Shown one piece after another: positions 1-60,948 of a stretch of 60,948 bases of DNA; the first letter of the stretch is position 1; each line of letters opens with the position of its first letter. Under the pieces are notes generated by a model that did not search any database, was not told where the DNA came from, and saw only the letters and a program-made list of their open reading frames with translations. Source of the stretch: Actinomycetota bacterium (GTDB taxonomy: Bacteria; Actinomycetota; Actinomycetes; S36-B12; GCA-2699445); the NCBI GenBank assembly GCA_029978705.1, contig JAPOIY010000015.1, positions 1 to 60,948 of the forward strand, written 5' to 3'. The translations under genes and the position numbers were made by a program.

Positions 1-1
1 A

Positions 2-703
2 ACGACGACCGGGTCGGGGCTTCCGAACGACCCGGCCACCGGCAACTCGCTGGTGCCCGAGCTGGTCAACCAGGTGAACGACGGCGCCACCGGTCCATGG
101 CCCGGCGTCAACCCGAACCTTCTGGCACTGGCCACCGCAGGCGTAGCAGACCAGGGAGCGGGGACCTGGTCATGGTCCCTTCCGACCAGTAACGCTGACC
201 TGTCCGGGAGCCCGTGGACCAACGACAACTGGGGGAATTCCGACGCCGCCACCTCTCCACAGTTCGGTTCGCTGGGGGGAGCCTCAGGGTTGCTGGGCGG
301 GCTGGTGTCCGGGAGCAACCCGAACAGCCTGGGCGGCATCACCTCACCGCCCGCCTTCCCGCCCGCGCTCGACATGTGGGCGGACAGCAACTTCTGGGCG
401 TTCAACGTGGGACTCGGTACCGGCTGGCTCCCCTCGGGTGTCATCCAGTACCTCGACGACTGCAACGGGACCCCGTTTCCGCAGTCCCCGGGGTTCAGCG
501 GGTACTGCGGAAGCTCCGGTGGGAATCCGCCGCAATACCCGCCGAACGCAGTGTCCGCCCCCGTGGTGCTGAACGCCTCGATCCCAGCCCAGTACTACGA
601 CTACCCGGCCACCTACCCGAACTACCTCCTCCTCGATCCCCAGGAGCTGATCTACCAGATCTCCCTGTTCCGCTATGTCGAGCCGCCGCCCAATCCGCAA
701 TGA
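2..703 (+). CDS. C-terminal part of an unrecognised, probably extracellular protein (5' truncated by window edge)
   Basis: The reading frame is open from base 2 with no stop before TGA at 701-703, so the gene begins outside the window; 233 residues are visible. A GTG at 53 could be read as a start, but the frame continues upstream with similar composition, so I treat it as internal. The visible part is rich in Gly, Pro, Asn, Ser and Tyr, has few charged residues and no membrane segment. Two cysteines (DDCNG and GYCGSS) lie about 25 residues apart and could form a disulfide. The tail is Pro-rich (EPPPNPQ). That composition fits a secreted or surface protein, which is inference; no family is recognised. 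Confidence 0.6.
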   Translation, partial: TTTGSGLPNDPATGNSLVPELVNQVNDGATGPWPGVNPNLLALATAGVADQGAGTWSWSLPTSNADLSGSPWTNDNWGNSDAATSPQFGSLGGASGLLGGLVSGSNPNSLGGITSPPAFPPALDMWADSNFWAFNVGLGTGWLPSGVIQYLDDCNGTPFPQSPGFSGYCGSSGGNPPQYPPNAVSAPVVLNASIPAQYYDYPATYPNYLLLDPQELIYQISLFRYVEPPPNPQ

Positions 704-813
704 CCGGCGACGGGGTGCACGGCGACATGGCATCTGCGGTGCGCAGGTCCGCCGCACACGTTGGTAGCGGTGCGGGGGCGTTCGGCGAGCGGCGGCCAAC
801 CCGCGAGAAGGTC

Positions 814-830
814 TGGGTACCGTGTACCCA
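814..830. promoter_or_regulatory. Perfect 17-bp inverted repeat overlapping a -10-like hexamer (candidate operator)
   Basis: TGGGTAC (814-820) and its exact reverse complement GTACCCA (824-830) flank a 3-bp centre. The hexamer TACCGT (818-823) inside it matches the TANNNT -10 form used elsewhere in this window. The lactonase-like gene starts about 40 bases downstream, with its own AGGAG site. A repressor bound here would cover the -10 element; no regulator gene lies beside it. Confidence 0.5.
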
Positions 831-871
831 GCGGCCGGGCTCGCCGGCAGTCGACGCCAGAGGAGCCGATC

Positions 872-1858
872 GTGTTCGGACGTCCCCGTATCTCGCCCGT
901 GCCGTGGCACCCGTCGCCGGCGCCGAAGGGGCCCGACCGCCAGCCGATCGGTGAGGTCCGGCGTCTGCGGGTTCCCGGCACGGGCCCCGAGGACACCCTT
1001 GTCGTCGGAGACCGCCTCTACACGGGCGTCGAGGACGGGCGCATCCTGCGCCTGACCCTGGACGGCCACCGGATCGACGTCGTCGCCGACACGTCGGGAC
1101 GTCCTCTCGGCTTGGAGGCCTACCCCGACGGGCGCATCGTCGTGTGCGACGCCGAACGGGGTCTGCTCCTCCTGGACCCGGGCGCCGGCGCCATCCAGAC
1201 GCTGGTTCCGCGTGGCCGCCACGGCCTGCGGATCTGCAACAACTCCGCCGTCGCGGCCGACGGCACGATCTACTTCTCCGACTCGACGCAACGGTTCGAC
1301 CTGGAGCACTACACGGGGGATCTCATCGAACACTCGGGCACCGGGCGGCTGCTGCGGTGGTCCCCCGGCGGCGATGTGACGGTTCTGCTCGACGGCCTCC
1401 ACTTCGCGAACGGCGTTGCGCTCGCCCCGGACGAGAGTTTCGTCGTCGTGGCCCAGACGGGCTCGTACGAGCTGACCCGGATGTGGCTGACCGGACCGCG
1501 CGCAGGTCAGTCCGAACTGTTCGGCGACGTCCTGCCGGCTTTCCCCGACAACCTGTCCGTGGGCACCGACGGGCTGCTGTGGATCGCCATGGCCAGTCTG
1601 CGCAAGACCGCGCTGGAACTCACCGCGCGCCTGCCGTGGCTGCGGACCGCGATCTGGGCGCTGCCGGAAGCCCTGCACCCCAAGCCGGACCGCATCGTGT
1701 GGGCGCGCGCACTGGCCCTGTCGGGAGAGGTCGTACACGACCTGTTCGGGACCGACGACGACTTCTTCATGGTTACCGGTGTCCGCGAGCACGACGGTTG
1801 CCTCTATCTGGGCAGCCTGGTGTCCGACGCCATCGGCGTCATCGACCTCCCCACCTGA
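872..1858 (+). CDS. SMP-30/gluconolactonase/strictosidine-synthase-like beta-propeller protein
   Basis: This 328-residue protein resembles six-bladed beta-propeller proteins of the SMP-30/gluconolactonase and strictosidine-synthase-like group, which hydrolyse lactones or related esters. Visible family features are repeated blade strands such as GRLLRWSPGG and GVALAPDESFVVVAQT, the segment NNSAVAADGTIYFSDST, and DNLSVGTDGLLWIA near the middle. The GTG at 872 is chosen because AGGAG lies at 861-865; a longer frame from 761 has no ribosome-binding site and starts with unlike sequence. No signal peptide is seen, so it is probably cytoplasmic. It is followed after 23 bp by an MFS exporter, suggesting a two-gene operon under the palindrome at 814-830. 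The substrate cannot be told. Confidence 0.8.
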   Translation: MFGRPRISPVPWHPSPAPKGPDRQPIGEVRRLRVPGTGPEDTLVVGDRLYTGVEDGRILRLTLDGHRIDVVADTSGRPLGLEAYPDGRIVVCDAERGLLLLDPGAGAIQTLVPRGRHGLRICNNSAVAADGTIYFSDSTQRFDLEHYTGDLIEHSGTGRLLRWSPGGDVTVLLDGLHFANGVALAPDESFVVVAQTGSYELTRMWLTGPRAGQSELFGDVLPAFPDNLSVGTDGLLWIAMASLRKTALELTARLPWLRTAIWALPEALHPKPDRIVWARALALSGEVVHDLFGTDDDFFMVTGVREHDGCLYLGSLVSDAIGVIDLPT

Positions 1859-1881
1859 GCCGGACCCCCGAGGAGGCCGCG

Positions 1882-3258
1882 ATGTCGACCGCAGCGGATG
1901 CCCTGCGTCGTTTCGGCGCGATTGCGATCGCCCTGATCTGCGTACAACTGGACTACTTCGCTCTGGCCCTGGCCCTGCCGACGATGGCGGAAGACCTGCA
2001 CACCACGTCGGAGAACCTGCAGTGGTCGGTCAGTGCCTACATGATCGCCCTGGGGATCACGATGATCCCGGGCAGTCGTCTGGCCGACCTCATCGGCCGC
2101 AAGAAGGTTGTCCTGATCGGGCTGGCCATCTTCGGCCTGGCATCCCTCGCGTGTGGCCTGGCGCCCACCGCCGAATTCGTGATCGCCGCGCGGATCGTGC
2201 AGGGACTCGGCGCCGGCATGTACTTCCCCGTCTCTTTCGCCCTGGTCAGCAATGCGACGGACGAGGCGGAGCGCCCGCGCATCCTGGGTTTCCTCAGTGG
2301 CGTCGCCGGTATCGGGACCGCCGCGGGTCCGATCTTCGGTGGCCTCTTCGCCTCCACGATCGGTTGGCGGTGGGTCTTCTTCATCAACGTCCCGATCGCG
2401 GTGGCCGGCGTCGTGTGGGGGTGGTTCCAGTTGCGCGAACAACGGGACCCGGCCCTCGCCGGCAAGCGGGTCCGGAACCTCGACTTCACGGGGATCGCGC
2501 TGATCGCCCTGCTGGTGGGCGGCATCTCCCTGGCCCTCGACGATGTCTCCTCCGCCGGGGACTCCTTCTGGCTCACGGTCTTCCCCGCGCTGGTGGGGGT
2601 GGCCGCGCTCGGTGCGTTCGTCGTGTGGGAGGGCCGCTCGACGTGGCCGATCCTCCCTCGCGACCTATGGCGCAACCAGCAGTTCACGGCCCTCGTCATC
2701 GCGGCCACCATCGCCAACGCCGGGCTGTGCGCGGCCATCTTCCTGGCGACGCTCTACCTGCAACAGACCCGCGGACTGTCGGGGCTGACGGCGGGCCTCC
2801 TCTTCATCCCCGCAGCGGTGGGTCTGTCCGTGGGCGGCCCGGTGAGCGGCCGGCTGGCCAGCCGGATCCCGGGTCAGAAGGTGATGACCGTGGGGCTGCT
2901 GGCAGGAGCGGTCTGCCTGGCGGCCCTGGCGGTCACCCAGAACCTCGGGGTGTACCTGGTCCTGATGGGGCTGGTCTCGTTCTTCCTGGGGTTGGGTTTC
3001 CAGTTCGGCAACATCGCGGTCCAGTCCGTCGTCCCGCCAGCGCAAGCGGGCTCGGCAGCGGGGGTGTTGCTGACCGTCATGGTCACCATCGGCGGCATCG
3101 CCGTCGTCGCGGCGGCAGCCTCCCTGGAGGCTCTGGGAGGCGCGACCCAGGCCGCCATGACCACGACCTACGGGGAGTGGGCGGTCCTGGTCGGGTCGCT
3201 CGGTGTCGTCTTCGGGGTGTGGCAGTGGGGTCGCGCGCAGGAGCCGGTGGCTGCCTGA
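1882..3258 (+). CDS. MFS transporter, DHA2 (EmrB/QacA-like) drug:proton antiporter type
   Basis: A 458-residue polytopic membrane protein of the major facilitator superfamily, with length and hydrophobic pattern fitting the 14-helix DHA2 group. Family marks are an Asp in the first helix (QLDYFALALALP, about residue 24), motif A (GSRLADLIGRKKV, about 64-76) and WRWVFFINVP after helix 5, typical of EmrB/QacA proteins. AGGAGG at 1871-1876 supports the ATG at 1882. The family exports hydrophobic or cationic compounds using the proton gradient; the substrate is unknown. Its position 23 bp after the beta-propeller enzyme suggests the two handle the same compound, which is inference. It converges on the metal-binding gene with 4 bp between the stops. 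Confidence 0.88.
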   Translation: MSTAADALRRFGAIAIALICVQLDYFALALALPTMAEDLHTTSENLQWSVSAYMIALGITMIPGSRLADLIGRKKVVLIGLAIFGLASLACGLAPTAEFVIAARIVQGLGAGMYFPVSFALVSNATDEAERPRILGFLSGVAGIGTAAGPIFGGLFASTIGWRWVFFINVPIAVAGVVWGWFQLREQRDPALAGKRVRNLDFTGIALIALLVGGISLALDDVSSAGDSFWLTVFPALVGVAALGAFVVWEGRSTWPILPRDLWRNQQFTALVIAATIANAGLCAAIFLATLYLQQTRGLSGLTAGLLFIPAAVGLSVGGPVSGRLASRIPGQKVMTVGLLAGAVCLAALAVTQNLGVYLVLMGLVSFFLGLGFQFGNIAVQSVVPPAQAGSAAGVLLTVMVTIGGIAVVAAAASLEALGGATQAAMTTTYGEWAVLVGSLGVVFGVWQWGRAQEPVAA

Positions 3259-3262
3259 GGCC

Positions 3263-3478
3263 TCACGGCGCCACTTGGTAGCCGGCCTCGGCTACGGCCG
3301 CCCCGATCGCCTCGGCCGCTACCGGGCCGCTGGCAGTGATCCGCAGGGTGGACACGCCACCGGACTGCAGGTCGACGGCGACAGCCTCGACCTCCGGGAT
3401 GGCGGCGACCTCCTCGGTCACGGCCGCCACACAGTGACCACACGTCATTCCCGTCACGCCTACTTCGATGGTCTCCAT
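3263..3478 (-). CDS. Heavy-metal-associated (HMA) domain protein, CopZ-type copper chaperone
   Basis: A 71-residue single-domain protein with the HMA fold's metal site GMTCGHC at residues 10-16; the two cysteines of MTCGHC bind Cu(I) or another soft metal. Its length equals one HMA domain, as in CopZ chaperones that pass copper to P-type ATPases. No copper ATPase or CsoR-type repressor lies next to it, so its partner is elsewhere. It lies between the MFS exporter (convergent) and the aminotransferase (same strand, 54 bp away). I do not assign copZ formally because specificity cannot be read from sequence. Confidence 0.85.
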   Translation of the reverse strand: METIEVGVTGMTCGHCVAAVTEEVAAIPEVEAVAVDLQSGGVSTLRITASGPVAAEAIGAAVAEAGYQVAP

Positions 3479-3532
3479 GCCGCCACCCTAGGGCGTCGCG
3501 GGCCGCGTCGGCGTCTGTTGCCAGGACCGCGG

Positions 3533-4750
3533 TCAGCGTCGGGGAAGGGCTTCCGCGAGGCGGTCCAGCCCTTCCCGCAGCGTCTCGGTCCGTTTGCAGA
3601 AGGCCCACCGCACGAAGCCGTCCGCATCGTGGTGATCGCTCAGTGCGGACATGGGGATGGCCACCACCCCGGCGTTCTCGGGGATCCAGTCGCAGAACTG
3701 CGCGCCCGACGCGAAGCCCAGTGCGGTCACGTCGGCCGAGACGAAGTAGGTGCCCTGTGTCAGTGGCACGCGCATGCCGAGGTTCCGCAGCCCCAACGAC
3801 AACATGTCGCGGCGGGACTGCAGGTCTCTCCGGAAGTCGTCGAAATACGAGTCCGGCAGTTGCAGGCCCGAGGAGATGGCCCACTGGAACGGCCCGCTCG
3901 AAACAAACGACAGGTGCTGCCGCACCACCTTGACGGCATCGATCAGATGACGTGGCCCGGTGGCCCACCCGACCTTCCAGCCGGTGAAGGAGAACGACTT
4001 TCCCCCCGAGCCGATGGTCACGGTCCGCTCCCACATCCCGGGATAGGTGGCGATCGGGACGTGCCGGAAGTCGTCGAACCACAGGTGCTCGTAGGCCTCG
4101 TCGGCCAGGACGAGCAGGTCGTTCTCGATGGCCACCCGTGCCACCTCAGCGAGCTCCGCACGGGTGAACACGATCCCGGTGGGGTTGTGCGGGGAGTTCA
4201 GGATGAGCAGCCGGGTGCGCGGTGTGATCGCGGCGGCGAGGGCGCCGAGGTCCGGGCGGAGATCGGGACCGGCCAGCGGGACCGTCACCCACGTCGCCCC
4301 CGCCATGGCCACGTCCGCCGGGTACAGGTCGAAATAGGGGTCGAACAGGACGACCTCATCGCCGGGTTCCACCAGCGCCAGGAGTGCGGCGGCGATAGCC
4401 TCCGACGCGCCCGTGGTGACCACGACGTCCGTCTGCCAGTCCAACTCCAGTCCGTAGAAGCGCCGTTGGTGCTGCGCGATCGACTGGCGCAGTTCGGGGA
4501 GACCGTGGGCCGGGGGGTACTGGTTGCCGTGACCGTCACGGATCGCCCCGATGGCGGCGTCCTTGAGCACCTGGGGACCGTCCTCGTCGGGGAAACCCTG
4601 ACCGAGGTTGACCGCGCCCAGGCGCGTGGCGAGGGCCGACATGTCGCCGAAGATCGTGCGCGAGTGGGGGCGCATCCGTTCGACCAGGTGCGCGGGCGTG
4701 GTCTCGGGCGACATGGTGGTCATGCTGCCGTGGCGCAACGCCCGTGTCAC
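3533..4750 (-). CDS. PLP-dependent class I/II aminotransferase (DapC / kynurenine-aminotransferase-like)
   Basis: A fold-type I aminotransferase of up to 405 residues. Landmarks numbered from the ATG at 4748-4750 are NSPHNPTG (185-192), the Asp of LADEAYEHL (218, binds the pyridine nitrogen) and the probable PLP lysine K251 in GSGGKSFSFTGWKVGW. This set is typical of the group holding N-succinyldiaminopimelate aminotransferase and kynurenine/glutamine aminotransferases, often annotated DapC in Actinobacteria; no lysine-pathway neighbour helps decide. In-frame ATGs at 4723 and 4714 (giving MTTMSP or MSPETT) are equally plausible starts, because the first 9-12 residues are not family-like and no ribosome-binding site is evident. 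It is divergent from the next gene across a 28-bp gap. Confidence 0.85.
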   Translation of the reverse strand: MTRALRHGSMTTMSPETTPAHLVERMRPHSRTIFGDMSALATRLGAVNLGQGFPDEDGPQVLKDAAIGAIRDGHGNQYPPAHGLPELRQSIAQHQRRFYGLELDWQTDVVVTTGASEAIAAALLALVEPGDEVVLFDPYFDLYPADVAMAGATWVTVPLAGPDLRPDLGALAAAITPRTRLLILNSPHNPTGIVFTRAELAEVARVAIENDLLVLADEAYEHLWFDDFRHVPIATYPGMWERTVTIGSGGKSFSFTGWKVGWATGPRHLIDAVKVVRQHLSFVSSGPFQWAISSGLQLPDSYFDDFRRDLQSRRDMLSLGLRNLGMRVPLTQGTYFVSADVTALGFASGAQFCDWIPENAGVVAIPMSALSDHHDADGFVRWAFCKRTETLREGLDRLAEALPRR

Positions 4751-4766
4751 GGCACGGCGGGATCCC

Positions 4767-4772
4767 TATCCT
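4767..4772 (+). promoter_or_regulatory. -10 hexamer TATCCT of a leaderless promoter
   Basis: TATCCT ends 6 bases before the GTG at 4779. There is no ribosome-binding site, so transcription probably starts at or next to the start codon. Confidence 0.55.
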
Positions 4773-4778
4773 GACCGG

Positions 4779-5720
4779 GTGACTCCCGTGCCCGCCCCCC
4801 GTACCCGACTGCTGGCGGGCCCGACACCGCTGTACCGGCTGGAGCGCCTGTCGGCGGAACTCGGCCGGGAGATCTGGATCAAACGCGACGACCTCACCCC
4901 GGTCGCGATGGGCGGTAACAAGATCCGCAAACTCGAGTACCTCCTCGACGAAGCCGCCGACCGTGACGCTGATGTCCTCGTGACGGTGGGTGCCGCCCAG
5001 TCCAACCACGCCCGAGCCGTGGCTGCAGTGGCCGCCATGACCGGCCGCGAGGCCCACCTCGTCCTCGCCGGTCATCCCGGCGGGTCCCCGACCGGGAACC
5101 TACTGCTGGACGAGATGTGGGGGGCCCGCCTGGAGTTCGTCGCCTCCGGGGGGTGGCCGGCCTGTCTGCAGCGTGCCGAGGACCTGGGCGCCGAATTGGC
5201 TGCCGCCGGTCGGCGTCCCTATGTCATCCCGGTCGGCGGCTCGACGGTGATCGGGGCCTTGGGATACGCCCGCGCGTACGAGGAGCTGCTCGGCCAGGGC
5301 GTCACCGGGACGCTGGTGTGCGCCTCCGGCAGTGGTGGCACACACGCGGGCCTCCTCGCCGGGCGAGCGCTCACCCCCGTCGGGCCGGACGTCGTGGCGG
5401 TCCAGGTCTCCCAGACCGCCCAGGAACTGGCCGACGTGGCGGGAGACCTCGCGGACGGGGTGATCCGCCGCCTGGCGGCGACACCGGACCGGGCGGTGGC
5501 TGCCCTCGTCCTGGATGGATACCTCGGGGAGAAGTACGGCGCAGCGACGCACGCCGGCCGTGAGGCGCAACAGTTGCTCATGCGGACCGAGGGGATCGTC
5601 CTCGATGACGTCTACACCGCCAAGGCGTTCGCGGCCATCCTGGCGAACGACGAACGCATCCCGGCGGGCCCGGTGACCTTCATCCACACCGGCGGGGCGC
5701 CGTCGGTCTTCGCCGGATAG
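4779..5720 (+). CDS. D-cysteine desulfhydrase / ACC deaminase family PLP enzyme
   Basis: A 313-residue fold-type II PLP enzyme. The block GGNKIRKLEYL (45-55) contains the PLP lysine (K48) of the D-cysteine desulfhydrase/1-aminocyclopropane-1-carboxylate deaminase family. It is followed by VTVGAAQSNHARAVAA and the phosphate-binding stretch CASGSGGTHAG. The family breaks D-cysteine to pyruvate, ammonia and sulfide, or opens ACC; the two are hard to separate by eye, and the overall sequence resembles the desulfhydrase side (DcyD-like). The GTG at 4779 sits 6 bases after TATCCT. Other enzymes of D-amino-acid metabolism are absent nearby. The divergent aminotransferase may share a regulatory region. 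Confidence 0.82.
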   Translation: MTPVPAPRTRLLAGPTPLYRLERLSAELGREIWIKRDDLTPVAMGGNKIRKLEYLLDEAADRDADVLVTVGAAQSNHARAVAAVAAMTGREAHLVLAGHPGGSPTGNLLLDEMWGARLEFVASGGWPACLQRAEDLGAELAAAGRRPYVIPVGGSTVIGALGYARAYEELLGQGVTGTLVCASGSGGTHAGLLAGRALTPVGPDVVAVQVSQTAQELADVAGDLADGVIRRLAATPDRAVAALVLDGYLGEKYGAATHAGREAQQLLMRTEGIVLDDVYTAKAFAAILANDERIPAGPVTFIHTGGAPSVFAG

Positions 5721-5784
5721 CCACCCGCGGCGGCCACCAAACGGGGCAATCGAGTCGACAGCAGGGCCTCCGGTGGGTTCCCAT

Positions 5785-5790
5785 TACCGT
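5785..5790 (+). promoter_or_regulatory. -10 hexamer TACCGT of a leaderless promoter
   Basis: TACCGT ends 6 bases before the GTG at 5797. It decides the start of the giant secreted protein over the ATG at 5791, which directly abuts the hexamer. Confidence 0.5.
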
Positions 5791-5796
5791 ATGCGG

Positions 5797-8700
5797 GTGA
5801 TCACCAGCGGTAGTCGCGCGGCCACCACCCGCCGTCTCGCAGCACGCGGGCTGGCGGCGGTGCTCGCCGGAGGCGTGGCCGTGGCACTTCTCGCGGCCCC
5901 TGCCGAGGCATCCCCCCGATCGGCTGGGGTCGACGTCACCGTCGCCCGGGTCACCCACGGCGCTCGCCAGGTGGCGCCCGGCGACTCGGTCCTGCTGTCG
6001 GCCACCATCCTCAACCGGGGCGATACCGCCACCTCCGCTGCCGCCCCCCTGGTCCTGACGTTCCCGGGTCTCCCGGCGGGCGTCGTCGTTCGCCCCGCCG
6101 ATCCCCGTCAGCCGGGTCTCAGTTGCGCGCCCGGCTCGTGCACCTACACCACTCCGGTAGAGCCGCAGAAGGTCACCTCCCTCCCCCTCGTCGCGTCGGT
6201 CTCGCGCACCATGGCACCCGGAACCCCGGTCACCTTCGGGATCACCGCCGACAGTGCGACCGACAGCGACGACACCTACGCAACGTCCCAGGTCCGCTTC
6301 CGGGTCGCCGCCCGGACGGCTGCCGCCGTGCGCCTGGACGTGCGGCCCGTCTCCGACCTCACCGTCGGACGCCCGGCCACTCTGCACGCCCGCCTGATCA
6401 ACGTGGCTGGCACCCCGGCCCGCAACCTGCGGGTCAGCCACGTGGTCGGTACCACGCTCCTGGACCACGTGCGGGTCTCCGGTGACGGGTGGCGCTGCAC
6501 CGGAGTCCGGGTGTGCCGGGTCGCCGGACCCCTTCCCGTGGGCACGTCCTCGACGCCCCTCACGATCAGCGGCACCGTGAGCCGGACGGTCCACACCCAG
6601 GCAACCGCCCCGGCCGCGGCAGCAGCCGGTCGGTTCGGCACAGCGCAGTGGCGTTCGACGGTGTCGCGCGGCGGACCGCAGTCGCACAGCCTCACGGTGC
6701 GAACGGCACTGCCGCGGCAGCGCACCCCCCAGCCGGCGGTCCAGGTTCCGGACTGGACGCAGCACGCCCACCTCGAGGCAGCCCTCACCGCCGTCGGCGA
6801 CGTGCGCCCCGGCGGCCGGGTCCGGTTCGAGGCCGAGGCACTGCACAACGGCGTCAGCCACACACGGGGCACCACGCGTCTGACGGTGACTCTCCCGCCC
6901 GGGCTGACGTCTGCTCGCGTCGTCGATCACGCGTGGTCGTGTACCACCCACCGGCACCAACGGGACCTGCGGTGTGACCTGCGTCGGGGGATCTCGCGCG
7001 CGGCCCCCGCCCCCCGCGTCATCGTGACCGCCCGGGCTGCCCGGACCATCGGGCGTCATCTGGCCGCCGCCCGGATGGCGGTGACCTGGCGGTCCGACGA
7101 CGGCGCCCACCGGGATCGCGACTCCGGCCCCGTGACCGTCCTCCCGCCCGTAGGGGTACGCGCGTCCACCAGCGACCACTCGGTCATGGCGCCCGCGCGC
7201 GGTACTGCCGGTGTCGGGCGGAAGTCCGTCATGCTCCACGCGCGGATCTCGGGAACCGACGAACGGGTGCGCCCGGCGCACCGCTGGCAGCAGATCGCCG
7301 GACCCCGGGTGCACTGGCTCGACCCGCACCAGCAGCAGAACGGGCAGACCCATGCCACCACCCGCTTCGCTGTGCCCCCTGTCTCCCGCGCCCGCACGGT
7401 GGCGTTCCGGGTGTCCGCGACCGCCCATGCCGCGACCGCCACCGACACGATCCGGGTCCACATCACCCCCCGGCATCGCGCCGCCTTTGCCGACCGCTCC
7501 CGCACCCCCCGCCTCACCAAGCCGCACCGCATCCCCGACCGCAGCGACTGGCGTGGCCGCCGGGTGGGCAACCCCGTGGCCATCTCGATCGGTCGCCCCG
7601 GCGCGACCCGGGTACGCGCCGGGCAGCGGATCCAACTCCAGGCGACGGTCACAGGGGGCAGCCGCCACCGCTGGCGGGTCCTGGCGGGACCCGAGCGGAC
7701 TCTCCCCGGGCCCCGCGACGGCACCTCGGTCACGGTCCAGGCGCCACCGCACCCGGGTCTTGTCATGATCGGGCTGCGCTCGACCGATGCGCGGGGCAGA
7801 CACAGCCATCGCGCCGAAGTGATCCGGGTCCTGCCGCCGCGGACTCCCACCTCCGCGTCCGTGTCCGCTGCGGCGGTGAGCGGCTTCTGCTCCCTGTTCG
7901 GTGATGCCGCGTCCGGCACCCTCCCCCAAGGGATGAAGGTCGCGGACGGTCAGGCCACCTTCACGCCGGGCCGCGTGTCGACCTCGGGGGGCAAGTGCTC
8001 GTCTCCCGGCGCCCAGATCTCCTTCAGTCAGGCGACCCTGGTCCTGGGGGAACACACGTTCACCGGGATCACCGGTTCCCTGGACGCCACGGGCCTGTCG
8101 GTCACTGCCGGGTCCTTCGCTGTGCCCGCGTCCTGGTCGCGGGCTCTGGCGTACCTCGGGGAGTCGACTCCCACGCTCGCTTTCCGGGCGTCCAGCGGCT
8201 CCGCCATCACCGCCCCGTGGGCGGGTAGCGCACTGGGCAGTCTGTCGGGGTCGTTCACCGTGTCGGACTTCCTCTTCCTCGACCTCCCCGGTGGGTGGAC
8301 GGGGTCGACCACCTTCTCGTTCACCCCCCAGGCCAAGTCCCCACTCAGTCTCGCGGCTTCGGCCGCGGACACGAGCGGGACCGACAAGTCCGGCAGCGTC
8401 GAACTGAACGGGGCCGTGGCCTCCGACGGCACCTTCACCCTCACCGCACAGGTGGCGAACGTCGCCATCTTCCCGGCGTCCGACGGTTCGCAGGCCACCC
8501 TCAACGGCTCCGCCAAGGTGGCCTTGACCGACCCTGACGGCTCGGTCTCCTACGACGTCACAGCGTCCCTGGACGGCGCGATTCAACTCTTCCCCGAGTT
8601 CACCCTGAAGTCCGCCACTCTCGGCTGGGACGACAAGGGGCTGTCCGTCGCGGGCACCGGACTGCTCACCGCCGGATCGGACCGGGTGGCGATGTCGCTG

Positions 8701-11151
8701 ACCGGGACGTACGCCGGGGACAGTGACTGGTCCTTGACCATCACCCAGCAGGCTCCGTGGCAGAACCCGGACGTCACCGTGTCGGGACTCACCGGGAAAC
8801 TCACCTACGCGCAGCAGACCCTGGGATTCTCCGTCACCGGCAGCGCCAGCAAGGTCGACCTTCCGGACAGTCTGACGGTGACGTCCCTGACCGCGCTGGT
8901 GACCAACCAGTGCCCCTCCCCGGCCGGCGGCTGCACCGCGGGAGATCTGCGCCTGTCCCTGGACGCGAAGGGCACCATCTCCCTAGCTGGTCAGACAGAC
9001 GACTACAACGGCTCCATCGACGTAGACCTCACCACCATGGCCATCGACTTCTCCGCGACGGTGGCCGGCTCCTTCGGTCCTGCCGGACTGCCGCTGACCC
9101 AGGTCGCCGTGCAAGCCGGCGACGCCGTCGATGTCCCCGGGACCTGCGCCCCCGCCAAGGGAGCGGACGCGGGGGAGACGACGGTTTTCACGGCCCAGGT
9201 CGATGACGTGTTCGGCGATGACAACGTGGCTGTCATTGGGGAGATCAACGATCTCGGCTACTGCTTCTCCGCTGACCTCGCACAGTTCAGTCCCACCGGG
9301 AAGGACACCACCGACAGCGCGTTCGACGGGGTTGCGCTCATCTACTCCACCTACGCGACCACGGTGTCCGTCCCGGGCCAGAAGACGCCCGTGGCGATCG
9401 CTGCCAAGACCGCCGGACTGTACGGCACCTTCACCGCGCCGCAGAGTTTGAGCGGAACCCTGGGCGGGTTCGCCGGGCAGGGGACCTTCAGTGCGGTCGT
9501 GACCGACGGGTCGGGGGGCATGGGCTTCACCGGCACGATCGACTACACGTTCGATCAGCCCCTGTACCTCCTGGGTTCGGCGGACCAGCCGCAGAGCGAC
9601 TCGTTGACGCTGGACGACGTCGCGCTGACGGTGGATTACTCCGCTGCCGATTTCGAGATCGACCTCGCCGGAGACGGCACCTACTCCGCGGACGGCACGC
9701 CCATGCCGCTGACGGTCGGCGTCGACGTCGACCTGACCGAGGTGTCCTTCGGATTCTCCGCCTCCGCCGCCGACGGCGACCCGGTGACCGACGCCTTCGG
9801 CTATCCGGGCCTCGTCATCGACAACCTGGCCATCTCCGGGTCCATCGGGCTGTCGGACTCCTTGGCTTTCGCTGCCACCGCCGACCTACCGTCCTCGTGG
9901 GACGGTTCCCTCGGTGTGCAGCCGAACACCCCCATCAGTCTTGCGATCGACATCTCGGCCACCCCGTGTTTCCAGTTCTCCGTCGGCCAGGCCGGCCAGA
10001 CCGTGGCCGCTGTGGACTTCATGAACGATGGCGTACTGGTGGCCGACTACGCCAACATCGTCCTGGCGCCCGTGGGGTGTCAGTTCGCCGATGTCACGAT
10101 CACCCCCGGCTTCGCCTTCGATTTCGACGGCTCGGTGGCGGGTGATCAGGTCGACTTCAACTCCGACCTCACCCTGGGGGACTCGGGCTTCGCCCTGACG
10201 GCCAGTGTCTTCGTGGCGCAGTTCGACCTCGGCGGATCGACCACGTTCGACAACAACACCTTGACCCTCAACCTCGACCCCTCATCCGATGTCTTCGAGA
10301 TCGGAATGGCCGCAACGGTGGACGTCGGGGGCAACACCCTCGCCATCTCCGGCAAGTACGACCACACCGGTCCTGGAGCAGTCACCGCCGATTTCTCGGC
10401 GCAATCCCAGGGCCAGGTCGACATCGCGGGCTTCGGCCTCGACAACGCGACTGTGGACCTGACCTACAGCAGTACGCCGAGCACCTCCGCCCTGTCGTTC
10501 TCCCTCGCCGGCGACATCAGCTTCCTCGACCAGAACATCGACGGAACCTTGGCGCTGACCACCGCGAACGGCTCCGTGGTCAGCGCGAGCGGGAACATGC
10601 AGGTTTCCGTCGACGTCGGAGTAGCCTCGGCGCAGGGTCCCTTGACCTTCGCCTACCAGTCCGGGAAGGGAGCCGCGGTCAGCTTCGGCCCGGGAACCAT
10701 CTCCGCCTTCGGGGTGACGTTCCAGCAGGTGACCGGGTCCCTGCAGCCGGACGGGTCGTATGCCATCCAGGCGAGCATCCCGATCCCCCTGCAGAACGCC
10801 TCCGCGGCGGATGCATGGCTGTACGGCAATGACGGCGGGGAGTTCAACACGACCTTCGGCGGCCAGCTGCAGATCAACGTGACCGGTGGCAACGGGCAGG
10901 CCGCCGCTATCGGGTACCAGGGAAGTTCGGTCTGGGTCAACAGCCAGTGGGCCGAACACACCTGGGACAGCTACGGCTCGAACGTGGCTCTGCCCGTGGG
11001 CGGCTGCCCGGCCCCGTCGGTCTCCGGAGATGGCGCCGTCGGAAACCCGGCGGTGAACTTCTGGCTCAACCCCGCTGCGGTGGAGAACGCCAGCACCGGG
11101 GACTCCGACGACGGCGACTACTGCCTGTTGTTCACGTCCAACATCCTCTGA
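5797..11151 (+). CDS. Giant (1784 aa) secreted multidomain protein: DUF11-like domains, Ig/PKD-like domains, long beta-rich C-terminal half
   Basis: It begins with an Arg-rich n-region, a hydrophobic core and a probable cleavage after APAEA (about residue 37), so it is exported. The next ~370 residues hold three domains of DUF11 type (conserved repeat-domain family), each carrying a paired cysteine motif: SCAPGSC, WRCTGVRVC and WSC...RCDL. Two Ig/PKD/REJ-like domains follow, the first with WQQIAGPRV. The C-terminal ~1100 residues are rich in Ser, Thr, Gly, Asp, Val and Phe, almost lack Lys and Arg, and consist of repeated short beta-strand segments (for example LTLDDVALTVDYSA and LVIDNLAISGSIG), suggesting a beta-solenoid or a tandem beta-sandwich. 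No sortase LPxTG motif, catalytic motif or C-terminal anchor is seen. A surface or matrix role is likely; the function is unknown. Confidence 0.85.
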   Translation: MITSGSRAATTRRLAARGLAAVLAGGVAVALLAAPAEASPRSAGVDVTVARVTHGARQVAPGDSVLLSATILNRGDTATSAAAPLVLTFPGLPAGVVVRPADPRQPGLSCAPGSCTYTTPVEPQKVTSLPLVASVSRTMAPGTPVTFGITADSATDSDDTYATSQVRFRVAARTAAAVRLDVRPVSDLTVGRPATLHARLINVAGTPARNLRVSHVVGTTLLDHVRVSGDGWRCTGVRVCRVAGPLPVGTSSTPLTISGTVSRTVHTQATAPAAAAAGRFGTAQWRSTVSRGGPQSHSLTVRTALPRQRTPQPAVQVPDWTQHAHLEAALTAVGDVRPGGRVRFEAEALHNGVSHTRGTTRLTVTLPPGLTSARVVDHAWSCTTHRHQRDLRCDLRRGISRAAPAPRVIVTARAARTIGRHLAAARMAVTWRSDDGAHRDRDSGPVTVLPPVGVRASTSDHSVMAPARGTAGVGRKSVMLHARISGTDERVRPAHRWQQIAGPRVHWLDPHQQQNGQTHATTRFAVPPVSRARTVAFRVSATAHAATATDTIRVHITPRHRAAFADRSRTPRLTKPHRIPDRSDWRGRRVGNPVAISIGRPGATRVRAGQRIQLQATVTGGSRHRWRVLAGPERTLPGPRDGTSVTVQAPPHPGLVMIGLRSTDARGRHSHRAEVIRVLPPRTPTSASVSAAAVSGFCSLFGDAASGTLPQGMKVADGQATFTPGRVSTSGGKCSSPGAQISFSQATLVLGEHTFTGITGSLDATGLSVTAGSFAVPASWSRALAYLGESTPTLAFRASSGSAITAPWAGSALGSLSGSFTVSDFLFLDLPGGWTGSTTFSFTPQAKSPLSLAASAADTSGTDKSGSVELNGAVASDGTFTLTAQVANVAIFPASDGSQATLNGSAKVALTDPDGSVSYDVTASLDGAIQLFPEFTLKSATLGWDDKGLSVAGTGLLTAGSDRVAMSLTGTYAGDSDWSLTITQQAPWQNPDVTVSGLTGKLTYAQQTLGFSVTGSASKVDLPDSLTVTSLTALVTNQCPSPAGGCTAGDLRLSLDAKGTISLAGQTDDYNGSIDVDLTTMAIDFSATVAGSFGPAGLPLTQVAVQAGDAVDVPGTCAPAKGADAGETTVFTAQVDDVFGDDNVAVIGEINDLGYCFSADLAQFSPTGKDTTDSAFDGVALIYSTYATTVSVPGQKTPVAIAAKTAGLYGTFTAPQSLSGTLGGFAGQGTFSAVVTDGSGGMGFTGTIDYTFDQPLYLLGSADQPQSDSLTLDDVALTVDYSAADFEIDLAGDGTYSADGTPMPLTVGVDVDLTEVSFGFSASAADGDPVTDAFGYPGLVIDNLAISGSIGLSDSLAFAATADLPSSWDGSLGVQPNTPISLAIDISATPCFQFSVGQAGQTVAAVDFMNDGVLVADYANIVLAPVGCQFADVTITPGFAFDFDGSVAGDQVDFNSDLTLGDSGFALTASVFVAQFDLGGSTTFDNNTLTLNLDPSSDVFEIGMAATVDVGGNTLAISGKYDHTGPGAVTADFSAQSQGQVDIAGFGLDNATVDLTYSSTPSTSALSFSLAGDISFLDQNIDGTLALTTANGSVVSASGNMQVSVDVGVASAQGPLTFAYQSGKGAAVSFGPGTISAFGVTFQQVTGSLQPDGSYAIQASIPIPLQNASAADAWLYGNDGGEFNTTFGGQLQINVTGGNGQAAAIGYQGSSVWVNSQWAEHTWDSYGSNVALPVGGCPAPSVSGDGAVGNPAVNFWLNPAAVENASTGDSDDGDYCLLFTSNIL

Positions 11152-11157
11152 GGCCGC

Positions 11158-11757
11158 TCACGTGAACAGCAGCAGATAGCCGCGCTGGTATACGTAGAAG
11201 AACGGCACGCCCCCGTCGTAGAGGACGGTGCCGAACACCACGCCGACGCCGAGGGCGAACACCAGCACGAGCCACCAGGTGACAGGGCGCCCGCGGTACT
11301 GCCCGCGGCGGCGGGAACGCCACCGCCAGATCATCTCGGCGACGGCCGCCACCGCGCACTGCCCCCCGATGGCGGCCAGGAAGATGGGGTTGATCCCGTA
11401 GTAGGCGGCCTGCCCCGGCGGGAAGTAGTCGAGCATCCCGATCGCCGCGACGACGCCATAGGCGACCGGTCCCGACAGGATCGCCAGCGCCAGCACCGGC
11501 CGGGATGAGCCCCGGGAACGCAGGGCCCCCCACACGATGACGACGGACAGAAACATCCCGAAGCCGCGGAGCAGGACCCCGGCGTTCATCAGGGGCTGGT
11601 AGGCGGCTCCGAGCCGCTCCGGATGCCCGGCAAACGAACCGACGAACGCGGCGGCGGTGACCACGATGGCGGCCGGGACGAGGGCGAGCCCCACCTGTCC
11701 GGCGCGGGCCCCGGTCTTCTCCGACCCGCCGGTGGTCGGGGTGGCCACCGGCGTCAC
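11158..11757 (-). CDS. Integral membrane protein of unknown function, coupled to a sulfatase
   Basis: A 199-residue protein with about five hydrophobic segments (near GLALVPAAIVVTAAAFVGSF, FGMFLSVVIVWGAL, LALAILSGPVAYGVVAAIGM, IFLAAIGGQCAVAAVAEMI and WWLVLVFALGVGVVFGTVL) separated by Arg-rich loops such as RWRSRRRGQYRGR, which should face the cytoplasm. The GTG start (11755-11757) overlaps the TGA of the upstream sulfatase by three bases, so the two are translationally coupled and probably act together. I do not recognise the family. The gene converges on the giant secreted protein with 6 bp between stops and no terminator-like hairpin. Confidence 0.75.
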   Translation of the reverse strand: MTPVATPTTGGSEKTGARAGQVGLALVPAAIVVTAAAFVGSFAGHPERLGAAYQPLMNAGVLLRGFGMFLSVVIVWGALRSRGSSRPVLALAILSGPVAYGVVAAIGMLDYFPPGQAAYYGINPIFLAAIGGQCAVAAVAEMIWRWRSRRRGQYRGRPVTWWLVLVFALGVGVVFGTVLYDGGVPFFYVYQRGYLLLFT

Positions 11758-13169
11758 ACGACCTCCCCGCGGTCCACCCGTTGCCGCAGGTCCGCCAGTC
11801 GACGGGCCATCTCGGCCACCTTCTCCGGGTTCTGGGCGGCCAGGTCGTTCTGGGTGCGGGGGTCGGCGACGATGTCGAACAGTTGCGGCTCCGGTCCCGT
11901 GTCGTACTCGACGTACAGCCACCTGTCGTCGCGCACCGCCTGCAGTCCGGGGACGTGATACGGGTAGTCGGGGAAGTACTCGTACATCAGCTCGTCGCGC
12001 ACGGCGTCTTTCTTGCCCGCCAGCACCGGCGCCACCGACTGGCCCTGGGCGTCGGGGAGAGGGTCGACACGGGCCCAGTCCAGCAGGGTGGGCGCCAGGT
12101 CGGCGTTGAGGATCAGGGCATCGGTGGTCGAGCCCGGTGGGATGCCGGGGCCCGCCGCGATGAACGGCACGCGGGTGTTCTCCTCGTAGGCCCACCGCTT
12201 CCCCGTCAGGACATGCTCCCCCCACGAGTAGCCGTTGTCGCTGGTGTAGACGACGTAGGTGTCGGTGAGGTCGACGTCGTCGATGACGCGACCGATCTGG
12301 TCGTCGAGCCCGAGCAGTGTCTCGTTGTAGCGCCGGTAGAGGTTCTTCAGATCGCCGAGAGTCCCTTCCCAGATGTTCTCGTCGGTGAGCGACTGGAAGG
12401 CGAAGGACTCCGGAGGAAGGTCGGACAGGTCGGCACCCTGAAGTGCCCCCGCGAACTTCTCCGGCGGGGTGAACCGGTGGTGCACCGCCTTGTGGGCCAG
12501 CCACAGCGCGTAGGGCTTGCCGGGTGGGCGGGAGTGGATCCACTCCAGCGCGAGGTCGGTCAGGTCCTCGGTGATGTAAGTGTCGGGCCGTTCCGTCATG
12601 ACGCCGTTGATCAGCAGCGGGCAGTCGATGTACTGACCCTGCCCCTCCTCGGCGGTGAAGGTGATGAACGTGTCGACTCCCCGCAGGTCCGGCAGTTGCC
12701 CGGGCATGTGCCACTTGCCGATGAAGGCACAGTCGTAGCCGGCGGCCATGAGCGGTTCGAAGAACGTCTCCGTCTCGGCGTTCCACGCCGTCAGGTTGTT
12801 CTGGACGCCGTGGCGGCTGGCGTACTGGCCGGACAGGAAGGTGCCGCGCGACGGGCTGCACAGCGCCGTCGTGACGAAGGTGTTCTCGCCCACCACACCC
12901 TCGCTGGCGAGGCGGTCGAGGTTGGGAGTGCTCAGGAAGGGGGGATGGTCGGGGTGGTAGCTGACGTGGTCCCAACGGTGATCGTCGCTGACGATCACCA
13001 CGAGGTTCGGGTGTTTCCCCCCGGCATCAGTGACGGGTACCGCGACCGGTCGGCCACCGGTGGGCTCGGGAGGGGCGCAGGCCCCGACGCCCGCGACACC
13101 CGCGGCCCCCAGGACGCCCGCGAGAAAACCCCGTCGTGACGGACGCGGCGGCGGTCCGGCGATGGGCAT
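11754..13169 (-). CDS. Tat-exported lipoprotein-type sulfatase (formylglycine-dependent)
   Basis: A 471-residue alkaline-phosphatase-superfamily sulfatase. The N-terminus has a Tat motif (SRRGFLAG, 11-18) followed by a hydrophobic run ending in GVGAC with Cys31, a likely lipobox, so it is probably an exported, lipid-anchored enzyme. The metal-binding segment IVSDDHRWD (59-67) and the formylglycine motif CSPSR (104-108) are intact; C104 would be oxidised to formylglycine by a sulfatase-modifying enzyme, not present here. DNGYSWGEH is the usual C-terminal metal and active-site block. The family hydrolyses sulfate esters of sugars or aromatics; the substrate is not evident. It is coupled to the membrane protein downstream and divergent from the secreted protein at 13249. 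Confidence 0.9.
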   Translation of the reverse strand: MPIAGPPPRPSRRGFLAGVLGAAGVAGVGACAPPEPTGGRPVAVPVTDAGGKHPNLVVIVSDDHRWDHVSYHPDHPPFLSTPNLDRLASEGVVGENTFVTTALCSPSRGTFLSGQYASRHGVQNNLTAWNAETETFFEPLMAAGYDCAFIGKWHMPGQLPDLRGVDTFITFTAEEGQGQYIDCPLLINGVMTERPDTYITEDLTDLALEWIHSRPPGKPYALWLAHKAVHHRFTPPEKFAGALQGADLSDLPPESFAFQSLTDENIWEGTLGDLKNLYRRYNETLLGLDDQIGRVIDDVDLTDTYVVYTSDNGYSWGEHVLTGKRWAYEENTRVPFIAAGPGIPPGSTTDALILNADLAPTLLDWARVDPLPDAQGQSVAPVLAGKKDAVRDELMYEYFPDYPYHVPGLQAVRDDRWLYVEYDTGPEPQLFDIVADPRTQNDLAAQNPEKVAEMARRLADLRQRVDRGEVV

Positions 13170-13175
13170 ACGGCG

Positions 13176-13181
13176 AGTCTA
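13176..13181 (-). promoter_or_regulatory. -10 hexamer TAGACT of a leaderless promoter
   Basis: Read on the minus strand, TAGACT ends 6 bases before the ATG at 13169, the sulfatase start. Confidence 0.55.
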
Positions 13182-13236
13182 GGTCGGTTGGTGGGGGATC
13201 ACTGCCGTACGCCGTGAGCATCGGCGCGATTGTGCC

Positions 13237-13242
13237 TACGCT
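13237..13242 (+). promoter_or_regulatory. -10 hexamer TACGCT of a leaderless promoter
   Basis: TACGCT ends 6 bases before the ATG at 13249. Together with the minus-strand hexamer at 13176-13181 it makes a compact divergent promoter pair about 60 bp apart. Confidence 0.55.
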
Positions 13243-13248
13243 GTCCCC

Positions 13249-14661
13249 ATGCGTCGCGCACTGGTTCCGGCCACCTCTGCGGCAGTGGCCGCGATGGCCC
13301 TGGCCACGCTGCCGGCCCTGGCCACGCCTCCCGCTCCCGTCGCCCGATCAGCGGACGACACCCACGGGGTCCCGCAAGCCACCTGCTTCTGGTTCGGGCC
13401 GATGGGGATCGACGACCCGGTCACCAACCTCGCCTACCCGGAAGAGAACGTGCACTACTGGGGTGCGCGGTTCCGGATGCCGGCGGGGTCGACCCTGCGT
13501 CTGCAGGGCCGTTATCCGCACGCCCGCTACATGTCGCTGAACTCCTACGGTCGGGTCGAGGGAGTCGAGCACGCCGCCGTCGACGCCCTGGAGGACACCG
13601 CGATCCATCCCGACCGGGGGAGCGTCAACCCCTACGAGGTCGGAGCCGACCGCTACGCACCCCACCGGTCCTACACCGTGCGGATGACCGAAGGTCGGGC
13701 GTCGGGCGCGCGCAACGTCCTGGACGCTCCGACCACGAACGCGGGAGCCGTTCAGGAACTGATCTACCGGGTCTATGTCCCGGATGCGCCGCGTGACATC
13801 CGACCCCGATCGTTGGCCCGTCCGGTCCTGCGCCTCGCCGACGGTACGCAGCTGCGGGGGGCCGCACTGTGTGACGCCATCAACGACCCGCAGCGCTACT
13901 TCTCCTTCCAGACGATGCCGCCCGCGGTCTACCAGGGTCTTGTCAACCTGCCCGGCGCCGACCCGGCCACCAACCCCTCGTACTCGCCGGTGCGATGGGA
14001 GCGCTTCTTCAACCAACCGCTGGCACTGTCGATCTACCGCCTGCTCACCCCCTCAGCCGACCGACGGCTCGCCGATCTGGCACTCGGTGACATCGGCGGC
14101 TACTACGACAACCGCAACGTCCGGTACGCCGTCGGCCCCATCAACGCCGCCTACGGCAAGGTGCTGGTTCTGACCGGTCGACTGCCGCACACGCCCCGGA
14201 CGGGCCCCCGCGTCACGGTGATGCAGGGCGGCCAGATGCGGTACTGGTCCATCTGCGAGAACGGGTCACCGGTCGAGACCGACGGTATCGACTGCGTCAA
14301 CGACGCCGATGTCAGCCGCGTGCTCCGGAAGGGACGGCGCTACACCGTCGTCGTGAGCCGGCGCGCCGACCGGCCCGACAACGCCATCCGGCAGTGCCAG
14401 GTGGCCTGGCTGAACTGGGGCGACCGCAACGACATCGCCGGGCGGCAGACCGGGACCCTGCTGCTGCGGAACCTCGACGCGGCCCCATCCTTCGCCCACT
14501 CCCTGCAGAAGGTCGGCATCGACGACGTCGACGTGCTGAGCCGCTTCAACACCCCGGAGCGCGACGTCATGGGCTCCTACCAACCGGTCGGGCGGTACAC
14601 CTCCACGCGGGCCTTCGAACGGCGCGGCTGCGCTCGGGGGCAGGCCGACGGTCGCGGCTGA
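13249..14661 (+). CDS. Secreted protein of unknown function
   Basis: A 470-residue protein with a Sec-type signal peptide (MRRALVPATS then an Ala/Leu-rich core, cleavage near LPALA, about residue 25). The mature part contains NSYGRVEGVEHAAVDALEDT, a NPYEVG segment, and a C-terminal block with RYWSICENG, CVNDADV and YTVVVSRRADRPDNA. The last pattern (RYWSxC, then C-x-x-D, then YTVVVS) recurs in uncharacterised exported actinobacterial proteins, and the N-terminal part faintly recalls DUF1214/DUF1254 proteins; I assign neither. Cysteines probably form disulfides outside the cell. It is divergent from the Tat sulfatase, sharing a short promoter region, and its stop abuts the SDR gene's stop. Confidence 0.75.
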   Translation: MRRALVPATSAAVAAMALATLPALATPPAPVARSADDTHGVPQATCFWFGPMGIDDPVTNLAYPEENVHYWGARFRMPAGSTLRLQGRYPHARYMSLNSYGRVEGVEHAAVDALEDTAIHPDRGSVNPYEVGADRYAPHRSYTVRMTEGRASGARNVLDAPTTNAGAVQELIYRVYVPDAPRDIRPRSLARPVLRLADGTQLRGAALCDAINDPQRYFSFQTMPPAVYQGLVNLPGADPATNPSYSPVRWERFFNQPLALSIYRLLTPSADRRLADLALGDIGGYYDNRNVRYAVGPINAAYGKVLVLTGRLPHTPRTGPRVTVMQGGQMRYWSICENGSPVETDGIDCVNDADVSRVLRKGRRYTVVVSRRADRPDNAIRQCQVAWLNWGDRNDIAGRQTGTLLLRNLDAAPSFAHSLQKVGIDDVDVLSRFNTPERDVMGSYQPVGRYTSTRAFERRGCARGQADGRG

Positions 14662-15441
14662 CTAGGCCCGGTCCCCACCGCCGGAGCCGCGCCGCCGGGA
14701 CCCCATGCGGCGCACGAGGGGCCGGGGCAGGTACTGGGCGGCCAGGCTCAGCGCCTCGTACTGGCGCCCGGCGACGCTGACGACCTTGCCGCGATCGGCA
14801 TCCCGAAGGGCGGCAGCCACCACGTCGTCGGCGGACAGCCACATCCACTCCGGAACCCCCGCCATGTTCATCTCGGCCCGCTGGTGGAACTCGGTACGGA
14901 CGAATCCGGGGCAGACCGCGGTGGCGGACACGCCTGTTCCGGCCAGATCGCCCGCCACGCCCTCCGTGAAGACCGTGACCCAGGCCTTGGCGGCGCTGTA
15001 GGTGCTCCCCGTGATCCAGCCGGCCACGCTGCTGACGTTGATGAGTTGGCCGGAACCGCGGGCCACCATGCCCGGCAGGGCCGCGTGGGACAGGCGCATC
15101 ACGGCGGTGACCAGGACATCGATGAGGCGCTGCTCGTCGGCGACGGAGTCCGACAGAAACCCCTCCTTCACCCCGAACCCCGCGTTGTTGACCAGGACCT
15201 CGACCGGGTGGTCGGGGTCCGCGAGGCGCCGCGCCACGGCGTCCACCTGCTCCCGGTCGGCCAGGTCCGCCGGCAGGACGTCGACGGCCACCCCGTAGCG
15301 GCCGGTGATCTCGGTGGCGACCTGGGCCAGCCGGTCCTGAGTGCGGGCGACCAGGACGAGGCTGTGCCCCCGTGCGGCCAGGGCGTCGGCGAAGGAGCGG
15401 CCCAGGCCGGCGGTGGCTCCGGTGATCAGTGCTCGGGTCAT
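14662..15441 (-). CDS. Short-chain dehydrogenase/reductase (classical SDR)
   Basis: A 259-residue NAD(P)-dependent oxidoreductase with a complete classical SDR set: the cofactor loop TGATAGLG (7-14), NNAGFG (85-90), Ser in NVSSVAGW (137 or 138), and the YSAAK pair Y148/K152. An Arg pair after the Gly motif region (ARTQDR) favours NADP(H). The C-terminal extension (LPRPLVRRMGSRRRGSGG) is basic. Substrates of such SDRs vary widely and none can be inferred. The start follows a GACACT hexamer by 6 bases. Its stop directly abuts that of the secreted protein on the other strand. Confidence 0.88.
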   Translation of the reverse strand: MTRALITGATAGLGRSFADALAARGHSLVLVARTQDRLAQVATEITGRYGVAVDVLPADLADREQVDAVARRLADPDHPVEVLVNNAGFGVKEGFLSDSVADEQRLIDVLVTAVMRLSHAALPGMVARGSGQLINVSSVAGWITGSTYSAAKAWVTVFTEGVAGDLAGTGVSATAVCPGFVRTEFHQRAEMNMAGVPEWMWLSADDVVAAALRDADRGKVVSVAGRQYEALSLAAQYLPRPLVRRMGSRRRGSGGGDRA

Positions 15442-15447
15442 GCGCCC

Positions 15448-15453
15448 AGTGTC
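15448..15453 (-). promoter_or_regulatory. -10-like hexamer GACACT, leaderless spacing
   Basis: On the minus strand GACACT ends 6 bases before the SDR ATG at 15441. It deviates from TANNNT only at the first base. Confidence 0.4.
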
Positions 15454-15554
15454 CCCCAGCGGACCCGCGGACGGGAGGGCTGGTTCCCGCGCTGGGGGCG
15501 CTGCCCGTACCCTGGCGGGGAACCGGCGAGTCGCGCCCGGCCCAGGAGGAATCG

Positions 15555-17339
15555 ATGTCCCTGCTGTTCAACCCCCGCACCTACGACCCCAGCTCGTTCG
15601 ACGAGGACAGCCAGCAGCAGTTGCTGGCGCTGGTCGACTTCTTCGAGAGCAAGGGGCTGGTCGCGAACAAGGAGGAGTACTACTCCGGGGAGTGGTACAC
15701 CGACTTCCTGAAGGTGGTGGCCGAGCAGCGCATCTTCGCGGACTTCGCCACGCCGGCTGAGGTGGGCCGCCTCGTCGGCGAGGACGACGCCCGCTGGGAC
15801 CTGGCCCGCATCAACGACCTCAACGAGATCCTCGGGTTCTACTCCCTGGCGCACTGGTACGCCTGGCAGGTCTCGGTCCTGGGCCTCGGCCCGGTGTGGC
15901 TGAGCGACAACGACACCGCCCGGCGGCAGGTCGCCGAGATGTTGGGCGACGGCCACATTTTCGGGTTCGGACTGTCGGAGCGGGACCACGGCGCCGACAT
16001 CTACTCCACCGACATGATCCTCACGCGGACCGATGACGGCGGATTCACCGCGAACGGCGGCAAGTGGTACATCGGCAACGGCAACGAGGCCGGCCGTCTC
16101 AGCGTCTTCGGCAAGTTCGCCGACGACGACCCGCGGCATCCCGGTGAGTACGTCTTCTTCCTGGTGGACACCCAGCACGGCTCCTACGAACTCATCAAGA
16201 ACGTGGTGGCCGGCCAGATGTTCGTCTCGGCCTTCAACCTCCACGACTACCCGGTGGCGGAGTCGGACATCCTGCATGTGGGCAAGCCTGCCTGGGACGC
16301 CGCGCTCGCGACCGTGAACGTCGGGAAGGTGAACCTGGGCTGGGCGAGTATCGGCATCTGTGAGCACTCGTTCTATGAGGCCGTGACGCACGCGAACAAC
16401 CGCATCCTGTACGGCAACCGGGTCACCGACTTCCCCCATGTGCGCCGCATGCTGGCTGACGCCTACGCGCGCCTGCTGGCCATGAAGATCTACTCCGCGC
16501 GGTCGGCCGACTACTTCCGTTCGGCCAGTGAGGACGACCGGCGGTTCCTGCTGTTCAACCCCATCACCAAGGCGAAGGTGACCAGCGAGGGGGAACGGGT
16601 CATCGATCTGCTGTGGGACGTGATCGCCGCCCGGGGTTTCGAGCACGACACTTACTTCAGCCGCGCCGCCACCGACATCCGGGCGCTGCCGAAGTTGGAG
16701 GGCACGGTGCACGTCAACATCGCGCTGGTCCTGAAGTTCCTGCCCATGTACCTGGGAGCGGCGCACGGAGCCGCGCAGGACTACCCCGAGATCCCAGTCC
16801 GACAGGACGCCGCCGACGACTCCTACCTCTTCCGGCAGGGACCGGCGAAGGGTCTGAGCAAGATCGGGTTCGGCGACTGGCGCCCGGCCTTCGAGAGGTT
16901 CGCCCACCTGCCCAACGTGGCGGTGTTCCGGGAGCAGATCGACGCGTTCACGCATCTGGTCATGACCGCGCCCCCGACCGAGGCGCAGCAGAAGGACCTG
17001 GACTACCTGCAGGTGCTGGGCCAGCTGTTCACCCAGATCGTGTATGCCCAGCTCATCCTCGAGTCGGCGGCGCTGGCGTTGGATGGCGGCGAGACGCGGC
17101 CGGGGTCGGTCAGCGACCTGTCCGACCTGACGGAGGCACACCTCGACCGTATCTTCGCGGTCTTCGTCCAGGACATGGCCGACCAGGCGATCGCCCTGCA
17201 CGGGCAGCCATCGGCCACCGACGCCCAGAGCACGGCGGCGCTGTCGCTCGTCCAGCGGCCCGTCATCGCCCCGGCCGCCGAGGAGGCGTTCGTCACCGAG
17301 GTCCTGTCGTACGACGGTGTCTACGAGATGAAGCCGTGA
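15555..17339 (+). CDS. Acyl-CoA dehydrogenase family protein
   Basis: A 594-residue flavoprotein, longer than the usual ~380-residue acyl-CoA dehydrogenases and closer in size to FadE-type or long ACAD proteins with an extra C-terminal domain. The FAD/substrate signature region is GFGLSERDHGADI (137-149), and WYIGNGNEAG follows (171-180). E382 in KLEGTVHVN occupies the place of the catalytic base found in the YEGT motif of the family. The ATG follows AGGAGG (15545-15550) at good spacing; upstream in-frame sequence is not family-like. Its last codons overlap the start of pyrE (GTGA), so fatty-acid oxidation and pyrimidine synthesis genes are translationally coupled here, an odd pairing. The substrate chain length is unknown. 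Confidence 0.88.
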   Translation: MSLLFNPRTYDPSSFDEDSQQQLLALVDFFESKGLVANKEEYYSGEWYTDFLKVVAEQRIFADFATPAEVGRLVGEDDARWDLARINDLNEILGFYSLAHWYAWQVSVLGLGPVWLSDNDTARRQVAEMLGDGHIFGFGLSERDHGADIYSTDMILTRTDDGGFTANGGKWYIGNGNEAGRLSVFGKFADDDPRHPGEYVFFLVDTQHGSYELIKNVVAGQMFVSAFNLHDYPVAESDILHVGKPAWDAALATVNVGKVNLGWASIGICEHSFYEAVTHANNRILYGNRVTDFPHVRRMLADAYARLLAMKIYSARSADYFRSASEDDRRFLLFNPITKAKVTSEGERVIDLLWDVIAARGFEHDTYFSRAATDIRALPKLEGTVHVNIALVLKFLPMYLGAAHGAAQDYPEIPVRQDAADDSYLFRQGPAKGLSKIGFGDWRPAFERFAHLPNVAVFREQIDAFTHLVMTAPPTEAQQKDLDYLQVLGQLFTQIVYAQLILESAALALDGGETRPGSVSDLSDLTEAHLDRIFAVFVQDMADQAIALHGQPSATDAQSTAALSLVQRPVIAPAAEEAFVTEVLSYDGVYEMKP

Positions 17340-17875
17340 CCGCCGCGCGGGACCAGCTGCTGGTCGACATCCGGGACAAGGCCGTCGTCATGGGGAAGGT
17401 CGTCCTGTCCAGCGGCCGGGAGGCGGACTACTACGTCGACCTGCGCCGGGTCACCCTGGACGGGGCGTCGGCCCCTCTTGTGGGCGAGGTCATGCTCGAT
17501 CTGACCTCCGACTGGGACTACGACGCGGTCGGCGGCCTGACGCTGGGAGCGGACCCCGTCGCGACCGCGATGATGCACGCCGCGGCGGGCCGCGGCCGTC
17601 ACCTGGACTCGTTCGTCGTGCGCAAGGAGTCCAAGCACCACGGACTGCAGCGCCGGGTCGAGGGCCCGGATGTCGCCGGCCGACGGGTCCTCGCGGTCGA
17701 GGACACCTCCACGACGGGCGGTTCGGTCATGACGGCGGTCGAGGCGCTGCGTGAGGCCGGTGCCGATGTCGTGGGGGTCGCCGTGATCGTCGAGCGGGGA
17801 GCGGCGCCGCGTGTCGAGTCCGAGGGGCTCGAATACCGGGCGGCCTACCACTTGGACGACCTGGGGCTGGCCTGA
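17336..17875 (+). CDS. pyrE: Orotate phosphoribosyltransferase
   Basis: A 179-residue enzyme converting orotate and PRPP to OMP in pyrimidine synthesis. The PRPP-binding signature VLAVEDTSTTGGS (118-130) has the acidic pair and TTGGS loop of type I PRTases. VVRKESKHHG (94-103) matches the flexible catalytic loop with its lysines and histidine, and FYxD-like YYVDLRR (32-38) fits the OPRTase N-terminus. The GTG start overlaps the TGA of the acyl-CoA dehydrogenase. No other pyr gene is nearby, a common arrangement for actinobacterial pyrE. It converges on a lipoprotein gene with 3 bp between stops. Confidence 0.9.
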   Translation: MTAARDQLLVDIRDKAVVMGKVVLSSGREADYYVDLRRVTLDGASAPLVGEVMLDLTSDWDYDAVGGLTLGADPVATAMMHAAAGRGRHLDSFVVRKESKHHGLQRRVEGPDVAGRRVLAVEDTSTTGGSVMTAVEALREAGADVVGVAVIVERGAAPRVESEGLEYRAAYHLDDLGLA

Positions 17876-17878
17876 CCG

Positions 17879-18322
17879 TCAACCGGCGGAGTTGATCGCA
17901 GTCACGTTGACCCCGACCTGGTCGTTCTCGGCGAGGACGGTCAGTTGCAGGCGCATCGTGCCGCGGTTCCATGTGCTGATGCCCCCTTCACCCTCGGTGC
18001 CACCGAGGGTGTCTTCCTCGGTGAATCCCGCCACCCGCAGTTCCTCGGTGAGTTCCGCGTAGAGGTCTCCGGCGCTGCCGCTGCCCTGCCAGGTGGCCGA
18101 CCAGGTGGGCCCCTGCGGTGAGTCGAGCCGCGTCGCACTGACCAGCGTCAGACCCACGGGCCGGGGCAGATCGTCGGGCCAGTCCGCTGGCAGGGACGTC
18201 GGGGCCGCGGTGACGGCGGTCTGGTCGTCTTCCATCACGGGGAGGGTGGTCGGCGGCGGGGAGCCGCAGCCGGCAAGGACAGCGCAGGCCGCCGCTACGA
18301 GCAGAACCTCAGCCTTGCGCAC
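17879..18322 (-). CDS. Small predicted lipoprotein of unknown function
   Basis: A 147-residue exported protein starting at GTG, with a short hydrophobic signal and the lipobox LAGC (Cys19), so the mature protein should be anchored in the outer face of the membrane. After a Pro/Thr-rich spacer comes a ~90-residue domain with WPDDLPRPVGLTL, GDLYAELTEELRVAGF and a C-terminal TMRLQLTVLAEN strand. The alternation suggests a small alpha/beta fold. The family is not recognised. It is co-directional with the dedA-like gene upstream (40 bp gap). Confidence 0.75.
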   Translation of the reverse strand: MRKAEVLLVAAACAVLAGCGSPPPTTLPVMEDDQTAVTAAPTSLPADWPDDLPRPVGLTLVSATRLDSPQGPTWSATWQGSGSAGDLYAELTEELRVAGFTEEDTLGGTEGEGGISTWNRGTMRLQLTVLAENDQVGVNVTAINSAG

Positions 18323-18362
18323 AGAGCGAAGCCTGCCCCACCGGCGTCGGCATGTCAGTCGG

Positions 18363-19043
18363 TCAGGCCTGTTCGGGGACTTCGCCGGGGGCCGAGGCTG
18401 CCTTCGCCCGTCGGCTGCGGATCACCTCGATGATGATCGGGACGACCGACAGCACCACGACAGCGAGGATCATCGCTTCCAGGTTGTTCTTGATGAACGG
18501 GATGGTGCCGAGGTAGTAGCCCGCGAAGGTGATGCCGGCCGCCCAGAGGGCGCCCCCGATGGCGCTGTAGAGCACGAACTTGCGGTAGTCCATGCGTGCG
18601 ACCCCAGCGATTGCGGTGATGAAGGTTCGCACGATGGGCACGAAACGGGCCAGGATGATGGCACTCGCGCCGTACTTCTCGAAGAACTCGTGCGACTTCT
18701 CCACGTACTCCTTCTTGAAGAAGCGCGAGTCGGGTTTGTTGAACAGAGTCGGTCCGGCTTTCGCGCCGATCCAGTATCCGGTCATGTTGCCCAGGATCGC
18801 CGCGGCGGTCAGGATGAGGGCGGCGAGCCCGATCGGCAGGGGGATCGACCCCTGGGCGACCAGCAGGCCGACCACGAACAGCAGGCTGTCGCCGGGCAGG
18901 AAGAAGCCGATGAGCAGCCCGCACTCGGCGAAGATGATGATCACGGCGGCCCAGAAGGCGTACGGCCCCAGTGACGTGAGCAGGGTCTGGGGATCGAGCC
19001 AGTCCGGCAGGAGGGCGGGCGCGGCGCTGATCAGAGGGGACAC
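18363..19043 (-). CDS. DedA family membrane protein
   Basis: A 226-residue integral membrane protein of the DedA/VTT (SNARE-associated) family. Family marks are the acidic residue and turn in FAECGLLIGFFLPGDSLLF (38-56), a re-entrant loop region, and the basic/aromatic ARFVPIVRTF block in the second half, with KNNLEAMILAVVVLSVVPII as last helix. DedA proteins are linked to proton-motive-force homeostasis, lipid-carrier (undecaprenyl-phosphate or phosphatidylethanolamine) flipping and antimicrobial-peptide tolerance; the precise function here is unknown. The GTG at 19043 is chosen over an upstream ATG because it sits 6 bases after TACCCT and gives a normal family length. Confidence 0.88.
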   Translation of the reverse strand: MSPLISAAPALLPDWLDPQTLLTSLGPYAFWAAVIIIFAECGLLIGFFLPGDSLLFVVGLLVAQGSIPLPIGLAALILTAAAILGNMTGYWIGAKAGPTLFNKPDSRFFKKEYVEKSHEFFEKYGASAIILARFVPIVRTFITAIAGVARMDYRKFVLYSAIGGALWAAGITFAGYYLGTIPFIKNNLEAMILAVVVLSVVPIIIEVIRSRRAKAASAPGEVPEQA

Positions 19044-19049
19044 CCAGGA

Positions 19050-19055
19050 AGGGTA
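19050..19055 (-). promoter_or_regulatory. -10 hexamer TACCCT of a leaderless promoter
   Basis: On the minus strand TACCCT ends 6 bases before the GTG at 19043, fixing the start of the DedA gene. Confidence 0.55.
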
Positions 19056-19194
19056 ACCCCGCAGGCAGACGCCGAAACGTGTCCCGCGACACGGATGAGT
19101 CAACATGCCCCCGAGTCGGCAGCGGACCGCAATACTGACGGCGGGCCACCCGACTGCTCGTTGGAGCAGGTGCGAGGGGCGACGAGGAGGTCAC

Positions 19195-20367
19195 GTGTCC
19201 GAGGCGACGACGACGGCCGACGCGAGCGACGGCCCGGCGCAGTCCGGGGAACTGGTCAAGTTCTCCGGCCGCAACATCTGGCGCATCGGCCTGGTGGTCA
19301 TGGCGCTGGTGTTCCTCTTCCTGTTCCTCCGATTCGTGATCGACGACGGCGGCGGTGTCATCTTCACGGTCCTCATGAGCTGGTTCGCCTCCATCGCGAT
19401 GGCTCCCGCTGTCGACTGGCTGGTCCGTCGTTTCTCCATGCGGCGCGGCCTCGCGACGATGCTGGTGATGTTGGCGTTCGTCATCGCCGCCGTCATCTTC
19501 TTCGTGGCCTTCGGCGCGCTACTGGTCGATCAGATCTCCCAGATCGTGACGTCCATCCCCGACCTCCTGCAGGGCCTGATCGACTGGATCAACCAGAGGT
19601 TCAACCAGAACCTCGACCTCAACGCCATCCTGCAGACCCTCAACCTGGATGCCCAGAAGGCACAGGCGCTGGCGAGCCAGGTGGGTGCGCAGGCCCTCAG
19701 CATCCTCAGTTCCGTCCTCGGATCGTTCTTCGGGCTCTTCACGATCGGCCTGTTCACGTTCTACCTCTCGGCGGACGGCCCGCGGCTGCGCCGCTGGCTG
19801 GCGAGCCTCTTCCCGGCGCGGGGGCAGCGCTTCTTCTTCGACGTCTGGGACATCACCGCTCAGAAGACGGGTGGCTACATCGGCGCACGCGTGATCCTCG
19901 CGCTCATCAACTCCACCACGACCGGCATCGTCTTCCTGATCATCGGCATGCCGTACTGGCTGGCGCTGGCGATCTGGACAGGTGTCGTCGCACAGTTCGT
20001 GCCCACGATCGGCACCTACATCGCCATCATCCTGCCTGTGATCGTCGGCCTCCTCAGCCCGACCCCGTGGGTCGGCATCGTGGCGCTCGTCTGGGCCCTG
20101 CTCTACCAGCAGGTGGAGAACCTGACCATCGAGCCCCGGATCAGCGCGCGGGCCGTGGACGTCCACCCCGCCGTCGCCTTCGGTTCGGTGCTGCTGGGTG
20201 CTGCGCTGTTCGGGGTCGCCGGGGCGTTCCTCGCCATCCCCGTGGTCGCGATGCTCCTCGCGCTGCTCGGCATCTACGCCAAGCGCCACGAGATCATGGC
20301 CGAGGCCGACGACAGCACCGACGACACCGGCGGCGGCTCCCTCGACTCGGCGCCCGCCTCGGCGTGA
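19195..20367 (+). CDS. AI-2E family transporter (PerM-type permease)
   Basis: A 390-residue polytopic membrane protein of the AI-2E transporter family (formerly UPF0118). It has two N-terminal helices, a helical hairpin, a soluble amphipathic stretch (residues ~105-160, DLLQGLIDWINQRFNQNL), and five or more C-terminal helices with the family segments GVVAQFVPTIGTYIA and EPRISARAVDVHPAV. AGGAGG at 19185-19190 supports the GTG at 19195. Members include the quorum-signal exporter TqsA and Na+/H+ antiporters, so the transported substrate is uncertain. The stop overlaps the start of the RNA methyltransferase by GTGA, indicating coupling. The acidic Asp-rich tail (ADDSTDD) is probably cytoplasmic. 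Confidence 0.87.
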   Translation: MSEATTTADASDGPAQSGELVKFSGRNIWRIGLVVMALVFLFLFLRFVIDDGGGVIFTVLMSWFASIAMAPAVDWLVRRFSMRRGLATMLVMLAFVIAAVIFFVAFGALLVDQISQIVTSIPDLLQGLIDWINQRFNQNLDLNAILQTLNLDAQKAQALASQVGAQALSILSSVLGSFFGLFTIGLFTFYLSADGPRLRRWLASLFPARGQRFFFDVWDITAQKTGGYIGARVILALINSTTTGIVFLIIGMPYWLALAIWTGVVAQFVPTIGTYIAIILPVIVGLLSPTPWVGIVALVWALLYQQVENLTIEPRISARAVDVHPAVAFGSVLLGAALFGVAGAFLAIPVVAMLLALLGIYAKRHEIMAEADDSTDDTGGGSLDSAPASA

Positions 20368-20990
20368 CGGGCGGTCTTCCGGATCCCGCCGAGCCAGGGG
20401 TGGGAGTCGGCCCCCATCCCCCACCCTGGCCGGACGACCCCCGGCTCGACCCGGAACTGTTGGCCGCGGGGGACCGGCGCAACGTCCAGGACCGGTACCG
20501 CTACTGGCGGGTCGAGGCGATCGTCGCGGACCTCGACACGCACCGGTTCGACTACCACGTCGCCATCGAGAACCTGAAACACGACCTGAACATCGGATCC
20601 ATCGTGCGAACGGCCAACGCCTTTCTAGCCGCCGAGGTGCACGTCGTCGGCCGGCGCCGGTGGAACCGCCGAGGCGCCATGGTGACCGACCGTTACCAGC
20701 ACATCCGGCATCATCCCGACCCCGAGGCGCTCCAGGAGTTCGCCGCATCTGAGGGCCTGCCCATCCTGGGCCTGGACAATGTTCCCGGGGCCCAGCCTCT
20801 CGAGTCGGTGTCGTTGCCCCGCCGCTGCCTGCTGCTGTTCGGCCAGGAGGGCCCCGGCCTGTCGTCAGAGAGCCTGAGGGTGTGCGACGGCGTGCTGTCC
20901 ATCGCCCAGTTCGGGTCCACCCGGTCCATCAACGTCGGCGCCGCCGCGGCGATCGCGATGCACACCTGGATCCGACAACATGCCACCTGA
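20364..20990 (+). CDS. SpoU/TrmH-family RNA 2'-O-ribose methyltransferase
   Basis: A 208-residue SPOUT-class methyltransferase that would use S-adenosylmethionine to methylate a ribose in tRNA or rRNA. The three SpoU motifs are present: NIGSIVRTANAFL (76-88, with the catalytic Arg), LLFGQEGPGL and SINVGAAAAIAMHTW at the C-terminus, forming the trefoil-knot cofactor site. The first ~60 residues are a Pro-rich extension plus RYRYWRVEAIVADLD, without the L30e-like substrate domain of RlmB, so it resembles the shorter TrmH/TrmL-like proteins. The GTG start overlaps the transporter's stop. The target nucleotide cannot be deduced. Confidence 0.85.
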   Translation: MTGGLPDPAEPGVGVGPHPPPWPDDPRLDPELLAAGDRRNVQDRYRYWRVEAIVADLDTHRFDYHVAIENLKHDLNIGSIVRTANAFLAAEVHVVGRRRWNRRGAMVTDRYQHIRHHPDPEALQEFAASEGLPILGLDNVPGAQPLESVSLPRRCLLLFGQEGPGLSSESLRVCDGVLSIAQFGSTRSINVGAAAAIAMHTWIRQHAT

Positions 20991-21028
20991 GACCGCCATC
21001 GGATCCGCAAGTCAGCCAAGGTGGAGCC

Positions 21029-22378
21029 ATGCAGGTGGTGGTCATCGGCGGGGACGCGGTCGGCATGACGGCGGCCAGCCAACTCAAGCGGACGATGCGG
21101 GATGCGGTGCAGGTCACCGTGCTGCAGGAGCAGGAGTGGACGTCGTACTCGGCCTGCGGTATTCCCTACTGGATCGCCGGTGAGGTGTCCGGCCCGGAGG
21201 CGCTGGTCGCGCGTTCGCCCGCCGCGCACCGGGTCAACGGTATCGACGTGCGCACCGGTCACCGGGCGACCCGGATCGACCCGGAGGCCCGTGTCGTCAC
21301 GGCCGTGGGCTCCGGGGCGGAGCAGGAATTCGCCTACGACCATCTGGTGATCGGGACGGGTGCGACTCCGCGCCGCCCGCCGATACCGGGTCTGGACCTC
21401 CCCGGTGTGTACCGCGTCCAGACGCTGGACGAGGCGAAGGCGGCCATCGCGGGGCTGGCCCAGGACCCCCGGCGCGCAGTGGTCCTCGGGGCCGGCTACA
21501 TCGGCGTGGAGATGGCCGAGGCGGGGATCAGCCGCGGTCTGGACACCACGGTGGTGGACGTCGCAGCTGAGCCGATGGCCAGCCTGGATCCGGACATGGG
21601 GTGTCTGGTGCGGGAGGGGATGATCGCGCGCGGTGCCCACCTGCGCATGGGGCAGGTGGTGCGCGAGGTGGTGGCGGGTCCCGACGGTCGCGTCCGCGCG
21701 GTCGTCACCGACGAGGGTGAGATCCCGGCCGACATCGTCTTCCTGGGGCTGGGGGTCAAGCCCCGCACCGAACTGGCCCGAGCGGCCGGCCTGCCGCTGG
21801 GAGAGGCCGGGGGGATCCGCACCGACGACCGGCAGCGGGTCCTCGGCTATGCCGATGTCTGGGCCGGGGGCGACTGTGTGGAGGTGACCGACCGCCTCAC
21901 CGGCCGGTTCCGCTATCTGCCGCTGGGCACCCATGCGAACAAGCACGGCCGTGTCATCGGCAGCAACATCGCCGGCGGCGACATGGCCTTCCCCGGGGTC
22001 GTCGGAACGGCGGTCACGAGGTTCCAGGATCTCGAGATCGCCCGGACGGGTCTGACGGAAGCCGAGGGCGCCGGACTCGACCTGGACCTGGTGTCGGTGG
22101 TCGTGCACTCCACGACTGCGGCGGGATACATGCCGGAGGCGGCCCCGATCGCCGTCAAGATGATCGCCGAACGGGACGGTGGCCGCGTCCTGGGCGCGCA
22201 GATCGTCGGGGGTAGGGGGGCGGGACTGCGCATCGACACGGCGGCCGTCGCCCTCTGGTCGGGGCTGACGGCGGCCGACGTCGCCCAGCTCGATCTCGCG
22301 TACGCTCCTCCGCTGTCCCCGGTGTGGGACCCGGTGCAGCAGGCGGCCCGGGTGCTGTCGTCCCGTGTGGCGTCCTGA
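21029..22378 (+). CDS. CoA-disulfide-reductase-like FAD/NAD(P)-dependent oxidoreductase
   Basis: A 449-residue pyridine-nucleotide-disulfide-oxidoreductase-fold protein. It has an N-terminal FAD-binding segment (VVIGGDAVGMTAA, 4-16), a single redox cysteine C43 in SYSACGIPYW as in CoA disulfide reductase, NADH oxidase and related enzymes, a central NAD(P) site VVLGAGYIGVEMAE, and the FAD-contact block YADVWAGGDCVEV. The C-terminal dimerisation domain ends VWDPVQQAARVL, as in CoADR. The first Gly motif reads GGDAVG rather than GxGxxG. No rhodanese domain is fused. ATG with AAGGTGGAG just upstream. Candidate activities are CoA-disulfide, polysulfide or NADH-dependent oxygen reduction. Confidence 0.85.
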   Translation: MQVVVIGGDAVGMTAASQLKRTMRDAVQVTVLQEQEWTSYSACGIPYWIAGEVSGPEALVARSPAAHRVNGIDVRTGHRATRIDPEARVVTAVGSGAEQEFAYDHLVIGTGATPRRPPIPGLDLPGVYRVQTLDEAKAAIAGLAQDPRRAVVLGAGYIGVEMAEAGISRGLDTTVVDVAAEPMASLDPDMGCLVREGMIARGAHLRMGQVVREVVAGPDGRVRAVVTDEGEIPADIVFLGLGVKPRTELARAAGLPLGEAGGIRTDDRQRVLGYADVWAGGDCVEVTDRLTGRFRYLPLGTHANKHGRVIGSNIAGGDMAFPGVVGTAVTRFQDLEIARTGLTEAEGAGLDLDLVSVVVHSTTAAGYMPEAAPIAVKMIAERDGGRVLGAQIVGGRGAGLRIDTAAVALWSGLTAADVAQLDLAYAPPLSPVWDPVQQAARVLSSRVAS

Positions 22379-22402
22379 CCGTCGCTGTCGGGTAGGTGCG
22401 CC

Positions 22403-24157
22403 CTAGTGGATGGTCTGGATGAAGTCCAGGTAGATCTGTCGCGCCTGGTCCGACACCCGCTGCCACCGAGGGGGCAGGGCGCCGGCCATTCTGCGTTCGC
22501 GGGTCAACTGCCGTAAGAGCCGGCGCGCGGCGCCCGACTCGCACTGGAAGTTCTCCAGTTCCTGGCGCCCCGCTGGGGTGGCGTAGTCGTAGGACTCCAA
22601 CTCCCGACCGGCGGTGAGGGGCTGGCCGCTCACGGTCCAGTGGGAGTACGACGCGACCTTCAACTCCTCAGTGCGCACGCCCAGTACGTGCCGCGGGACG
22701 TTCTGCCGGTTGAGGCTCTGGCCGTGCATCTCGTCAGTGGCCATCCACACATAGCGCCGGGTGCGGCCGTTACGGCTCTTGAGGACGGGGAGCATGTCGA
22801 GGTGGTGGCCGTAGGCGACCCGATTGTCCCCCCGCAGCCAGTCCTGGCTGCCGCCGTGACCGATGCTCACCAGCAGCGGCAGGAGGTCGACACTGCTCGT
22901 CAGGCCCCCGCGAACCGCGTCCAGGTCGCCGGTGTACTCCTCGCGGGGGTCGACCACGATGAGGGGCACGCGCATGCACTCCTCGTACATGCTGCCTTCT
23001 TTGCCCGACAGCATGCCGTGTGCGCCCGCGTACTCCCCATGGTCCGACGTGAGGATGATGATGGTGTCATCGCGCAAATCGGGGGGGATCGCCCGCACCA
23101 CGCGGCCGATCTCGCGATCGACCATCTCCATCACTTGCGTGTAGCAGTCCCGGCTCTTGCGCCAATAGTGGAAGGGCGCGACGGCGACCGTCATCCCGTC
23201 CAGACCGGGGACCTCGCGGAAGCCGTACTGGTCGGTCCTCTGCTCGGCGGCGTCGCCGTAGAGCAGCGCACTCAACTCGCGGTTGAACGTCTGGCAGCCG
23301 GGCTTGTTCTCGGCCAGGGCGGCAGCCGACTCCCAGTTGGGGGGCAGGTCGGCGTAGCCGTAGTCGGGAGGGTCCCCTTCCCCCTCGTACGGCTCGAAGT
23401 TGATCACAGGTTTGGCGCCGGCGCGCTCGTACAGCTGTTGGAACAGGGCGGCCTCGGTACCGCCCCAGAAGAACTGCTTGTCGTGGGGGTTGACGAGGCT
23501 GACGGTGAGACAGAACGGGTCGGCGCCGCGTTTCTGGCGCTGCAGCCACGCCACCGCCTGACCCGCCATCACCGGGTCCTCCTCCATCCCCTGCCCGGGC
23601 AGGCCGGTGATGTCGGGGATCGTGTATCCCGTGAAGCCGTAGTCCTCCAGGTAGGTGGAGGTCCCCGGGTCACCCTCGGCCGCCGGGGAGCCGCTGAGGT
23701 GCCACTTGCCGACGTAGGGGGTGCGGTACCCGGCCTGACGCATGAGTTTGCCGTACGTCGGGAACCCCGTGCGCAGCGCCGGCGCGAGACTGGCTCCGGG
23801 GGTGGGGTCGCCCGGGGGCGTGATCAGGTTCCACTGCTGGTGGGGGTAGAGGCCCGTGACCAGCGCCGCGCGGGCCGGCCCGCAGGAGGTCGCCGCGCTG
23901 TAGTGATGGGAGAACGTGACGCCGCGATCCCACAGTCGGGCCACGTTCGGCATGTAGCGGCCGAGGAACTGTCGCGGCGTGGTGATCCCCCGAGGCAGGT
24001 CGCGCGGGAACCGCAGTTCGTCGACCATGAGGAAGACGATGTTCGGGCGGCGCAGGCGGCGCCGGGAGGCGGCGGCGGTGGCCGGGTTGTAGCCGAGGGC
24101 AGCGATGCCGGCGGCGACCCCGCCCAGTTTGACGAAGTCCCGTCGCGTGACTCCCAT
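22403..24157 (-). CDS. Tat-exported sulfatase (formylglycine-dependent), 584 aa
   Basis: Second sulfatase in the window. The N-terminus carries a Tat signal (TRRDFVKLGG, 4-13) with cleavage after the Ala-rich stretch near residue 30, giving an exported soluble enzyme. FLMVDELRFP (42-51) is the first metal-binding segment. C92 in SCGPAR is the residue to be converted to formylglycine (CxPAR form). LTSDHGEYAGAHGMLSGKEG and YEECMRVPLIVVDP are typical sulfatase blocks, and a long insertion (KPVINFEPYEGEGDPPDYGY) distinguishes it from the other two. It resembles arylsulfatase A-type enzymes or choline-sulfatase-like proteins; the substrate is unknown. The start follows TAGCCT by 6 bases. Confidence 0.9.
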   Translation of the reverse strand: MGVTRRDFVKLGGVAAGIAALGYNPATAAASRRRLRRPNIVFLMVDELRFPRDLPRGITTPRQFLGRYMPNVARLWDRGVTFSHHYSAATSCGPARAALVTGLYPHQQWNLITPPGDPTPGASLAPALRTGFPTYGKLMRQAGYRTPYVGKWHLSGSPAAEGDPGTSTYLEDYGFTGYTIPDITGLPGQGMEEDPVMAGQAVAWLQRQKRGADPFCLTVSLVNPHDKQFFWGGTEAALFQQLYERAGAKPVINFEPYEGEGDPPDYGYADLPPNWESAAALAENKPGCQTFNRELSALLYGDAAEQRTDQYGFREVPGLDGMTVAVAPFHYWRKSRDCYTQVMEMVDREIGRVVRAIPPDLRDDTIIILTSDHGEYAGAHGMLSGKEGSMYEECMRVPLIVVDPREEYTGDLDAVRGGLTSSVDLLPLLVSIGHGGSQDWLRGDNRVAYGHHLDMLPVLKSRNGRTRRYVWMATDEMHGQSLNRQNVPRHVLGVRTEELKVASYSHWTVSGQPLTAGRELESYDYATPAGRQELENFQCESGAARRLLRQLTRERRMAGALPPRWQRVSDQARQIYLDFIQTIH

Positions 24158-24163
24158 GCCGGA

Positions 24164-24169
24164 AGGCTA
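24164..24169 (-). promoter_or_regulatory. -10 hexamer TAGCCT of a leaderless promoter
   Basis: On the minus strand TAGCCT ends 6 bases before the sulfatase ATG at 24157. The palindromic repeats at 24223-24306 lie immediately upstream of it. Confidence 0.55.
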
Positions 24170-24222
24170 AGACTTTGCCGGACCCTATGCGAGCGTTCCG
24201 CGGCGGCGGGGTGCCGACCTCC

Positions 24223-24306
24223 CGAAACAGTCGCATGCGACCGTTCGGCACGGAGGCGACCGTTTCAGCAGTCGCTCCTGACGCAAACAGTCGCAAGCGA
24301 CTGTTT
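24223..24306. repeat. Cluster of palindromic GCGACTGTTT-type repeats
   Basis: The perfect palindrome at 24285-24306 has 10-bp arms, AAACAGTCGC and GCGACTGTTT, around AA. An imperfect copy sits at 24223-24247 (arms GAAACAGTCGC and GCGACCGTTC around AT), and two half-sites lie between them (GCGACCGTTTC at 24256-24266 and CAGTCGC at 24269-24275). The cluster fills the 195-bp gap upstream of the sulfatase gene and downstream of the esterase gene. No T-run follows, so a classical terminator is unlikely; an operator array or REP-like element fits better. Confidence 0.65.
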
Positions 24307-24352
24307 CGGGGAATCCGCCGCGCATGACGCCGGCAGTGCGGGTGGCGCAGTG

Positions 24353-25411
24353 TCAGGAGGCGGCGGGGACCGCCGACCGGGTGACGGCGCCCATCTGGCG
24401 GCCGATGTCGAACGTGCGCGCCATCCCCCCGGGCAGCACGCCCATGCTGGCGAAGGCGTGGATCTGGTCGGCGTAGCAGCGATGGCGCACCTCCACGCCC
24501 GCGTCCGCCAGGCGCTCCGCATAGGCGTCGCCCTCGTCGCGCAGTGGGTCGAACCCGGCGGTCCACACCCAGGCGGGGGGCAGCCCGGACAGGTCGTCGG
24601 CCAGGAGCGGCGACACCCCGGGATCACGCCACAGTTCGGGGTCGGGCGCGTACTGGTCGCGGTACCAGAGCATGTCGTCCTTGGTGAGGAAGTAGCCCGC
24701 GGCGAACAGGTCGATGGACGGCTGGGTCATGCGCAGATCCGTCGCCGGGTACAGCAGCCCCTGCGCCACCGGCCCCACCTCCCCCGCGTCCCGCATCCGC
24801 TGGCTGACCACAGCTGCCAGGTTCCCGCCGGCACTGTCGCCCATGACGGAGACGACGCCGGGGATGCCGTCGGCCGTCGCGGTGTCGCGTAGATACCGGA
24901 ACGCGGCGATGCAGTCATCCACCGCAGCGGGGTAGGGACACTCGGGAGCCAGCCGGTAGTCCAGAGCGACCACGTTGCAGCTACTGGCCACCGCGACCGC
25001 GCGGCAGACCGCGTCATGGGTGTCCAGGTCACCGACCACCCAGCCGCCGCCGTGGAAGTACAGGATCGTGGGCTGGCGTTGGCTGCCCGCCCCCCACGGT
25101 CGGTAGCGGCGCGCCCGCAGGTCCCCCGCGGCTCCGGGGATGAGTTCGTCGGTCGCGGTCACCTGGCGCGGGCGGGGCATCACCAGGTCGGCGCTGCGGC
25201 GCGTCTGCCGCCGCCGCCTGGCCACGTCGCGGTCCTCGTCGCCGATCAGGCCGAGCCGTTCCCCGATCACCAACAGGGCCCGGGTGGCGGGCTGCAGGGG
25301 AGCGCCGTCGACCACGTGCCCGCCGCCCGCCAGACGCTGCAGCACCGACGGCGGCAGATTCAGCGCGGCAGAGATGAGCGTGCCGGGGAACGACTGGTCG
25401 TAGGCGGGCAC
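24353..25411 (-). CDS. Alpha/beta-hydrolase, hormone-sensitive-lipase-like esterase
   Basis: A 352-residue serine esterase of the HSL (family IV) group. HGGGW (120-124) forms the oxyanion hole, the nucleophile is S193 in GDSAGG, the acidic residue lies in the FDPLRDEGDAYAERL region, and the histidine in ADQIHAFA. This is the complete HSL layout with an N-terminal cap of ~100 residues. No signal peptide is seen, so it should be cytoplasmic and hydrolyse short-chain or bulky esters. It starts at GTG 25411 after a GAGGGT hexamer with 6-base spacing. It is divergent from the aldolase gene (107 bp) and upstream of the repeat-bearing sulfatase promoter region. Confidence 0.88.
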   Translation of the reverse strand: MPAYDQSFPGTLISAALNLPPSVLQRLAGGGHVVDGAPLQPATRALLVIGERLGLIGDEDRDVARRRRQTRRSADLVMPRPRQVTATDELIPGAAGDLRARRYRPWGAGSQRQPTILYFHGGGWVVGDLDTHDAVCRAVAVASSCNVVALDYRLAPECPYPAAVDDCIAAFRYLRDTATADGIPGVVSVMGDSAGGNLAAVVSQRMRDAGEVGPVAQGLLYPATDLRMTQPSIDLFAAGYFLTKDDMLWYRDQYAPDPELWRDPGVSPLLADDLSGLPPAWVWTAGFDPLRDEGDAYAERLADAGVEVRHRCYADQIHAFASMGVLPGGMARTFDIGRQMGAVTRSAVPAAS

Positions 25412-25417
25412 GCGCTC

Positions 25418-25423
25418 ACCCTC
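25418..25423 (-). promoter_or_regulatory. -10-like hexamer GAGGGT, leaderless spacing (weak)
   Basis: On the minus strand GAGGGT ends 6 bases before the esterase GTG at 25411. Only A2 and T6 of the consensus are kept. Confidence 0.3.
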
Positions 25424-25518
25424 TCACCCGGTCGTCCCCGTCGCGCGTCACCGGCCGACATCCGGGAGCGAGTTCTGCCAGGATGCAGCCGAGCAACGCA
25501 CACCGTAGGAGGACCGTC

Positions 25519-26538
25519 ATGCCCATCGCCACCCCTGAGGTCTACGCCGAGATGCTGGATCGCGCCAAGGCCGGCCAGTTCGCCTACCCGGCGATCAACT
25601 GCACCTCGTCCTCGACCATCATCGCGGCGCTGGAGGGATTCACCCAGGCGGGCAGCGACGGCATCATCCAGTTCTCGTGGGGCGGCGCGCAGTACGCGTC
25701 CGGCTCGTCGAAGGACATGGTCACCGGGGCGGTGGCGCTGGCCGAGTTCGCCAACGTGGTCGCCAAGAACTACCCCGTCAACGTCGCCCTGCACACCGAC
25801 CACTGCCCGCCGCAGCACCTCGACTCCTACATCCGGCCGCTGCTGGATATCTCGACCGAGCGCGTGGCCAACGGCCAGCTTCCGCTGTTCCAGTCCCACA
25901 TGTGGGACGGGTCGGCCGTGCCGCTCGCAGAGAACCTGGACATCGCCGAACCGTTGCTCGAGCAGGCGCACAAGGCCAACATCATCCTCGAGATCGAGAT
26001 CGGTGTCGTCGGAGGCGAGGAGGACGGCGTCGAGGCCAAGCATGACGCGAAACTGTTCTCCACCGAGCAGGACGGCCTGGACACTGCCGCCAAACTGGGC
26101 CTGGGGGAGCGGGGCCGCTACCTGGTCGCGGCGACGTTCGGCAACGTGCACGGCGTCTACAAACCCGGCAACGTCGTCCTCACCCCCAGCATCCTGGACG
26201 ACATCCAGAAGGCCGTCGGCGAGAAGTACGGCAAGGACAAGCCGTTCGACCTCGTGTTCCACGGCGGCTCCGGCTCGCTGCTGTCCGAGATCCGCGAGGC
26301 GCTGGACTACGGCGTCGTCAAGATGAACGTCGACACCGACACCCAGTACGCCTACACCCGTCCGGTGGCCAACCACATGTTCAAGGACTACGACGGCGTG
26401 CTGAAGATCGACGGCGAGGTCGGCAACAAGAAGCAGTACGACCCGCGCGCCTGGGGTCGCGAGGCGGAGGCGGGCATGGCTGCCCGGATCATCGAGGCAT
26501 GCGAGGACCTGCGCAGCGCCGGCACCAAGATGGAGTGA
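25519..26538 (+). CDS. fbaA: Class II fructose-bisphosphate aldolase
   Basis: A 339-residue zinc-dependent aldolase that interconverts fructose 1,6-bisphosphate with dihydroxyacetone phosphate and glyceraldehyde 3-phosphate. LHTDHCPP (91-98) holds a zinc-ligand His and the catalytic Asp. EIEIGVVGGEEDG is the class IIA signature, FGNVHGVYKPG gives a second zinc-ligand His, FHGGSGS a third His and phosphate loop, and MNVDTDTQYAYTRP the substrate-phosphate contact. Length and motifs fit the E. coli FbaA-like class IIA. TAGGAGGACC directly upstream supports the ATG at 25519. It is a single-gene unit here, followed convergently by the monooxygenase gene 6 bp after its stop. Confidence 0.93.
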   Translation: MPIATPEVYAEMLDRAKAGQFAYPAINCTSSSTIIAALEGFTQAGSDGIIQFSWGGAQYASGSSKDMVTGAVALAEFANVVAKNYPVNVALHTDHCPPQHLDSYIRPLLDISTERVANGQLPLFQSHMWDGSAVPLAENLDIAEPLLEQAHKANIILEIEIGVVGGEEDGVEAKHDAKLFSTEQDGLDTAAKLGLGERGRYLVAATFGNVHGVYKPGNVVLTPSILDDIQKAVGEKYGKDKPFDLVFHGGSGSLLSEIREALDYGVVKMNVDTDTQYAYTRPVANHMFKDYDGVLKIDGEVGNKKQYDPRAWGREAEAGMAARIIEACEDLRSAGTKME

Positions 26539-26544
26539 GCTGCT

Positions 26545-27996
26545 TCACCGCGATACCCGGTAGTCCCGCGCGGCCGCCCGCCGGGTCGCCCACCAGTACC
26601 GGGGGGTGCCGTAGCCCCAGTTGGTCGTGATGCGCCCGGCGGCGTCGCGGTACCAGCTGCTCTCCGCCGCCCCCCACACCGTCCGGGACAAGGCCTCACC
26701 CAACTGGGTGTTGAATCGGCGGAACGCTCCTTCCCGCACTTCGACGACGCTGCCGTGGCGGGCCCCGCGCAACAGGGTGACGATGTGGCGCGCCTGGCAC
26801 TCCAGCATGAAGATGATCGAGTTGTGGCCGAGGTTGGTGTTGGGGCCGTACATCATGAAGAAGTTGGGGAAGCCGGGAACACTCACGCCCACGTGGGCGG
26901 CAGCCCCCTGCCGCCAGACGTCATGGAGTTCGCGGCCGTCCCGGCCCACGACCCGCAGGGACGCCAGGAACTCCGTCGAGCGGAAGCCGGTGGCCAGCAC
27001 GAGGCAGTCCACCGGGACCGTGCGCCCGTCACCCAGCACCACCCCCGCCGGGTCGATCCGCGCCACCGGGCTGGTGACGAGGTCGACGTTGTCCCGCGCG
27101 AGGGCGGGGTAGTAGTCGTCGGAGGACAGCACCCGCCGGGCGCCCACCGGGAAGTCCGGGGTCAGGAGGTCCCGCTGACCGGGGTCCGGCACTGCTTCGG
27201 CCAGGTGCCGGTCCACCAGCCGCCGGGCGAGGGAGGCGAACGGGCGCCGGCCGCGCAGGGCCGGGAAGCGGGTCTCGAACGAGGTCCACAACCAGGCCCG
27301 GTAGGCCCGGCGCACCGCGGGCACGGCCAGGACCCGCTGTTCCCACCTCCGGTAGCGGCGGTCGCCGCGCGGAAGGATCCAGTTGGGGGACCGCTGGAAC
27401 ACCGACAGCCGGGCCACCCCGGGGGCCAGGGCCGGCACGATCTGCACCGCACTGGCGGCGGAACCGATGACGCCCACCCGGCGCCCGGTCAGGTCGAGGT
27501 CGGCCGGCCACTGCGACGAGTGACAGACGACTCCGGGGAAGCTCGCCAGGCCGGGGAGGTCGGGCACGGCGGGTCGGGGCAGCTGCCCGACGGCGCTGAC
27601 GACGACGTCCGCACGGATGGTGCGGCCGTCGGTCAGGGTGGCGGTCCACTCGCTCCGGTCGGACGACCACTGCAGGGACGCGACGGCGCAGCCGTACCGG
27701 ATGTGCGGCGAGACCCCGAGCCGGTCGGCGACAGCCGTGAGGTAGGACAGGATCTCGCCCTGCGGGGCGTACCGGCGCTCCCAGCCCGGCGCCGGGGCGA
27801 AGGAGTAGCTGTAGAGGTGGGATGGCACGTCGCAGGCGGCGCCCGGGTAGATGTTGTCGCGCCACGTGCCCCCGAGGGAGTCCTCCTGCTCGAGGATCGT
27901 GAAGGACCGGAGACCGGCCCGCAACAGCAGCGCCCCCAGGCCGATACCGCCGAACCCGGCGCCGATGATCAGCACCGAGGGAGGCCGGGCGGTCAT
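26545..27996 (-). CDS. Flavin-binding monooxygenase, type I Baeyer-Villiger-like
   Basis: A 483-residue FAD- and NADPH-dependent monooxygenase. It has two Rossmann motifs (GAGFGGIG, 12-19, and VGVIGSAASA, 174-183). Between them is the Baeyer-Villiger fingerprint FxGxxxHxxxW: F153, G155, H159, W163. GGTWRDNIYPGAACDVPSHLYSYSF is the usual family block after the FAD site, and the late ATGFRSTEF motif is present. Such enzymes insert oxygen beside ketones (steroids, cyclic or aryl ketones). A longer frame begins at 28158, but the ATG at 27996 follows TACTGT by 6 bases and starts the conserved sequence cleanly. The substrate is unknown. Confidence 0.88.
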   Translation of the reverse strand: MTARPPSVLIIGAGFGGIGLGALLLRAGLRSFTILEQEDSLGGTWRDNIYPGAACDVPSHLYSYSFAPAPGWERRYAPQGEILSYLTAVADRLGVSPHIRYGCAVASLQWSSDRSEWTATLTDGRTIRADVVVSAVGQLPRPAVPDLPGLASFPGVVCHSSQWPADLDLTGRRVGVIGSAASAVQIVPALAPGVARLSVFQRSPNWILPRGDRRYRRWEQRVLAVPAVRRAYRAWLWTSFETRFPALRGRRPFASLARRLVDRHLAEAVPDPGQRDLLTPDFPVGARRVLSSDDYYPALARDNVDLVTSPVARIDPAGVVLGDGRTVPVDCLVLATGFRSTEFLASLRVVGRDGRELHDVWRQGAAAHVGVSVPGFPNFFMMYGPNTNLGHNSIIFMLECQARHIVTLLRGARHGSVVEVREGAFRRFNTQLGEALSRTVWGAAESSWYRDAAGRITTNWGYGTPRYWWATRRAAARDYRVSR

Positions 27997-28002
27997 GCCG
28001 TC

Positions 28003-28008
28003 ACAGTA
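28003..28008 (-). promoter_or_regulatory. -10 hexamer TACTGT of a leaderless promoter
   Basis: On the minus strand TACTGT ends 6 bases before the monooxygenase ATG at 27996, which decides that start over longer in-frame options. Confidence 0.55.
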
Positions 28009-28039
28009 GGCGGCGGCCGGGGTGGACGCGGCCACGTAG

Positions 28040-29392
<1,353 letters not shown>

Positions 29393-29426
29393 CCCGGGCG
29401 GCTTCCCCCATCCCGCCACGGTCTGC

Positions 29427-29432
29427 GAGGAT
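29427..29432 (+). promoter_or_regulatory. -10-like hexamer GAGGAT, leaderless spacing (weak)
   Basis: GAGGAT ends 6 bases before the ATG at 29439; it keeps A2 and T6 of the consensus. Confidence 0.35.
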
Positions 29433-29438
29433 CGGGAC

Positions 29439-29861
29439 ATGCAGACCGATCCCCGCAACGGTATGGAGATTCTCGGTGACGAGGAGTGCTGGGAGTTGTT
29501 GTCCGCCGAGGTCGTCGGCCGACTGGCGGTGGCCCCCGGTGGGCGTCCCGACATCTTCCCGCTGAACTATGTGGTCCGCGACGGAAAAGTCCTCTTCCGT
29601 ACCGCGGAGGGGTCGAAGCTTGCCTCGCTGGCCGTGAACCAGGCGGTGGCGTTCGAGGTGGACGGCCTGGAGACCGACCAGAACCTCGCCTGGAGCGTGG
29701 TAGTGCTCGGCACCGCGCGCGTGGTGGAGTCCGACGACGAGGCCGCGCTCCTGGAGGAGGTCCCCCTGTTCCCGTGGAACACGGCCCCCAAGTACCACTT
29801 CATCGAGATCGCGCCCACCCAGGTGACGGGACGGCGCTTCGTTGCGGAAGGGCGGCAGTGA
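29439..29861 (+). CDS. Pyridoxamine 5'-phosphate oxidase (PPOX)-fold flavin-binding protein
   Basis: A 140-residue single-domain split-barrel protein. EILGDEECWELLSAEVVGRLAV, DIFPLNYVVRDGKVLFRTAEGSK and NQAVAFEVDG follow the pattern of small PPOX-family proteins that bind FMN or F420 and include nitroimidazole-reductase-like and heme-handling members. This group is common in Actinobacteria and usually annotated only as 'pyridoxamine 5'-phosphate oxidase family'; vitamin B6 synthesis is not implied. Its stop overlaps the purD start (GTGA), so it is co-translated with a purine enzyme, but the link in function is unclear. Confidence 0.82.
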   Translation: MQTDPRNGMEILGDEECWELLSAEVVGRLAVAPGGRPDIFPLNYVVRDGKVLFRTAEGSKLASLAVNQAVAFEVDGLETDQNLAWSVVVLGTARVVESDDEAALLEEVPLFPWNTAPKYHFIEIAPTQVTGRRFVAEGRQ

Positions 29862-31108
29862 AGGTCCTCGTCGTCGGGTCCGGGGCGCGGGAACACGCCC
29901 TCGTCAAGAGTCTGCTCGCTGACTCCGCGGTCACTCAGGTGGTGTGCGCGCCGGGTAACGCGGGCATCGCCGAGGACTGCGTCCGGCTGTCCGTCGATGT
30001 GGCCGACCCCCAGGCGGTCGCCGACCTGGCGGAGCGGGTCGCCCCCGACCTGGTGGTGATCGGACCGGAACTGCCCCTGGTCAACGGAGCCGCCGACGCG
30101 GTCCGGGCCCGCGGTTTTCGCTGTTTCGGGCCGTCCGCCGAGGCCGCTCTGCTCGAGGGGAGCAAAGCCTTCGCGAAGCAGATCATGGCCGCCGCCGAGG
30201 TCCCGACCGCTCGCAGTGTCACCTGTGTCGGAAGTGATCAGGTGACCGAGGCACTGGACCGGTTCGGCGCCCCGTACGTCGTCAAGGACGATGGGCTGGC
30301 GGCGGGGAAGGGCGTCGTGGTCACCGACGACCGCGACGACGCCATCGCCCACGCCCGCCACTGCCTCGTGCGCGGCGGCCAAGTGGTCGTCGAGGAGTAC
30401 CTGGACGGCCCGGAGATCTCGCTGTTCGTGCTCACCGACGGCACGTCGGCGGTCCCCCTGCTGCCGGCCCAGGACCACAAGCGGGTGGGGGACGGCGACA
30501 CCGGTCCCAACACGGGCGGGATGGGTGCCTACACGCCGCTGCCGTGGGGCCCGGAAGACCTCGTGGACCAGATCATGACGCACGTCGCGCAACCAGTCAT
30601 CGCGGAGATGGCGGCGCGCGGTACCCCCTTCTCGGGTGTCCTCTACTGCGGCTTGGCGCTGACCCGGCACGGCCTGCGGGTGGTGGAGTTCAACGCCCGG
30701 TTCGGCGACCCGGAGATCCAGGCGGTGCTGCGGCTGCTGGCGAGCCCCATCAGCCCGTTGCTCACGGCCGTGGCGGACGGCACGCTCGCGGACTGCCCGC
30801 CGCTGGCTTGGCGCGACGGGTCCGCGGTGTGTGTGGTCGTCGCGGCGCAGGGCTACCCCGGTGATGTGATCACCGGCGACCCGGTGACCGGCATCGACCG
30901 GGCCGAGGAGGTCCCCGGGGTGTCCGTCGTCCACGCCGGCACGGCCTTGCAGGACGGCGGAGTCGTGACGTCGGGCGGCCGGGTTCTGTCGGTGACGGCT
31001 GTCGGGGACGACCTCGCGGAAGCACTCGGGCGGGCCTACGACGGGGTCGCCCGGATCGACATCCGCGGCAGCCACTACCGCCATGACATCGGCAGCCGCG
31101 CGGGCTGA
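29858..31108 (+). CDS. purD: Phosphoribosylamine-glycine ligase (GAR synthetase)
   Basis: A 416-residue ATP-grasp enzyme joining 5-phosphoribosylamine and glycine. It begins with VLVVGSGAREHAL, the hallmark PurD N-terminus, and carries SKAFAKQIM, YVVKDDGLAAGKGV, the ATP-grasp block QDHKRVGDGDTGPNTGGMGAY and FNARFGDPEIQAV with metal ligands. All are intact. The GTG start overlaps the stop of the PPOX gene. purB follows 35 bp later with its own promoter-like hexamer, so purD may be transcribed both from upstream and with purB. Confidence 0.95.
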   Translation: MKVLVVGSGAREHALVKSLLADSAVTQVVCAPGNAGIAEDCVRLSVDVADPQAVADLAERVAPDLVVIGPELPLVNGAADAVRARGFRCFGPSAEAALLEGSKAFAKQIMAAAEVPTARSVTCVGSDQVTEALDRFGAPYVVKDDGLAAGKGVVVTDDRDDAIAHARHCLVRGGQVVVEEYLDGPEISLFVLTDGTSAVPLLPAQDHKRVGDGDTGPNTGGMGAYTPLPWGPEDLVDQIMTHVAQPVIAEMAARGTPFSGVLYCGLALTRHGLRVVEFNARFGDPEIQAVLRLLASPISPLLTAVADGTLADCPPLAWRDGSAVCVVVAAQGYPGDVITGDPVTGIDRAEEVPGVSVVHAGTALQDGGVVTSGGRVLSVTAVGDDLAEALGRAYDGVARIDIRGSHYRHDIGSRAG

Positions 31109-31131
31109 GGCGCCCCGCGGCGTCACGATGG

Positions 31132-31137
31132 GATGAT
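31132..31137 (+). promoter_or_regulatory. -10-like hexamer GATGAT, leaderless spacing
   Basis: GATGAT ends 6 bases before the purB GTG at 31144, in the short purD-purB gap. Confidence 0.4.
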
Positions 31138-31143
31138 GGGGGC

Positions 31144-32571
31144 GTGAGTTCTTCGCGTATCGGCAATGTCCTGGCCCAGCGCTACGCCTCCGACGACATC
31201 GCCGCCCTCTGGTCCCCCGAACACAAGATCGCGCTGGAGCGGCGTCTCTGGCTGGCCGTGCTCACCGCCCAGCAGGACCTCGGAGTCCCCGTCCCGAAGG
31301 GTGTCGCTGCCGACTACGAGAAGGTCGTCGACGTCATCGACCTGGATTCGATCGCGGCCCGGGAACGGGTCACGAAGCACGACGTGAAGGCCCGCATCGA
31401 GGAGTTCAACGCCCTCGCGGGACACGAGCACGTCCACAAGGGCATGACGAGCCGCGACCTCACCGAGAACGTCGAACAGATGCAGGTGCGCGACTCGCTG
31501 CGCATCGTGCGCGGCAAGGCGGTGGCTGCGCTGGCCATGCTGGCGGACCTGGCGGCGACCTACCGGGACCTGCCGATGGCGGGTCGTTCCCACAACGTCG
31601 CCGCGCAGATGACGACCCTCGGCAAACGTTTCGCCTCGGCCGCCGACGAGTTGCTCGTGGCCGTCGAGCGCCTCGACCATCTGCTCGACCGCTACCCGTT
31701 GCGTGGCGTCAAAGGGCCGATGGGTACGGCCCAGGACATGCTCGACCTCCTCGGCGACGACCCCACCAAGCTGGCCCGGCTCGAGGAGGAGGGGGCGCGC
31801 TACCTGGGCTTCGACCGGGTTCTCGACTCGGTCGGTCAGGTGTACCCGAGGTCGCTCGACGGCGACGTGGTGAGCGCGCTGGTGCAGTTGGCTGCGGCAC
31901 CGGCCAGCCTGGCCACAACGGTGCGGTTGATGGCCGGCCACGAACTGGCGACCGAGGGGTTCCAGCCCGGGCAGGTGGGATCCTCCGCCATGCCGCACAA
32001 GATGAACGCCCGGTCGTGTGAGCGGGTCAACGGCTTCATGGTTCTGCTGCGCGGCTACAACACGATGGCCGCCGATCTGGCAGGCAGCCAGTGGAACGAG
32101 GGGGACGTCTCCTGCTCGGTGGTGCGCCGCGTGATGCTGCCCGACTCCTTCTTCACCGTCGACGGCCTGTTCGAGACGTTCCTGACCGTCCTCGGCGGCT
32201 TCGGGGCCTTCCCCGCCGTCATCGGTGAGGAACGCGACCGCTATCTGCCGTTCCTCGCCAGCACCAAGGTCCTCATGGCAGCAGTCCGCAACGGAGTCGG
32301 CCGCGAGAGCGCCCACGAGGCGATCAAAGAGAACGCGGTCGGCGTCGCGCTGGCCATGCGGGAGCAGGGTGCGCCCAACGATCTGCTCGACCGGCTCGCG
32401 AACGACCCCCGTCTGGGGCTGTCCCGCGCCGACCTGACCGCAGCCCTCGCCGAGCCGCTGTCCTTCACCGGGGCCAGTGGGGCCCAGGTGGACGCGGTGA
32501 TCGCCCGGGTCGCCGCCCTGGTGGCGACGGATCCGGCTGCGGCGGGCTACCGGCCAGGCGACATCCTCTGA
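31144..32571 (+). CDS. purB: Adenylosuccinate lyase
   Basis: A 475-residue fumarase/aspartase-superfamily enzyme acting twice in purine synthesis: SAICAR to AICAR, and adenylosuccinate to [28 protein letters not shown] and [13 protein letters not shown] are PurB blocks, and the flexible signature loop reads [17 protein letters not shown] with the catalytic Ser. The family loop normally reads PHKxNP; here the Pro after Asn is Ala, a mild deviation. The length is typical of the longer actinobacterial PurB. It is followed after 2 bp by the ASCH-purC fusion, clearly one operon. Confidence 0.94.
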
Positions 32572-32573
32572 CC

Positions 32574-33842
32574 ATGACCGCCCCGCGCCCCCTCGAACTC
32601 GCCGCCCCGGGCCCGTCCCGGGAACACCTCAACCGGCTCGTGCTGACCGGGGCCAAGGTCGCGGACCTCCGCCTTGCCAGTGATGCGCCACCCCCGCGCG
32701 TGGGCGACGACCTCACCCTCGTCGGGAACGCCGGCGAACCGGCGGCCCGGGTCCGTGTCGCTGCTGTCGACCGGGTCCGGCTGGGGGACGTGACCTGGGC
32801 GCAGGTGGAGGCCGAAGGTGAAGGCTTCGCCTCCGTCGCGGACTGGCGCCGGCAACACGAGCAGGTGTGGCGGGCTGCCGGGGAGGCACCGGGCGACACC
32901 ACCGAACTCATGTGGACCCGGTTCCACGTGGTCTCCCCCCGGCCGGTCCTCCCGCCGCGGCCGACCGCCGGCGACCTGGAACTGCCCGAGGGCTACCGCC
33001 ATGTATACGGCGGTAAGGTCCGGGACCTGTTCCGGACCCCGGACGGGGACGTGCTCGTAGTCGCCAGCGACCGAATCTCGGCCTACGACTGGGTGCTGCC
33101 GACGACGATCCCCGACAAGGGTCGTGTCCTCAACCGGATGAGTCTGTGGTGGTTCGACCGGCTGGCGGACCTGGTCCCCAATCATGTCGTCAGCACCGCC
33201 ACCCCGGGCCTGGTCGGCGATCGCGGAGTCGTGTGCCGGGAACTGGAGATGCTCCCGGTGGAATGTGTCGTGCGCGGGTACCTGACCGGATCCGGGCTGG
33301 CCGACTACCGGGCGACCGGGCAGGTCTGCGGCAACGCGCTGCCCCCCGGCCTGGATGAGGCGTCGCGCCTACCCACGTCCCTGTTCACGCCCGCGACCAA
33401 GGCCGCGGTCGGCGACCACGACGAGAACGTGGACTTCGACCGGGTCGTGGCGGAGGTGGGGCCGCAACTCGCCGCGGACCTGCGGGACACCAGCCTCGCC
33501 GTCTACGCGCGCGCCGAGGAGGTCACCCGGGCACGCGGCATCATCCTGGCGGACACCAAGTTCGAGTTCGGGAGGGATCCCGGCGGGCCCGGCATCCTCC
33601 TGGCCGACGAGGTGCTGACCCCCGACTCCTCCCGCTACTGGGCCGCCGCCGGGTGGCGCCCGGGGGCGCCCCAGCCCTCCTTCGACAAGCAGTACGTGCG
33701 CGACTGGCTGACCTCCCCCGAGTCCGGCTGGGACCGCGCGGCGGACACCCCACCACCACCGCTGCCGCCCGAGGTCGTGGCCCGCACCCGCGCCAAGTAC
33801 CTCGAGGCCTACGAACTGATCACCGGCGAGACGTTCCCCTGA
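32574..33842 (+). CDS. purC: ASCH domain - SAICAR synthetase fusion
   Basis: A 422-residue protein with two parts in one uninterrupted frame. Residues ~137-422 are a full SAICAR synthetase joining CAIR and aspartate (GGKVRDLF 146-153 as ATP-binding strand, [20 protein letters not shown] 165-184, and late DTKFEFG). Residues ~15-120 are not part of ordinary PurC (about 290 residues). They match the ASCH pattern: [21 protein letters not shown], then [24 protein letters not shown] domains bind RNA or nucleoside-like ligands. The usual Thr of the GxKxxT motif is Asp here. A Pro-rich linker ([10 protein letters not shown]) joins them. The start is ATG 2 bp after purB. An internal GTG at the VVSPRP linker could give PurC alone. 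Confidence 0.9.
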
Positions 33843-33860
33843 CCCGGACCGGACCGCCCC

Positions 33861-33866
33861 TATGAT
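33861..33866 (+). promoter_or_regulatory. -10 hexamer TATGAT upstream of purS
   Basis: TATGAT lies 54 bases before the purS GTG. It implies a ~45-nt leader containing the hairpin at 33889-33904 and the ribosome-binding site ACAGGAG. Confidence 0.5.
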
Positions 33867-33888
33867 GAGGGCGCACCACCATCGACCT

Positions 33889-33904
33889 GTCGAGCCGTCT
33901 CGAC
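33889..33904 (+). promoter_or_regulatory. Leader hairpin just before the purS ribosome-binding site
   Basis: GTCGAG and CTCGAC pair around a CCGU loop, and the stem ends 2 bases before ACAGGAG (33907-33913). A longer alternative pairs CCTGTC (33886-33891) with GACAGG (33906-33911), which would mask part of the ribosome-binding site. A switch affecting purS translation is possible but is inference. Confidence 0.4.
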
Positions 33905-33920
33905 GGACAGGAGAGCCGAC

Positions 33921-34172
33921 GTGGCCCGCGTTGTCGTGGACGTCATGCTGAAGCCCGAGATCCTGGATCCGCAGGGCCGCGCGGTGCAGGGGGCGCTGAC
34001 CCGGCTGGGACTCGCCGGCGTGAGCGACGTGCGGCAGGGAAAACGCTTCGAGATCACCCTCGACGGTGACCTGGACGCCGACCGCGAGACCGTGCTCAAC
34101 CGGCTGGCCGAGGAACTCCTGGCCAACCCGGTGATCGAGGATTTCACCGTCCGGGTGGCGGAGCAGGCGTGA
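33921..34172 (+). CDS. purS: Phosphoribosylformylglycinamidine synthase subunit PurS
   Basis: An 83-residue subunit that bridges PurL and PurQ in the three-part FGAM synthase of Gram-positive bacteria and archaea. [17 protein letters not shown] is the signature N-terminus, [17 protein letters not shown] follows, and [11 protein letters not shown] ends it, matching the family's usual ~80 residues. ACAGGAG precedes the GTG. Its last bases overlap the purQ start (GTGA), fitting the 1:1 need of the two subunits. The -10-like TATGAT and leader upstream suggest it begins a new transcript after purC. Confidence 0.95.
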
Positions 34173-34843
34173 CGAAGATCGGGGTCATCACCTTTCCGGG
34201 GTCGCTCGACGACGGCGACGTGCAGCGTGCCGTCCGGGTCGCGGGCGCCGAGCCCGTGCCGCTGTGGCACGCCGCGACGACGATCGGCGAGGTGGACGCG
34301 GTCGTCGTCCCGGGCGGATTCTCGTACGGCGACTACCTGCGGTGCGGCGCGATCGCCCGCTTCGCGCCGATCATGGCCGACGTCGTGCACCACGCGGGGG
34401 ACGGGCTGCCGGTGCTCGGGATCTGCAACGGCTTCCAGATCCTGTGCGAGACCCACCTCCTGCCGGGGGTCCTGACCCGCAACGAGTCTCTGCATTACGT
34501 CTGCCGCGACCAGGCGCTGACCGTCGAGCGCACGGACACCGCCTGGACGAACGAGTACGAGACGGGGGACCGGATCGTTATCCCCGTCAAACACGGCGAG
34601 GGCCGTTACGTGGCCGACGACGCGACGCTCGACTGGCTGGAGGGGGAGGGACTGGTGGTGGTGCGCTACGCGGACGGCAACCCCAACGGGTCCTTCCGGG
34701 ACATCGCGGGCATCTCCAACGAGGCGGGCAACGTCGTAGGTCTCATGCCGCACCCGGAACACGCCGTCGAGGACCTGACCGGCACGCCCGGCACCGACGG
34801 GCTGCGGTTCTTCACCTCCGCCCTGCAGTCGCTCGTCGGTTAG
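34169..34843 (+). CDS. purQ: Phosphoribosylformylglycinamidine synthase subunit PurQ (glutaminase)
   Basis: A 224-residue class I glutamine amidotransferase that supplies ammonia to PurL. The nucleophile is C86 in [10 protein letters not shown]; the catalytic His and Glu are in [12 protein letters not shown] near the C-terminus. [15 protein letters not shown] and [15 protein letters not shown] are PurQ-specific blocks. It starts at GTG overlapping purS and is followed by purL after 61 bp, a gap that contains another promoter-like hexamer. Confidence 0.95.
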
Positions 34844-34874
34844 GGGGCCGACCGATCCGTTCCGCCCGCACCCA

Positions 34875-34880
34875 TAAACT
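34875..34880 (+). promoter_or_regulatory. -10 hexamer TAAACT upstream of purL
   Basis: TAAACT lies 24 bases before the purL ATG; GAAGGG (34892-34897) serves as ribosome-binding site. purL may thus also be transcribed on its own. Confidence 0.45.
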
Positions 34881-34904
34881 GAGGTCCCGACGAAGGGTTC
34901 CCGC

Positions 34905-37199
34905 ATGACGCTGGACACGGTGGCAGCTGCGCAGGCCAGCCCCGACACCGCACAGCCCTTCGCCGAACTCGGCCTCAAGGCCGACGAGTACCAGCGCATC
35001 CGCGAGATCCTGGGCCGCCGCCCGACGAGCAGCGAACTGGCCATGTACTCGGTGATGTGGAGCGAACACTGCTCCTACAAGTCCAGCAAGGTCCACCTGC
35101 GGCAGTTCGGCGAGAAGGCGCCCCCGTCCGACGCACTCCTCGTGGGCATCGGTGAGAACGCCGGCGTCGTCGACATCGGCGAGGGTTGGGCGGTCACCTT
35201 CAAGGTCGAGAGCCACAACCACCCGTCGTACGTCGAGCCGTACCAGGGTGCCGCGACCGGGGTCGGCGGCATCGTGCGCGACATCATCTCGATGGGAGCC
35301 CGACCCCTCGCGGTGATGGACCCGCTGCGGTTCGGAGCGCCCGATCACCCCGACACCAAACGGGTACTCCCCGGCGTGGTCGCCGGCATCGGGGGGTACG
35401 GCAACTGCCTGGGCCTGCCCAACATCGGCGGCGAAGTGGTCTTCGACGACTGCTACCAGGGCAACCCCCTGGTGAACGCCCTGTGCGTGGGCGCCATGAA
35501 ACACGAGGACATCCACCTCGCCAGCGCGAAGGGCGTCGGGAACAAGGTGATCCTGTACGGCGCTCGCACCGGCGGCGACGGCATCGGCGGGGTCTCGGTG
35601 CTCGCGAGCGAGACGTTCGACGAGACCGGTCCCGCCAAACGGCCCAGCGTGCAGGTGGGCGACCCCTTCATGGAGAAACTCCTCATCGAGTGCACCTTGG
35701 AGGTCCTGGGCGCCGGTCTGGTGGAGGGGATCCAGGACCTGGGCGGGGCGGGGATCTCGTGTGCCACCAGCGAGCTGGCGAGTAACGGCGACGGCGGCAT
35801 GCATGTGTGGCTGGACCGCGTCCCCCTGCGCGACGCCACCCTGAGCCCCGAAGAGATCCTGATGAGCGAGTCCCAGGAGCGGATGTGCGCTGTCGTGACG
35901 CCGGCGCATGTGGACGACTTCCTGCGCATCTGCCGCAAGTGGGACGTGGAGGCTGTCGTCATCGGTGAGGTCACCGACACCGGGAGCCTCACGATCGACT
36001 GGCACGGCGAGCAGATCGTCGCCGTACCGCCCCGCACGGTGGCTCACGAAGGGCCCGTCTACGAGCGCCCCTCCGCCCGGCCGGCCGGACTGGACGACCT
36101 GCAGGCGAATGACGCGTCGCGCCTGCCCCGGCCGGCGACGCCCGACGACTTGGCCCGGACAGTACGGGACGTCGTGGCGGCCCCGAACGTGGCGGACAAG
36201 GCGTGGATCACCGACCAGTACGACCGCTATGTCCGCGGGAACACGGTGCTGGCGCAGCCCGAGGACTCCGGCATGATCCGCGTGGACGAACGGACCGGCC
36301 GCGGGGTGGCCATCGCCACCGACTGCAACAGCCGGTTTGCAAGACTCGATCCCTACGCCGGGGCCCAGCTGGCCTTCGCCGAGGCCTACCGCAACGTCGC
36401 CACCACCGGAGCCGTCCCGCTGGCCGTGACCAACTGTCTGAACTTCGGCTCCCCCGAGGACCCCGAGGTCATGTGGCAGTTCGCCGAGGCCGTACGCGGT
36501 CTCGCGGACGCGTGCCAGCAGGCCGGGACGCCGGTCACCGGGGGAAATGTCTCCTTCTACAACTCGACCGGCGACGTGGCCATCCACCCGACGCCGGTCG
36601 TCGGGGTGCTGGGCGTCATCGAGGACGTCGCCGCCCGGACCCCCCAGGCGTGGCACACCGACGGCGAGGCGATCTACCTGCTGGGCGACACCCACGACGA
36701 ATTGTCGGGATCCGAGTGGGCACACGTCATCCACGGCCACCTGGGGGGACGCCCCCCGCGTGTGGATCTGCACCGGGAACGGGTGCTCGCGGAGGTACTC
36801 GTCGCCGGTAGCCGCGACGGGATGCTGAGCGCCGCCCACGACGTCTCCGACGGCGGTGTCGCCGTCGCACTCGTCGAGATGGCGCTGCGGGCCGATGTCG
36901 GGGCTCGACTCTGGGTGCCCGACGGGCTCGATCCGTTCGTCTTCCTGTTCAGCGAGTCGGCCGGCCGGGCCGTCGTGGTGGTGCCGCGCAGCGAGGAGCA
37001 GCGTTTCACCGCGATGTGCGCCGCCCGTGCGCTGCCTGCACAGCGGATCGGGGTGGTCGACAGCGGTCTGGGCGACGACGCCGGGAGGCCGTCCCAGCAG
37101 GTGCTCGTGCTGGCGCTGCCCGGCGGCGAGCAGATCACCTGGCCGCTGGCCGACCTGCGCGAGGCGCACGGCCGCACCCTGCCGGGGCTGTTCGGCTGA
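34905..37199 (+). CDS. purL: Phosphoribosylformylglycinamidine synthase subunit PurL
   Basis: A 764-residue small-type PurL, the ATP-dependent synthetase subunit working with PurS and Pur[17 protein letters not shown] near the N-terminus contains the catalytic His, [20 protein letters not shown] the ATP/metal block, and [16 protein letters not shown] and NVSFYNST lie in the two halves of its internally duplicated AIRS-like fold. Length and motifs are normal. The N-terminal extension before the conserved PFAELGL is short. The Rrf2-type gene starts 1 bp after the stop, so they are co-transcribed. Confidence 0.96.
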
Positions 37200-37200
37200 C

Positions 37201-37635
37201 ATGAGACTCACCGGTCGCATCGACTACGCCATCCGCGCCGCCGTGGAACTCGCTGCCCGCGAGGGGACGGTTCCGCTGGAGGAACTCGCGCAGGCCCAGC
37301 ACCTGCCGACCGAATACGTGCGCCCGGCGATGCGGGATCTGCGCCGCGCCGGGATCGTGACCAGCCGCCGCGGCCACGACGGCGGCTACGCCCTCAGCCG
37401 CGACCCGGCCGCCGTCTCGCTGGCCGACATCATCCGGGCGGTGGACGGACCCCTCACCGAGGTTCGGGGCGAGCGGCCTGACAACGTCGCCTACGTCGGT
37501 GCGGCAACCCCCTTGCGCGACGTCTGGCTGGCACTGCGCGCCAACGAACGGCTCATCCTGGAGTCGGTGTCGCTGGCGGACATCGTCACCGGCGACCTGC
37601 CGGATTCCGTGACCGGCGTCCTGCCCGCCGGCTGA
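37201..37635 (+). CDS. Rrf2 family transcriptional regulator without Fe-S cysteines
   Basis: A 144-residue DNA-binding protein. MRLTGRIDYAIRAAVELA is the typical Rrf2 first helix, followed by a winged helix-turn-helix (PLEELAQAQHLPTEYVRPAMRDLRRAGIV, ~23-52) and the wing SRRGHDGGYALSRD. The region where IscR or NsrR carry three cysteines (VRGERPDNVAYVGAATPLRDVW) has none, so it cannot bind a [2Fe-2S] cluster and resembles CymR-like members that sense other signals. It is 1 bp downstream of purL and two genes from a TauE/SafE permease; regulation of either sulfur or purine genes is possible, but no operator is identified. Confidence 0.88.
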   Translation: MRLTGRIDYAIRAAVELAAREGTVPLEELAQAQHLPTEYVRPAMRDLRRAGIVTSRRGHDGGYALSRDPAAVSLADIIRAVDGPLTEVRGERPDNVAYVGAATPLRDVWLALRANERLILESVSLADIVTGDLPDSVTGVLPAG

Positions 37636-37646
37636 CCGTGGGGCGC

Positions 37647-37652
37647 TAGGCT
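37647..37652 (+). promoter_or_regulatory. -10 hexamer TAGGCT upstream of the SHOCT protein gene
   Basis: TAGGCT lies 30 bases before the GTG at 37683, with AGGAG (37671-37675) between. The paralogous gene at 49573 has TAGCCT in a similar place. Confidence 0.45.
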
Positions 37653-37682
37653 CTCCCTGCCCGACCCGACAGGAGACATGCA

Positions 37683-38063
37683 GTGGAAACCTTGGGAAGC
37701 GTCCTCTACACGACGCTATGGATCTTCGCCCTCATCTGCTACCTGATGGTGCTGTTCTACATCCTGTCCGACCTGTTCTCGGACCACGGTCTGTCGGGCT
37801 GGTGGAAAGCCGTGTGGGTGGTGTTCCTCATCATCCTGCCGTTCCTGACGGCGCTCGTGTACCTCATCTTCCGCGGCAAGGGCATGCAGGAACGCGCCAA
37901 GCAGCGGTACGAGGCGGCCCAGCAGGCCCAGACGGCCTACATCCAGCAGGCGGTCGGCCAGGCCGACCCGGCGGAGCAGATCGCGAAGGCCAAGCAGCTG
38001 TGCGATCAGGGCGTCATCGATCAGGCCGAGTACGAGCAGCTCAAGCAGCGCGCCCTGTCCTGA
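37683..38063 (+). CDS. Membrane protein with PLDc_N-like hairpin and C-terminal SHOCT domain (copy 1)
   Basis: A 126-residue protein: two transmembrane helices (LYTTLWIFALICYLMVLFYI and WVVFLIILPFLTALVYLIF) with SDHGLSGWWKA between them, as in phospholipase-D N-terminal-like (PLDc_N) hairpins. A coiled Ala/Gln-rich stretch follows (ERAKQRYEAAQQAQTAYIQQ), then a SHOCT motif (ADPAEQIAKAKQLCDQGVIDQAEYEQLKQRAL). SHOCT domains are short oligomerisation or scaffold units. The GTG is chosen since AGGAG is 7 bases upstream; an out-of-frame ATG lies at 37678. It is closely similar to the protein at 49573. The role is unknown; envelope stress or organisation is a guess. Confidence 0.82.
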   Translation: METLGSVLYTTLWIFALICYLMVLFYILSDLFSDHGLSGWWKAVWVVFLIILPFLTALVYLIFRGKGMQERAKQRYEAAQQAQTAYIQQAVGQADPAEQIAKAKQLCDQGVIDQAEYEQLKQRALS

Positions 38064-38087
38064 CGACGCGCCGGACGTGCGCCGGCG

Positions 38088-39059
38088 TCAGGCGCTCGTC
38101 ACCTGATGCCGCTGGGGGGCGGTGCCCGGGTCCGATCCGTTCTCGCTGTCCGCGGGGATCGCCGGCGCCTCGCTGTCGCCTCCCGCCTTCTCGCGCCGGT
38201 GGGCGCGCACCGCGATCCAGGTGCCCGCGAGCGCGATGACCACGATGAGCGCGAAGGCGATGCCTCCGGGGACATGGAACAGCTTGGACATGACCGCCAC
38301 GTTGGAGATCAGCACCATGGTCCCGACGAGGACACCCAGCAGGGTGCGGGGGGCGCGGTGGGCCAGTCGGGCGGCGAACGGGGCTGTGAGCGCGCCACCG
38401 ATCACCAGGCCGGCGACGGCCAGCCACGGGATGCCGGCCTCGCCGGCCCCGACCAGGAATCCCATGGAGGCGGCGACCGCCACGATGAACTCGGCCGTGT
38501 TGACGGTGCCCACGACGCGATGGGGCTCGTGTTTGGTGATCGTCATGAGGCTCGGTGTGGCCACGGGTCCCCAGCCGCCCCCACCGGTGGCATCCACGAA
38601 CCCCCCGATGAGACCGACCGGCCACAGATGGCGCGTCCGGGCATTGATCTGCGGGATCAGACTCTTGCCGAAGCCGAAGCGCATGATGATGATGACGCCC
38701 ATGACCAGCAGGATGAGGGCCATCCAGATGCGGGCGCCGTCCATCGCGATGTTGGTCAGGACGACGGCTCCCAGGAACGCGCCCACGGCTCCGGGCAGCG
38801 CGATGGCCACCAGGACCCGCTTGTCGACGTTGCCGGCGTGCCAGTGGCTGATGCCGGAGACGAACGTGGTGCCGACCTTGGCGGCGTGGGTGCCCGCGGA
38901 CGCGGCGACCGCGGAGTAGCCGAGCACGGTGAGCAGGGTGGCGGATGTGATGCCGAACCCCATCCCGAGGGTGCCGTCGACGAACTGGGCGATGGCGCCG
39001 ACGACGCCGAACACGAGAACGGTGAGGAAGTCCAGGTCCACGAGGCCTCCAAAGGGCAT
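38088..39059 (-). CDS. TauE/SafE (TSUP) family sulfite/organosulfonate permease-like protein
   Basis: A 323-residue membrane protein with about eight helices and the internal repeat typical of the family. GVVGAIAQFVDGTLGMGFG is in the first half and PVGLIGGFVDATGGGGWGPVATPSLM in the second, both with the G-x-x-D-x-x-x-G-x-G turn. Members export sulfite, sulfoacetate or move related anions across the cytoplasmic membrane. The C-terminal ~30 residues are hydrophilic (EKAGGDSEAPAIPADSENGSD). An unusually A/T-rich 45-bp patch lies upstream (about 39060-39105) and probably contains its promoter. It converges on the SHOCT gene and is divergent from the flavoprotein-like gene. The substrate is unproven. 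Confidence 0.85.
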   Translation of the reverse strand: MPFGGLVDLDFLTVLVFGVVGAIAQFVDGTLGMGFGITSATLLTVLGYSAVAASAGTHAAKVGTTFVSGISHWHAGNVDKRVLVAIALPGAVGAFLGAVVLTNIAMDGARIWMALILLVMGVIIIMRFGFGKSLIPQINARTRHLWPVGLIGGFVDATGGGGWGPVATPSLMTITKHEPHRVVGTVNTAEFIVAVAASMGFLVGAGEAGIPWLAVAGLVIGGALTAPFAARLAHRAPRTLLGVLVGTMVLISNVAVMSKLFHVPGGIAFALIVVIALAGTWIAVRAHRREKAGGDSEAPAIPADSENGSDPGTAPQRHQVTSA

Positions 39060-39170
39060 CTAACGTACTAATACGACTCTGTTGATGCTATTTGCCCTCG
39101 GGGGGCAGAGCAAGTCCTGGTCCGTGAGAGCCGGGTCACGACCCGGCAACAGCCCCGCCGGGGTACGCGC

Positions 39171-39176
39171 CACAAT
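39171..39176 (+). promoter_or_regulatory. -10-like hexamer CACAAT, leaderless spacing
   Basis: CACAAT ends 6 bases before the ATG at 39183. The same hexamer and spacing occur before the histidine phosphatase gene (52652-52657). Confidence 0.45.
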
Positions 39177-39182
39177 GGGGAC

Positions 39183-39827
39183 ATGAGTCCGCCTCCCCGC
39201 CACGCGCCGGTGGCCCCAGTGATGCGGCGGCCCAGCCCTCTCGACCCGGCCAGCGGCTCCTGGGCGGTGGTCGGGGTGGGCGATCACGGTACGGCCGTCC
39301 TGCGGGGACTGGCGCAAGCGCAGGTGCCCGCCCTGGGGTATGACCGGCGCTCCGATGGGGGGGACGACCGGGTGCGCTGGGGGCATGAAGTGCTCGCGAT
39401 CGAGGAGATCGAGGACATCGACGCCCTCGCCGTCACGAGCCGGGACGTGGCCACCGGGGAGATCACCACCGAGTACGTGGCGGGTGCGGTGATCTGCACC
39501 GGGCCGTACTCGGACTGGTCCTTCATCGACCCTGACACCTTGAACGTCGTCGCCGGGGAGCCGGTCCTCGCCCACCGGATGTTCACCCCCCGGCACCCGG
39601 CTCTCGTCGTGTCGGGACCGGACGTGACGGCGGGACTGGAGCACCAGGCACAGGTCATCGCCACCTACGCCCGGACCCTGCGCCAGGAGCCCCGCCGTGC
39701 GCTGGCCTTCCACCGGCGGGCCTGCGCCCGTCTCCTGCCCGGGTATCCCCGCGTGCAGACCGACCCCGTCGCGGGCGAGGACTACGACGACGTCCTGGAT
39801 CGCGACCTCACCTCCCTGACCGGCTGA
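39183..39827 (+). CDS. Small flavin-monooxygenase-like protein, apparently reduced (214 aa)
   Basis: Unassigned, but the layout recalls a shortened FMO: a Rossmann-like VVGVGDHGTAVLRGLAQ (29-45) where GxGxxG is altered to GVGDHG, a strand ending GYDRR, the pair VRWGHEVLAIEEIED and EYVAGAVICTGPYS (like the VIVATG strand), and AHRMFTPRHPALVVSGPD near the C-terminus, similar to the last FMO strands. The central NADPH domain of normal FMOs (~450 residues) is missing. It could be a decayed relic or a stand-alone nucleotide-binding protein; the frame is intact and has normal codon use. It precedes the sterol-carrier-like gene by 4 bp, so the two are probably one operon. Confidence 0.6.
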   Translation: MSPPPRHAPVAPVMRRPSPLDPASGSWAVVGVGDHGTAVLRGLAQAQVPALGYDRRSDGGDDRVRWGHEVLAIEEIEDIDALAVTSRDVATGEITTEYVAGAVICTGPYSDWSFIDPDTLNVVAGEPVLAHRMFTPRHPALVVSGPDVTAGLEHQAQVIATYARTLRQEPRRALAFHRRACARLLPGYPRVQTDPVAGEDYDDVLDRDLTSLTG

Positions 39828-39831
39828 CCCG

Positions 39832-40158
39832 ATGCACGACTGGCAACACACCGTCGCCGCGGCGGCGGGCGACGGCAGCCTCACAAGGGCAGCCGTCCAG
39901 GAGGTGCTGGGGGAGATGGCCCGCCGGGCGCCCGGACGCAGCGTGGAGGTGCGGATCCCGCCGTACGGCGCCACCCAGATCATCGCGGGGCCACCCCACC
40001 GGCGGGGCACCCCCAAGGCCACCGTCGAGATGACGGCCGAGACCCTCTTCGCCCTGGCCGCGGGTTCCCTGGCGTGGCCCGACGCGGTGGCCGCCGGCCG
40101 GGTCCTCGCCAGCGGCGAGCGCACCGACCTGGCCGGGCTGTTCCCGCTCGTCCGATGA
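39832..40158 (+). CDS. Sterol-carrier-like (SCP2-fold) family protein
   Basis: A 108-residue protein whose pattern (SVEVRIPPYGATQIIAGPPH, TVEMTAETLFALAAGSLAWPDAV and a terminal RVLASGERTDLAGLFPLV) matches the bacterial sterol carrier family found next to purF in many Actinobacteria. The SCP2 fold binds lipids in a hydrophobic tunnel, but what these bacterial proteins bind is unknown. Length equals one domain. It overlaps the MFS gene by ATGA at its stop and follows the flavoprotein-like gene by 4 bp. The conserved neighbourhood with purF, two genes downstream, supports the call. Confidence 0.78.
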   Translation: MHDWQHTVAAAAGDGSLTRAAVQEVLGEMARRAPGRSVEVRIPPYGATQIIAGPPHRRGTPKATVEMTAETLFALAAGSLAWPDAVAAGRVLASGERTDLAGLFPLVR

Positions 40159-41414
40159 CGAGCACCGCCCCGGACATCGCCCGGATCCAGACCCGCACGG
40201 TGTGGGTGCTCAGCGGCGCCCAGGCCCTCGGAGGAGTCGCCGTCGCCGGGTCGGTGGCAGCCGGGTCCCTCCTGACCGCATCAGTGTCCGGTTCCGAGGG
40301 GATGGCGGGCCTGGCCCAGACCGCCGGGGTCACCGGGGCCGCGGTTATGGCGCTCCCGCTCGCCCGGATCGCCCTGGCCCGCGGGCGACGCGCCTCGTTG
40401 GCGACCGGGTACGCCACCGGCGCGGTCGGTGCTGCGGTCGTGATCGCCGGCGCCCTCGGCCGGTCGACGGCGTGGGTCCTCGTGGGGTGTCTGCTGGTGG
40501 GCGTCGCCTCCGCCGCCGGGTATCAGGCGCGCTACGCGGCCACCGACCTCGCCGACGAGGACCGGCGGGGGCGGTCGCTCTCGTGGGTGGTGTGGGCGGG
40601 AACCGTCGGGGCCATCCTCGGCCCCAATCTGCTGCAGCTGTCCGGGAGTCTGGCGCTGGGGCTCTCGCTACCGCAACTGACCGGCCCCTATCTCGTCACC
40701 TTCGCCACTCTCGTCGCCGCGTCCGCCATCCTCGTGCTCCTGCTGCGTCCCGACCCGTACTTGCTGTCCCGCCGCCTCGCGCAGGCGCAGGAGAGTACGT
40801 CGCAGCGCCCCCGCCTGCGGGACGGTCTGGAGCACCTGCGGGGCAACCGGGGCGCCCTGCTGGGCCTGCTCGTGGTGGCCGGAGGGCACGCCGTGATGGT
40901 GATGGTGATGGTCATGACCCCCATCCACATGGCGCACGTGGACGTGACCCTCCAGTTGATCGGTCTGGTCATCAGCGTGCACGTCGCCGGGATGTACGCC
41001 TTGTCGCCCGTCGTGGGCTGGGCGGTGGACCGGTGGGGCCGCATCCCGGTGGTGTGGGCCGGGCTGGCGACCCTCCTCCTGGCCTGCGGGCTGGCGGGCT
41101 TCGCGCCCGGGGACGACGTCCCGCTGCTGGGCATCGGGCTGTTCCTCCTCGGACTGGGCTGGTCCGCCACGCTCATCGCCGGCTCCACCCTCCTGGTCGA
41201 CGACGCCACTCCCGCCGACCGGCCGTCGATCCAAGGGCTGTCCGACCTCACGATGAACGTGGCGGGCGCCCTGGGGGGCGCTGTCGCGGGTCTGGTCGTC
41301 ATGGTCAGTTCCTACGGCGCGCTGTGCGCGGCGGCTGTCGTCCCCATCGCTGCGCTGGCCGTCCTGGTCGTGAGGTGGGGCCGCACCGCCTCCTCCGGGC
41401 CGCCACGTCAGTAG
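40155..41414 (+). CDS. MFS transporter, 12-helix type
   Basis: A 419-residue major facilitator protein. Early helices are Ala/Gly-rich (QALGGVAVAGSVAAGSLL), a basic loop RIALARGRRASLATG corresponds to motif A between helices 2 and 3, and a His/Met-rich helix (GHAVMVMVMVMTPIHMAHVD) opens the second half. The second motif A is WAVDRWGRIPVVWAG. The size fits 12 helices. The substrate is unknown; in Actinobacteria a similar gene often sits between the sterol-carrier-like gene and purF. Its ATG overlaps the previous stop (ATGA). The -10 hexamer of the next gene overlaps its stop codon. Confidence 0.83.
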   Translation: MTSTAPDIARIQTRTVWVLSGAQALGGVAVAGSVAAGSLLTASVSGSEGMAGLAQTAGVTGAAVMALPLARIALARGRRASLATGYATGAVGAAVVIAGALGRSTAWVLVGCLLVGVASAAGYQARYAATDLADEDRRGRSLSWVVWAGTVGAILGPNLLQLSGSLALGLSLPQLTGPYLVTFATLVAASAILVLLLRPDPYLLSRRLAQAQESTSQRPRLRDGLEHLRGNRGALLGLLVVAGGHAVMVMVMVMTPIHMAHVDVTLQLIGLVISVHVAGMYALSPVVGWAVDRWGRIPVVWAGLATLLLACGLAGFAPGDDVPLLGIGLFLLGLGWSATLIAGSTLLVDDATPADRPSIQGLSDLTMNVAGALGGAVAGLVVMVSSYGALCAAAVVPIAALAVLVVRWGRTASSGPPRQ

Positions 41415-41417
41415 GCT
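41412..41417 (+). promoter_or_regulatory. -10 hexamer TAGGCT of a leaderless promoter, overlapping the upstream stop codon
   Basis: TAGGCT ends 7 bases before the GTG at 41425. Its TAG is the stop codon of the MFS gene. Confidence 0.5.
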
Positions 41418-41424
41418 GGCCGAT

Positions 41425-42453
41425 GTGTCGCGTTACGGATCCCAGTTCGGCCCCGACGTGACGTTTCTCGGGGTCCCCGCCTGCACGTGGGACGAGCCCG
41501 AGACCTACGCCGGAGCGGACGTCGTCATCATCGGCGCCCCCTTCGACGGGGGGACGAGTTACCGCAGCGGCGCCCGGTTCGGGCCGCAGGCGATGCGCTC
41601 GACCTGCTATCTGCCCCACGACGGCTCCCGTCCCTCGCTGGCCTTGCGGGTCGACGGGTTGCAGGGCGACCTCGATGTTCGCGACGCGGGCGACGTCGAG
41701 ATGTTCAGCGGGGACGCCGCCCGGTCCTGCGCCGATCTCGAGGAGGTGGTCGCTACCGTGGCCACCACCGGCGCCATCCCCGTGGTCCTCGGCGGGGACC
41801 ACACCGTCACGTGGCCGAACGCGACCGGAGTGGCCCGTGCCCGTGGGTGGGGCCGGGTCTCGGTCATCCACTTCGACGCCCACGCCGACACCGGCGACAT
41901 CGAGTTCGGTTCCCTCATCGGGCACGGTCAGCCGATGCGCCGTCTCATCGAGTCCGGTGCCGTGCGCGGCGACCGGTTCCTGCAGGTGGGGTTGCGCGGC
42001 TACTGGCCCGGACCGGAGATCCTCGCCTGGATGGCGGAGCAGGGGATGCGCTCGTTCGAGATGACCGAGGTGGAGCACCGCGGCCTCGGGGACGTCATGG
42101 CCGACGCGTTCCGGATCGCGACCGACGACTGCGACGGGGTCTTCCTCAGCGTCGACATCGACGTCTGCGACCCGGGCCACGCGCCGGGTACCGGCACCCC
42201 CGAGCCCGGCGGCCTGTCGGCCCGGCAACTGCTCGACCAGGTGCGGCGGATCTGTTACGAGCTGCCCGTCGTGGGGGTGGACGTGGTGGAGGTGGCCCCG
42301 CCGTTCGACCACGCCGACATCACCGTGCTGCTGGGCAACCGGGTCGTCCTGGAGGCACTGAGCGCGATCGCGCGGCGCCGCAAGGACGAGCGGGAGGGCA
42401 CGACGTGGGACCCGGGCCAGCCGCTGCTCGCCGACCGGCCCCCGATCGACTGA
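41425..42453 (+). CDS. speB: Ureohydrolase (agmatinase/arginase family)
   Basis: A 342-residue binuclear-manganese hydrolase that releases urea from a guanidino compound. All metal ligands are present: H126 in GGDHT, D151/H153/D155 in HFDAHAD, and D244/D246 in SVDIDVCDP; GHAPGTGTPEPGG follows as in agmatinases. GTSYRSGARFGPQAMR (44-59) is also typical of the agmatinase branch. Agmatine is the most likely substrate, but guanidinobutyrate, guanidinopropionate and guanidine hydrolases share these motifs, so the symbol is tentative. It stands alone with its own promoter-like hexamer and converges on the lipoprotein gene with 9 bp between stops. Confidence 0.8.
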   Translation: MSRYGSQFGPDVTFLGVPACTWDEPETYAGADVVIIGAPFDGGTSYRSGARFGPQAMRSTCYLPHDGSRPSLALRVDGLQGDLDVRDAGDVEMFSGDAARSCADLEEVVATVATTGAIPVVLGGDHTVTWPNATGVARARGWGRVSVIHFDAHADTGDIEFGSLIGHGQPMRRLIESGAVRGDRFLQVGLRGYWPGPEILAWMAEQGMRSFEMTEVEHRGLGDVMADAFRIATDDCDGVFLSVDIDVCDPGHAPGTGTPEPGGLSARQLLDQVRRICYELPVVGVDVVEVAPPFDHADITVLLGNRVVLEALSAIARRRKDEREGTTWDPGQPLLADRPPID

Positions 42454-42462
42454 CCGCCGCCG

Positions 42463-42978
42463 TCAGCGCGTGGTGGCGGCGAGAATCTGGCCGATCATGT
42501 CCGCGGTCGCCTCCGGGACGACGGTGTTGACCTCAACGTAGGAACCGTCGTCCACCAGCCCGAACCGCGCCACGTTCGGAACGGCGAAGGCCGCGTCGGC
42601 CCCTTTGACCTTGATGGGAGCCGTCGCCCCCAGATTGCGCTGGGCGCTCGCCATCGCCTGCCGGAAGTGGTCCGACCCGTTGCGGGCGTGCGACCGGGTG
42701 ACGATGAACGCCTCCCCGTTGGTGGCGGCCCAGCGGCATTCCGCCGACTCCCCGTCGGCGGACACGACGACGGGTCGCGGCTGGAAAGGCACCCCGGTGA
42801 TCCGGGTCAGTTCCGCACCGGTCAGCGGCGGGCAGGCCTCCGTGGCATCGACTGACGGGGTCGCGATGGCACCCCCCGCCGACCGGGCCGCCAGGTCCTG
42901 TGACGACACACACGCCGACAGCCCGGCCACCAGCACGAGGCCGACCGGGACCGCGGCGGCGCGGGAGATGCGGGACAC
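42463..42978 (-). CDS. Predicted lipoprotein, DUF3558-like
   Basis: A 171-residue exported protein beginning at the GTG at 42978: Arg-containing n-region, hydrophobic core and lipobox GLSAC with Cys23. The mature part has a Cys pair (EACPPLTGAELTRITG and SAECRWAATNG) and an overall pattern like DUF3558 lipoproteins of Actinobacteria, which are small alpha/beta domains with one disulfide. A longer frame starts at 43047, but TACCCT ends 6 bases before the GTG at 42978 and the extra residues lack signal-peptide character. The function of this family is unknown. It is divergent from purF. Confidence 0.78.
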   Translation of the reverse strand: MSRISRAAAVPVGLVLVAGLSACVSSQDLAARSAGGAIATPSVDATEACPPLTGAELTRITGVPFQPRPVVVSADGESAECRWAATNGEAFIVTRSHARNGSDHFRQAMASAQRNLGATAPIKVKGADAAFAVPNVARFGLVDDGSYVEVNTVVPEATADMIGQILAATTR

Positions 42979-42984
42979 CCGGCC

Positions 42985-42990
42985 AGGGTA
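42985..42990 (-). promoter_or_regulatory. -10 hexamer TACCCT of a leaderless promoter
   Basis: On the minus strand TACCCT ends 6 bases before the GTG at 42978, deciding the lipoprotein start. Confidence 0.55.
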
Positions 42991-43051
42991 CGACGATCCG
43001 GATGTCGGGGGGCGCGCCCTTCGATGTTTCCGGCACTCCGTCCCCACCCCC

Positions 43052-43057
43052 TACACT
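43052..43057 (+). promoter_or_regulatory. -10 hexamer TACACT of a leaderless promoter (purF)
   Basis: TACACT ends 6 bases before the GTG at 43064. No ribosome-binding site is present between them. Confidence 0.55.
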
Positions 43058-43063
43058 GGCCAG

Positions 43064-44614
43064 GTGGGGCGCGGAGACGGACTGCTGAATCACGACCTGC
43101 CCGGTGACGACAAGGGCCCCCAGGATGCGTGCGGGGTTTTCGGGGTCTGGGCGCCTGGCGAGGCTGTCGCCCAACTCACCTACTTCGGGCTGTACGCCCT
43201 GCAGCACCGCGGCCAGGAGTCGGCCGGGATGGCGGTGAGCGACGGCTCCCACGTGGTCGTCTACAAGGACATGGGGCTGGTCTCCCAGGTCTTCAACGAG
43301 GCGGCGCTGGAGAGTCTGCACGGGCACCTCGCCGTCGGACACTGCCGGTACTCCACGACCGGCGCGTCGGTGTGGGAGAACGCGCAGCCCACCTTCCGCC
43401 CCACGTCCACGGGCATGCTCGCGCTGGCCCACAACGGCAATCTGACGAATACCGGCGACCTGGCCAACCTGGTCGCCCAGCAGCGTTCCGAGTCCGGCGA
43501 GTTGCCGCTCGACACCGGTGCGGCGGCCACCTCGGACACGGACCTCGTCGCCGCCCTCCTGGCCGCCCACCCGGGTCAGTCCCTGGAGGACGCGGCGCTG
43601 GCCGAACTGCCCCGCTTCGAAGGCGCCTTCTCGTTCGTCTTCATGGACGAGCACACGCTGTACGCCGCCCGCGACCGCGACGGCATCCGTCCCATGGTCC
43701 TGGGACGCCTCGAGCGGGGATGGGTGGTCGCCAGCGAGACAGCGGCCCTCGACATCGTCGGCGCCACCTTCGTGCGGGAGATCGAGCCCGGTGAGTTCCT
43801 CGCGATCGACGAGGCCGGTCTGCGGTCGATGCGCTTCGCGGAGGCCCGCCCCCACGGGTGCCTGTTCGAGTACGTCTATCTGGCCCGCCCGGACACCACG
43901 ATCCGCGACCGCAGTGTCGAGGCGGTGCGGACCGACATCGGTCGCCGCCTCGCCCGCGAATGGCCCGCCGATGCCGACCTCGTCATCCCGGTGCCCGAGT
44001 CCGGCCGCTACGGAGCCATCGGGTACGCCCAGGAGTCGGGCATCCCGTTCGGGGAGGGCCTGGTCAAGAACGCCTACGTGGGCCGCACCTTCATCCAGCC
44101 GTCCCAGTCCATCCGGCAACTCGGGATCCGCCTCAAACTGAACCCGCTGCGCGGCGTCATCGCGGGCAAACGCCTCGTGGTGGTGGACGACAGCATCGTG
44201 CGCGGGAACACGCAGCGGGCCCTCGTGCGCATGCTGCGGGAGGCCGGTGCCCTCGAGGTGCATGTGCGGATCTCGAGCCCCCCCGTGAAGTGGCCGTGCT
44301 ACTACGGCATCGACTTCGCCAGCCGCGCCGAACTCATCGCCAACGGTCTGACCATCGAGGAGATCCGGGACTCCATCGGCGCCGACTCCCTCGGTTACGT
44401 CTCCCTGGACGAACTGACCGAGGCCACCCGCCTGCCGGCCGACGAACTGTGCCGTGCGTGCTTCGACGGCAAGTACCCCGTGCCCCTCCCGGAGCCGCAG
44501 CGGCTGGGCAAGGACCTGCTGGAGGTCTGGGGCTCCGACGAGGTGCCGGCGGAGCCGGACCCGGTGGTCGCCGACGTTCCCGTTGCGGCGCCCGGGTCCG
44601 CGGTGCCGCGGTGA
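43064..44614 (+). CDS. purF: Amidophosphoribosyltransferase
   Basis: A 516-residue enzyme making phosphoribosylamine from PRPP and glutamine, the first step of purine synthesis. The glutaminase nucleophile is C23 in DACGVFGVW, preceded by a 22-residue propeptide (as in the Bacillus-type enzyme) that must be cut off. HRGQESAGMAV, HCRYSTTG and the PRPP loop VVVDDSIVRGNT are intact. Cysteines in WPCYYGIDF and ELCRACFDGKYP match ligands of the oxygen-sensitive [4Fe-4S] cluster of this subtype. The GTG at 43064 follows TACACT; the upstream in-frame extension is unrelated. It overlaps purM by GTGA. Confidence 0.95.
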   Translation: MGRGDGLLNHDLPGDDKGPQDACGVFGVWAPGEAVAQLTYFGLYALQHRGQESAGMAVSDGSHVVVYKDMGLVSQVFNEAALESLHGHLAVGHCRYSTTGASVWENAQPTFRPTSTGMLALAHNGNLTNTGDLANLVAQQRSESGELPLDTGAAATSDTDLVAALLAAHPGQSLEDAALAELPRFEGAFSFVFMDEHTLYAARDRDGIRPMVLGRLERGWVVASETAALDIVGATFVREIEPGEFLAIDEAGLRSMRFAEARPHGCLFEYVYLARPDTTIRDRSVEAVRTDIGRRLAREWPADADLVIPVPESGRYGAIGYAQESGIPFGEGLVKNAYVGRTFIQPSQSIRQLGIRLKLNPLRGVIAGKRLVVVDDSIVRGNTQRALVRMLREAGALEVHVRISSPPVKWPCYYGIDFASRAELIANGLTIEEIRDSIGADSLGYVSLDELTEATRLPADELCRACFDGKYPVPLPEPQRLGKDLLEVWGSDEVPAEPDPVVADVPVAAPGSAVPR

Positions 44615-45696
44615 GTGGACCCGCGTCCTACGCCGACTCCGGGGTCGACGTCGCGGCCGGGGAGCGCGCCGTCGACCTGATGCGGGCCAGCATCGCCGCC
44701 GCGCAGCGCCCCGAGGTGGTCGGCGAGTTCGGTGGCTTCGCCGGCCTCTTCGACGCCTCCGCCCTGAAGGGGTACCAGCGCCCGTTGCTGGCCACGTCGA
44801 CCGACGGGGTCGGCACCAAGGTGGCGGTCGCGCAGGCTATGGGCCGCCACGACACGATCGGCCGGGACCTGGTGGCCATGGTCGTCGACGACCTTGTGGT
44901 GTCCGGGGCCGAACCGCTGTTTCTCACCGACTACATCGCCTGCGGCAAGGTGCAGCCCGAGCGGATCGCGCAGATCGTCTCCGGGATCGCGGCCGGCTGC
45001 ACCGAAGCCGGCTGCGCGCTCCTCGGCGGCGAGACGGCGGAGCATCCCGGACTGATGGGACCTGAGGAGTACGACCTCGCCGCCGCGGGAACGGCGGTGG
45101 TGGAGGCCGACCACATGCTCGGCTCCCACCGGGTGCAGGCGGGAGACGTGCTGGTGGGGCTGCCCGCGTCGGGGCTGCACTCCAACGGCTACTCGCTGGC
45201 CCGCGCGGTCCTGCTCTCCACGCCCGCGGCCCTGTCGGTCACCGTTGCGGAACTGGGACGGACCGTCGGCGACGAACTGCTGGAACCGACCCGCATCTAC
45301 ACGCGGGTGTGCCTGGCCCTGGCCCGGGGTGGCGGGGTGCATGCCATGGCCCATGTGACCGGCGGCGGTCTGGCGGCCAATCTGGCGCGGGTCATCCCCG
45401 GCGGTCTCACGGCGGTCGTCGACCGTTCGGCGTGGCAGCCGCTGCCGGTGTTCGACGTCATCTCCCGGACGGGCCGCATCGAGCGCGCCGAGATGGAGGT
45501 CGCCTTCAACATGGGAGTCGGCATGGTGCTGGTGGTGGACCCCGCCGACCTGGCCGACGTCTTCGCGACAGCCGCCGCCGATCATCCGTTCGTGATGGGC
45601 CAGGTGCGCGAGGAGCGGCCGGCTGACGTGCCCACCGCCCTGCCGAAGGGCGGCACCGGGGGGACCGTGATGGTGGTCGGCGAGTACCGCGGCTGA
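44611..45696 (+). CDS. purM: Phosphoribosylaminoimidazole synthetase (AIR synthetase)
   Basis: A 361-residue enzyme closing the imidazole ring of FGAM to AIR. SYADSGVDVAAGERAVDLM at the N-terminus, TSTDGVGTKVAVAQ, CALLGGETAEHPGLMG and GLHSNGYSLAR are PurM blocks; HVTGGGLAANLARVIP marks the C-terminal half of the AIRS fold. Complete and of normal length. The GTG start overlaps the purF stop. Downstream lies the DUF3073 gene on the other strand (8 bp between stops) and then bldC, the order seen in many Actinobacteria. Confidence 0.95.
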   Translation: MSGPASYADSGVDVAAGERAVDLMRASIAAAQRPEVVGEFGGFAGLFDASALKGYQRPLLATSTDGVGTKVAVAQAMGRHDTIGRDLVAMVVDDLVVSGAEPLFLTDYIACGKVQPERIAQIVSGIAAGCTEAGCALLGGETAEHPGLMGPEEYDLAAAGTAVVEADHMLGSHRVQAGDVLVGLPASGLHSNGYSLARAVLLSTPAALSVTVAELGRTVGDELLEPTRIYTRVCLALARGGGVHAMAHVTGGGLAANLARVIPGGLTAVVDRSAWQPLPVFDVISRTGRIERAEMEVAFNMGVGMVLVVDPADLADVFATAAADHPFVMGQVREERPADVPTALPKGGTGGTVMVVGEYRG

Positions 45697-45704
45697 CGGC
45701 CCGG

Positions 45705-45899
45705 TCAGTCGTCCTCGAGGTACTTCGCGTACGGGTCGTCGAGGGAGTCCTCTTCGGGTTCCTCGGTGACGATCGTCTCCTCGGACTCCTCAGGGCCCTT
45801 GAGTTCCGCTTCGAGTGCCTGCAGGTCCGTGTCGGGGCCGCTGTACTTGAGCCGCCGCGCCACCTTCGTCTGCTTGGCTTTCGCCCGGCCGCGCCCCAT
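45705..45899 (-). CDS. DUF3073 family small protein
   Basis: A 64-residue protein starting MGRGRAKAKQTKVARRLKYSG, then an acidic tail with PEESEETIVTEEPEEDSLDDPYAKYLEDD. The basic N-terminus with GRGRAKAKQTKVAR and the end motif DDPYAKYxxD are diagnostic of DUF3073, found only in Actinobacteria and usually beside purM. The function is unknown; the strongly bipolar charge suggests contact with nucleic acid or ribosome and a partner protein. It is transcribed from the 245-bp region shared with bldC. Confidence 0.9.
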   Translation of the reverse strand: MGRGRAKAKQTKVARRLKYSGPDTDLQALEAELKGPEESEETIVTEEPEEDSLDDPYAKYLEDD

Positions 45900-46034
45900 G
45901 GCTCGACCCCCTCGCCCGATGTGTCACAACAAAATCGTGAGGCCACCTTACCCGCTGCGGCCGGGTTGCGGCGACTGCGCGCGCGGGCGGTGCGGGACGT
46001 CCGACCCGCCGGGAAATAGATGTGGCCGATTCGT

Positions 46035-46040
46035 GATAAT
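46035..46040 (+). promoter_or_regulatory. -10-like hexamer GATAAT upstream of bldC
   Basis: GATAAT lies about 105 bases before the bldC ATG in the 245-bp divergent bldC/DUF3073 region. It implies a ~95-nt leader that would contain the inverted repeat at 46060-46083. Confidence 0.4.
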
Positions 46041-46059
46041 CGGTTGCCGGGCCCTGTGA

Positions 46060-46083
46060 CGTGTGCAACATTCATGGCACACG
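46060..46083. repeat. Inverted repeat CGTGTGC-N10-GCACACG upstream of bldC
   Basis: The 7-bp arms at 46060-46066 and 46077-46083 are exact reverse complements. The repeat lies about 60 bp before the bldC start, downstream of the GATAAT hexamer. It may be an operator or an RNA stem in the leader. Confidence 0.45.
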
Positions 46084-46144
46084 GCAGGCGGGTCCACCGG
46101 ACTCGGGGTGGGTTCGACCAGCCGGATTGACGAAGGAGCCACAA

Positions 46145-46507
46145 ATGGCCGGACGACCTGGTGATGGCGATGAGTTGTTGACCCCCTCCGAGGTTGCCGC
46201 GCTGTTCCGCGTCGACCCGAAGACGGTCACCCGCTGGGCGAAGGCAGGCAAGTTGACGTCGATCCGGACCCTCGGCGGGCACCGCCGTTATCGCGCGGCG
46301 GAGGTCTACGGCCTGTTGGACCGCACCCCCGGGATGCGTCCCGAGCCCGCCGTGGTCGACACCCGGCCGCAGCCACGTCCGGCACCGCAGCCCGGGGTGC
46401 CCCGCCAGGGGGTGCCCCGTCAGGCGGGCCAGCCGATGGCCGCCACCGCGCGCCCGCCGGTGCGCACGATCAACCTGGCGGCGCCGCGCGACACCACGCG
46501 CCGCTGA
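46145..46507 (+). CDS. bldC: BldC-type developmental transcription factor (MerR-like HTH)
   Basis: A 120-residue DNA-binding protein. ELLTPSEVAALFRVDPKTVTRWAKAGKLTSIRTLGGHRRYR (10-50) is the near-invariant BldC helix-turn-helix and wing, which in Streptomyces binds direct repeats and controls entry into development. The rest (about 55 residues) is a low-complexity Pro/Gln/Arg-rich tail with repeated PGVPRQ and GVPRQ units that canonical BldC (about 68 residues) lacks. GAAGGAG (46132-46138) precedes the ATG. Position after purM-DUF3073 is the conserved actinobacterial neighbourhood. It converges on the abhydrolase gene with 12 bp between stops. Confidence 0.9.
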   Translation: MAGRPGDGDELLTPSEVAALFRVDPKTVTRWAKAGKLTSIRTLGGHRRYRAAEVYGLLDRTPGMRPEPAVVDTRPQPRPAPQPGVPRQGVPRQAGQPMAATARPPVRTINLAAPRDTTRR

Positions 46508-46519
46508 CCGAAAGGTCCC

Positions 46520-48604
46520 TCACCCGGGCGGACCGCTGCTGCCCAACCGCCCCATCAGTTGGGAATCGGACATCTGCTGCATGAGTTTGCGCATGGCCGG
46601 CGGCAGATCGAGGTCCTGATCCTCCGCGAAGTCCAGCGACACCGTCGAGCGGCCCCACTTGTTCAGCGTGTCATTGATCGTGGCGACCGCCTTCGCGGCG
46701 GTCCGGGCCACCAGACGGGTCTCGGCCCACATCTGCTCCCGCTCCCGCAGCGCCCCCTCGATGGCCTGCGCCTGAACCGCGCTCGCCGGCAGCCGGAACG
46801 CTTTCTGCAGGGCCTCCCGGACATCGATGCGGTAATCGTGCCCGACCCGCTGGAACGCCCCCGGCCTCTGGTTCATCGCGTTGAGGAGGTCGAACAGGGC
46901 GATGACGAAACTGGAGATGGGGCGGAACAGCGTCTCGCGGGGGACCATCGGCGGGCGGGGCTGCGGCGGACCGAACCACCAGGGCCGGCGCACCACCATC
47001 GAGTAGGCGAACTTGTTCACCGGGTCGTCGTCGTGCACGACCAGCAGCTGCATCCCGGGCTGGTCGGGAGCCTCCGCGGGGTCCGACACCAGCACGATGC
47101 GGCCGCTGGGGTCGATGGCCTTGGGCTGGGACCACCAGGTCCGCCACGCGCTGCTGCGGAAGGGCACCCCCAGGTACAGGCCGGCGGTGACGTCCAGGCT
47201 GTCCAGCCGCGCCACGCCTCCGATGGAGGTGACATCCAGCGCCACCTGGGCGCCCAGGCTCTCCCCGAACTGGTAGAGCCGCGGGCGCCGGGCCGGCGGG
47301 ATGCGCCGGATCCGCTGGGCGATGGCCTCCAGCACCTCGGCCTGCAGTTCGGTGCCCTCCGCGGTCTTGTCCAGCGCCAGCGCCGACGGGACCATGGCGT
47401 ACTGCGGCACGACGATCGCGCAGTTCCCGCGGGCCAAGTACTCCAGCGCCTCGGCCATGACGTAGTTGACGTAGCCGACCCCGGTCGGGGACGCGACGAC
47501 GATGACGGAGCGCTCGAAACCGCCCAGCTCCTCGAGCTCGGCTACGGCGAGTTCGGCCCGCTCGGCGATGCTGCCGTCCCGCGGGATCACCGCCCGGACC
47601 GGGTCGATCGCGGCCTCGCCCATGACGTTGGTGATCTGCTGGCTGCGCAGGGCCATCAGGACGAAGCGACGGCCCTCCTTGCCGATCGCGTCGAAGTCCA
47701 CAAGGCTCGCGGGCCCGCACGACACCGTGTCGCTCGTCGGGGGCTCCGGGTATGCGGCCTCGACGACCTCGTTGGCGCGAAGCGTGCGGGCCCGGACCCG
47801 GTCGAGGCCCACCAGGCCGAGCGTGGCCAGCCCGGCGCCGGTGATGCAGTGCGACAGCCAGACCCCCGTCTCCCCCAGGTCGGTTCCCGCCGCCTTCGTC
47901 AGTCCCTTGTTGATGGCCCGCGCTGCAGTCTGTTCGACCACGGCCAGGCCGGCGATCCCGGTGGCCGTGCCCAGCGCGATGACCCCGATCGTCCCGTACG
48001 CCCGCGGCCCCTTCACGGAGGCCACAGCCTGGCGGTCGGCGGCCACCATGCCGAACTTGCGCGCCCGCAGGTGGCGGCGGTAGAGGCTGCCCGCCGCCAT
48101 CGCCGCGCCGCCGCCGGCGTCCAGCAGGAGGGTGGTCCCGACTCCGGGGGAGCGGTGCAGCACCTGGTGCTCGATCACGTCGGTCGCCGTGACCATGCCA
48201 CCCGCGAGACCGGTGGTGGCCAACATGCGGGCGCCGGCCCACGCCGTGGCCCACGCCATGCTGTCGCCCGAACGGGGCCGCAGGGCGCGTTCGGCCACGA
48301 ACCCAGCGGTTCCCGTGACGGCGGCCCCGGCCAGGAGCGCCTTCCAGCCGGCACGCCGGCCGGGGATGCCCGCGACCGCGCTGGAGATGGCCGCCCAGGT
48401 GGTCGCACCGATCGCGTAATGGCTGGTCACGTTGATGCCGACGACCACCGCCTGCTGCGTGGGGGTGCGCGGCAACAGCCCGCGGGCGAAGGAAGGAGCC
48501 ACCGACCAGGCCGCCTGCACCATGCCGGTGCGCACCGCCGGGTCGGTGGTGAACTGGCCGACGGCAGCGGGGATCATGCGACGGATCCGGTCGAGGGCCG
48601 ACAT
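46520..48604 (-). CDS. Membrane-anchored alpha/beta-hydrolase (Abhydrolase_9 family)
   Basis: A 694-residue two-part protein. The N-terminal ~270 residues are a multi-helix membrane region (GWKALLAGAAVTGTAGFVA, GTTLLLDAGGGAAMAAGSL, GTIGVIALGTATGIAGLAVVE), as in the Abhydrolase_9 N-terminal module. The C-terminal part is an alpha/beta-hydrolase with nucleophile S449 in FGESLGAQ and segments RFVLMALRSQQITNVMGE and VVASPTGVGYVNYVMAEALEY typical of the family. Proteins of this group occur mostly in Actinobacteria and are uncharacterised; an envelope lipid or ester substrate is plausible. The ATG at 48604 follows CATGAT by 6 bases; longer frames upstream are not conserved-looking. Confidence 0.83.
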   Translation of the reverse strand: MSALDRIRRMIPAAVGQFTTDPAVRTGMVQAAWSVAPSFARGLLPRTPTQQAVVVGINVTSHYAIGATTWAAISSAVAGIPGRRAGWKALLAGAAVTGTAGFVAERALRPRSGDSMAWATAWAGARMLATTGLAGGMVTATDVIEHQVLHRSPGVGTTLLLDAGGGAAMAAGSLYRRHLRARKFGMVAADRQAVASVKGPRAYGTIGVIALGTATGIAGLAVVEQTAARAINKGLTKAAGTDLGETGVWLSHCITGAGLATLGLVGLDRVRARTLRANEVVEAAYPEPPTSDTVSCGPASLVDFDAIGKEGRRFVLMALRSQQITNVMGEAAIDPVRAVIPRDGSIAERAELAVAELEELGGFERSVIVVASPTGVGYVNYVMAEALEYLARGNCAIVVPQYAMVPSALALDKTAEGTELQAEVLEAIAQRIRRIPPARRPRLYQFGESLGAQVALDVTSIGGVARLDSLDVTAGLYLGVPFRSSAWRTWWSQPKAIDPSGRIVLVSDPAEAPDQPGMQLLVVHDDDPVNKFAYSMVVRRPWWFGPPQPRPPMVPRETLFRPISSFVIALFDLLNAMNQRPGAFQRVGHDYRIDVREALQKAFRLPASAVQAQAIEGALREREQMWAETRLVARTAAKAVATINDTLNKWGRSTVSLDFAEDQDLDLPPAMRKLMQQMSDSQLMGRLGSSGPPG

Positions 48605-48610
48605 GGGCTC

Positions 48611-48616
48611 ATCATG
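48611..48616 (-). promoter_or_regulatory. -10-like hexamer CATGAT, leaderless spacing
   Basis: On the minus strand CATGAT ends 6 bases before the ATG at 48604, fixing the abhydrolase start. Confidence 0.45.
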
Positions 48617-48685
48617 CCGGGCGGGGAGCGCGATCGCGTGTCGCCGCGCAGGGAATGCGCTCTGCCCGACGACGTTGCAGATTGT

Positions 48686-49468
48686 GTGAACGCTCAACTT
48701 CCTGCCCTCTATCTTGGGCACGGGGCGCCCCCGCTCCTGGACGACCCGGTCTGGACCGCCGAACTGGCGGCGCTCGCCGGCCGGCTGCCGCGGCCGAAGG
48801 CGATCCTCATCGTCAGCGCCCATTGGGAGGCCGCACCGGTCGCAGTGTCGAGCCCGCAGGCGGGCACCCCGCTCGTCTACGACTTCGCGGGGTTCGATCC
48901 CAAGTTCTCCCGGATGACCTACGCCACCCCGGACGCCTCCGCGCTGCTCGCCGATCTGCGCCGGAGCCTGGGTTCCCAGGGGGACCCCGTCGTCACCACC
49001 CGGGGGCTGGACCATGGGGCCTGGGTGCCGCTGAAGGTGATGTACCCGGAGGCGGACATCCCGGTCCTCCAGCTCAGCGTGCCGACGCATGACCCCGACG
49101 CACTGGTGGCGCTGGGCGCGCGGCTGGCCGGGCTACGGGAGCAGGGTGTCCTGGTGATCGGGTCCGGCTTCTTGACCCACGGCCTCCCCTTCCTCAGTCA
49201 GGCCAACTGGCAGGGGGACCCCACCCCGCCGGGGTGGTCGCGGGACTTCGATGCGTGGGCGGCCGAGTTGCTGGCCGAGGGAGATGTCGCCGGGCTCAGC
49301 GACTACCGTTCGGCGCCGGGGATGCCGTACGCGCATCCGACCGTGGAACACCTCGTCCCGCTCTTCGTGGCGATGGGAGCGGGCGGTGCTCCGGAGCGCC
49401 CGGGGCGCACGGAGATCGACGGGTGGTTCATGGGGCTGACCAAGAGGTCGCTCGCGTTCGGAGAGTGA
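48686..49468 (+). CDS. LigB-type extradiol dioxygenase family protein (4,5-DOPA dioxygenase-like)
   Basis: A 260-residue protein of the class III extradiol ring-cleavage dioxygenase family, similar in size to YgiD/DODA enzymes. LYLGHGAPPLLDD carries the first metal-ligand His (H12) and LIVSAHWE the second (H46); VIGSGFLTHGLP has the catalytic-region His; DHGAWVPLKVMYPEADIPVLQLS is a DODA hallmark. These enzymes open catechol-type rings with a divalent metal (zinc or iron). The GTG at 48686 starts directly before the conserved sequence; a GTG at 48638 is a possible longer start. It is divergent from the membrane hydrolase. Substrate unknown. Confidence 0.84.
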   Translation: MNAQLPALYLGHGAPPLLDDPVWTAELAALAGRLPRPKAILIVSAHWEAAPVAVSSPQAGTPLVYDFAGFDPKFSRMTYATPDASALLADLRRSLGSQGDPVVTTRGLDHGAWVPLKVMYPEADIPVLQLSVPTHDPDALVALGARLAGLREQGVLVIGSGFLTHGLPFLSQANWQGDPTPPGWSRDFDAWAAELLAEGDVAGLSDYRSAPGMPYAHPTVEHLVPLFVAMGAGGAPERPGRTEIDGWFMGLTKRSLAFGE

Positions 49469-49517
49469 GGTTGGCCACGCGGGTATGGGCGGTGGTGGCG
49501 CTCCGAAGATCGTGACC

Positions 49518-49523
49518 TAGCCT
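49518..49523 (+). promoter_or_regulatory. -10 hexamer TAGCCT upstream of the second SHOCT gene
   Basis: TAGCCT lies 49 bases before the GTG at 49573, implying a leader of about 40 nt. Confidence 0.4.
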
Positions 49524-49572
49524 GGGAGGGTCTCGCCAACGGGTGGCGAGCTACCTGACTGGAGTACTGGCC

Positions 49573-49959
49573 GTGGAGACTTTCGGCAATCTTTTCCTGA
49601 CGACGATCTGGATCTTCCTCCTCTTCTGTTTCATCCTCGTCCTCTTCTACATCTTCTCCGACATCTTCCGCGACCATGAGATGAAGGGCTGGGTCAAGGC
49701 TCTGTGGATCATCTTCCTGATCCTCCTCCCTCCGCTCACCTCGTTGATCTATCTGATCGTGAACGGCCGGGGGATGCAGGAGCGAGCTGCGGCCCAGGCC
49801 AAGGAGGTCCAGGACGCCCAGGCGCAGTACATCCAGCAGGTGGCCGGCCAGACGGACCCCGCCGAGCAGATCGCCAAGGCCAAGCAGTTGCTGGACCAGG
49901 GTGTCATCTCCCAGTCCGAGTACGACACGCTCAAGCAGAAGGCCCTCAGCGCCTCCTGA
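49573..49959 (+). CDS. Membrane protein with PLDc_N-like hairpin and C-terminal SHOCT domain (copy 2)
   Basis: A 128-residue protein closely similar to the one at 37683 throughout: VETFGNLFLTTIWIFLLFCFI and ALWIIFLILLPPLTSLIYLIV form the helical hairpin, GRGMQERAAAQAKEVQDAQAQYIQQVAGQ the connector, and TDPAEQIAKAKQLLDQGVISQSEYDTLKQKAL the SHOCT domain. The single Cys of copy 1's SHOCT domain (KQLCDQ) is Leu here. The start is set at GTG 49573 by alignment with copy 1 rather than at the ATG-like GTG at 49543. The pair probably arose by gene duplication and may hetero-oligomerise. Role unknown. Confidence 0.82.
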   Translation: METFGNLFLTTIWIFLLFCFILVLFYIFSDIFRDHEMKGWVKALWIIFLILLPPLTSLIYLIVNGRGMQERAAAQAKEVQDAQAQYIQQVAGQTDPAEQIAKAKQLLDQGVISQSEYDTLKQKALSAS

Positions 49960-49991
49960 CGACGGCGGCTGACGGCCGCAACGACTAGGAA

Positions 49992-50570
49992 TCAGCCGCG
50001 TTTGGCTCGCAGCACGTCGACCAAGTCGTCGGCGAGACCCAGTTCCCGGGCGTAACGCAGTGCCAGATCCAGCGCCATCACCGACCGCTTGTAGTCCTCG
50101 ACATCGATCACGAGGTCGGCGGCCCGCTCGTAGAAGGGTGCGCGGTTGCGCATGAGGTCGGCCAGCGACCGGCTGTCGGTGAGACTGGGCCGGTTCGGGT
50201 CGTCGGCGGTCTTGGCCGCCAGTCGGTCGATGTCGCCCCGCAGCCACACGACCGGCCCGCGGTCACGGAGCGCCGCAACCTTGCGTTCGCTGAAGGTCTC
50301 CGCTCCGGTTGCCGGGTCGATGTCCACCACGATGCCACCCCCGCAGTCCACGATCACGCGGTCCATGGCTGCGATCCGTTCCAGGACGCCGAACTCCCGG
50401 CTACGAAACGCGGCCCAGCCGTGCTCCGCGACGTAGTCAGGGATCGTCATGCCGGTCTCGTACTCCACCAGGACGTCGGTGGACAGCACCGGGCGTTTGG
50501 TCAGGAATGCCAGACGCCGCGACACGTTGGACTTCCCCGCCCCCCGCATGCCGATCAGGGCCACATTCAC
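49992..50570 (-). CDS. Shikimate-kinase-like P-loop kinase
   Basis: A 192-residue nucleoside-monophosphate-kinase-fold protein. The Walker A motif is GMRGAGKS (7-14), STDVLVEYETG supplies the Asp that binds the substrate, AAFRSREFGVLERI matches the F-R-x-x-E block, DCGGGIVV the GGG substrate-binding loop, and RPSLTD the lid arginine. This is the full shikimate-kinase set, but the gene is not linked to aroB/aroC and sequence divergence in the C-terminal half leaves other small-molecule kinases possible. It starts at GTG 50570, 7 bases after TAGGGT. It is divergent from the third sulfatase gene. Confidence 0.78.
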   Translation of the reverse strand: MNVALIGMRGAGKSNVSRRLAFLTKRPVLSTDVLVEYETGMTIPDYVAEHGWAAFRSREFGVLERIAAMDRVIVDCGGGIVVDIDPATGAETFSERKVAALRDRGPVVWLRGDIDRLAAKTADDPNRPSLTDSRSLADLMRNRAPFYERAADLVIDVEDYKRSVMALDLALRYARELGLADDLVDVLRAKRG

Positions 50571-50577
50571 GAGGGGA

Positions 50578-50583
50578 ACCCTA
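50578..50583 (-). promoter_or_regulatory. -10 hexamer TAGGGT of a leaderless promoter
   Basis: On the minus strand TAGGGT ends 7 bases before the GTG at 50570. Confidence 0.5.
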
Positions 50584-50658
50584 GCCCGAATGCGGTGCCG
50601 CGCGGCGGGGAGTGCCTGAGGAGGGATGGATCCGGGGCGCGAGCCGCCGGGGCGGAGG

Positions 50659-50664
50659 TACTGT
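50659..50664 (+). promoter_or_regulatory. -10 hexamer TACTGT of a leaderless promoter
   Basis: TACTGT ends 7 bases before the ATG at 50672, selecting that start over an in-frame one at 50612. Confidence 0.55.
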
Positions 50665-50671
50665 CGGGAGT

Positions 50672-52081
50672 ATGCGGGCCCGCTCTCTGACCGTTGTCGT
50701 GCTCATGGCGCTGGCGGCTGTCCTGACCGCGGTCTGGCCGCAACTTCCCGCCACCGCTGACGTGGTGGCCCAAGCGCCCGACGTCATTGTGGTGATGACC
50801 GATGACCAACGGGTAGGGACCGAGCGGGCGATGCCGAACGTCTCCGCCTTCTTCTCCCGCGGCGGGGTCCGCTACCCCAACGCGGAGGTCCCGACCAACC
50901 TGTGCTGCCCGGCGCGGTCGGCCTTCCTCACGGGGAAGTACGCCCACACCACCGGTGTGTGGGAGAACTCGGGTTCGTTCGGCAGCTACCGGGCCTTCGC
51001 CCCGAACGAGGCGCAGACCCTGCCGTTGGCCCTGTCGGAGGTCGGGTACCGCACCGGGCTCTACGGCAAATACATCAACCACTTCAACGCGCTGACGGCC
51101 GATGACTTCGTTCCCCCCGGGTGGGACGAGTTCCACATCCCGAGCGGTGAGGACCACGACGGCGGTTATTACGGGCCGGTGCGGGGACTGCCGACCGGGT
51201 ACACGCCGGACACGATGGGAGCCGGAGCGGCCGAGTTCATCCGCACCACGGCACCCGACCAGCCCCTGTTTCTGATGTACTCCCCGTTCGCCCCGCACTA
51301 CCCGTACGACCCGGGCCCCTATGCGGGCCAGTTGTCGGAGCGGGAACTGCTCGCCCACCAGCGCTTCGGCCGCTTCCGCAACCCCGCGTTCAACGAGGAG
51401 GACGTGTCGGACAAGCCGGCGTGGGTCCGCAAGACGCGCCCGCTGCGCCCGCGGGCGCTGACCAACGTGGTCCGCGGCCAGGCGGAGTCCCTCGTCGCCG
51501 TGGATGCCAACTTCCAACGGCTCATGACGGCGCAGGCCCAGTACCGGGACCCGGCCAACACGATCGTGGTCTACCTGTCCGACAACGGATACGCGTGGGG
51601 TGAGCACCGCCTGCTGCTGAAGAGGCACCCGTACTCGCTGGTCAGCGGCATCCCGCTGTGGATCAAGTATCCCGCGGGCGTGACCGTGCCCGCCGGTGTC
51701 GACACGCGCTTGACCAACCAGCTCGACGTCACCCGGACCCTCGCCGAACTGACCGGCGCGCAACTGGCGACGGAAGGGGTGTCGCTGGTGTCGGAGCCGC
51801 GGCGCAGCCGCCTGCTGCTGGAGGCGGCGCCCAGCCGGGCCGGAATCCAGCGCTCGCCCGCATTCTGCGGCTTCCGGACCGAGCGCTACCTGTTCGTGTA
51901 CTACGGCAGCAACGAGGGGGAGTTGTACGACCTCCGTCGCGACCCCTTCGAGTTGACGAACATCTTCGCCCAGCGTCCGGACATCACGCTGCAGCTGAGT
52001 CTCGACGCCGAGAGGGCCGGGTGCGATGTCACGGAGTTGCAGAAGATGCCGGCCCCGCAGCGGGACACGGCGGGCGACTGA
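50672..52081 (+). CDS. Sec-exported sulfatase (formylglycine-dependent), 469 aa
   Basis: Third sulfatase. Unlike the other two it has a plain Sec signal (MRARSLTVVVLMALAAVLTA, cleavage after PATAD, ~residue 30) and no twin-arginine motif. VVMTDDQRVG (40-49) binds the metal. The formylglycine site is C78 in CCPAR (78-82), with a second Cys at the variable position. WDEFHIPSGEDHDGGYYGP and LSDNGYAWGEHRLLLKRHPY fit N-acetylglucosamine-6-sulfatase or mammalian-type arylsulfatase branches. A formylglycine-generating enzyme would have to act before export. The neighbouring sulfotransferase (opposite strand, one gene away) makes a sulfate-ester cycle thinkable, but that is inference. Confidence 0.89.
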   Translation: MRARSLTVVVLMALAAVLTAVWPQLPATADVVAQAPDVIVVMTDDQRVGTERAMPNVSAFFSRGGVRYPNAEVPTNLCCPARSAFLTGKYAHTTGVWENSGSFGSYRAFAPNEAQTLPLALSEVGYRTGLYGKYINHFNALTADDFVPPGWDEFHIPSGEDHDGGYYGPVRGLPTGYTPDTMGAGAAEFIRTTAPDQPLFLMYSPFAPHYPYDPGPYAGQLSERELLAHQRFGRFRNPAFNEEDVSDKPAWVRKTRPLRPRALTNVVRGQAESLVAVDANFQRLMTAQAQYRDPANTIVVYLSDNGYAWGEHRLLLKRHPYSLVSGIPLWIKYPAGVTVPAGVDTRLTNQLDVTRTLAELTGAQLATEGVSLVSEPRRSRLLLEAAPSRAGIQRSPAFCGFRTERYLFVYYGSNEGELYDLRRDPFELTNIFAQRPDITLQLSLDAERAGCDVTELQKMPAPQRDTAGD

Positions 52082-52093
52082 GACCACCGCCGG

Positions 52094-52645
52094 TCACTCC
52101 GACGCGTCACCGGCCAAGAGGCGCTGCGGGACGACATCCACGTCGTAGGTGTTGTTCTCGCCGGTGGTGAGGACCCACAGCAGGTCGTAGCGGTGGTCGG
52201 GCCAGGAATGGGGGACCTGCTCGGGGTCGGCGCCCAGCGCCCGCGCCACCTTCGGTATCTCGCCGTGGTGCCACACGACCAGGGCCGGTGACGGATCCCC
52301 CAGGACCTCCGCGATCAGGCCGTCGAGTTCCCCGTGGCCGTGGTCGTCGATGAGGCGGAGTCCGAGCCGGTCGGCGACGGGGCTCGCGGTGTCCACCTCG
52401 CGGTGGCTCTTGGCGTGTTTGGTCGGTTTGGTCGCGATCACCCGCTTCGGTCGAACGACCGAGGAGTGGGCGGCCTCGGGGGCGTGGGCCAGCAGTGCGG
52501 CCAGGGCCCCCGCCCGCTGCCAGCCGCGGACGCTGAGGGAGTGGTCGTCACTGCGACCGTGCCGGTCGACCCCGACCGATCCGGTGGCCGGGTCGGGTTT
52601 CTCGGCGTGCCGGCTCAGGATGATGACGTCAGGACGGTGGCTCAC
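52094..52645 (-). CDS. Histidine phosphatase superfamily protein (SixA-like branch)
   Basis: A 183-residue protein with the phosphohistidine motif SRHAEKPD (11-18; R12 and H13), SLSVRGWQRAGALAALLA as the family's helix, and VVWHHGEIPKVARALG carrying the second catalytic His pair. The RHAEK form, rather than RHGE, recalls SixA-type and small bacterial phosphatases. The substrate could be a phosphoprotein or a small phosphate ester. It starts at GTG 52645, 6 bases after CACAAT, and follows the sulfotransferase gene by 4 bp on the same strand, so the two are likely co-transcribed although a promoter-like hexamer lies at the junction. Confidence 0.82.
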   Translation of the reverse strand: MSHRPDVIILSRHAEKPDPATGSVGVDRHGRSDDHSLSVRGWQRAGALAALLAHAPEAAHSSVVRPKRVIATKPTKHAKSHREVDTASPVADRLGLRLIDDHGHGELDGLIAEVLGDPSPALVVWHHGEIPKVARALGADPEQVPHSWPDHRYDLLWVLTTGENNTYDVDVVPQRLLAGDASE

Positions 52646-52649
52646 CCGG

Positions 52650-53699
52650 TCATTGTGCCTGTTGCGTGCCTCCGGGTCCGCGGAACCCCGTCAGCCGGGT
52701 GATGGTTCCCCGGACTTCGGTGAGCCCCTGCGTGACGACGTCGGACGTTGGGGTGACGACGCGCGCGGACGGGTCCATCGTCATGTACACCTTGCCCAGC
52801 CCCGGTCCGGCGACAGCCGCCACATCCAGGTCGGCGAAGGCCGCTACGTCGGTCAGCACCCGCTGTGGGTCGCGGACCAGGGCGTCGTAGTCCACGAACC
52901 GGGCTCTGCCGGACGCCACCAGCGGTAACCCGTCCTCCATCATCGCCAGGACCGCGGACTCCCACTGACGGGCGCACAGCACTCCCAGCGGGGAGTCCGT
53001 GAAGTCGCGCCAGCCGGGGAAGAGGTTGACGTTCCACCAGTGCTCCCCCCAGGGGAACCGGTCGCTGTAGCCGCCGATGCGCAGCGGATCGGACACGTAG
53101 TACGTGAAGAACCAGTGAGGGTGCAGCCACGCGTTGACCAGGGACGTGACCGCGGCCGCGGGGTCGCGCAGCGTGAAGAGGAAGACTGCGTCGGGGAAGG
53201 TCGCGGCCAGTTGGGGCAGGCGCCAGCAGTGGCCGGTGTCCTTGTCCACCATGCGAATGGGACCGGTGACGTCGCTCGCCCACAGGCACTCTTGCGGCGG
53301 GATGCAGAAGGGGGCGGTCTCGTCCTGCTGTGCGCGGGCGAAGGGACCCGTCATCGGGTTGTCCTCGCTCTGTTCGATCTGCCGGCGCAGGTCGGACGAG
53401 ATGTCCCAGTAGGAGGCGGGGGTGCCTTGCGAGGAGGCCCGCGCGACCCACCGTCGCAGGTCCGGTGGCGTCATGGGGCGGGGATCGGTGAACAGGTCAC
53501 CCAGGTAGGCGGCCTCGATCTCCTCCCTCGGCGGGAAGCGGCCGGTCTTCTCGGTGGCGCGCATCCGGTGCCACAGGAACCGGCTCTCCCGCTCCAGGCG
53601 GAACACGCGGGGATCGCGGGACAGGCAGTGCTGCAGGAGGGTGGTGCCCGTGCGTGGTGACCCCACGACGAATACGGGACGATCCAGAGTGGCGCTCAC
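52650..53699 (-). CDS. PAPS-dependent sulfotransferase family protein
   Basis: A 349-residue P-loop protein. FVVGSPRTGTT (10-20) is the 5'-phosphosulfate loop and FLFTLRDPAAAVTSLVNAW the 3'-phosphate-binding block of sulfotransferases that move sulfate from PAPS to an alcohol or amine. RMVDKDTGHCWRLPQLAATFPDA is a typical preceding segment. The Trp/Phe/Tyr-rich middle (HPHWFFTYYVSDPLR) suggests a hydrophobic acceptor such as a lipid or glycolipid; such enzymes (Stf group) sulfate mycobacterial lipids. It starts at GTG 53699 without a clear promoter or ribosome-binding site. It lies upstream of the histidine phosphatase. Confidence 0.84.
   Translation of the reverse strand: MSATLDRPVFVVGSPRTGTTLLQHCLSRDPRVFRLERESRFLWHRMRATEKTGRFPPREEIEAAYLGDLFTDPRPMTPPDLRRWVARASSQGTPASYWDISSDLRRQIEQSEDNPMTGPFARAQQDETAPFCIPPQECLWASDVTGPIRMVDKDTGHCWRLPQLAATFPDAVFLFTLRDPAAAVTSLVNAWLHPHWFFTYYVSDPLRIGGYSDRFPWGEHWWNVNLFPGWRDFTDSPLGVLCARQWESAVLAMMEDGLPLVASGRARFVDYDALVRDPQRVLTDVAAFADLDVAAVAGPGLGKVYMTMDPSARVVTPTSDVVTQGLTEVRGTITRLTGFRGPGGTQQAQ
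52652..52657 (-). promoter_or_regulatory. -10-like hexamer CACAAT inside the end of the sulfotransferase gene
   Basis: On the minus strand CACAAT ends 6 bases before the phosphatase GTG at 52645, suggesting an internal promoter besides read-through. Confidence 0.35.
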
Positions 53700-53841
53700 G
53701 ATTCCCCGCCACTCGTCCGATCGCTGGAAGAAAACCTCGCCGGCCTCACCCGATCATCTTCGCAGAAGGGGGGTGCCCGACTCCTCCGGTCGGAACGGAT
53801 CCTGACTGAAGTCCCGACGGCTGCGCGCCGATCACCAAACT

Positions 53842-54153
53842 GTGAGTGTTGTCGCCGGGAATCGCGTGGCGGTTCCCCCGCAGCGAAGTTGGCGTGCCCT
53901 GGTCGCACGCGAGTTCACCCGGGCGCAGCAGGAAGCAGCCGTCCTGAGGGATTGGGCGACGCTGTTGTTCCTCAATCAGGCGTGGGCGGATCCCGCAGTG
54001 GTGCTGGAGGCGCCGTGGGAGGTGTTGGACGACGGGACGCCGGAACTGCTCCCCGGGATCTGGCGGACCCGGGCGGTGAGTTCCGGCGTGGTGCCGACCC
54101 GGTGCCGCCTGCGGATGTGGATCATGCTGGCCGGGGACCACAGCCGCTGGTGA
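53842..54153 (+). CDS. Small hypothetical protein (103 aa)
   Basis: An open frame from GTG 53842 with plausible protein composition: REFTRAQQEAAVLRDWATLLFLNQAWADPAVVLEAPWEVLDD is predicted helical, and the C-terminus SGVVPTRCRLRMWIMLAGDH is mixed. It occupies an otherwise empty interval and ends 4 bp before the convergent HTH gene. A CAAACT hexamer ends directly before the start, and no ribosome-binding site is seen. No family is recognised and an overlapping opposite-strand frame also exists, so the call is tentative. Confidence 0.4.
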   Translation: MSVVAGNRVAVPPQRSWRALVAREFTRAQQEAAVLRDWATLLFLNQAWADPAVVLEAPWEVLDDGTPELLPGIWRTRAVSSGVVPTRCRLRMWIMLAGDHSRW

Positions 54154-54157
54154 GGCG

Positions 54158-54634
54158 TCAGCGGCGGACGGGCCGGTCGCGGCGTGACCGGGGCACGTAC
54201 TCGCCGCCGACTGCGCCCTTGCGCTCGGGGTAGGTCAGGATGCCGCGTTCCCGGCATAACACCACCCAGCGGATCACCGTCCGCTCCGGGACGTCGTAGC
54301 GCTCGGCCAGCACTTGCGAGTACCCGCGACCCTCGGCCAGGTAGGCCTTGGCCACCTCTTCCAGGAAGGCGTCGTCGAGGTGGACCGGAGGGCGTACCAC
54401 CGGCGCGGTACCGGCGATCCACACCCCATCGCGACCGTCGTACTCCGTGATCATGCGCAGCGGGGTCTCCCACTTGAAGGAGCGCTGCAACTCCCGCAGG
54501 TCCAAACCCTGCTTGCTGGCCAGACATATATTGACGACTTGGGCGGCCTTGTTGACCCAGACGTCGACGGTCACGTCGTCGAGTTCGAAGGTGGCGTGCC
54601 GCAGACCCTTCTCCGTCCGGACCTTCCAGCGCAT
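54158..54634 (-). CDS. Actinobacterial HTH-containing protein of unknown function
   Basis: A 158-residue protein. The N-terminal half (TFELDDVTVDVWVNKAAQVVNICLAS) is beta-rich, the middle contains FKWETPLRMITEYDGRDGVWIAG, and residues ~100-140 form a helix-turn-helix (FLEEVAKAYLAEGRGYSQVLAERYDVPERTVIRWV) followed by RERGILTYPERKGAVGGEYVP. The last pattern (GxLT...P...G..GGE) occurs in many small actinobacterial HTH proteins of unknown role. The ATG at 54634 fits. It might be a regulator or part of a host-linked element, but no integrase or transposase is nearby. Confidence 0.75.
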   Translation of the reverse strand: MRWKVRTEKGLRHATFELDDVTVDVWVNKAAQVVNICLASKQGLDLRELQRSFKWETPLRMITEYDGRDGVWIAGTAPVVRPPVHLDDAFLEEVAKAYLAEGRGYSQVLAERYDVPERTVIRWVVLCRERGILTYPERKGAVGGEYVPRSRRDRPVRR

Positions 54635-54708
54635 GGTGCGACCGTATCGCCGTCAGGTCGGCGACGACAGTCCCTGCGAGCTGGAAACGACCGACTGGGG
54701 GTTGGCTG

Positions 54709-54879
54709 TCACCCGAACAGGCGCCCCAGGAAGGTGCTCTTGCGGGCTGCTTCCTTCTCGGCGGCTGTGCAGCGGCAGCGCTGGTTCTTGGGGACACCGC
54801 GCAGGACCTCGTTCTTGTGCTGGCCACAGCCCGCCCACGTCGCCTTGTGGCAGATCTTGCAGGTGGTCTGGCGGCACAT
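54709..54879 (-). CDS. 56-aa Cys-rich small protein (zinc-ribbon-like)
   Basis: A short gene with ATG at 54877-54879 and TGA at 54709-54711. GGAG lies 9 bases upstream, a good ribosome-binding site. The protein starts MCRQTTCKICHKATWAGCGQ and continues with HKNEVLRGVP and RCRC. It carries six cysteines (2, 7, 10, 18, 35, 37) and two histidines, enough for one or two zinc sites. The pattern C-x2-C-x-K-x-T-W-x-GCG-x-H, then GVP, then RCxC is shared by a widespread family of uncharacterised small bacterial proteins. The Lys-rich tail is family-variable. The ribosome-binding site and composition argue it is expressed. Confidence 0.8.
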   Translation of the reverse strand: MCRQTTCKICHKATWAGCGQHKNEVLRGVPKNQRCRCTAAEKEAARKSTFLGRLFG

Positions 54880-54915
54880 GGGGGGTCTCCTGACTGGTGG
54901 CGGCGCTCGGCTGAA

Positions 54916-55827
54916 CTATACCCCCTGGGGTACCAGTGGCCGGTAGGGGTCCACCTGCCGGCAGGCGACCCAGCACAGGGCATAAAGGTAGCTGCGGACC
55001 ACGATGTTCACCCAGCCCAGGAGGCTGAGCACCAGGACGACGGCACCCGACGTGTCCGGCGACAGGAGAGCACCTAGGTAGGTGTAGGTGACGGTGAAGT
55101 TCAGCAGAGTGGTGAACGCGGCGAAGCCCACGGCAGCTATCAGGGCAGTACGTCGCGGGGCGTCTGGGGCGCTGCTCCTCACCGCGCTCAGGACGAGGAC
55201 GGTGAGGCCCAGCAATTGCACAGCGATGAGCAGGAGCTTGCCCGAGGCGACCGTCGCCGGGGCGATGTCGGTGAGTCCCAGGAGGGTGCGCCACGCGGCG
55301 GTGCGGACGGCCGTTCCGAGGGTGAGCAGCCAGGAGCAGACACCCGTCGCGGCCAATCCGAGGCCGATGGCGAGGTTGCGGAACTGAAGTGTGCGGATCC
55401 GGCGGTCGGGTCCGCCGAAGATGCGCTGTTTGCCCTGGCGCAGCGCCTTGGCGGTGTAGACGGCTGAGACGACCAGGGTGACGGCCCCGGCCACGTCGAA
55501 GATCGCGCTCCGGGCCTCCAGGAGGGTGGAGTGCACCGCGGCCCCCAGGTCGATCTCGTCGGGGGAGGCGGCGGTGGGGATCACGATCTCGTTGACGCCC
55601 GGCATCTGACTGGTGATGAAGTCCAGGCTGTAGAGCAGCAGGACCATCATGGTGACGGTCAGGAACAGGCCGCGCGACGAGACCTTCATGGAGAAGAACT
55701 CGACGTTGCGGTCGATGTACCACTCGACTGCGACCGTGGCGTGGTCCACCCACGCGTACTGCCGGCGCGCGCGCTCGAGCCAGCGCCGCCACCGGGGATG
55801 GCCGGCGGAGGAGGTGGTACCGGTCAT
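54916..55827 (-). CDS. Multi-pass membrane protein of unknown function
   Basis: A 303-residue protein. A cytoplasmic, Arg/Trp-rich N-terminus (RWRRWLERARRQYAW) is followed by about six helices (LFLTVTMMVLLLYSLDFI, DVAGAVTLVVSAVYTAKAL, LAIGLGLAATGVCSWLLTL, LLLIAVQLLGLTVLVLSAV, LIAAVGFAAFTTLLNFTVTY, VVLVLSLLGWVNIVVRSYLY) and a short tail. A 50-residue non-membrane loop (SQMPGVNEIVIPTAASPDEI) lies between the first two. No domain is recognised. Upstream, TAGAAC ends 6 bases before the ATG, close to the leaderless promoter pattern except for its last base. Confidence 0.75.
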   Translation of the reverse strand: MTGTTSSAGHPRWRRWLERARRQYAWVDHATVAVEWYIDRNVEFFSMKVSSRGLFLTVTMMVLLLYSLDFITSQMPGVNEIVIPTAASPDEIDLGAAVHSTLLEARSAIFDVAGAVTLVVSAVYTAKALRQGKQRIFGGPDRRIRTLQFRNLAIGLGLAATGVCSWLLTLGTAVRTAAWRTLLGLTDIAPATVASGKLLLIAVQLLGLTVLVLSAVRSSAPDAPRRTALIAAVGFAAFTTLLNFTVTYTYLGALLSPDTSGAVVLVLSLLGWVNIVVRSYLYALCWVACRQVDPYRPLVPQGV

Positions 55828-55890
55828 GTTGTTGTTCTACCTCAGCGGCCGACGGTCCGCCGTCGAGCCGGGGTAGCTGTTGCGGGTCGG

Positions 55891-56130
55891 TCAGGCCTGA
55901 CCGTGGTACTTCCACACCAGGACGTGGCGGTCGCCGCGGCGCACCCGCGTGCACTTCAACTTCACGCGGTGGTACTTGTTGCCCACCTTCACGACCTTCC
56001 CCTTCTTGTGGCATCGCTTGCCCTCATGGGGATGGCCGAGGGGGGCAGCGGCGTCGGCAGCCACGGCGGGCAGGGCCACGCCTCCGGCGACGACGGCGGC
56101 GGACAGGAGGAGTGCGGAGGCAACACGCAT
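55891..56130 (-). CDS. Small secreted basic protein
   Basis: A 79-residue protein with a Sec signal peptide (MRVASALLLSAAVVAGGVAL, cleavage after AVAADA) and a ~50-residue, strongly basic mature part rich in Lys, His and Arg (HPHEGKRCHKKGKVVKVGNK, then CTRVRRGDRHVLVWKYHGQA), with two Cys that may pair. The ATG at 56130 is preceded by GAAGAGGG, so the in-frame ATG at 56148 is less likely. A secreted cationic peptide might bind polyanions, envelope or metals; no family is recognised. Confidence 0.65.
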   Translation of the reverse strand: MRVASALLLSAAVVAGGVALPAVAADAAAPLGHPHEGKRCHKKGKVVKVGNKYHRVKLKCTRVRRGDRHVLVWKYHGQA

Positions 56131-56266
56131 GGAACCCTCTTCTCTCACTCGGTCGGGCGGGGTTGCGGGACCGGGGTGGCCATCGTGTCAGAAGAGGAGG
56201 GAAGATCGCTGAGCGTGGCTGCGACACGGGCGTGAGGTCGGCACTACTTCCCGCCCGCAACGGCGC

Positions 56267-56272
56267 TAACGT
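56267..56272 (+). promoter_or_regulatory. -10 hexamer TAACGT of a leaderless promoter
   Basis: TAACGT ends 6 bases before the GTG at 56279. Confidence 0.5.
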
Positions 56273-56278
56273 GTGGCC

Positions 56279-57046
56279 GTGTCGATTACCGAGTTGCCGA
56301 TCTGGTTCACCTGCTTGGTGTTGTTCCTCATCTTCGCCGCTGTCGCCCTCCTTTCGCGTGCCTTCGCCCGCAAGAAACTCAGCGATGCGGCTCGCAACGA
56401 CATCGAGAGCCACGCCGGCAAAATGATCGCCGGTTTCGCGGCGTCTTTCGCCTTCTTCACCGGGGTCGCCATCTCGATGACGTGGGGGGCCCTGTCGAGC
56501 GCCCAGTCGGCGGTCGAGGACCTCACGGCCAAGTCCGAACAGGTCGGTTGGGCGATCGGCAACATCACCGATCAGGAGGAGGCCGAGAACCTGCAGCAGT
56601 ACCTCAACGCCTACCTGCAGTCGGTCATCGGGCCCGACCGGGCGTACCTGGCGGCGGGATCGACCGCTGACCTTCCGTCGGACCAGACCATGGACAAGAT
56701 GCAGGACGCTATCCACGCCTTCGCCTACGCCCCCCGGACCCCCAACTCGGAGTCGACGGCCCTGGTGTCATCGGCGCAGGCGCTGGGGACGTCGAATGCC
56801 ACCTTCGCGGCTGTCGCGGAACGTGCCATGCCGGGTCTCATGGCTCTTCTGCTCCTGGTCACCGCGACCCTGCTCAGCATCACCGTCGGATTGTCGTCGA
56901 TCTCGATCCAACGGCCGTTCCTGGCCGTGCTGTGGTGTTTCCTGATCGCGCTGTCCATCTCGCTGGTGTTCGCGCTGGACCATCCCTTCGGGGGGGATGT
57001 GACGGTCAATCTGCAGCCCTTGGTCGACTACGCGAACGCGGGGTAG
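56279..57046 (+). CDS. DUF4239-like membrane protein
   Basis: A 255-residue protein with two N-terminal helices (FTCLVLFLIFAAVALLSRAF; MIAGFAASFAFFTGVAISM), a ~120-residue extracytoplasmic helical domain (QSAVEDLTAKSEQVGWAIGN ... STALVSSAQALGTSNATFAA) and two C-terminal helices (PGLMALLLLVTATLLSITVG; FLAVLWCFLIALSISLVFAL), ending near DHPFGGDVTVN. This layout and the terminal DxPFxG motif match DUF4239 (bestrophin-like) proteins. The function is uncertain. The start follows TAACGT. It converges on the 41-aa membrane protein gene, 22 bp between stops. Confidence 0.76.
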   Translation: MSITELPIWFTCLVLFLIFAAVALLSRAFARKKLSDAARNDIESHAGKMIAGFAASFAFFTGVAISMTWGALSSAQSAVEDLTAKSEQVGWAIGNITDQEEAENLQQYLNAYLQSVIGPDRAYLAAGSTADLPSDQTMDKMQDAIHAFAYAPRTPNSESTALVSSAQALGTSNATFAAVAERAMPGLMALLLLVTATLLSITVGLSSISIQRPFLAVLWCFLIALSISLVFALDHPFGGDVTVNLQPLVDYANAG

Positions 57047-57068
57047 GGACGCGCGGGCTGGGGCCCGA

Positions 57069-57194
57069 CTACGGGTGCTGGTCGGGAGGCGCCGCCTCCT
57101 GGATCTCCTGGACCTGGAACAGCACACCGCCGATGGCGATGTAGAGGATCATGACGGCCAGACCGATGGGCGCGGCCCACAGGTACATGTCCAT
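57069..57194 (-). CDS. 41-aa single-pass membrane protein
   Basis: A very short gene with ATG at 57192-57194 and TAG at 57069-57071; GGAGA lies 6 bases upstream. The peptide begins MDMYLWAAPIGLAVMILYIA, continues IGGVLFQVQEIQEAAPP and ends DQHP: one transmembrane helix followed by a short charged tail. A second in-frame ATG (57188) would shorten it by two residues. Such peptides often modulate larger membrane proteins; the convergent DUF4239-like gene is the nearest candidate. Unknown family. Confidence 0.6.
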   Translation of the reverse strand: MDMYLWAAPIGLAVMILYIAIGGVLFQVQEIQEAAPPDQHP

Positions 57195-57400
57195 GTCGGT
57201 TCTCCAACTTCAGAAGGCGTCTGAGGGGGAGAGTAGTCGGTGGCCGAGGGCCTTGCAGCCCGCGCTCAGTGACACCCAACTTCCGGTTACCCTCAAGGAA
57301 GGGTCAGGACTTTCGATTTCTGGCCTGGCGCTACCGCAGACGAGCAGCTCGGAGTTGAGTGGAGGACCTGGCCCGCTTACGCTCGCAGAGGTTGATCAAC

Positions 57401-57406
57401 TAGGGA
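57401..57406 (+). promoter_or_regulatory. -10-like hexamer TAGGGA, leaderless spacing (weak)
   Basis: TAGGGA ends 6 bases before the ATG at 57413. Its last base is A rather than T, and no ribosome-binding site is visible. Confidence 0.35.
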
Positions 57407-57412
57407 ACGTCT

Positions 57413-60400
57413 ATGCAGCGCACCACGTTCTTCCGGCGAGTGGCCCTCTGTGCCGCAGCGGCACTCCCGGCTGCCCTCGTGGTCGTGCCGGCGGTCCCGG
57501 CCGCGGCCGCTGTCCCCACATGCGGTGCGCCGACCACCCAGGTGGTGGGGACGCGCACGGTCGTTACCTTCACCAACACCGTGAGTACCTCAGGTTACTG
57601 CAACAGGACGTGGACGGTCCCCGCAGGCATCAACAAGATCCAGGACTACCTGATCGTCGGCGGGGGCGGCGCCGGTGGTTCAACCTCGGGAGGTGGTGGC
57701 GGAGCGGGTGGACTGATCGACGGCGTTGACGCTTCCGTCACGCCGGGAGGTTCGCTAACCGTACAGGTGGGTAATGGTGGATCCTCCAGCAGTTATGACG
57801 GCGGGAACTCGGTGGCTCTAGGCAAGACTGCCCTCGGCGGTGGTGGTGGCGCCAGCATGGGCGGTGGCGACTCCCCGGGCCGCACGGGCGGGTCGGGAGG
57901 GGGCGGCAATCGCAGTACGACGGACGCCGGGGCCGACGGCACCACCGGAGCCGCTGGGGGGGCGGCGACACAACCCAACTCCGCGTCCGGCGGCAGGGGT
58001 AACAAAGGGGGGTCGGGTCTCAACACGACTGGCAACGTCGCCAAAGGTGGTGGTGGTGGCGGCGCGGGTGGTGCAGGCGTCGACACGACCAGTAGCCAGC
58101 ATGGCACCGGTGGGACCGGCTACACCTCCACCATCACCGGTTCATCCGTCTGCTATGCGGGCGGCGGCGGCGGTGGTACCGGTCGGAACTACAGCGGCGC
58201 CGGGAGTGCCACCTGCGGCGGTGGCGCCGGCGCCAACGACAGTTCCAACTCCGGCAGCAACGCGACCGCCTCCACGGGCGGTGGCGGCGGGGGTGGGGGA
58301 TCCGCGGACGGCCTAGGAGCGGGCGGCGGTCGCGGCGGTTCCGGCATTGTCGTCTTCTCGTATGTAACGCCTGCGACACCATCGCTCAGCACCCAGCCAC
58401 AGCCGGTATCGGTGCGGTCGGGCGATACCGCGACGTTCACGGCGGCCGCGTCCGTATCCGACACGGGAGTGCTCTCGTATCAGTGGCAGACGTCGGCTGA
58501 CGGGGGGAGTAACTGGTCGGATGTGAATGGTGCGACGGGGGTGTCGTATACGACACCGCCGGTGTCGTATACGAGTACGAAGGCGCAGTACCGGGTGAAG
58601 GTGAGCAACACCCTCTCGGGGAACACCACGACCACGACGTCGAACGCGGCGACGGTGACGGTGGGCGCTGCGGTTCCGGTGATCACGACGCAGCCGCAGG
58701 GGGTGTCGGTGCGGTCGGGTCAGGCGGCGTCGATGTCGGTGGTGGCGGCGGCGCCGTCGCAGGGCGTGTTGTCGTATCAGTGGCAGACGTTCACCAATGG
58801 TGAGTGGTTGGCGGTGTCTGGTGGTAGCGGTGGGACATCGGCGGCGTATACGACGCCGGTGGTGTCGTATGTGAATCCGCAGGCGCAGTACCGGGTGGTG
58901 GTGACCAACACGGTCACCGGCGCCAGTCCGGCCACTGATTCGGTGACCTCGAGTGCGGTGTCGGTGACGGTGGGGGCGCCGACGCCGGTGATCACGACGC
59001 AGCCGCAGGGGGTGTCGGTGCGGTCGGGTCAGGCGGCGTCGATGTCGGTGGTGGTGGCGGCGCCGTCGCAGGGCGTGTTGTCGTACCAGTGGCAGCGGTC
59101 AGCTGATAGCGGTACTACGTGGTCGGATGTGAATGGTGCGACGGGGGCGGCGTATACGACGCCGCCGGTGTCGTACGCCAGCCCGAAGGTGTTGTATCGG
59201 GTGAAGGTGGTCAACACCCTGTCGGGGGCGGATCCGGTCAGTGATGCGGTGACCTCGAGTGCGGTGCCGGTGACGGTGGGGGCGTCGGTTCCTGTGATCA
59301 CCACGCAGCCGCAGGCGGTGTCGGTGCGCTCGGGTCAGGCGGCGACGGTGACGGTGGCCGCTATCAACGCCGAAGGCTCGTTGTCGTATCAGTGGCGGAA
59401 GTCTGTTGATGGGGGCAGTACGTGGTCGGATGTTGCGGGGGCGACGTCGGCTTCGTATACGACTCCTGTGTTGTCGTATGTGACGCCGAAGGTGCAGTAC
59501 CGGGTGGTGGTGACCAACACGGTCACCGGCGCCAGTCCAGCCACTGATTCGGCGACCTCGAGTGTCGCGACAGTGACGGTAGGGGCGCCGGCCCCGGTGA
59601 TCACGACCCAGCCGCAGTCGGTGTCGGTGCGTTCGGGGCAGCCGGCGTCGTTGTCGGTGGTGGCCGCGGCGCCGTCGCAGGGGGTGTTGTCGTATCAATG
59701 GCAGAAGTCGTCTGATGGTGGTGCAGCGTGGGTCGATGTGCGTCGGGAGACGTCGGCTAGTTTCACGGTGGGATCGGTGGGTGCGGGGGATGTGGGTTTG
59801 TATCGGGTGGTGGTGACCACCACGTTGGCGGGGGCGGATCCGGCAAGTGCGGCGGTGATGTCGGATGCAGTGAGTGTCGGGTTGGCTGTACCCACCCCAA
59901 CCCCTAGTCCGACGCCCACCCCCACGCCTTCGCCTACGCCTCCGTTGGGGGTGCCGGTGAATGGGAAGGTCACGATCTGTCATCGCACGAATGCGACGAA
60001 GAATCCGTATGTGCAGATCACGGTGGATACGTCGGCGGCGGATGGGGTCAACGGTAAGGGTGAGGGTAAGGGTGATCACTACGCGAATGCGGAGCATCAG
60101 GGTCCGGTGTGGACTCCGGCTCAGCGCAATGGTGGTGACTGGGGGGACATCATTCCGGCGATCCCGGGGGTGCATGGGGGCCGGAACTGGGATGCGGCGG
60201 GGCAGGCGATCTGGAAGGCCGGGTGTGGTTTGCCGGCGTCGGACCCGGATGGGGATGGTCTGTTGCCGGAGGAGGATCCCGATGACGACAACGACGGGGT
60301 GAAGGACGCCAAGGACAAGGACAAGGACAACGACGGCAAGAAGGACGCCAAGGACAAAGACGACGACAACGACGGGATGAAGGACTCCAAGGACAAGGAC

Positions 60401-60948
60401 AAGGACAACGACGGGGTGAAGGACGCCAAGGATTCCGATGATGACGGTGACGGCGTCCCGGATCGTGAGGATCAGGATTCCGACAATGACGGCGTGGTCA
60501 ATGGCAAGGATCATGACGACGACAACGACGGGGTGACGGACGCCAAGGACAAGGACAAGGACAACGACGGCAAGGAGGACGCCAAGGACTCCGATGACGA
60601 CAACGACGGGGTGAAGGATTCCCAGGACAAGGACCGCGACAACGACGGCGCCGATGATGCCGAGGATTCCGATGATGACGGTGACGGGGTCCGGGATGCG
60701 CAGGATCGGGATGCGGACAACGACGGAGAGCCCAACTCCACGGACAAGGACCGCGACAACGACGGGGTGACGGACTCCAAGGATCCCGATGACGACAACG
60801 ATGGGGTGAAGGACTCCCGGGACGAGGATGTCGATGCTGACGGGGTGCCCGATGTCCGGGATGACGACTCCGACAATGACGGGGTCAGTGACCCGTCGGA
60901 TCCGGATGACGACAACGACGGGGAGAAAGACAGCAAGGACGACAGCCC
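57413..60948 (+). CDS. Large exported repeat protein: Gly-rich domain, five Ig-like repeats, Asp-rich Ca-binding-type repeats (3' truncated by window edge)
   Basis: The frame runs from ATG 57413 to the window end without a stop; 1178 complete codons are visible. It has a signal peptide (MQRTTFFRRV then an Ala-rich core, cleavage near residue 33). Next comes a Gly-rich domain (~65-320) opening TWTVPAGINKIQDYLIVGGG, then five Ig-like repeats of 101-103 residues (~323-822), each with SYQW and a YRV or YRVKV strand, and a Pro/Thr linker (~826-845). A module starts KVTICHRTNATKNPYVQITV and ends KAGC. From ~943 there are at least 17 thrombospondin-type-3-like repeats (DxDxDNDGVxD). Calcium would rigidify the last part. 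It looks like a long adhesin or matrix protein; any cell-wall anchor lies outside the window. Confidence 0.85.
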   Translation, partial: MQRTTFFRRVALCAAAALPAALVVVPAVPAAAAVPTCGAPTTQVVGTRTVVTFTNTVSTSGYCNRTWTVPAGINKIQDYLIVGGGGAGGSTSGGGGGAGGLIDGVDASVTPGGSLTVQVGNGGSSSSYDGGNSVALGKTALGGGGGASMGGGDSPGRTGGSGGGGNRSTTDAGADGTTGAAGGAATQPNSASGGRGNKGGSGLNTTGNVAKGGGGGGAGGAGVDTTSSQHGTGGTGYTSTITGSSVCYAGGGGGGTGRNYSGAGSATCGGGAGANDSSNSGSNATASTGGGGGGGGSADGLGAGGGRGGSGIVVFSYVTPATPSLSTQPQPVSVRSGDTATFTAAASVSDTGVLSYQWQTSADGGSNWSDVNGATGVSYTTPPVSYTSTKAQYRVKVSNTLSGNTTTTTSNAATVTVGAAVPVITTQPQGVSVRSGQAASMSVVAAAPSQGVLSYQWQTFTNGEWLAVSGGSGGTSAAYTTPVVSYVNPQAQYRVVVTNTVTGASPATDSVTSSAVSVTVGAPTPVITTQPQGVSVRSGQAASMSVVVAAPSQGVLSYQWQRSADSGTTWSDVNGATGAAYTTPPVSYASPKVLYRVKVVNTLSGADPVSDAVTSSAVPVTVGASVPVITTQPQAVSVRSGQAATVTVAAINAEGSLSYQWRKSVDGGSTWSDVAGATSASYTTPVLSYVTPKVQYRVVVTNTVTGASPATDSATSSVATVTVGAPAPVITTQPQSVSVRSGQPASLSVVAAAPSQGVLSYQWQKSSDGGAAWVDVRRETSASFTVGSVGAGDVGLYRVVVTTTLAGADPASAAVMSDAVSVGLAVPTPTPSPTPTPTPSPTPPLGVPVNGKVTICHRTNATKNPYVQITVDTSAADGVNGKGEGKGDHYANAEHQGPVWTPAQRNGGDWGDIIPAIPGVHGGRNWDAAGQAIWKAGCGLPASDPDGDGLLPEEDPDDDNDGVKDAKDKDKDNDGKKDAKDKDDDNDGMKDSKDKDKDNDGVKDAKDSDDDGDGVPDREDQDSDNDGVVNGKDHDDDNDGVTDAKDKDKDNDGKEDAKDSDDDNDGVKDSQDKDRDNDGADDAEDSDDDGDGVRDAQDRDADNDGEPNSTDKDRDNDGVTDSKDPDDDNDGVKDSRDEDVDADGVPDVRDDDSDNDGVSDPSDPDDDNDGEKDSKDDS
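58380..59880 (+). repeat. Five tandem ~303-309-bp repeats encoding Ig-like domains
   Basis: Unit boundaries lie near 58380, 58671, 58981, 59287 and 59590. The block starting GTGATCACGACGCAG (58679 and 58988) is almost identical for about 95 bp between units 2 and 3 (spacing 309 bp). Units 4 and 5 carry diverged copies at 306- and 303-bp spacing. Near-identity at the nucleotide level points to recent duplication or gene conversion. Confidence 0.8.
60238..60948 (+). repeat. Asp-rich short tandem repeats (36-39 bp units)
   Basis: At least 17 units of about 12-13 codons, each containing GACAACGACGG or GATGACGGTGACGG (D-N-D-G or D-G-D-G cores), continue to the window edge. They encode the calcium-binding-type repeats of the exported protein, and copy number is likely to vary between strains. 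Confidence 0.8.

Follow-up and report, generated by a model that had tools for sequence, protein, structure and literature searches.

The purine gene cluster studied here encodes a protein in which an ASCH-derived domain is joined in frame to the N terminus of a SAICAR synthetase (PurC), and the ASCH part of this fusion is most likely a non-catalytic attachment to the enzyme, more so than a nucleoside-sensing switch. The fusion gene lies within the window, by which we mean the whole stretch of 60,948 nucleotides that was analyzed. Its frame runs from an ATG at 32574 to a TGA at 33840-33842 and contains no internal stop codon when translated, whereas the other frames beside the ASCH segment contain two to three stops. 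The ATG sits 2 nt past the purB stop codon (32569-32571). A preliminary description of this DNA had read the frame as passing uninterrupted through an ASCH domain and a Pro-rich linker into a complete PurC, and that reading stands: there are 422 amino acids without a stop, and both Pfam domains are significant. The features of the locus are as follows.

28106-29392, plus strand: purA, named by reading the sequence
29439-29861, plus strand: pyridoxamine-phosphate-oxidase-like gene within the purine gene stretch, flanked by purA and purD
between the 29439-29861 gene and purB, plus strand: purD, named by reading the sequence
31144-32571, plus strand: purB (adenylosuccinate lyase), a 475-aa ORF directly upstream of the fusion gene
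32574-33842, plus strand: ASCH-PurC fusion gene, 422 aa
32628-32933, plus strand: ASCH domain, residues 19-120 (Pfam PF04266, E 1.1e-8)
32649-32672, plus strand: octapeptide G-A-K-V-A-D-L-R, residues 26-33
32814-32825, plus strand: EGEG block, residues 81-84
32940-32990, plus strand: Pro-rich linker, residues 123-139, with RPTxxDxxLPxG kept among the fusions
33003-33746, plus strand: SAICAR synthetase (PurC) domain, residues 144-391 (Pfam PF01259)
from about 33921, plus strand: purS, named by reading the sequence
34169-34843, plus strand: purQ, named by reading the sequence
34905-37199, plus strand: purL, named by reading the sequence

As listed, a flavin monooxygenase-like gene on the minus strand (26545-28158) runs into the 5' end of purA; the gene probably begins further inside.

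A fusion of the same layout lies immediately downstream of a homologous PurB gene in three genomes from a sister genus of the family (G004, G006 and G007); these fusion proteins are 55-60% identical overall to that of the window. Because the three sister-genus genomes share the same site behind purB, the fusion is real and not an assembly artifact. The preliminary description had left room for an assembly error and had proposed a search for other proteins with both domains; the recurrence of the fusion behind purB in independent assemblies settles both points. Of the eight genomes searched for the family, a small one of uncultured actinobacteria in or near the order Nanopelagicales, four encode the fusion. 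Genomes G002, G003 and G005, from three other genera of the family, have an unfused purC immediately after purB. In the remaining genome, G001, which is placed in the window's own genus, purC runs off the end of a contig. On contig L115 of this genome, purB is followed by an unrelated, repeat-rich protein gene with a signal-like start, instead of by purC.

Among the matches listed in wider searches there were no further examples. In the order (166 genomes), none of the other PurC matches listed extends into the ASCH part, all of them starting at query residue 105 or beyond. PurC matches from 395 sampled genomes of the class likewise fell short of the ASCH part, with the exceptions of G000, G004 and G006. 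When 396 sampled genomes of the phylum were searched with the ASCH query, the matches that were read were stand-alone or differently joined ASCH proteins, none of them on PurC. A single scan of genome contigs gave the sister-genus loci and no others. Among the PurC matches listed from plasmids, none extends to the ASCH part, and the stand-alone ASCH proteins of plasmids are mainly from Streptomyces; viral contigs, searched for relatives that would deepen the alignments, yielded none. Long frames that precede purC elsewhere in the order (G048, G049, G010, G099, G123, G029 and others) contain no ASCH-like sequence and mostly correspond to purB read in another frame; a purC start codon lies nearby. 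A long-frame match in G074 (L026) is weak and represents an out-of-frame reading across an unrelated region. Judged by these sequence searches, the ASCH-PurC fusion is confined to one family of one order; since the genome searches were samples, rarer fusions elsewhere are possible.

The preliminary description knew of no described fusion of this kind, and we found none in a literature search that covered few subscription journals. ASCH fusions to other partners, HTH and HsdS, are known (PMC7641849). We also observed an ASCH domain N-terminal to a different metabolic enzyme in another actinobacterial genome (G373): the minus strand of contig L039, positions 1-2004, encodes in a single open frame an ASCH domain, a 2Fe-2S-like domain and an apparent sarcosine-oxidase alpha/aminomethyltransferase protein. 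There, the partner is sarcosine-oxidase-like and the ASCH domain keeps G-x-K-x-A-T, in contrast to the fusion described here, in which ASCH sits on PurC.

The C-terminal part of the fusion has an intact PurC sequence. The Pfam SAICAR_synt match has an E value of 2.6e-73, the NCBIfam equivalog PRK13961 covers residues 140-420 with an E value of 5.8e-117 and a score of 390 bits (cut-off 251), and the solved PurC proteins 3r9r and 6yvq (M. abscessus type) align end to end over residues 140-421 (E about 2e-103), with the conserved PurC blocks intact. On the strength of the equivalog model and the full-length alignment, the protein can be assigned to the SAICAR synthetases. It is the sole PurC found in the genome, and the conserved blocks together with the single copy indicate that the PurC part is probably a functional SAICAR synthetase. 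The fusion and the bacterial PurC proteins 3r9r and 6yvq share the same complete domain; what the fusion alone possesses is the additional 139 N-terminal residues formed by the ASCH domain and the linker.

Those N-terminal residues matched the Pfam ASCH model over residues 19-120 with an E value of 1.1e-7 when the whole protein was searched and 1.1e-8 for residues 1-134 (32.9 and 36.1 bits, curated cut-off 21.2), which bears out the ASCH assignment of the preliminary description. This is the sole ASCH domain found in the genome. The sister-genus fused copies lie under the Pfam cut-off (15 bits or no match); by profile comparison their N-terminal part is ASCH (95.6%, E 1.1e-8), and it matches the stand-alone family. 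Structure prediction of the N-terminal part, which the preliminary description had suggested as a check, points tentatively to ASCH: the six top PDB matches of an AF2 model of residues 1-145, built without templates, are all ASCH proteins, including 3s9x, 1t62 and YqfB (9kyf/9kyh), although the pLDDT is 61 and the matches are modest (E 2.4e-3, TM about 0.45). The model of residues 1-145 lends tentative support to the PUA-like beta-barrel fold of ASCH proteins, and it has no bearing on docking to PurC; the full-length AF2 model, with a pLDDT of 41, is too poor for domain docking. Positions invariant across all four fusions include T74, W75, Q77, E79, A80, E81, W91, W114, R116 and F117, with core motifs TWxQxEAE and LxWxRF, and this invariance suggests maintenance of a folded domain. 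The ASCH part has a net charge of -10 to -17 in three of the four fusions and of -2 in the window copy; the stand-alone relatives are likewise acidic.

The closest known proteins are the stand-alone, YhfF-like ASCH proteins of the Actinomycetota, with 3s9x and 1t62 as solved relatives. They share with the window copy the domain and the motif order GxK ... EGEG ... WRxxH ... RF at about 30-46% identity, and sequence comparison indicates that the fused ASCH domain stems from this stand-alone actinobacterial family. The aligned stand-alone relatives keep, or nearly keep, the Lys and Thr of G-x-K-x-[AS]-T together with an acidic EGE or EAE block and a longer loop, whereas two alignments place the fused copies without the Thr and without 5-7 loop residues. 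Against the shorter loop of YqfB, the window instead shows an Asp at the Thr position. Under either alignment, the nucleophile is gone from the fusions.

The ASCH octapeptide is G-x-K-x-x-[ETS]-x-R (PMC9599836). In YqfB, the N4-acetylcytidine amidohydrolase of E. coli, Lys21, Thr24 and Arg26 are essential, the Ala variants being inactive (PMC6972931). YqfB resembles the predicted fold of the fused domain by the 9kyf/9kyh match, and its profile match is weak (E 0.02). The preliminary description was accurate about the motifs of the window copy: Lys28 and EGEG are present, and Asp31 occupies the [ETS] position of the octapeptide. Arg33 is also kept, and WRxxH is present, so that relative to YqfB the window has the Lys and the Arg without the Thr. 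Because the octapeptide is not matched, we refer to an ASCH-derived domain, degenerate in the octapeptide. The octapeptide of the sister genus, G-[SD]-R-V-A-[MVI]-F-[VL], has lost both the Thr and the Arg, and with its Lys also replaced by Arg, all three residues essential in YqfB are missing. None of the four fusions has the Thr nucleophile, and only the window retains the catalytic Lys. The first Glu of EGEG (E81) is invariant in the fusions and the second (E83) occurs in the window only; the counterpart of YqfB Glu74 is ambiguous between them. With the Thr absent, none of the fusions has a YqfB-type Thr-Lys-Glu triad.

Selection on the ASCH part is purifying but relaxed. Between G006 and G007, omega was 0.26 for the ASCH segment (95% 0.10-0.48) and 0.036 for the first part of PurC (0.021-0.101), and across fusion pairs the dN of the ASCH part was two- to fourfold that of PurC; with most pairs close to saturation at synonymous sites, the omega ratios are rough. 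The fusions contain no stop or frameshift at PurC protein divergences of 18-37%. An omega and a dN that are higher than those of PurC, yet still purifying, indicate that the ASCH domain is constrained, though loosely.

One translated product is likely from the arrangement of start codons. The sister-genus fusion genes begin with a GTG overlapping the stop codon of purB, and an AGGAG-, GGAG- or GGGGGA-like sequence lies inside purB a few bases 5' of it; the end of purB presumably holds the ribosome-entry region for the fusion gene. In the window, neither an internal ATG (residue 113) nor a GTG (residue 119) is closely preceded by a Shine-Dalgarno-like sequence, and neither is conserved in the sister genus; we rejected both as starts for a separate PurC. 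Since the fusions share no conserved start codon in the stretch from the ASCH domain to PurC, a single fused product is likely, and exclusively separate production of the two parts, raised in the preliminary description, is not favored.

The RpoB tree strongly unites the family. Neither the RpoB nor the PurC tree recovers the fusion genera as one clade, and one clade is not rejected (p-AU 0.36, RpoB). Because the fusions agree in insertion point, linker and degenerate loop, they probably trace back to a single event, with or without later loss.

The explanation that we prefer, and consider reasonably probable, is a non-catalytic accessory role of the ASCH part on the sole PurC of the cell. In this view, an ancestor shared by two genera of one Nanopelagicales family would have acquired an in-frame junction between a stand-alone, YhfF-like actinobacterial ASCH gene and the 5' end of purC, just after purB. 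Translation starting at the purB-purC junction would yield a single protein of about 46 kDa, in which PurC would retain its normal catalytic role as the lone SAICAR synthetase. The ASCH part would have lost its hydrolase residues and stayed as a folded, non-catalytic N-terminal attachment. Its likeliest role would be structural, as an aid to folding or solubility, as an oligomer contact, or as a spacer near PurC or PurB, and if it binds a ligand at all, the binding would be weak or altered. Three observations count against this explanation. The window copy keeps Lys28, Arg33, EGEG and WRxxH and may still bind something; the positions invariant in the fusions could mean a specific retained role beyond that of a mere spacer; and the trees neither group the fusion genera nor speak against such a group.

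A possible but unlikely alternative is that the ASCH part works as a regulatory sensor, adjusting the activity or location of PurC when it binds, but does not cleave, a nucleotide, nucleoside or RNA. The domain remains in frame in both genera, is under purifying selection and has an invariant core, the window copy retains Lys28, Arg33 and EGEG, and domains of the PUA/ASCH superfamily bind nucleic acids or modified bases (PMC7641849; PMC5615036). Such a role is difficult to reconcile with the replaced Lys and the missing octapeptide Thr and Arg of the sister genus, with the fast evolution of the domain and its strong acidity in three of the four fusions (a property of the stand-alone relatives too), and with the narrow distribution. 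More doubtful still is the specific version in which a dead ASCH domain was recruited, in one lineage, as a ligand-sensing allosteric module that tunes SAICAR synthesis to a nucleotide, modified-nucleoside or RNA signal. The preliminary description had suggested that purine flux could be coupled to a nucleotide or modified-nucleoside signal. Coupling to a modified-nucleoside signal is possible but found no positive support: the Thr is lost in all fusions and the Lys has become Arg in three of four, the ASCH part evolves at two to four times the rate of PurC and occurs in a single family of one order, and an Rfam search of the window found no riboswitch or other known regulatory RNA.

It is improbable that the ASCH part is a harmless passenger of an accidental fusion, preserved since a clean deletion would have to spare the PurC start. 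Its faster evolution, an omega much above that of PurC, the loss of catalytic residues and the restriction to one family in which other genera have plain PurC would all fit, but an omega well below 1 and the absence of stops or frameshifts at the divergences given above would not. An active bifunctional enzyme, combining an ac4C-type amidohydrolase or ribonuclease with SAICAR synthetase, has precedents for its first half in YqfB and ZmASCH, which are ASCH proteins acting as enzymes (PMC6972931, PMC5615036), but is very improbable and was dismissed on the missing catalytic residues, the equivalent of Thr24 in all fusions and of Lys21 in three of four.

If the ASCH part binds a ligand, it would represent a kind of regulatory domain so far undescribed for PurC and a simple way to test the function of degenerate ASCH folds. 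If it binds none, the fusion would be a clean case, limited to one lineage, of an enzyme fold turning into an accessory domain. The unfused genera within the same family serve as a comparison. The genome of G007, a MAG, has two contigs, L074 and L075, with similar but non-identical fusion regions (84% ASCH and 95% PurC protein identity over the overlap), which come from mixed strains or a duplication.
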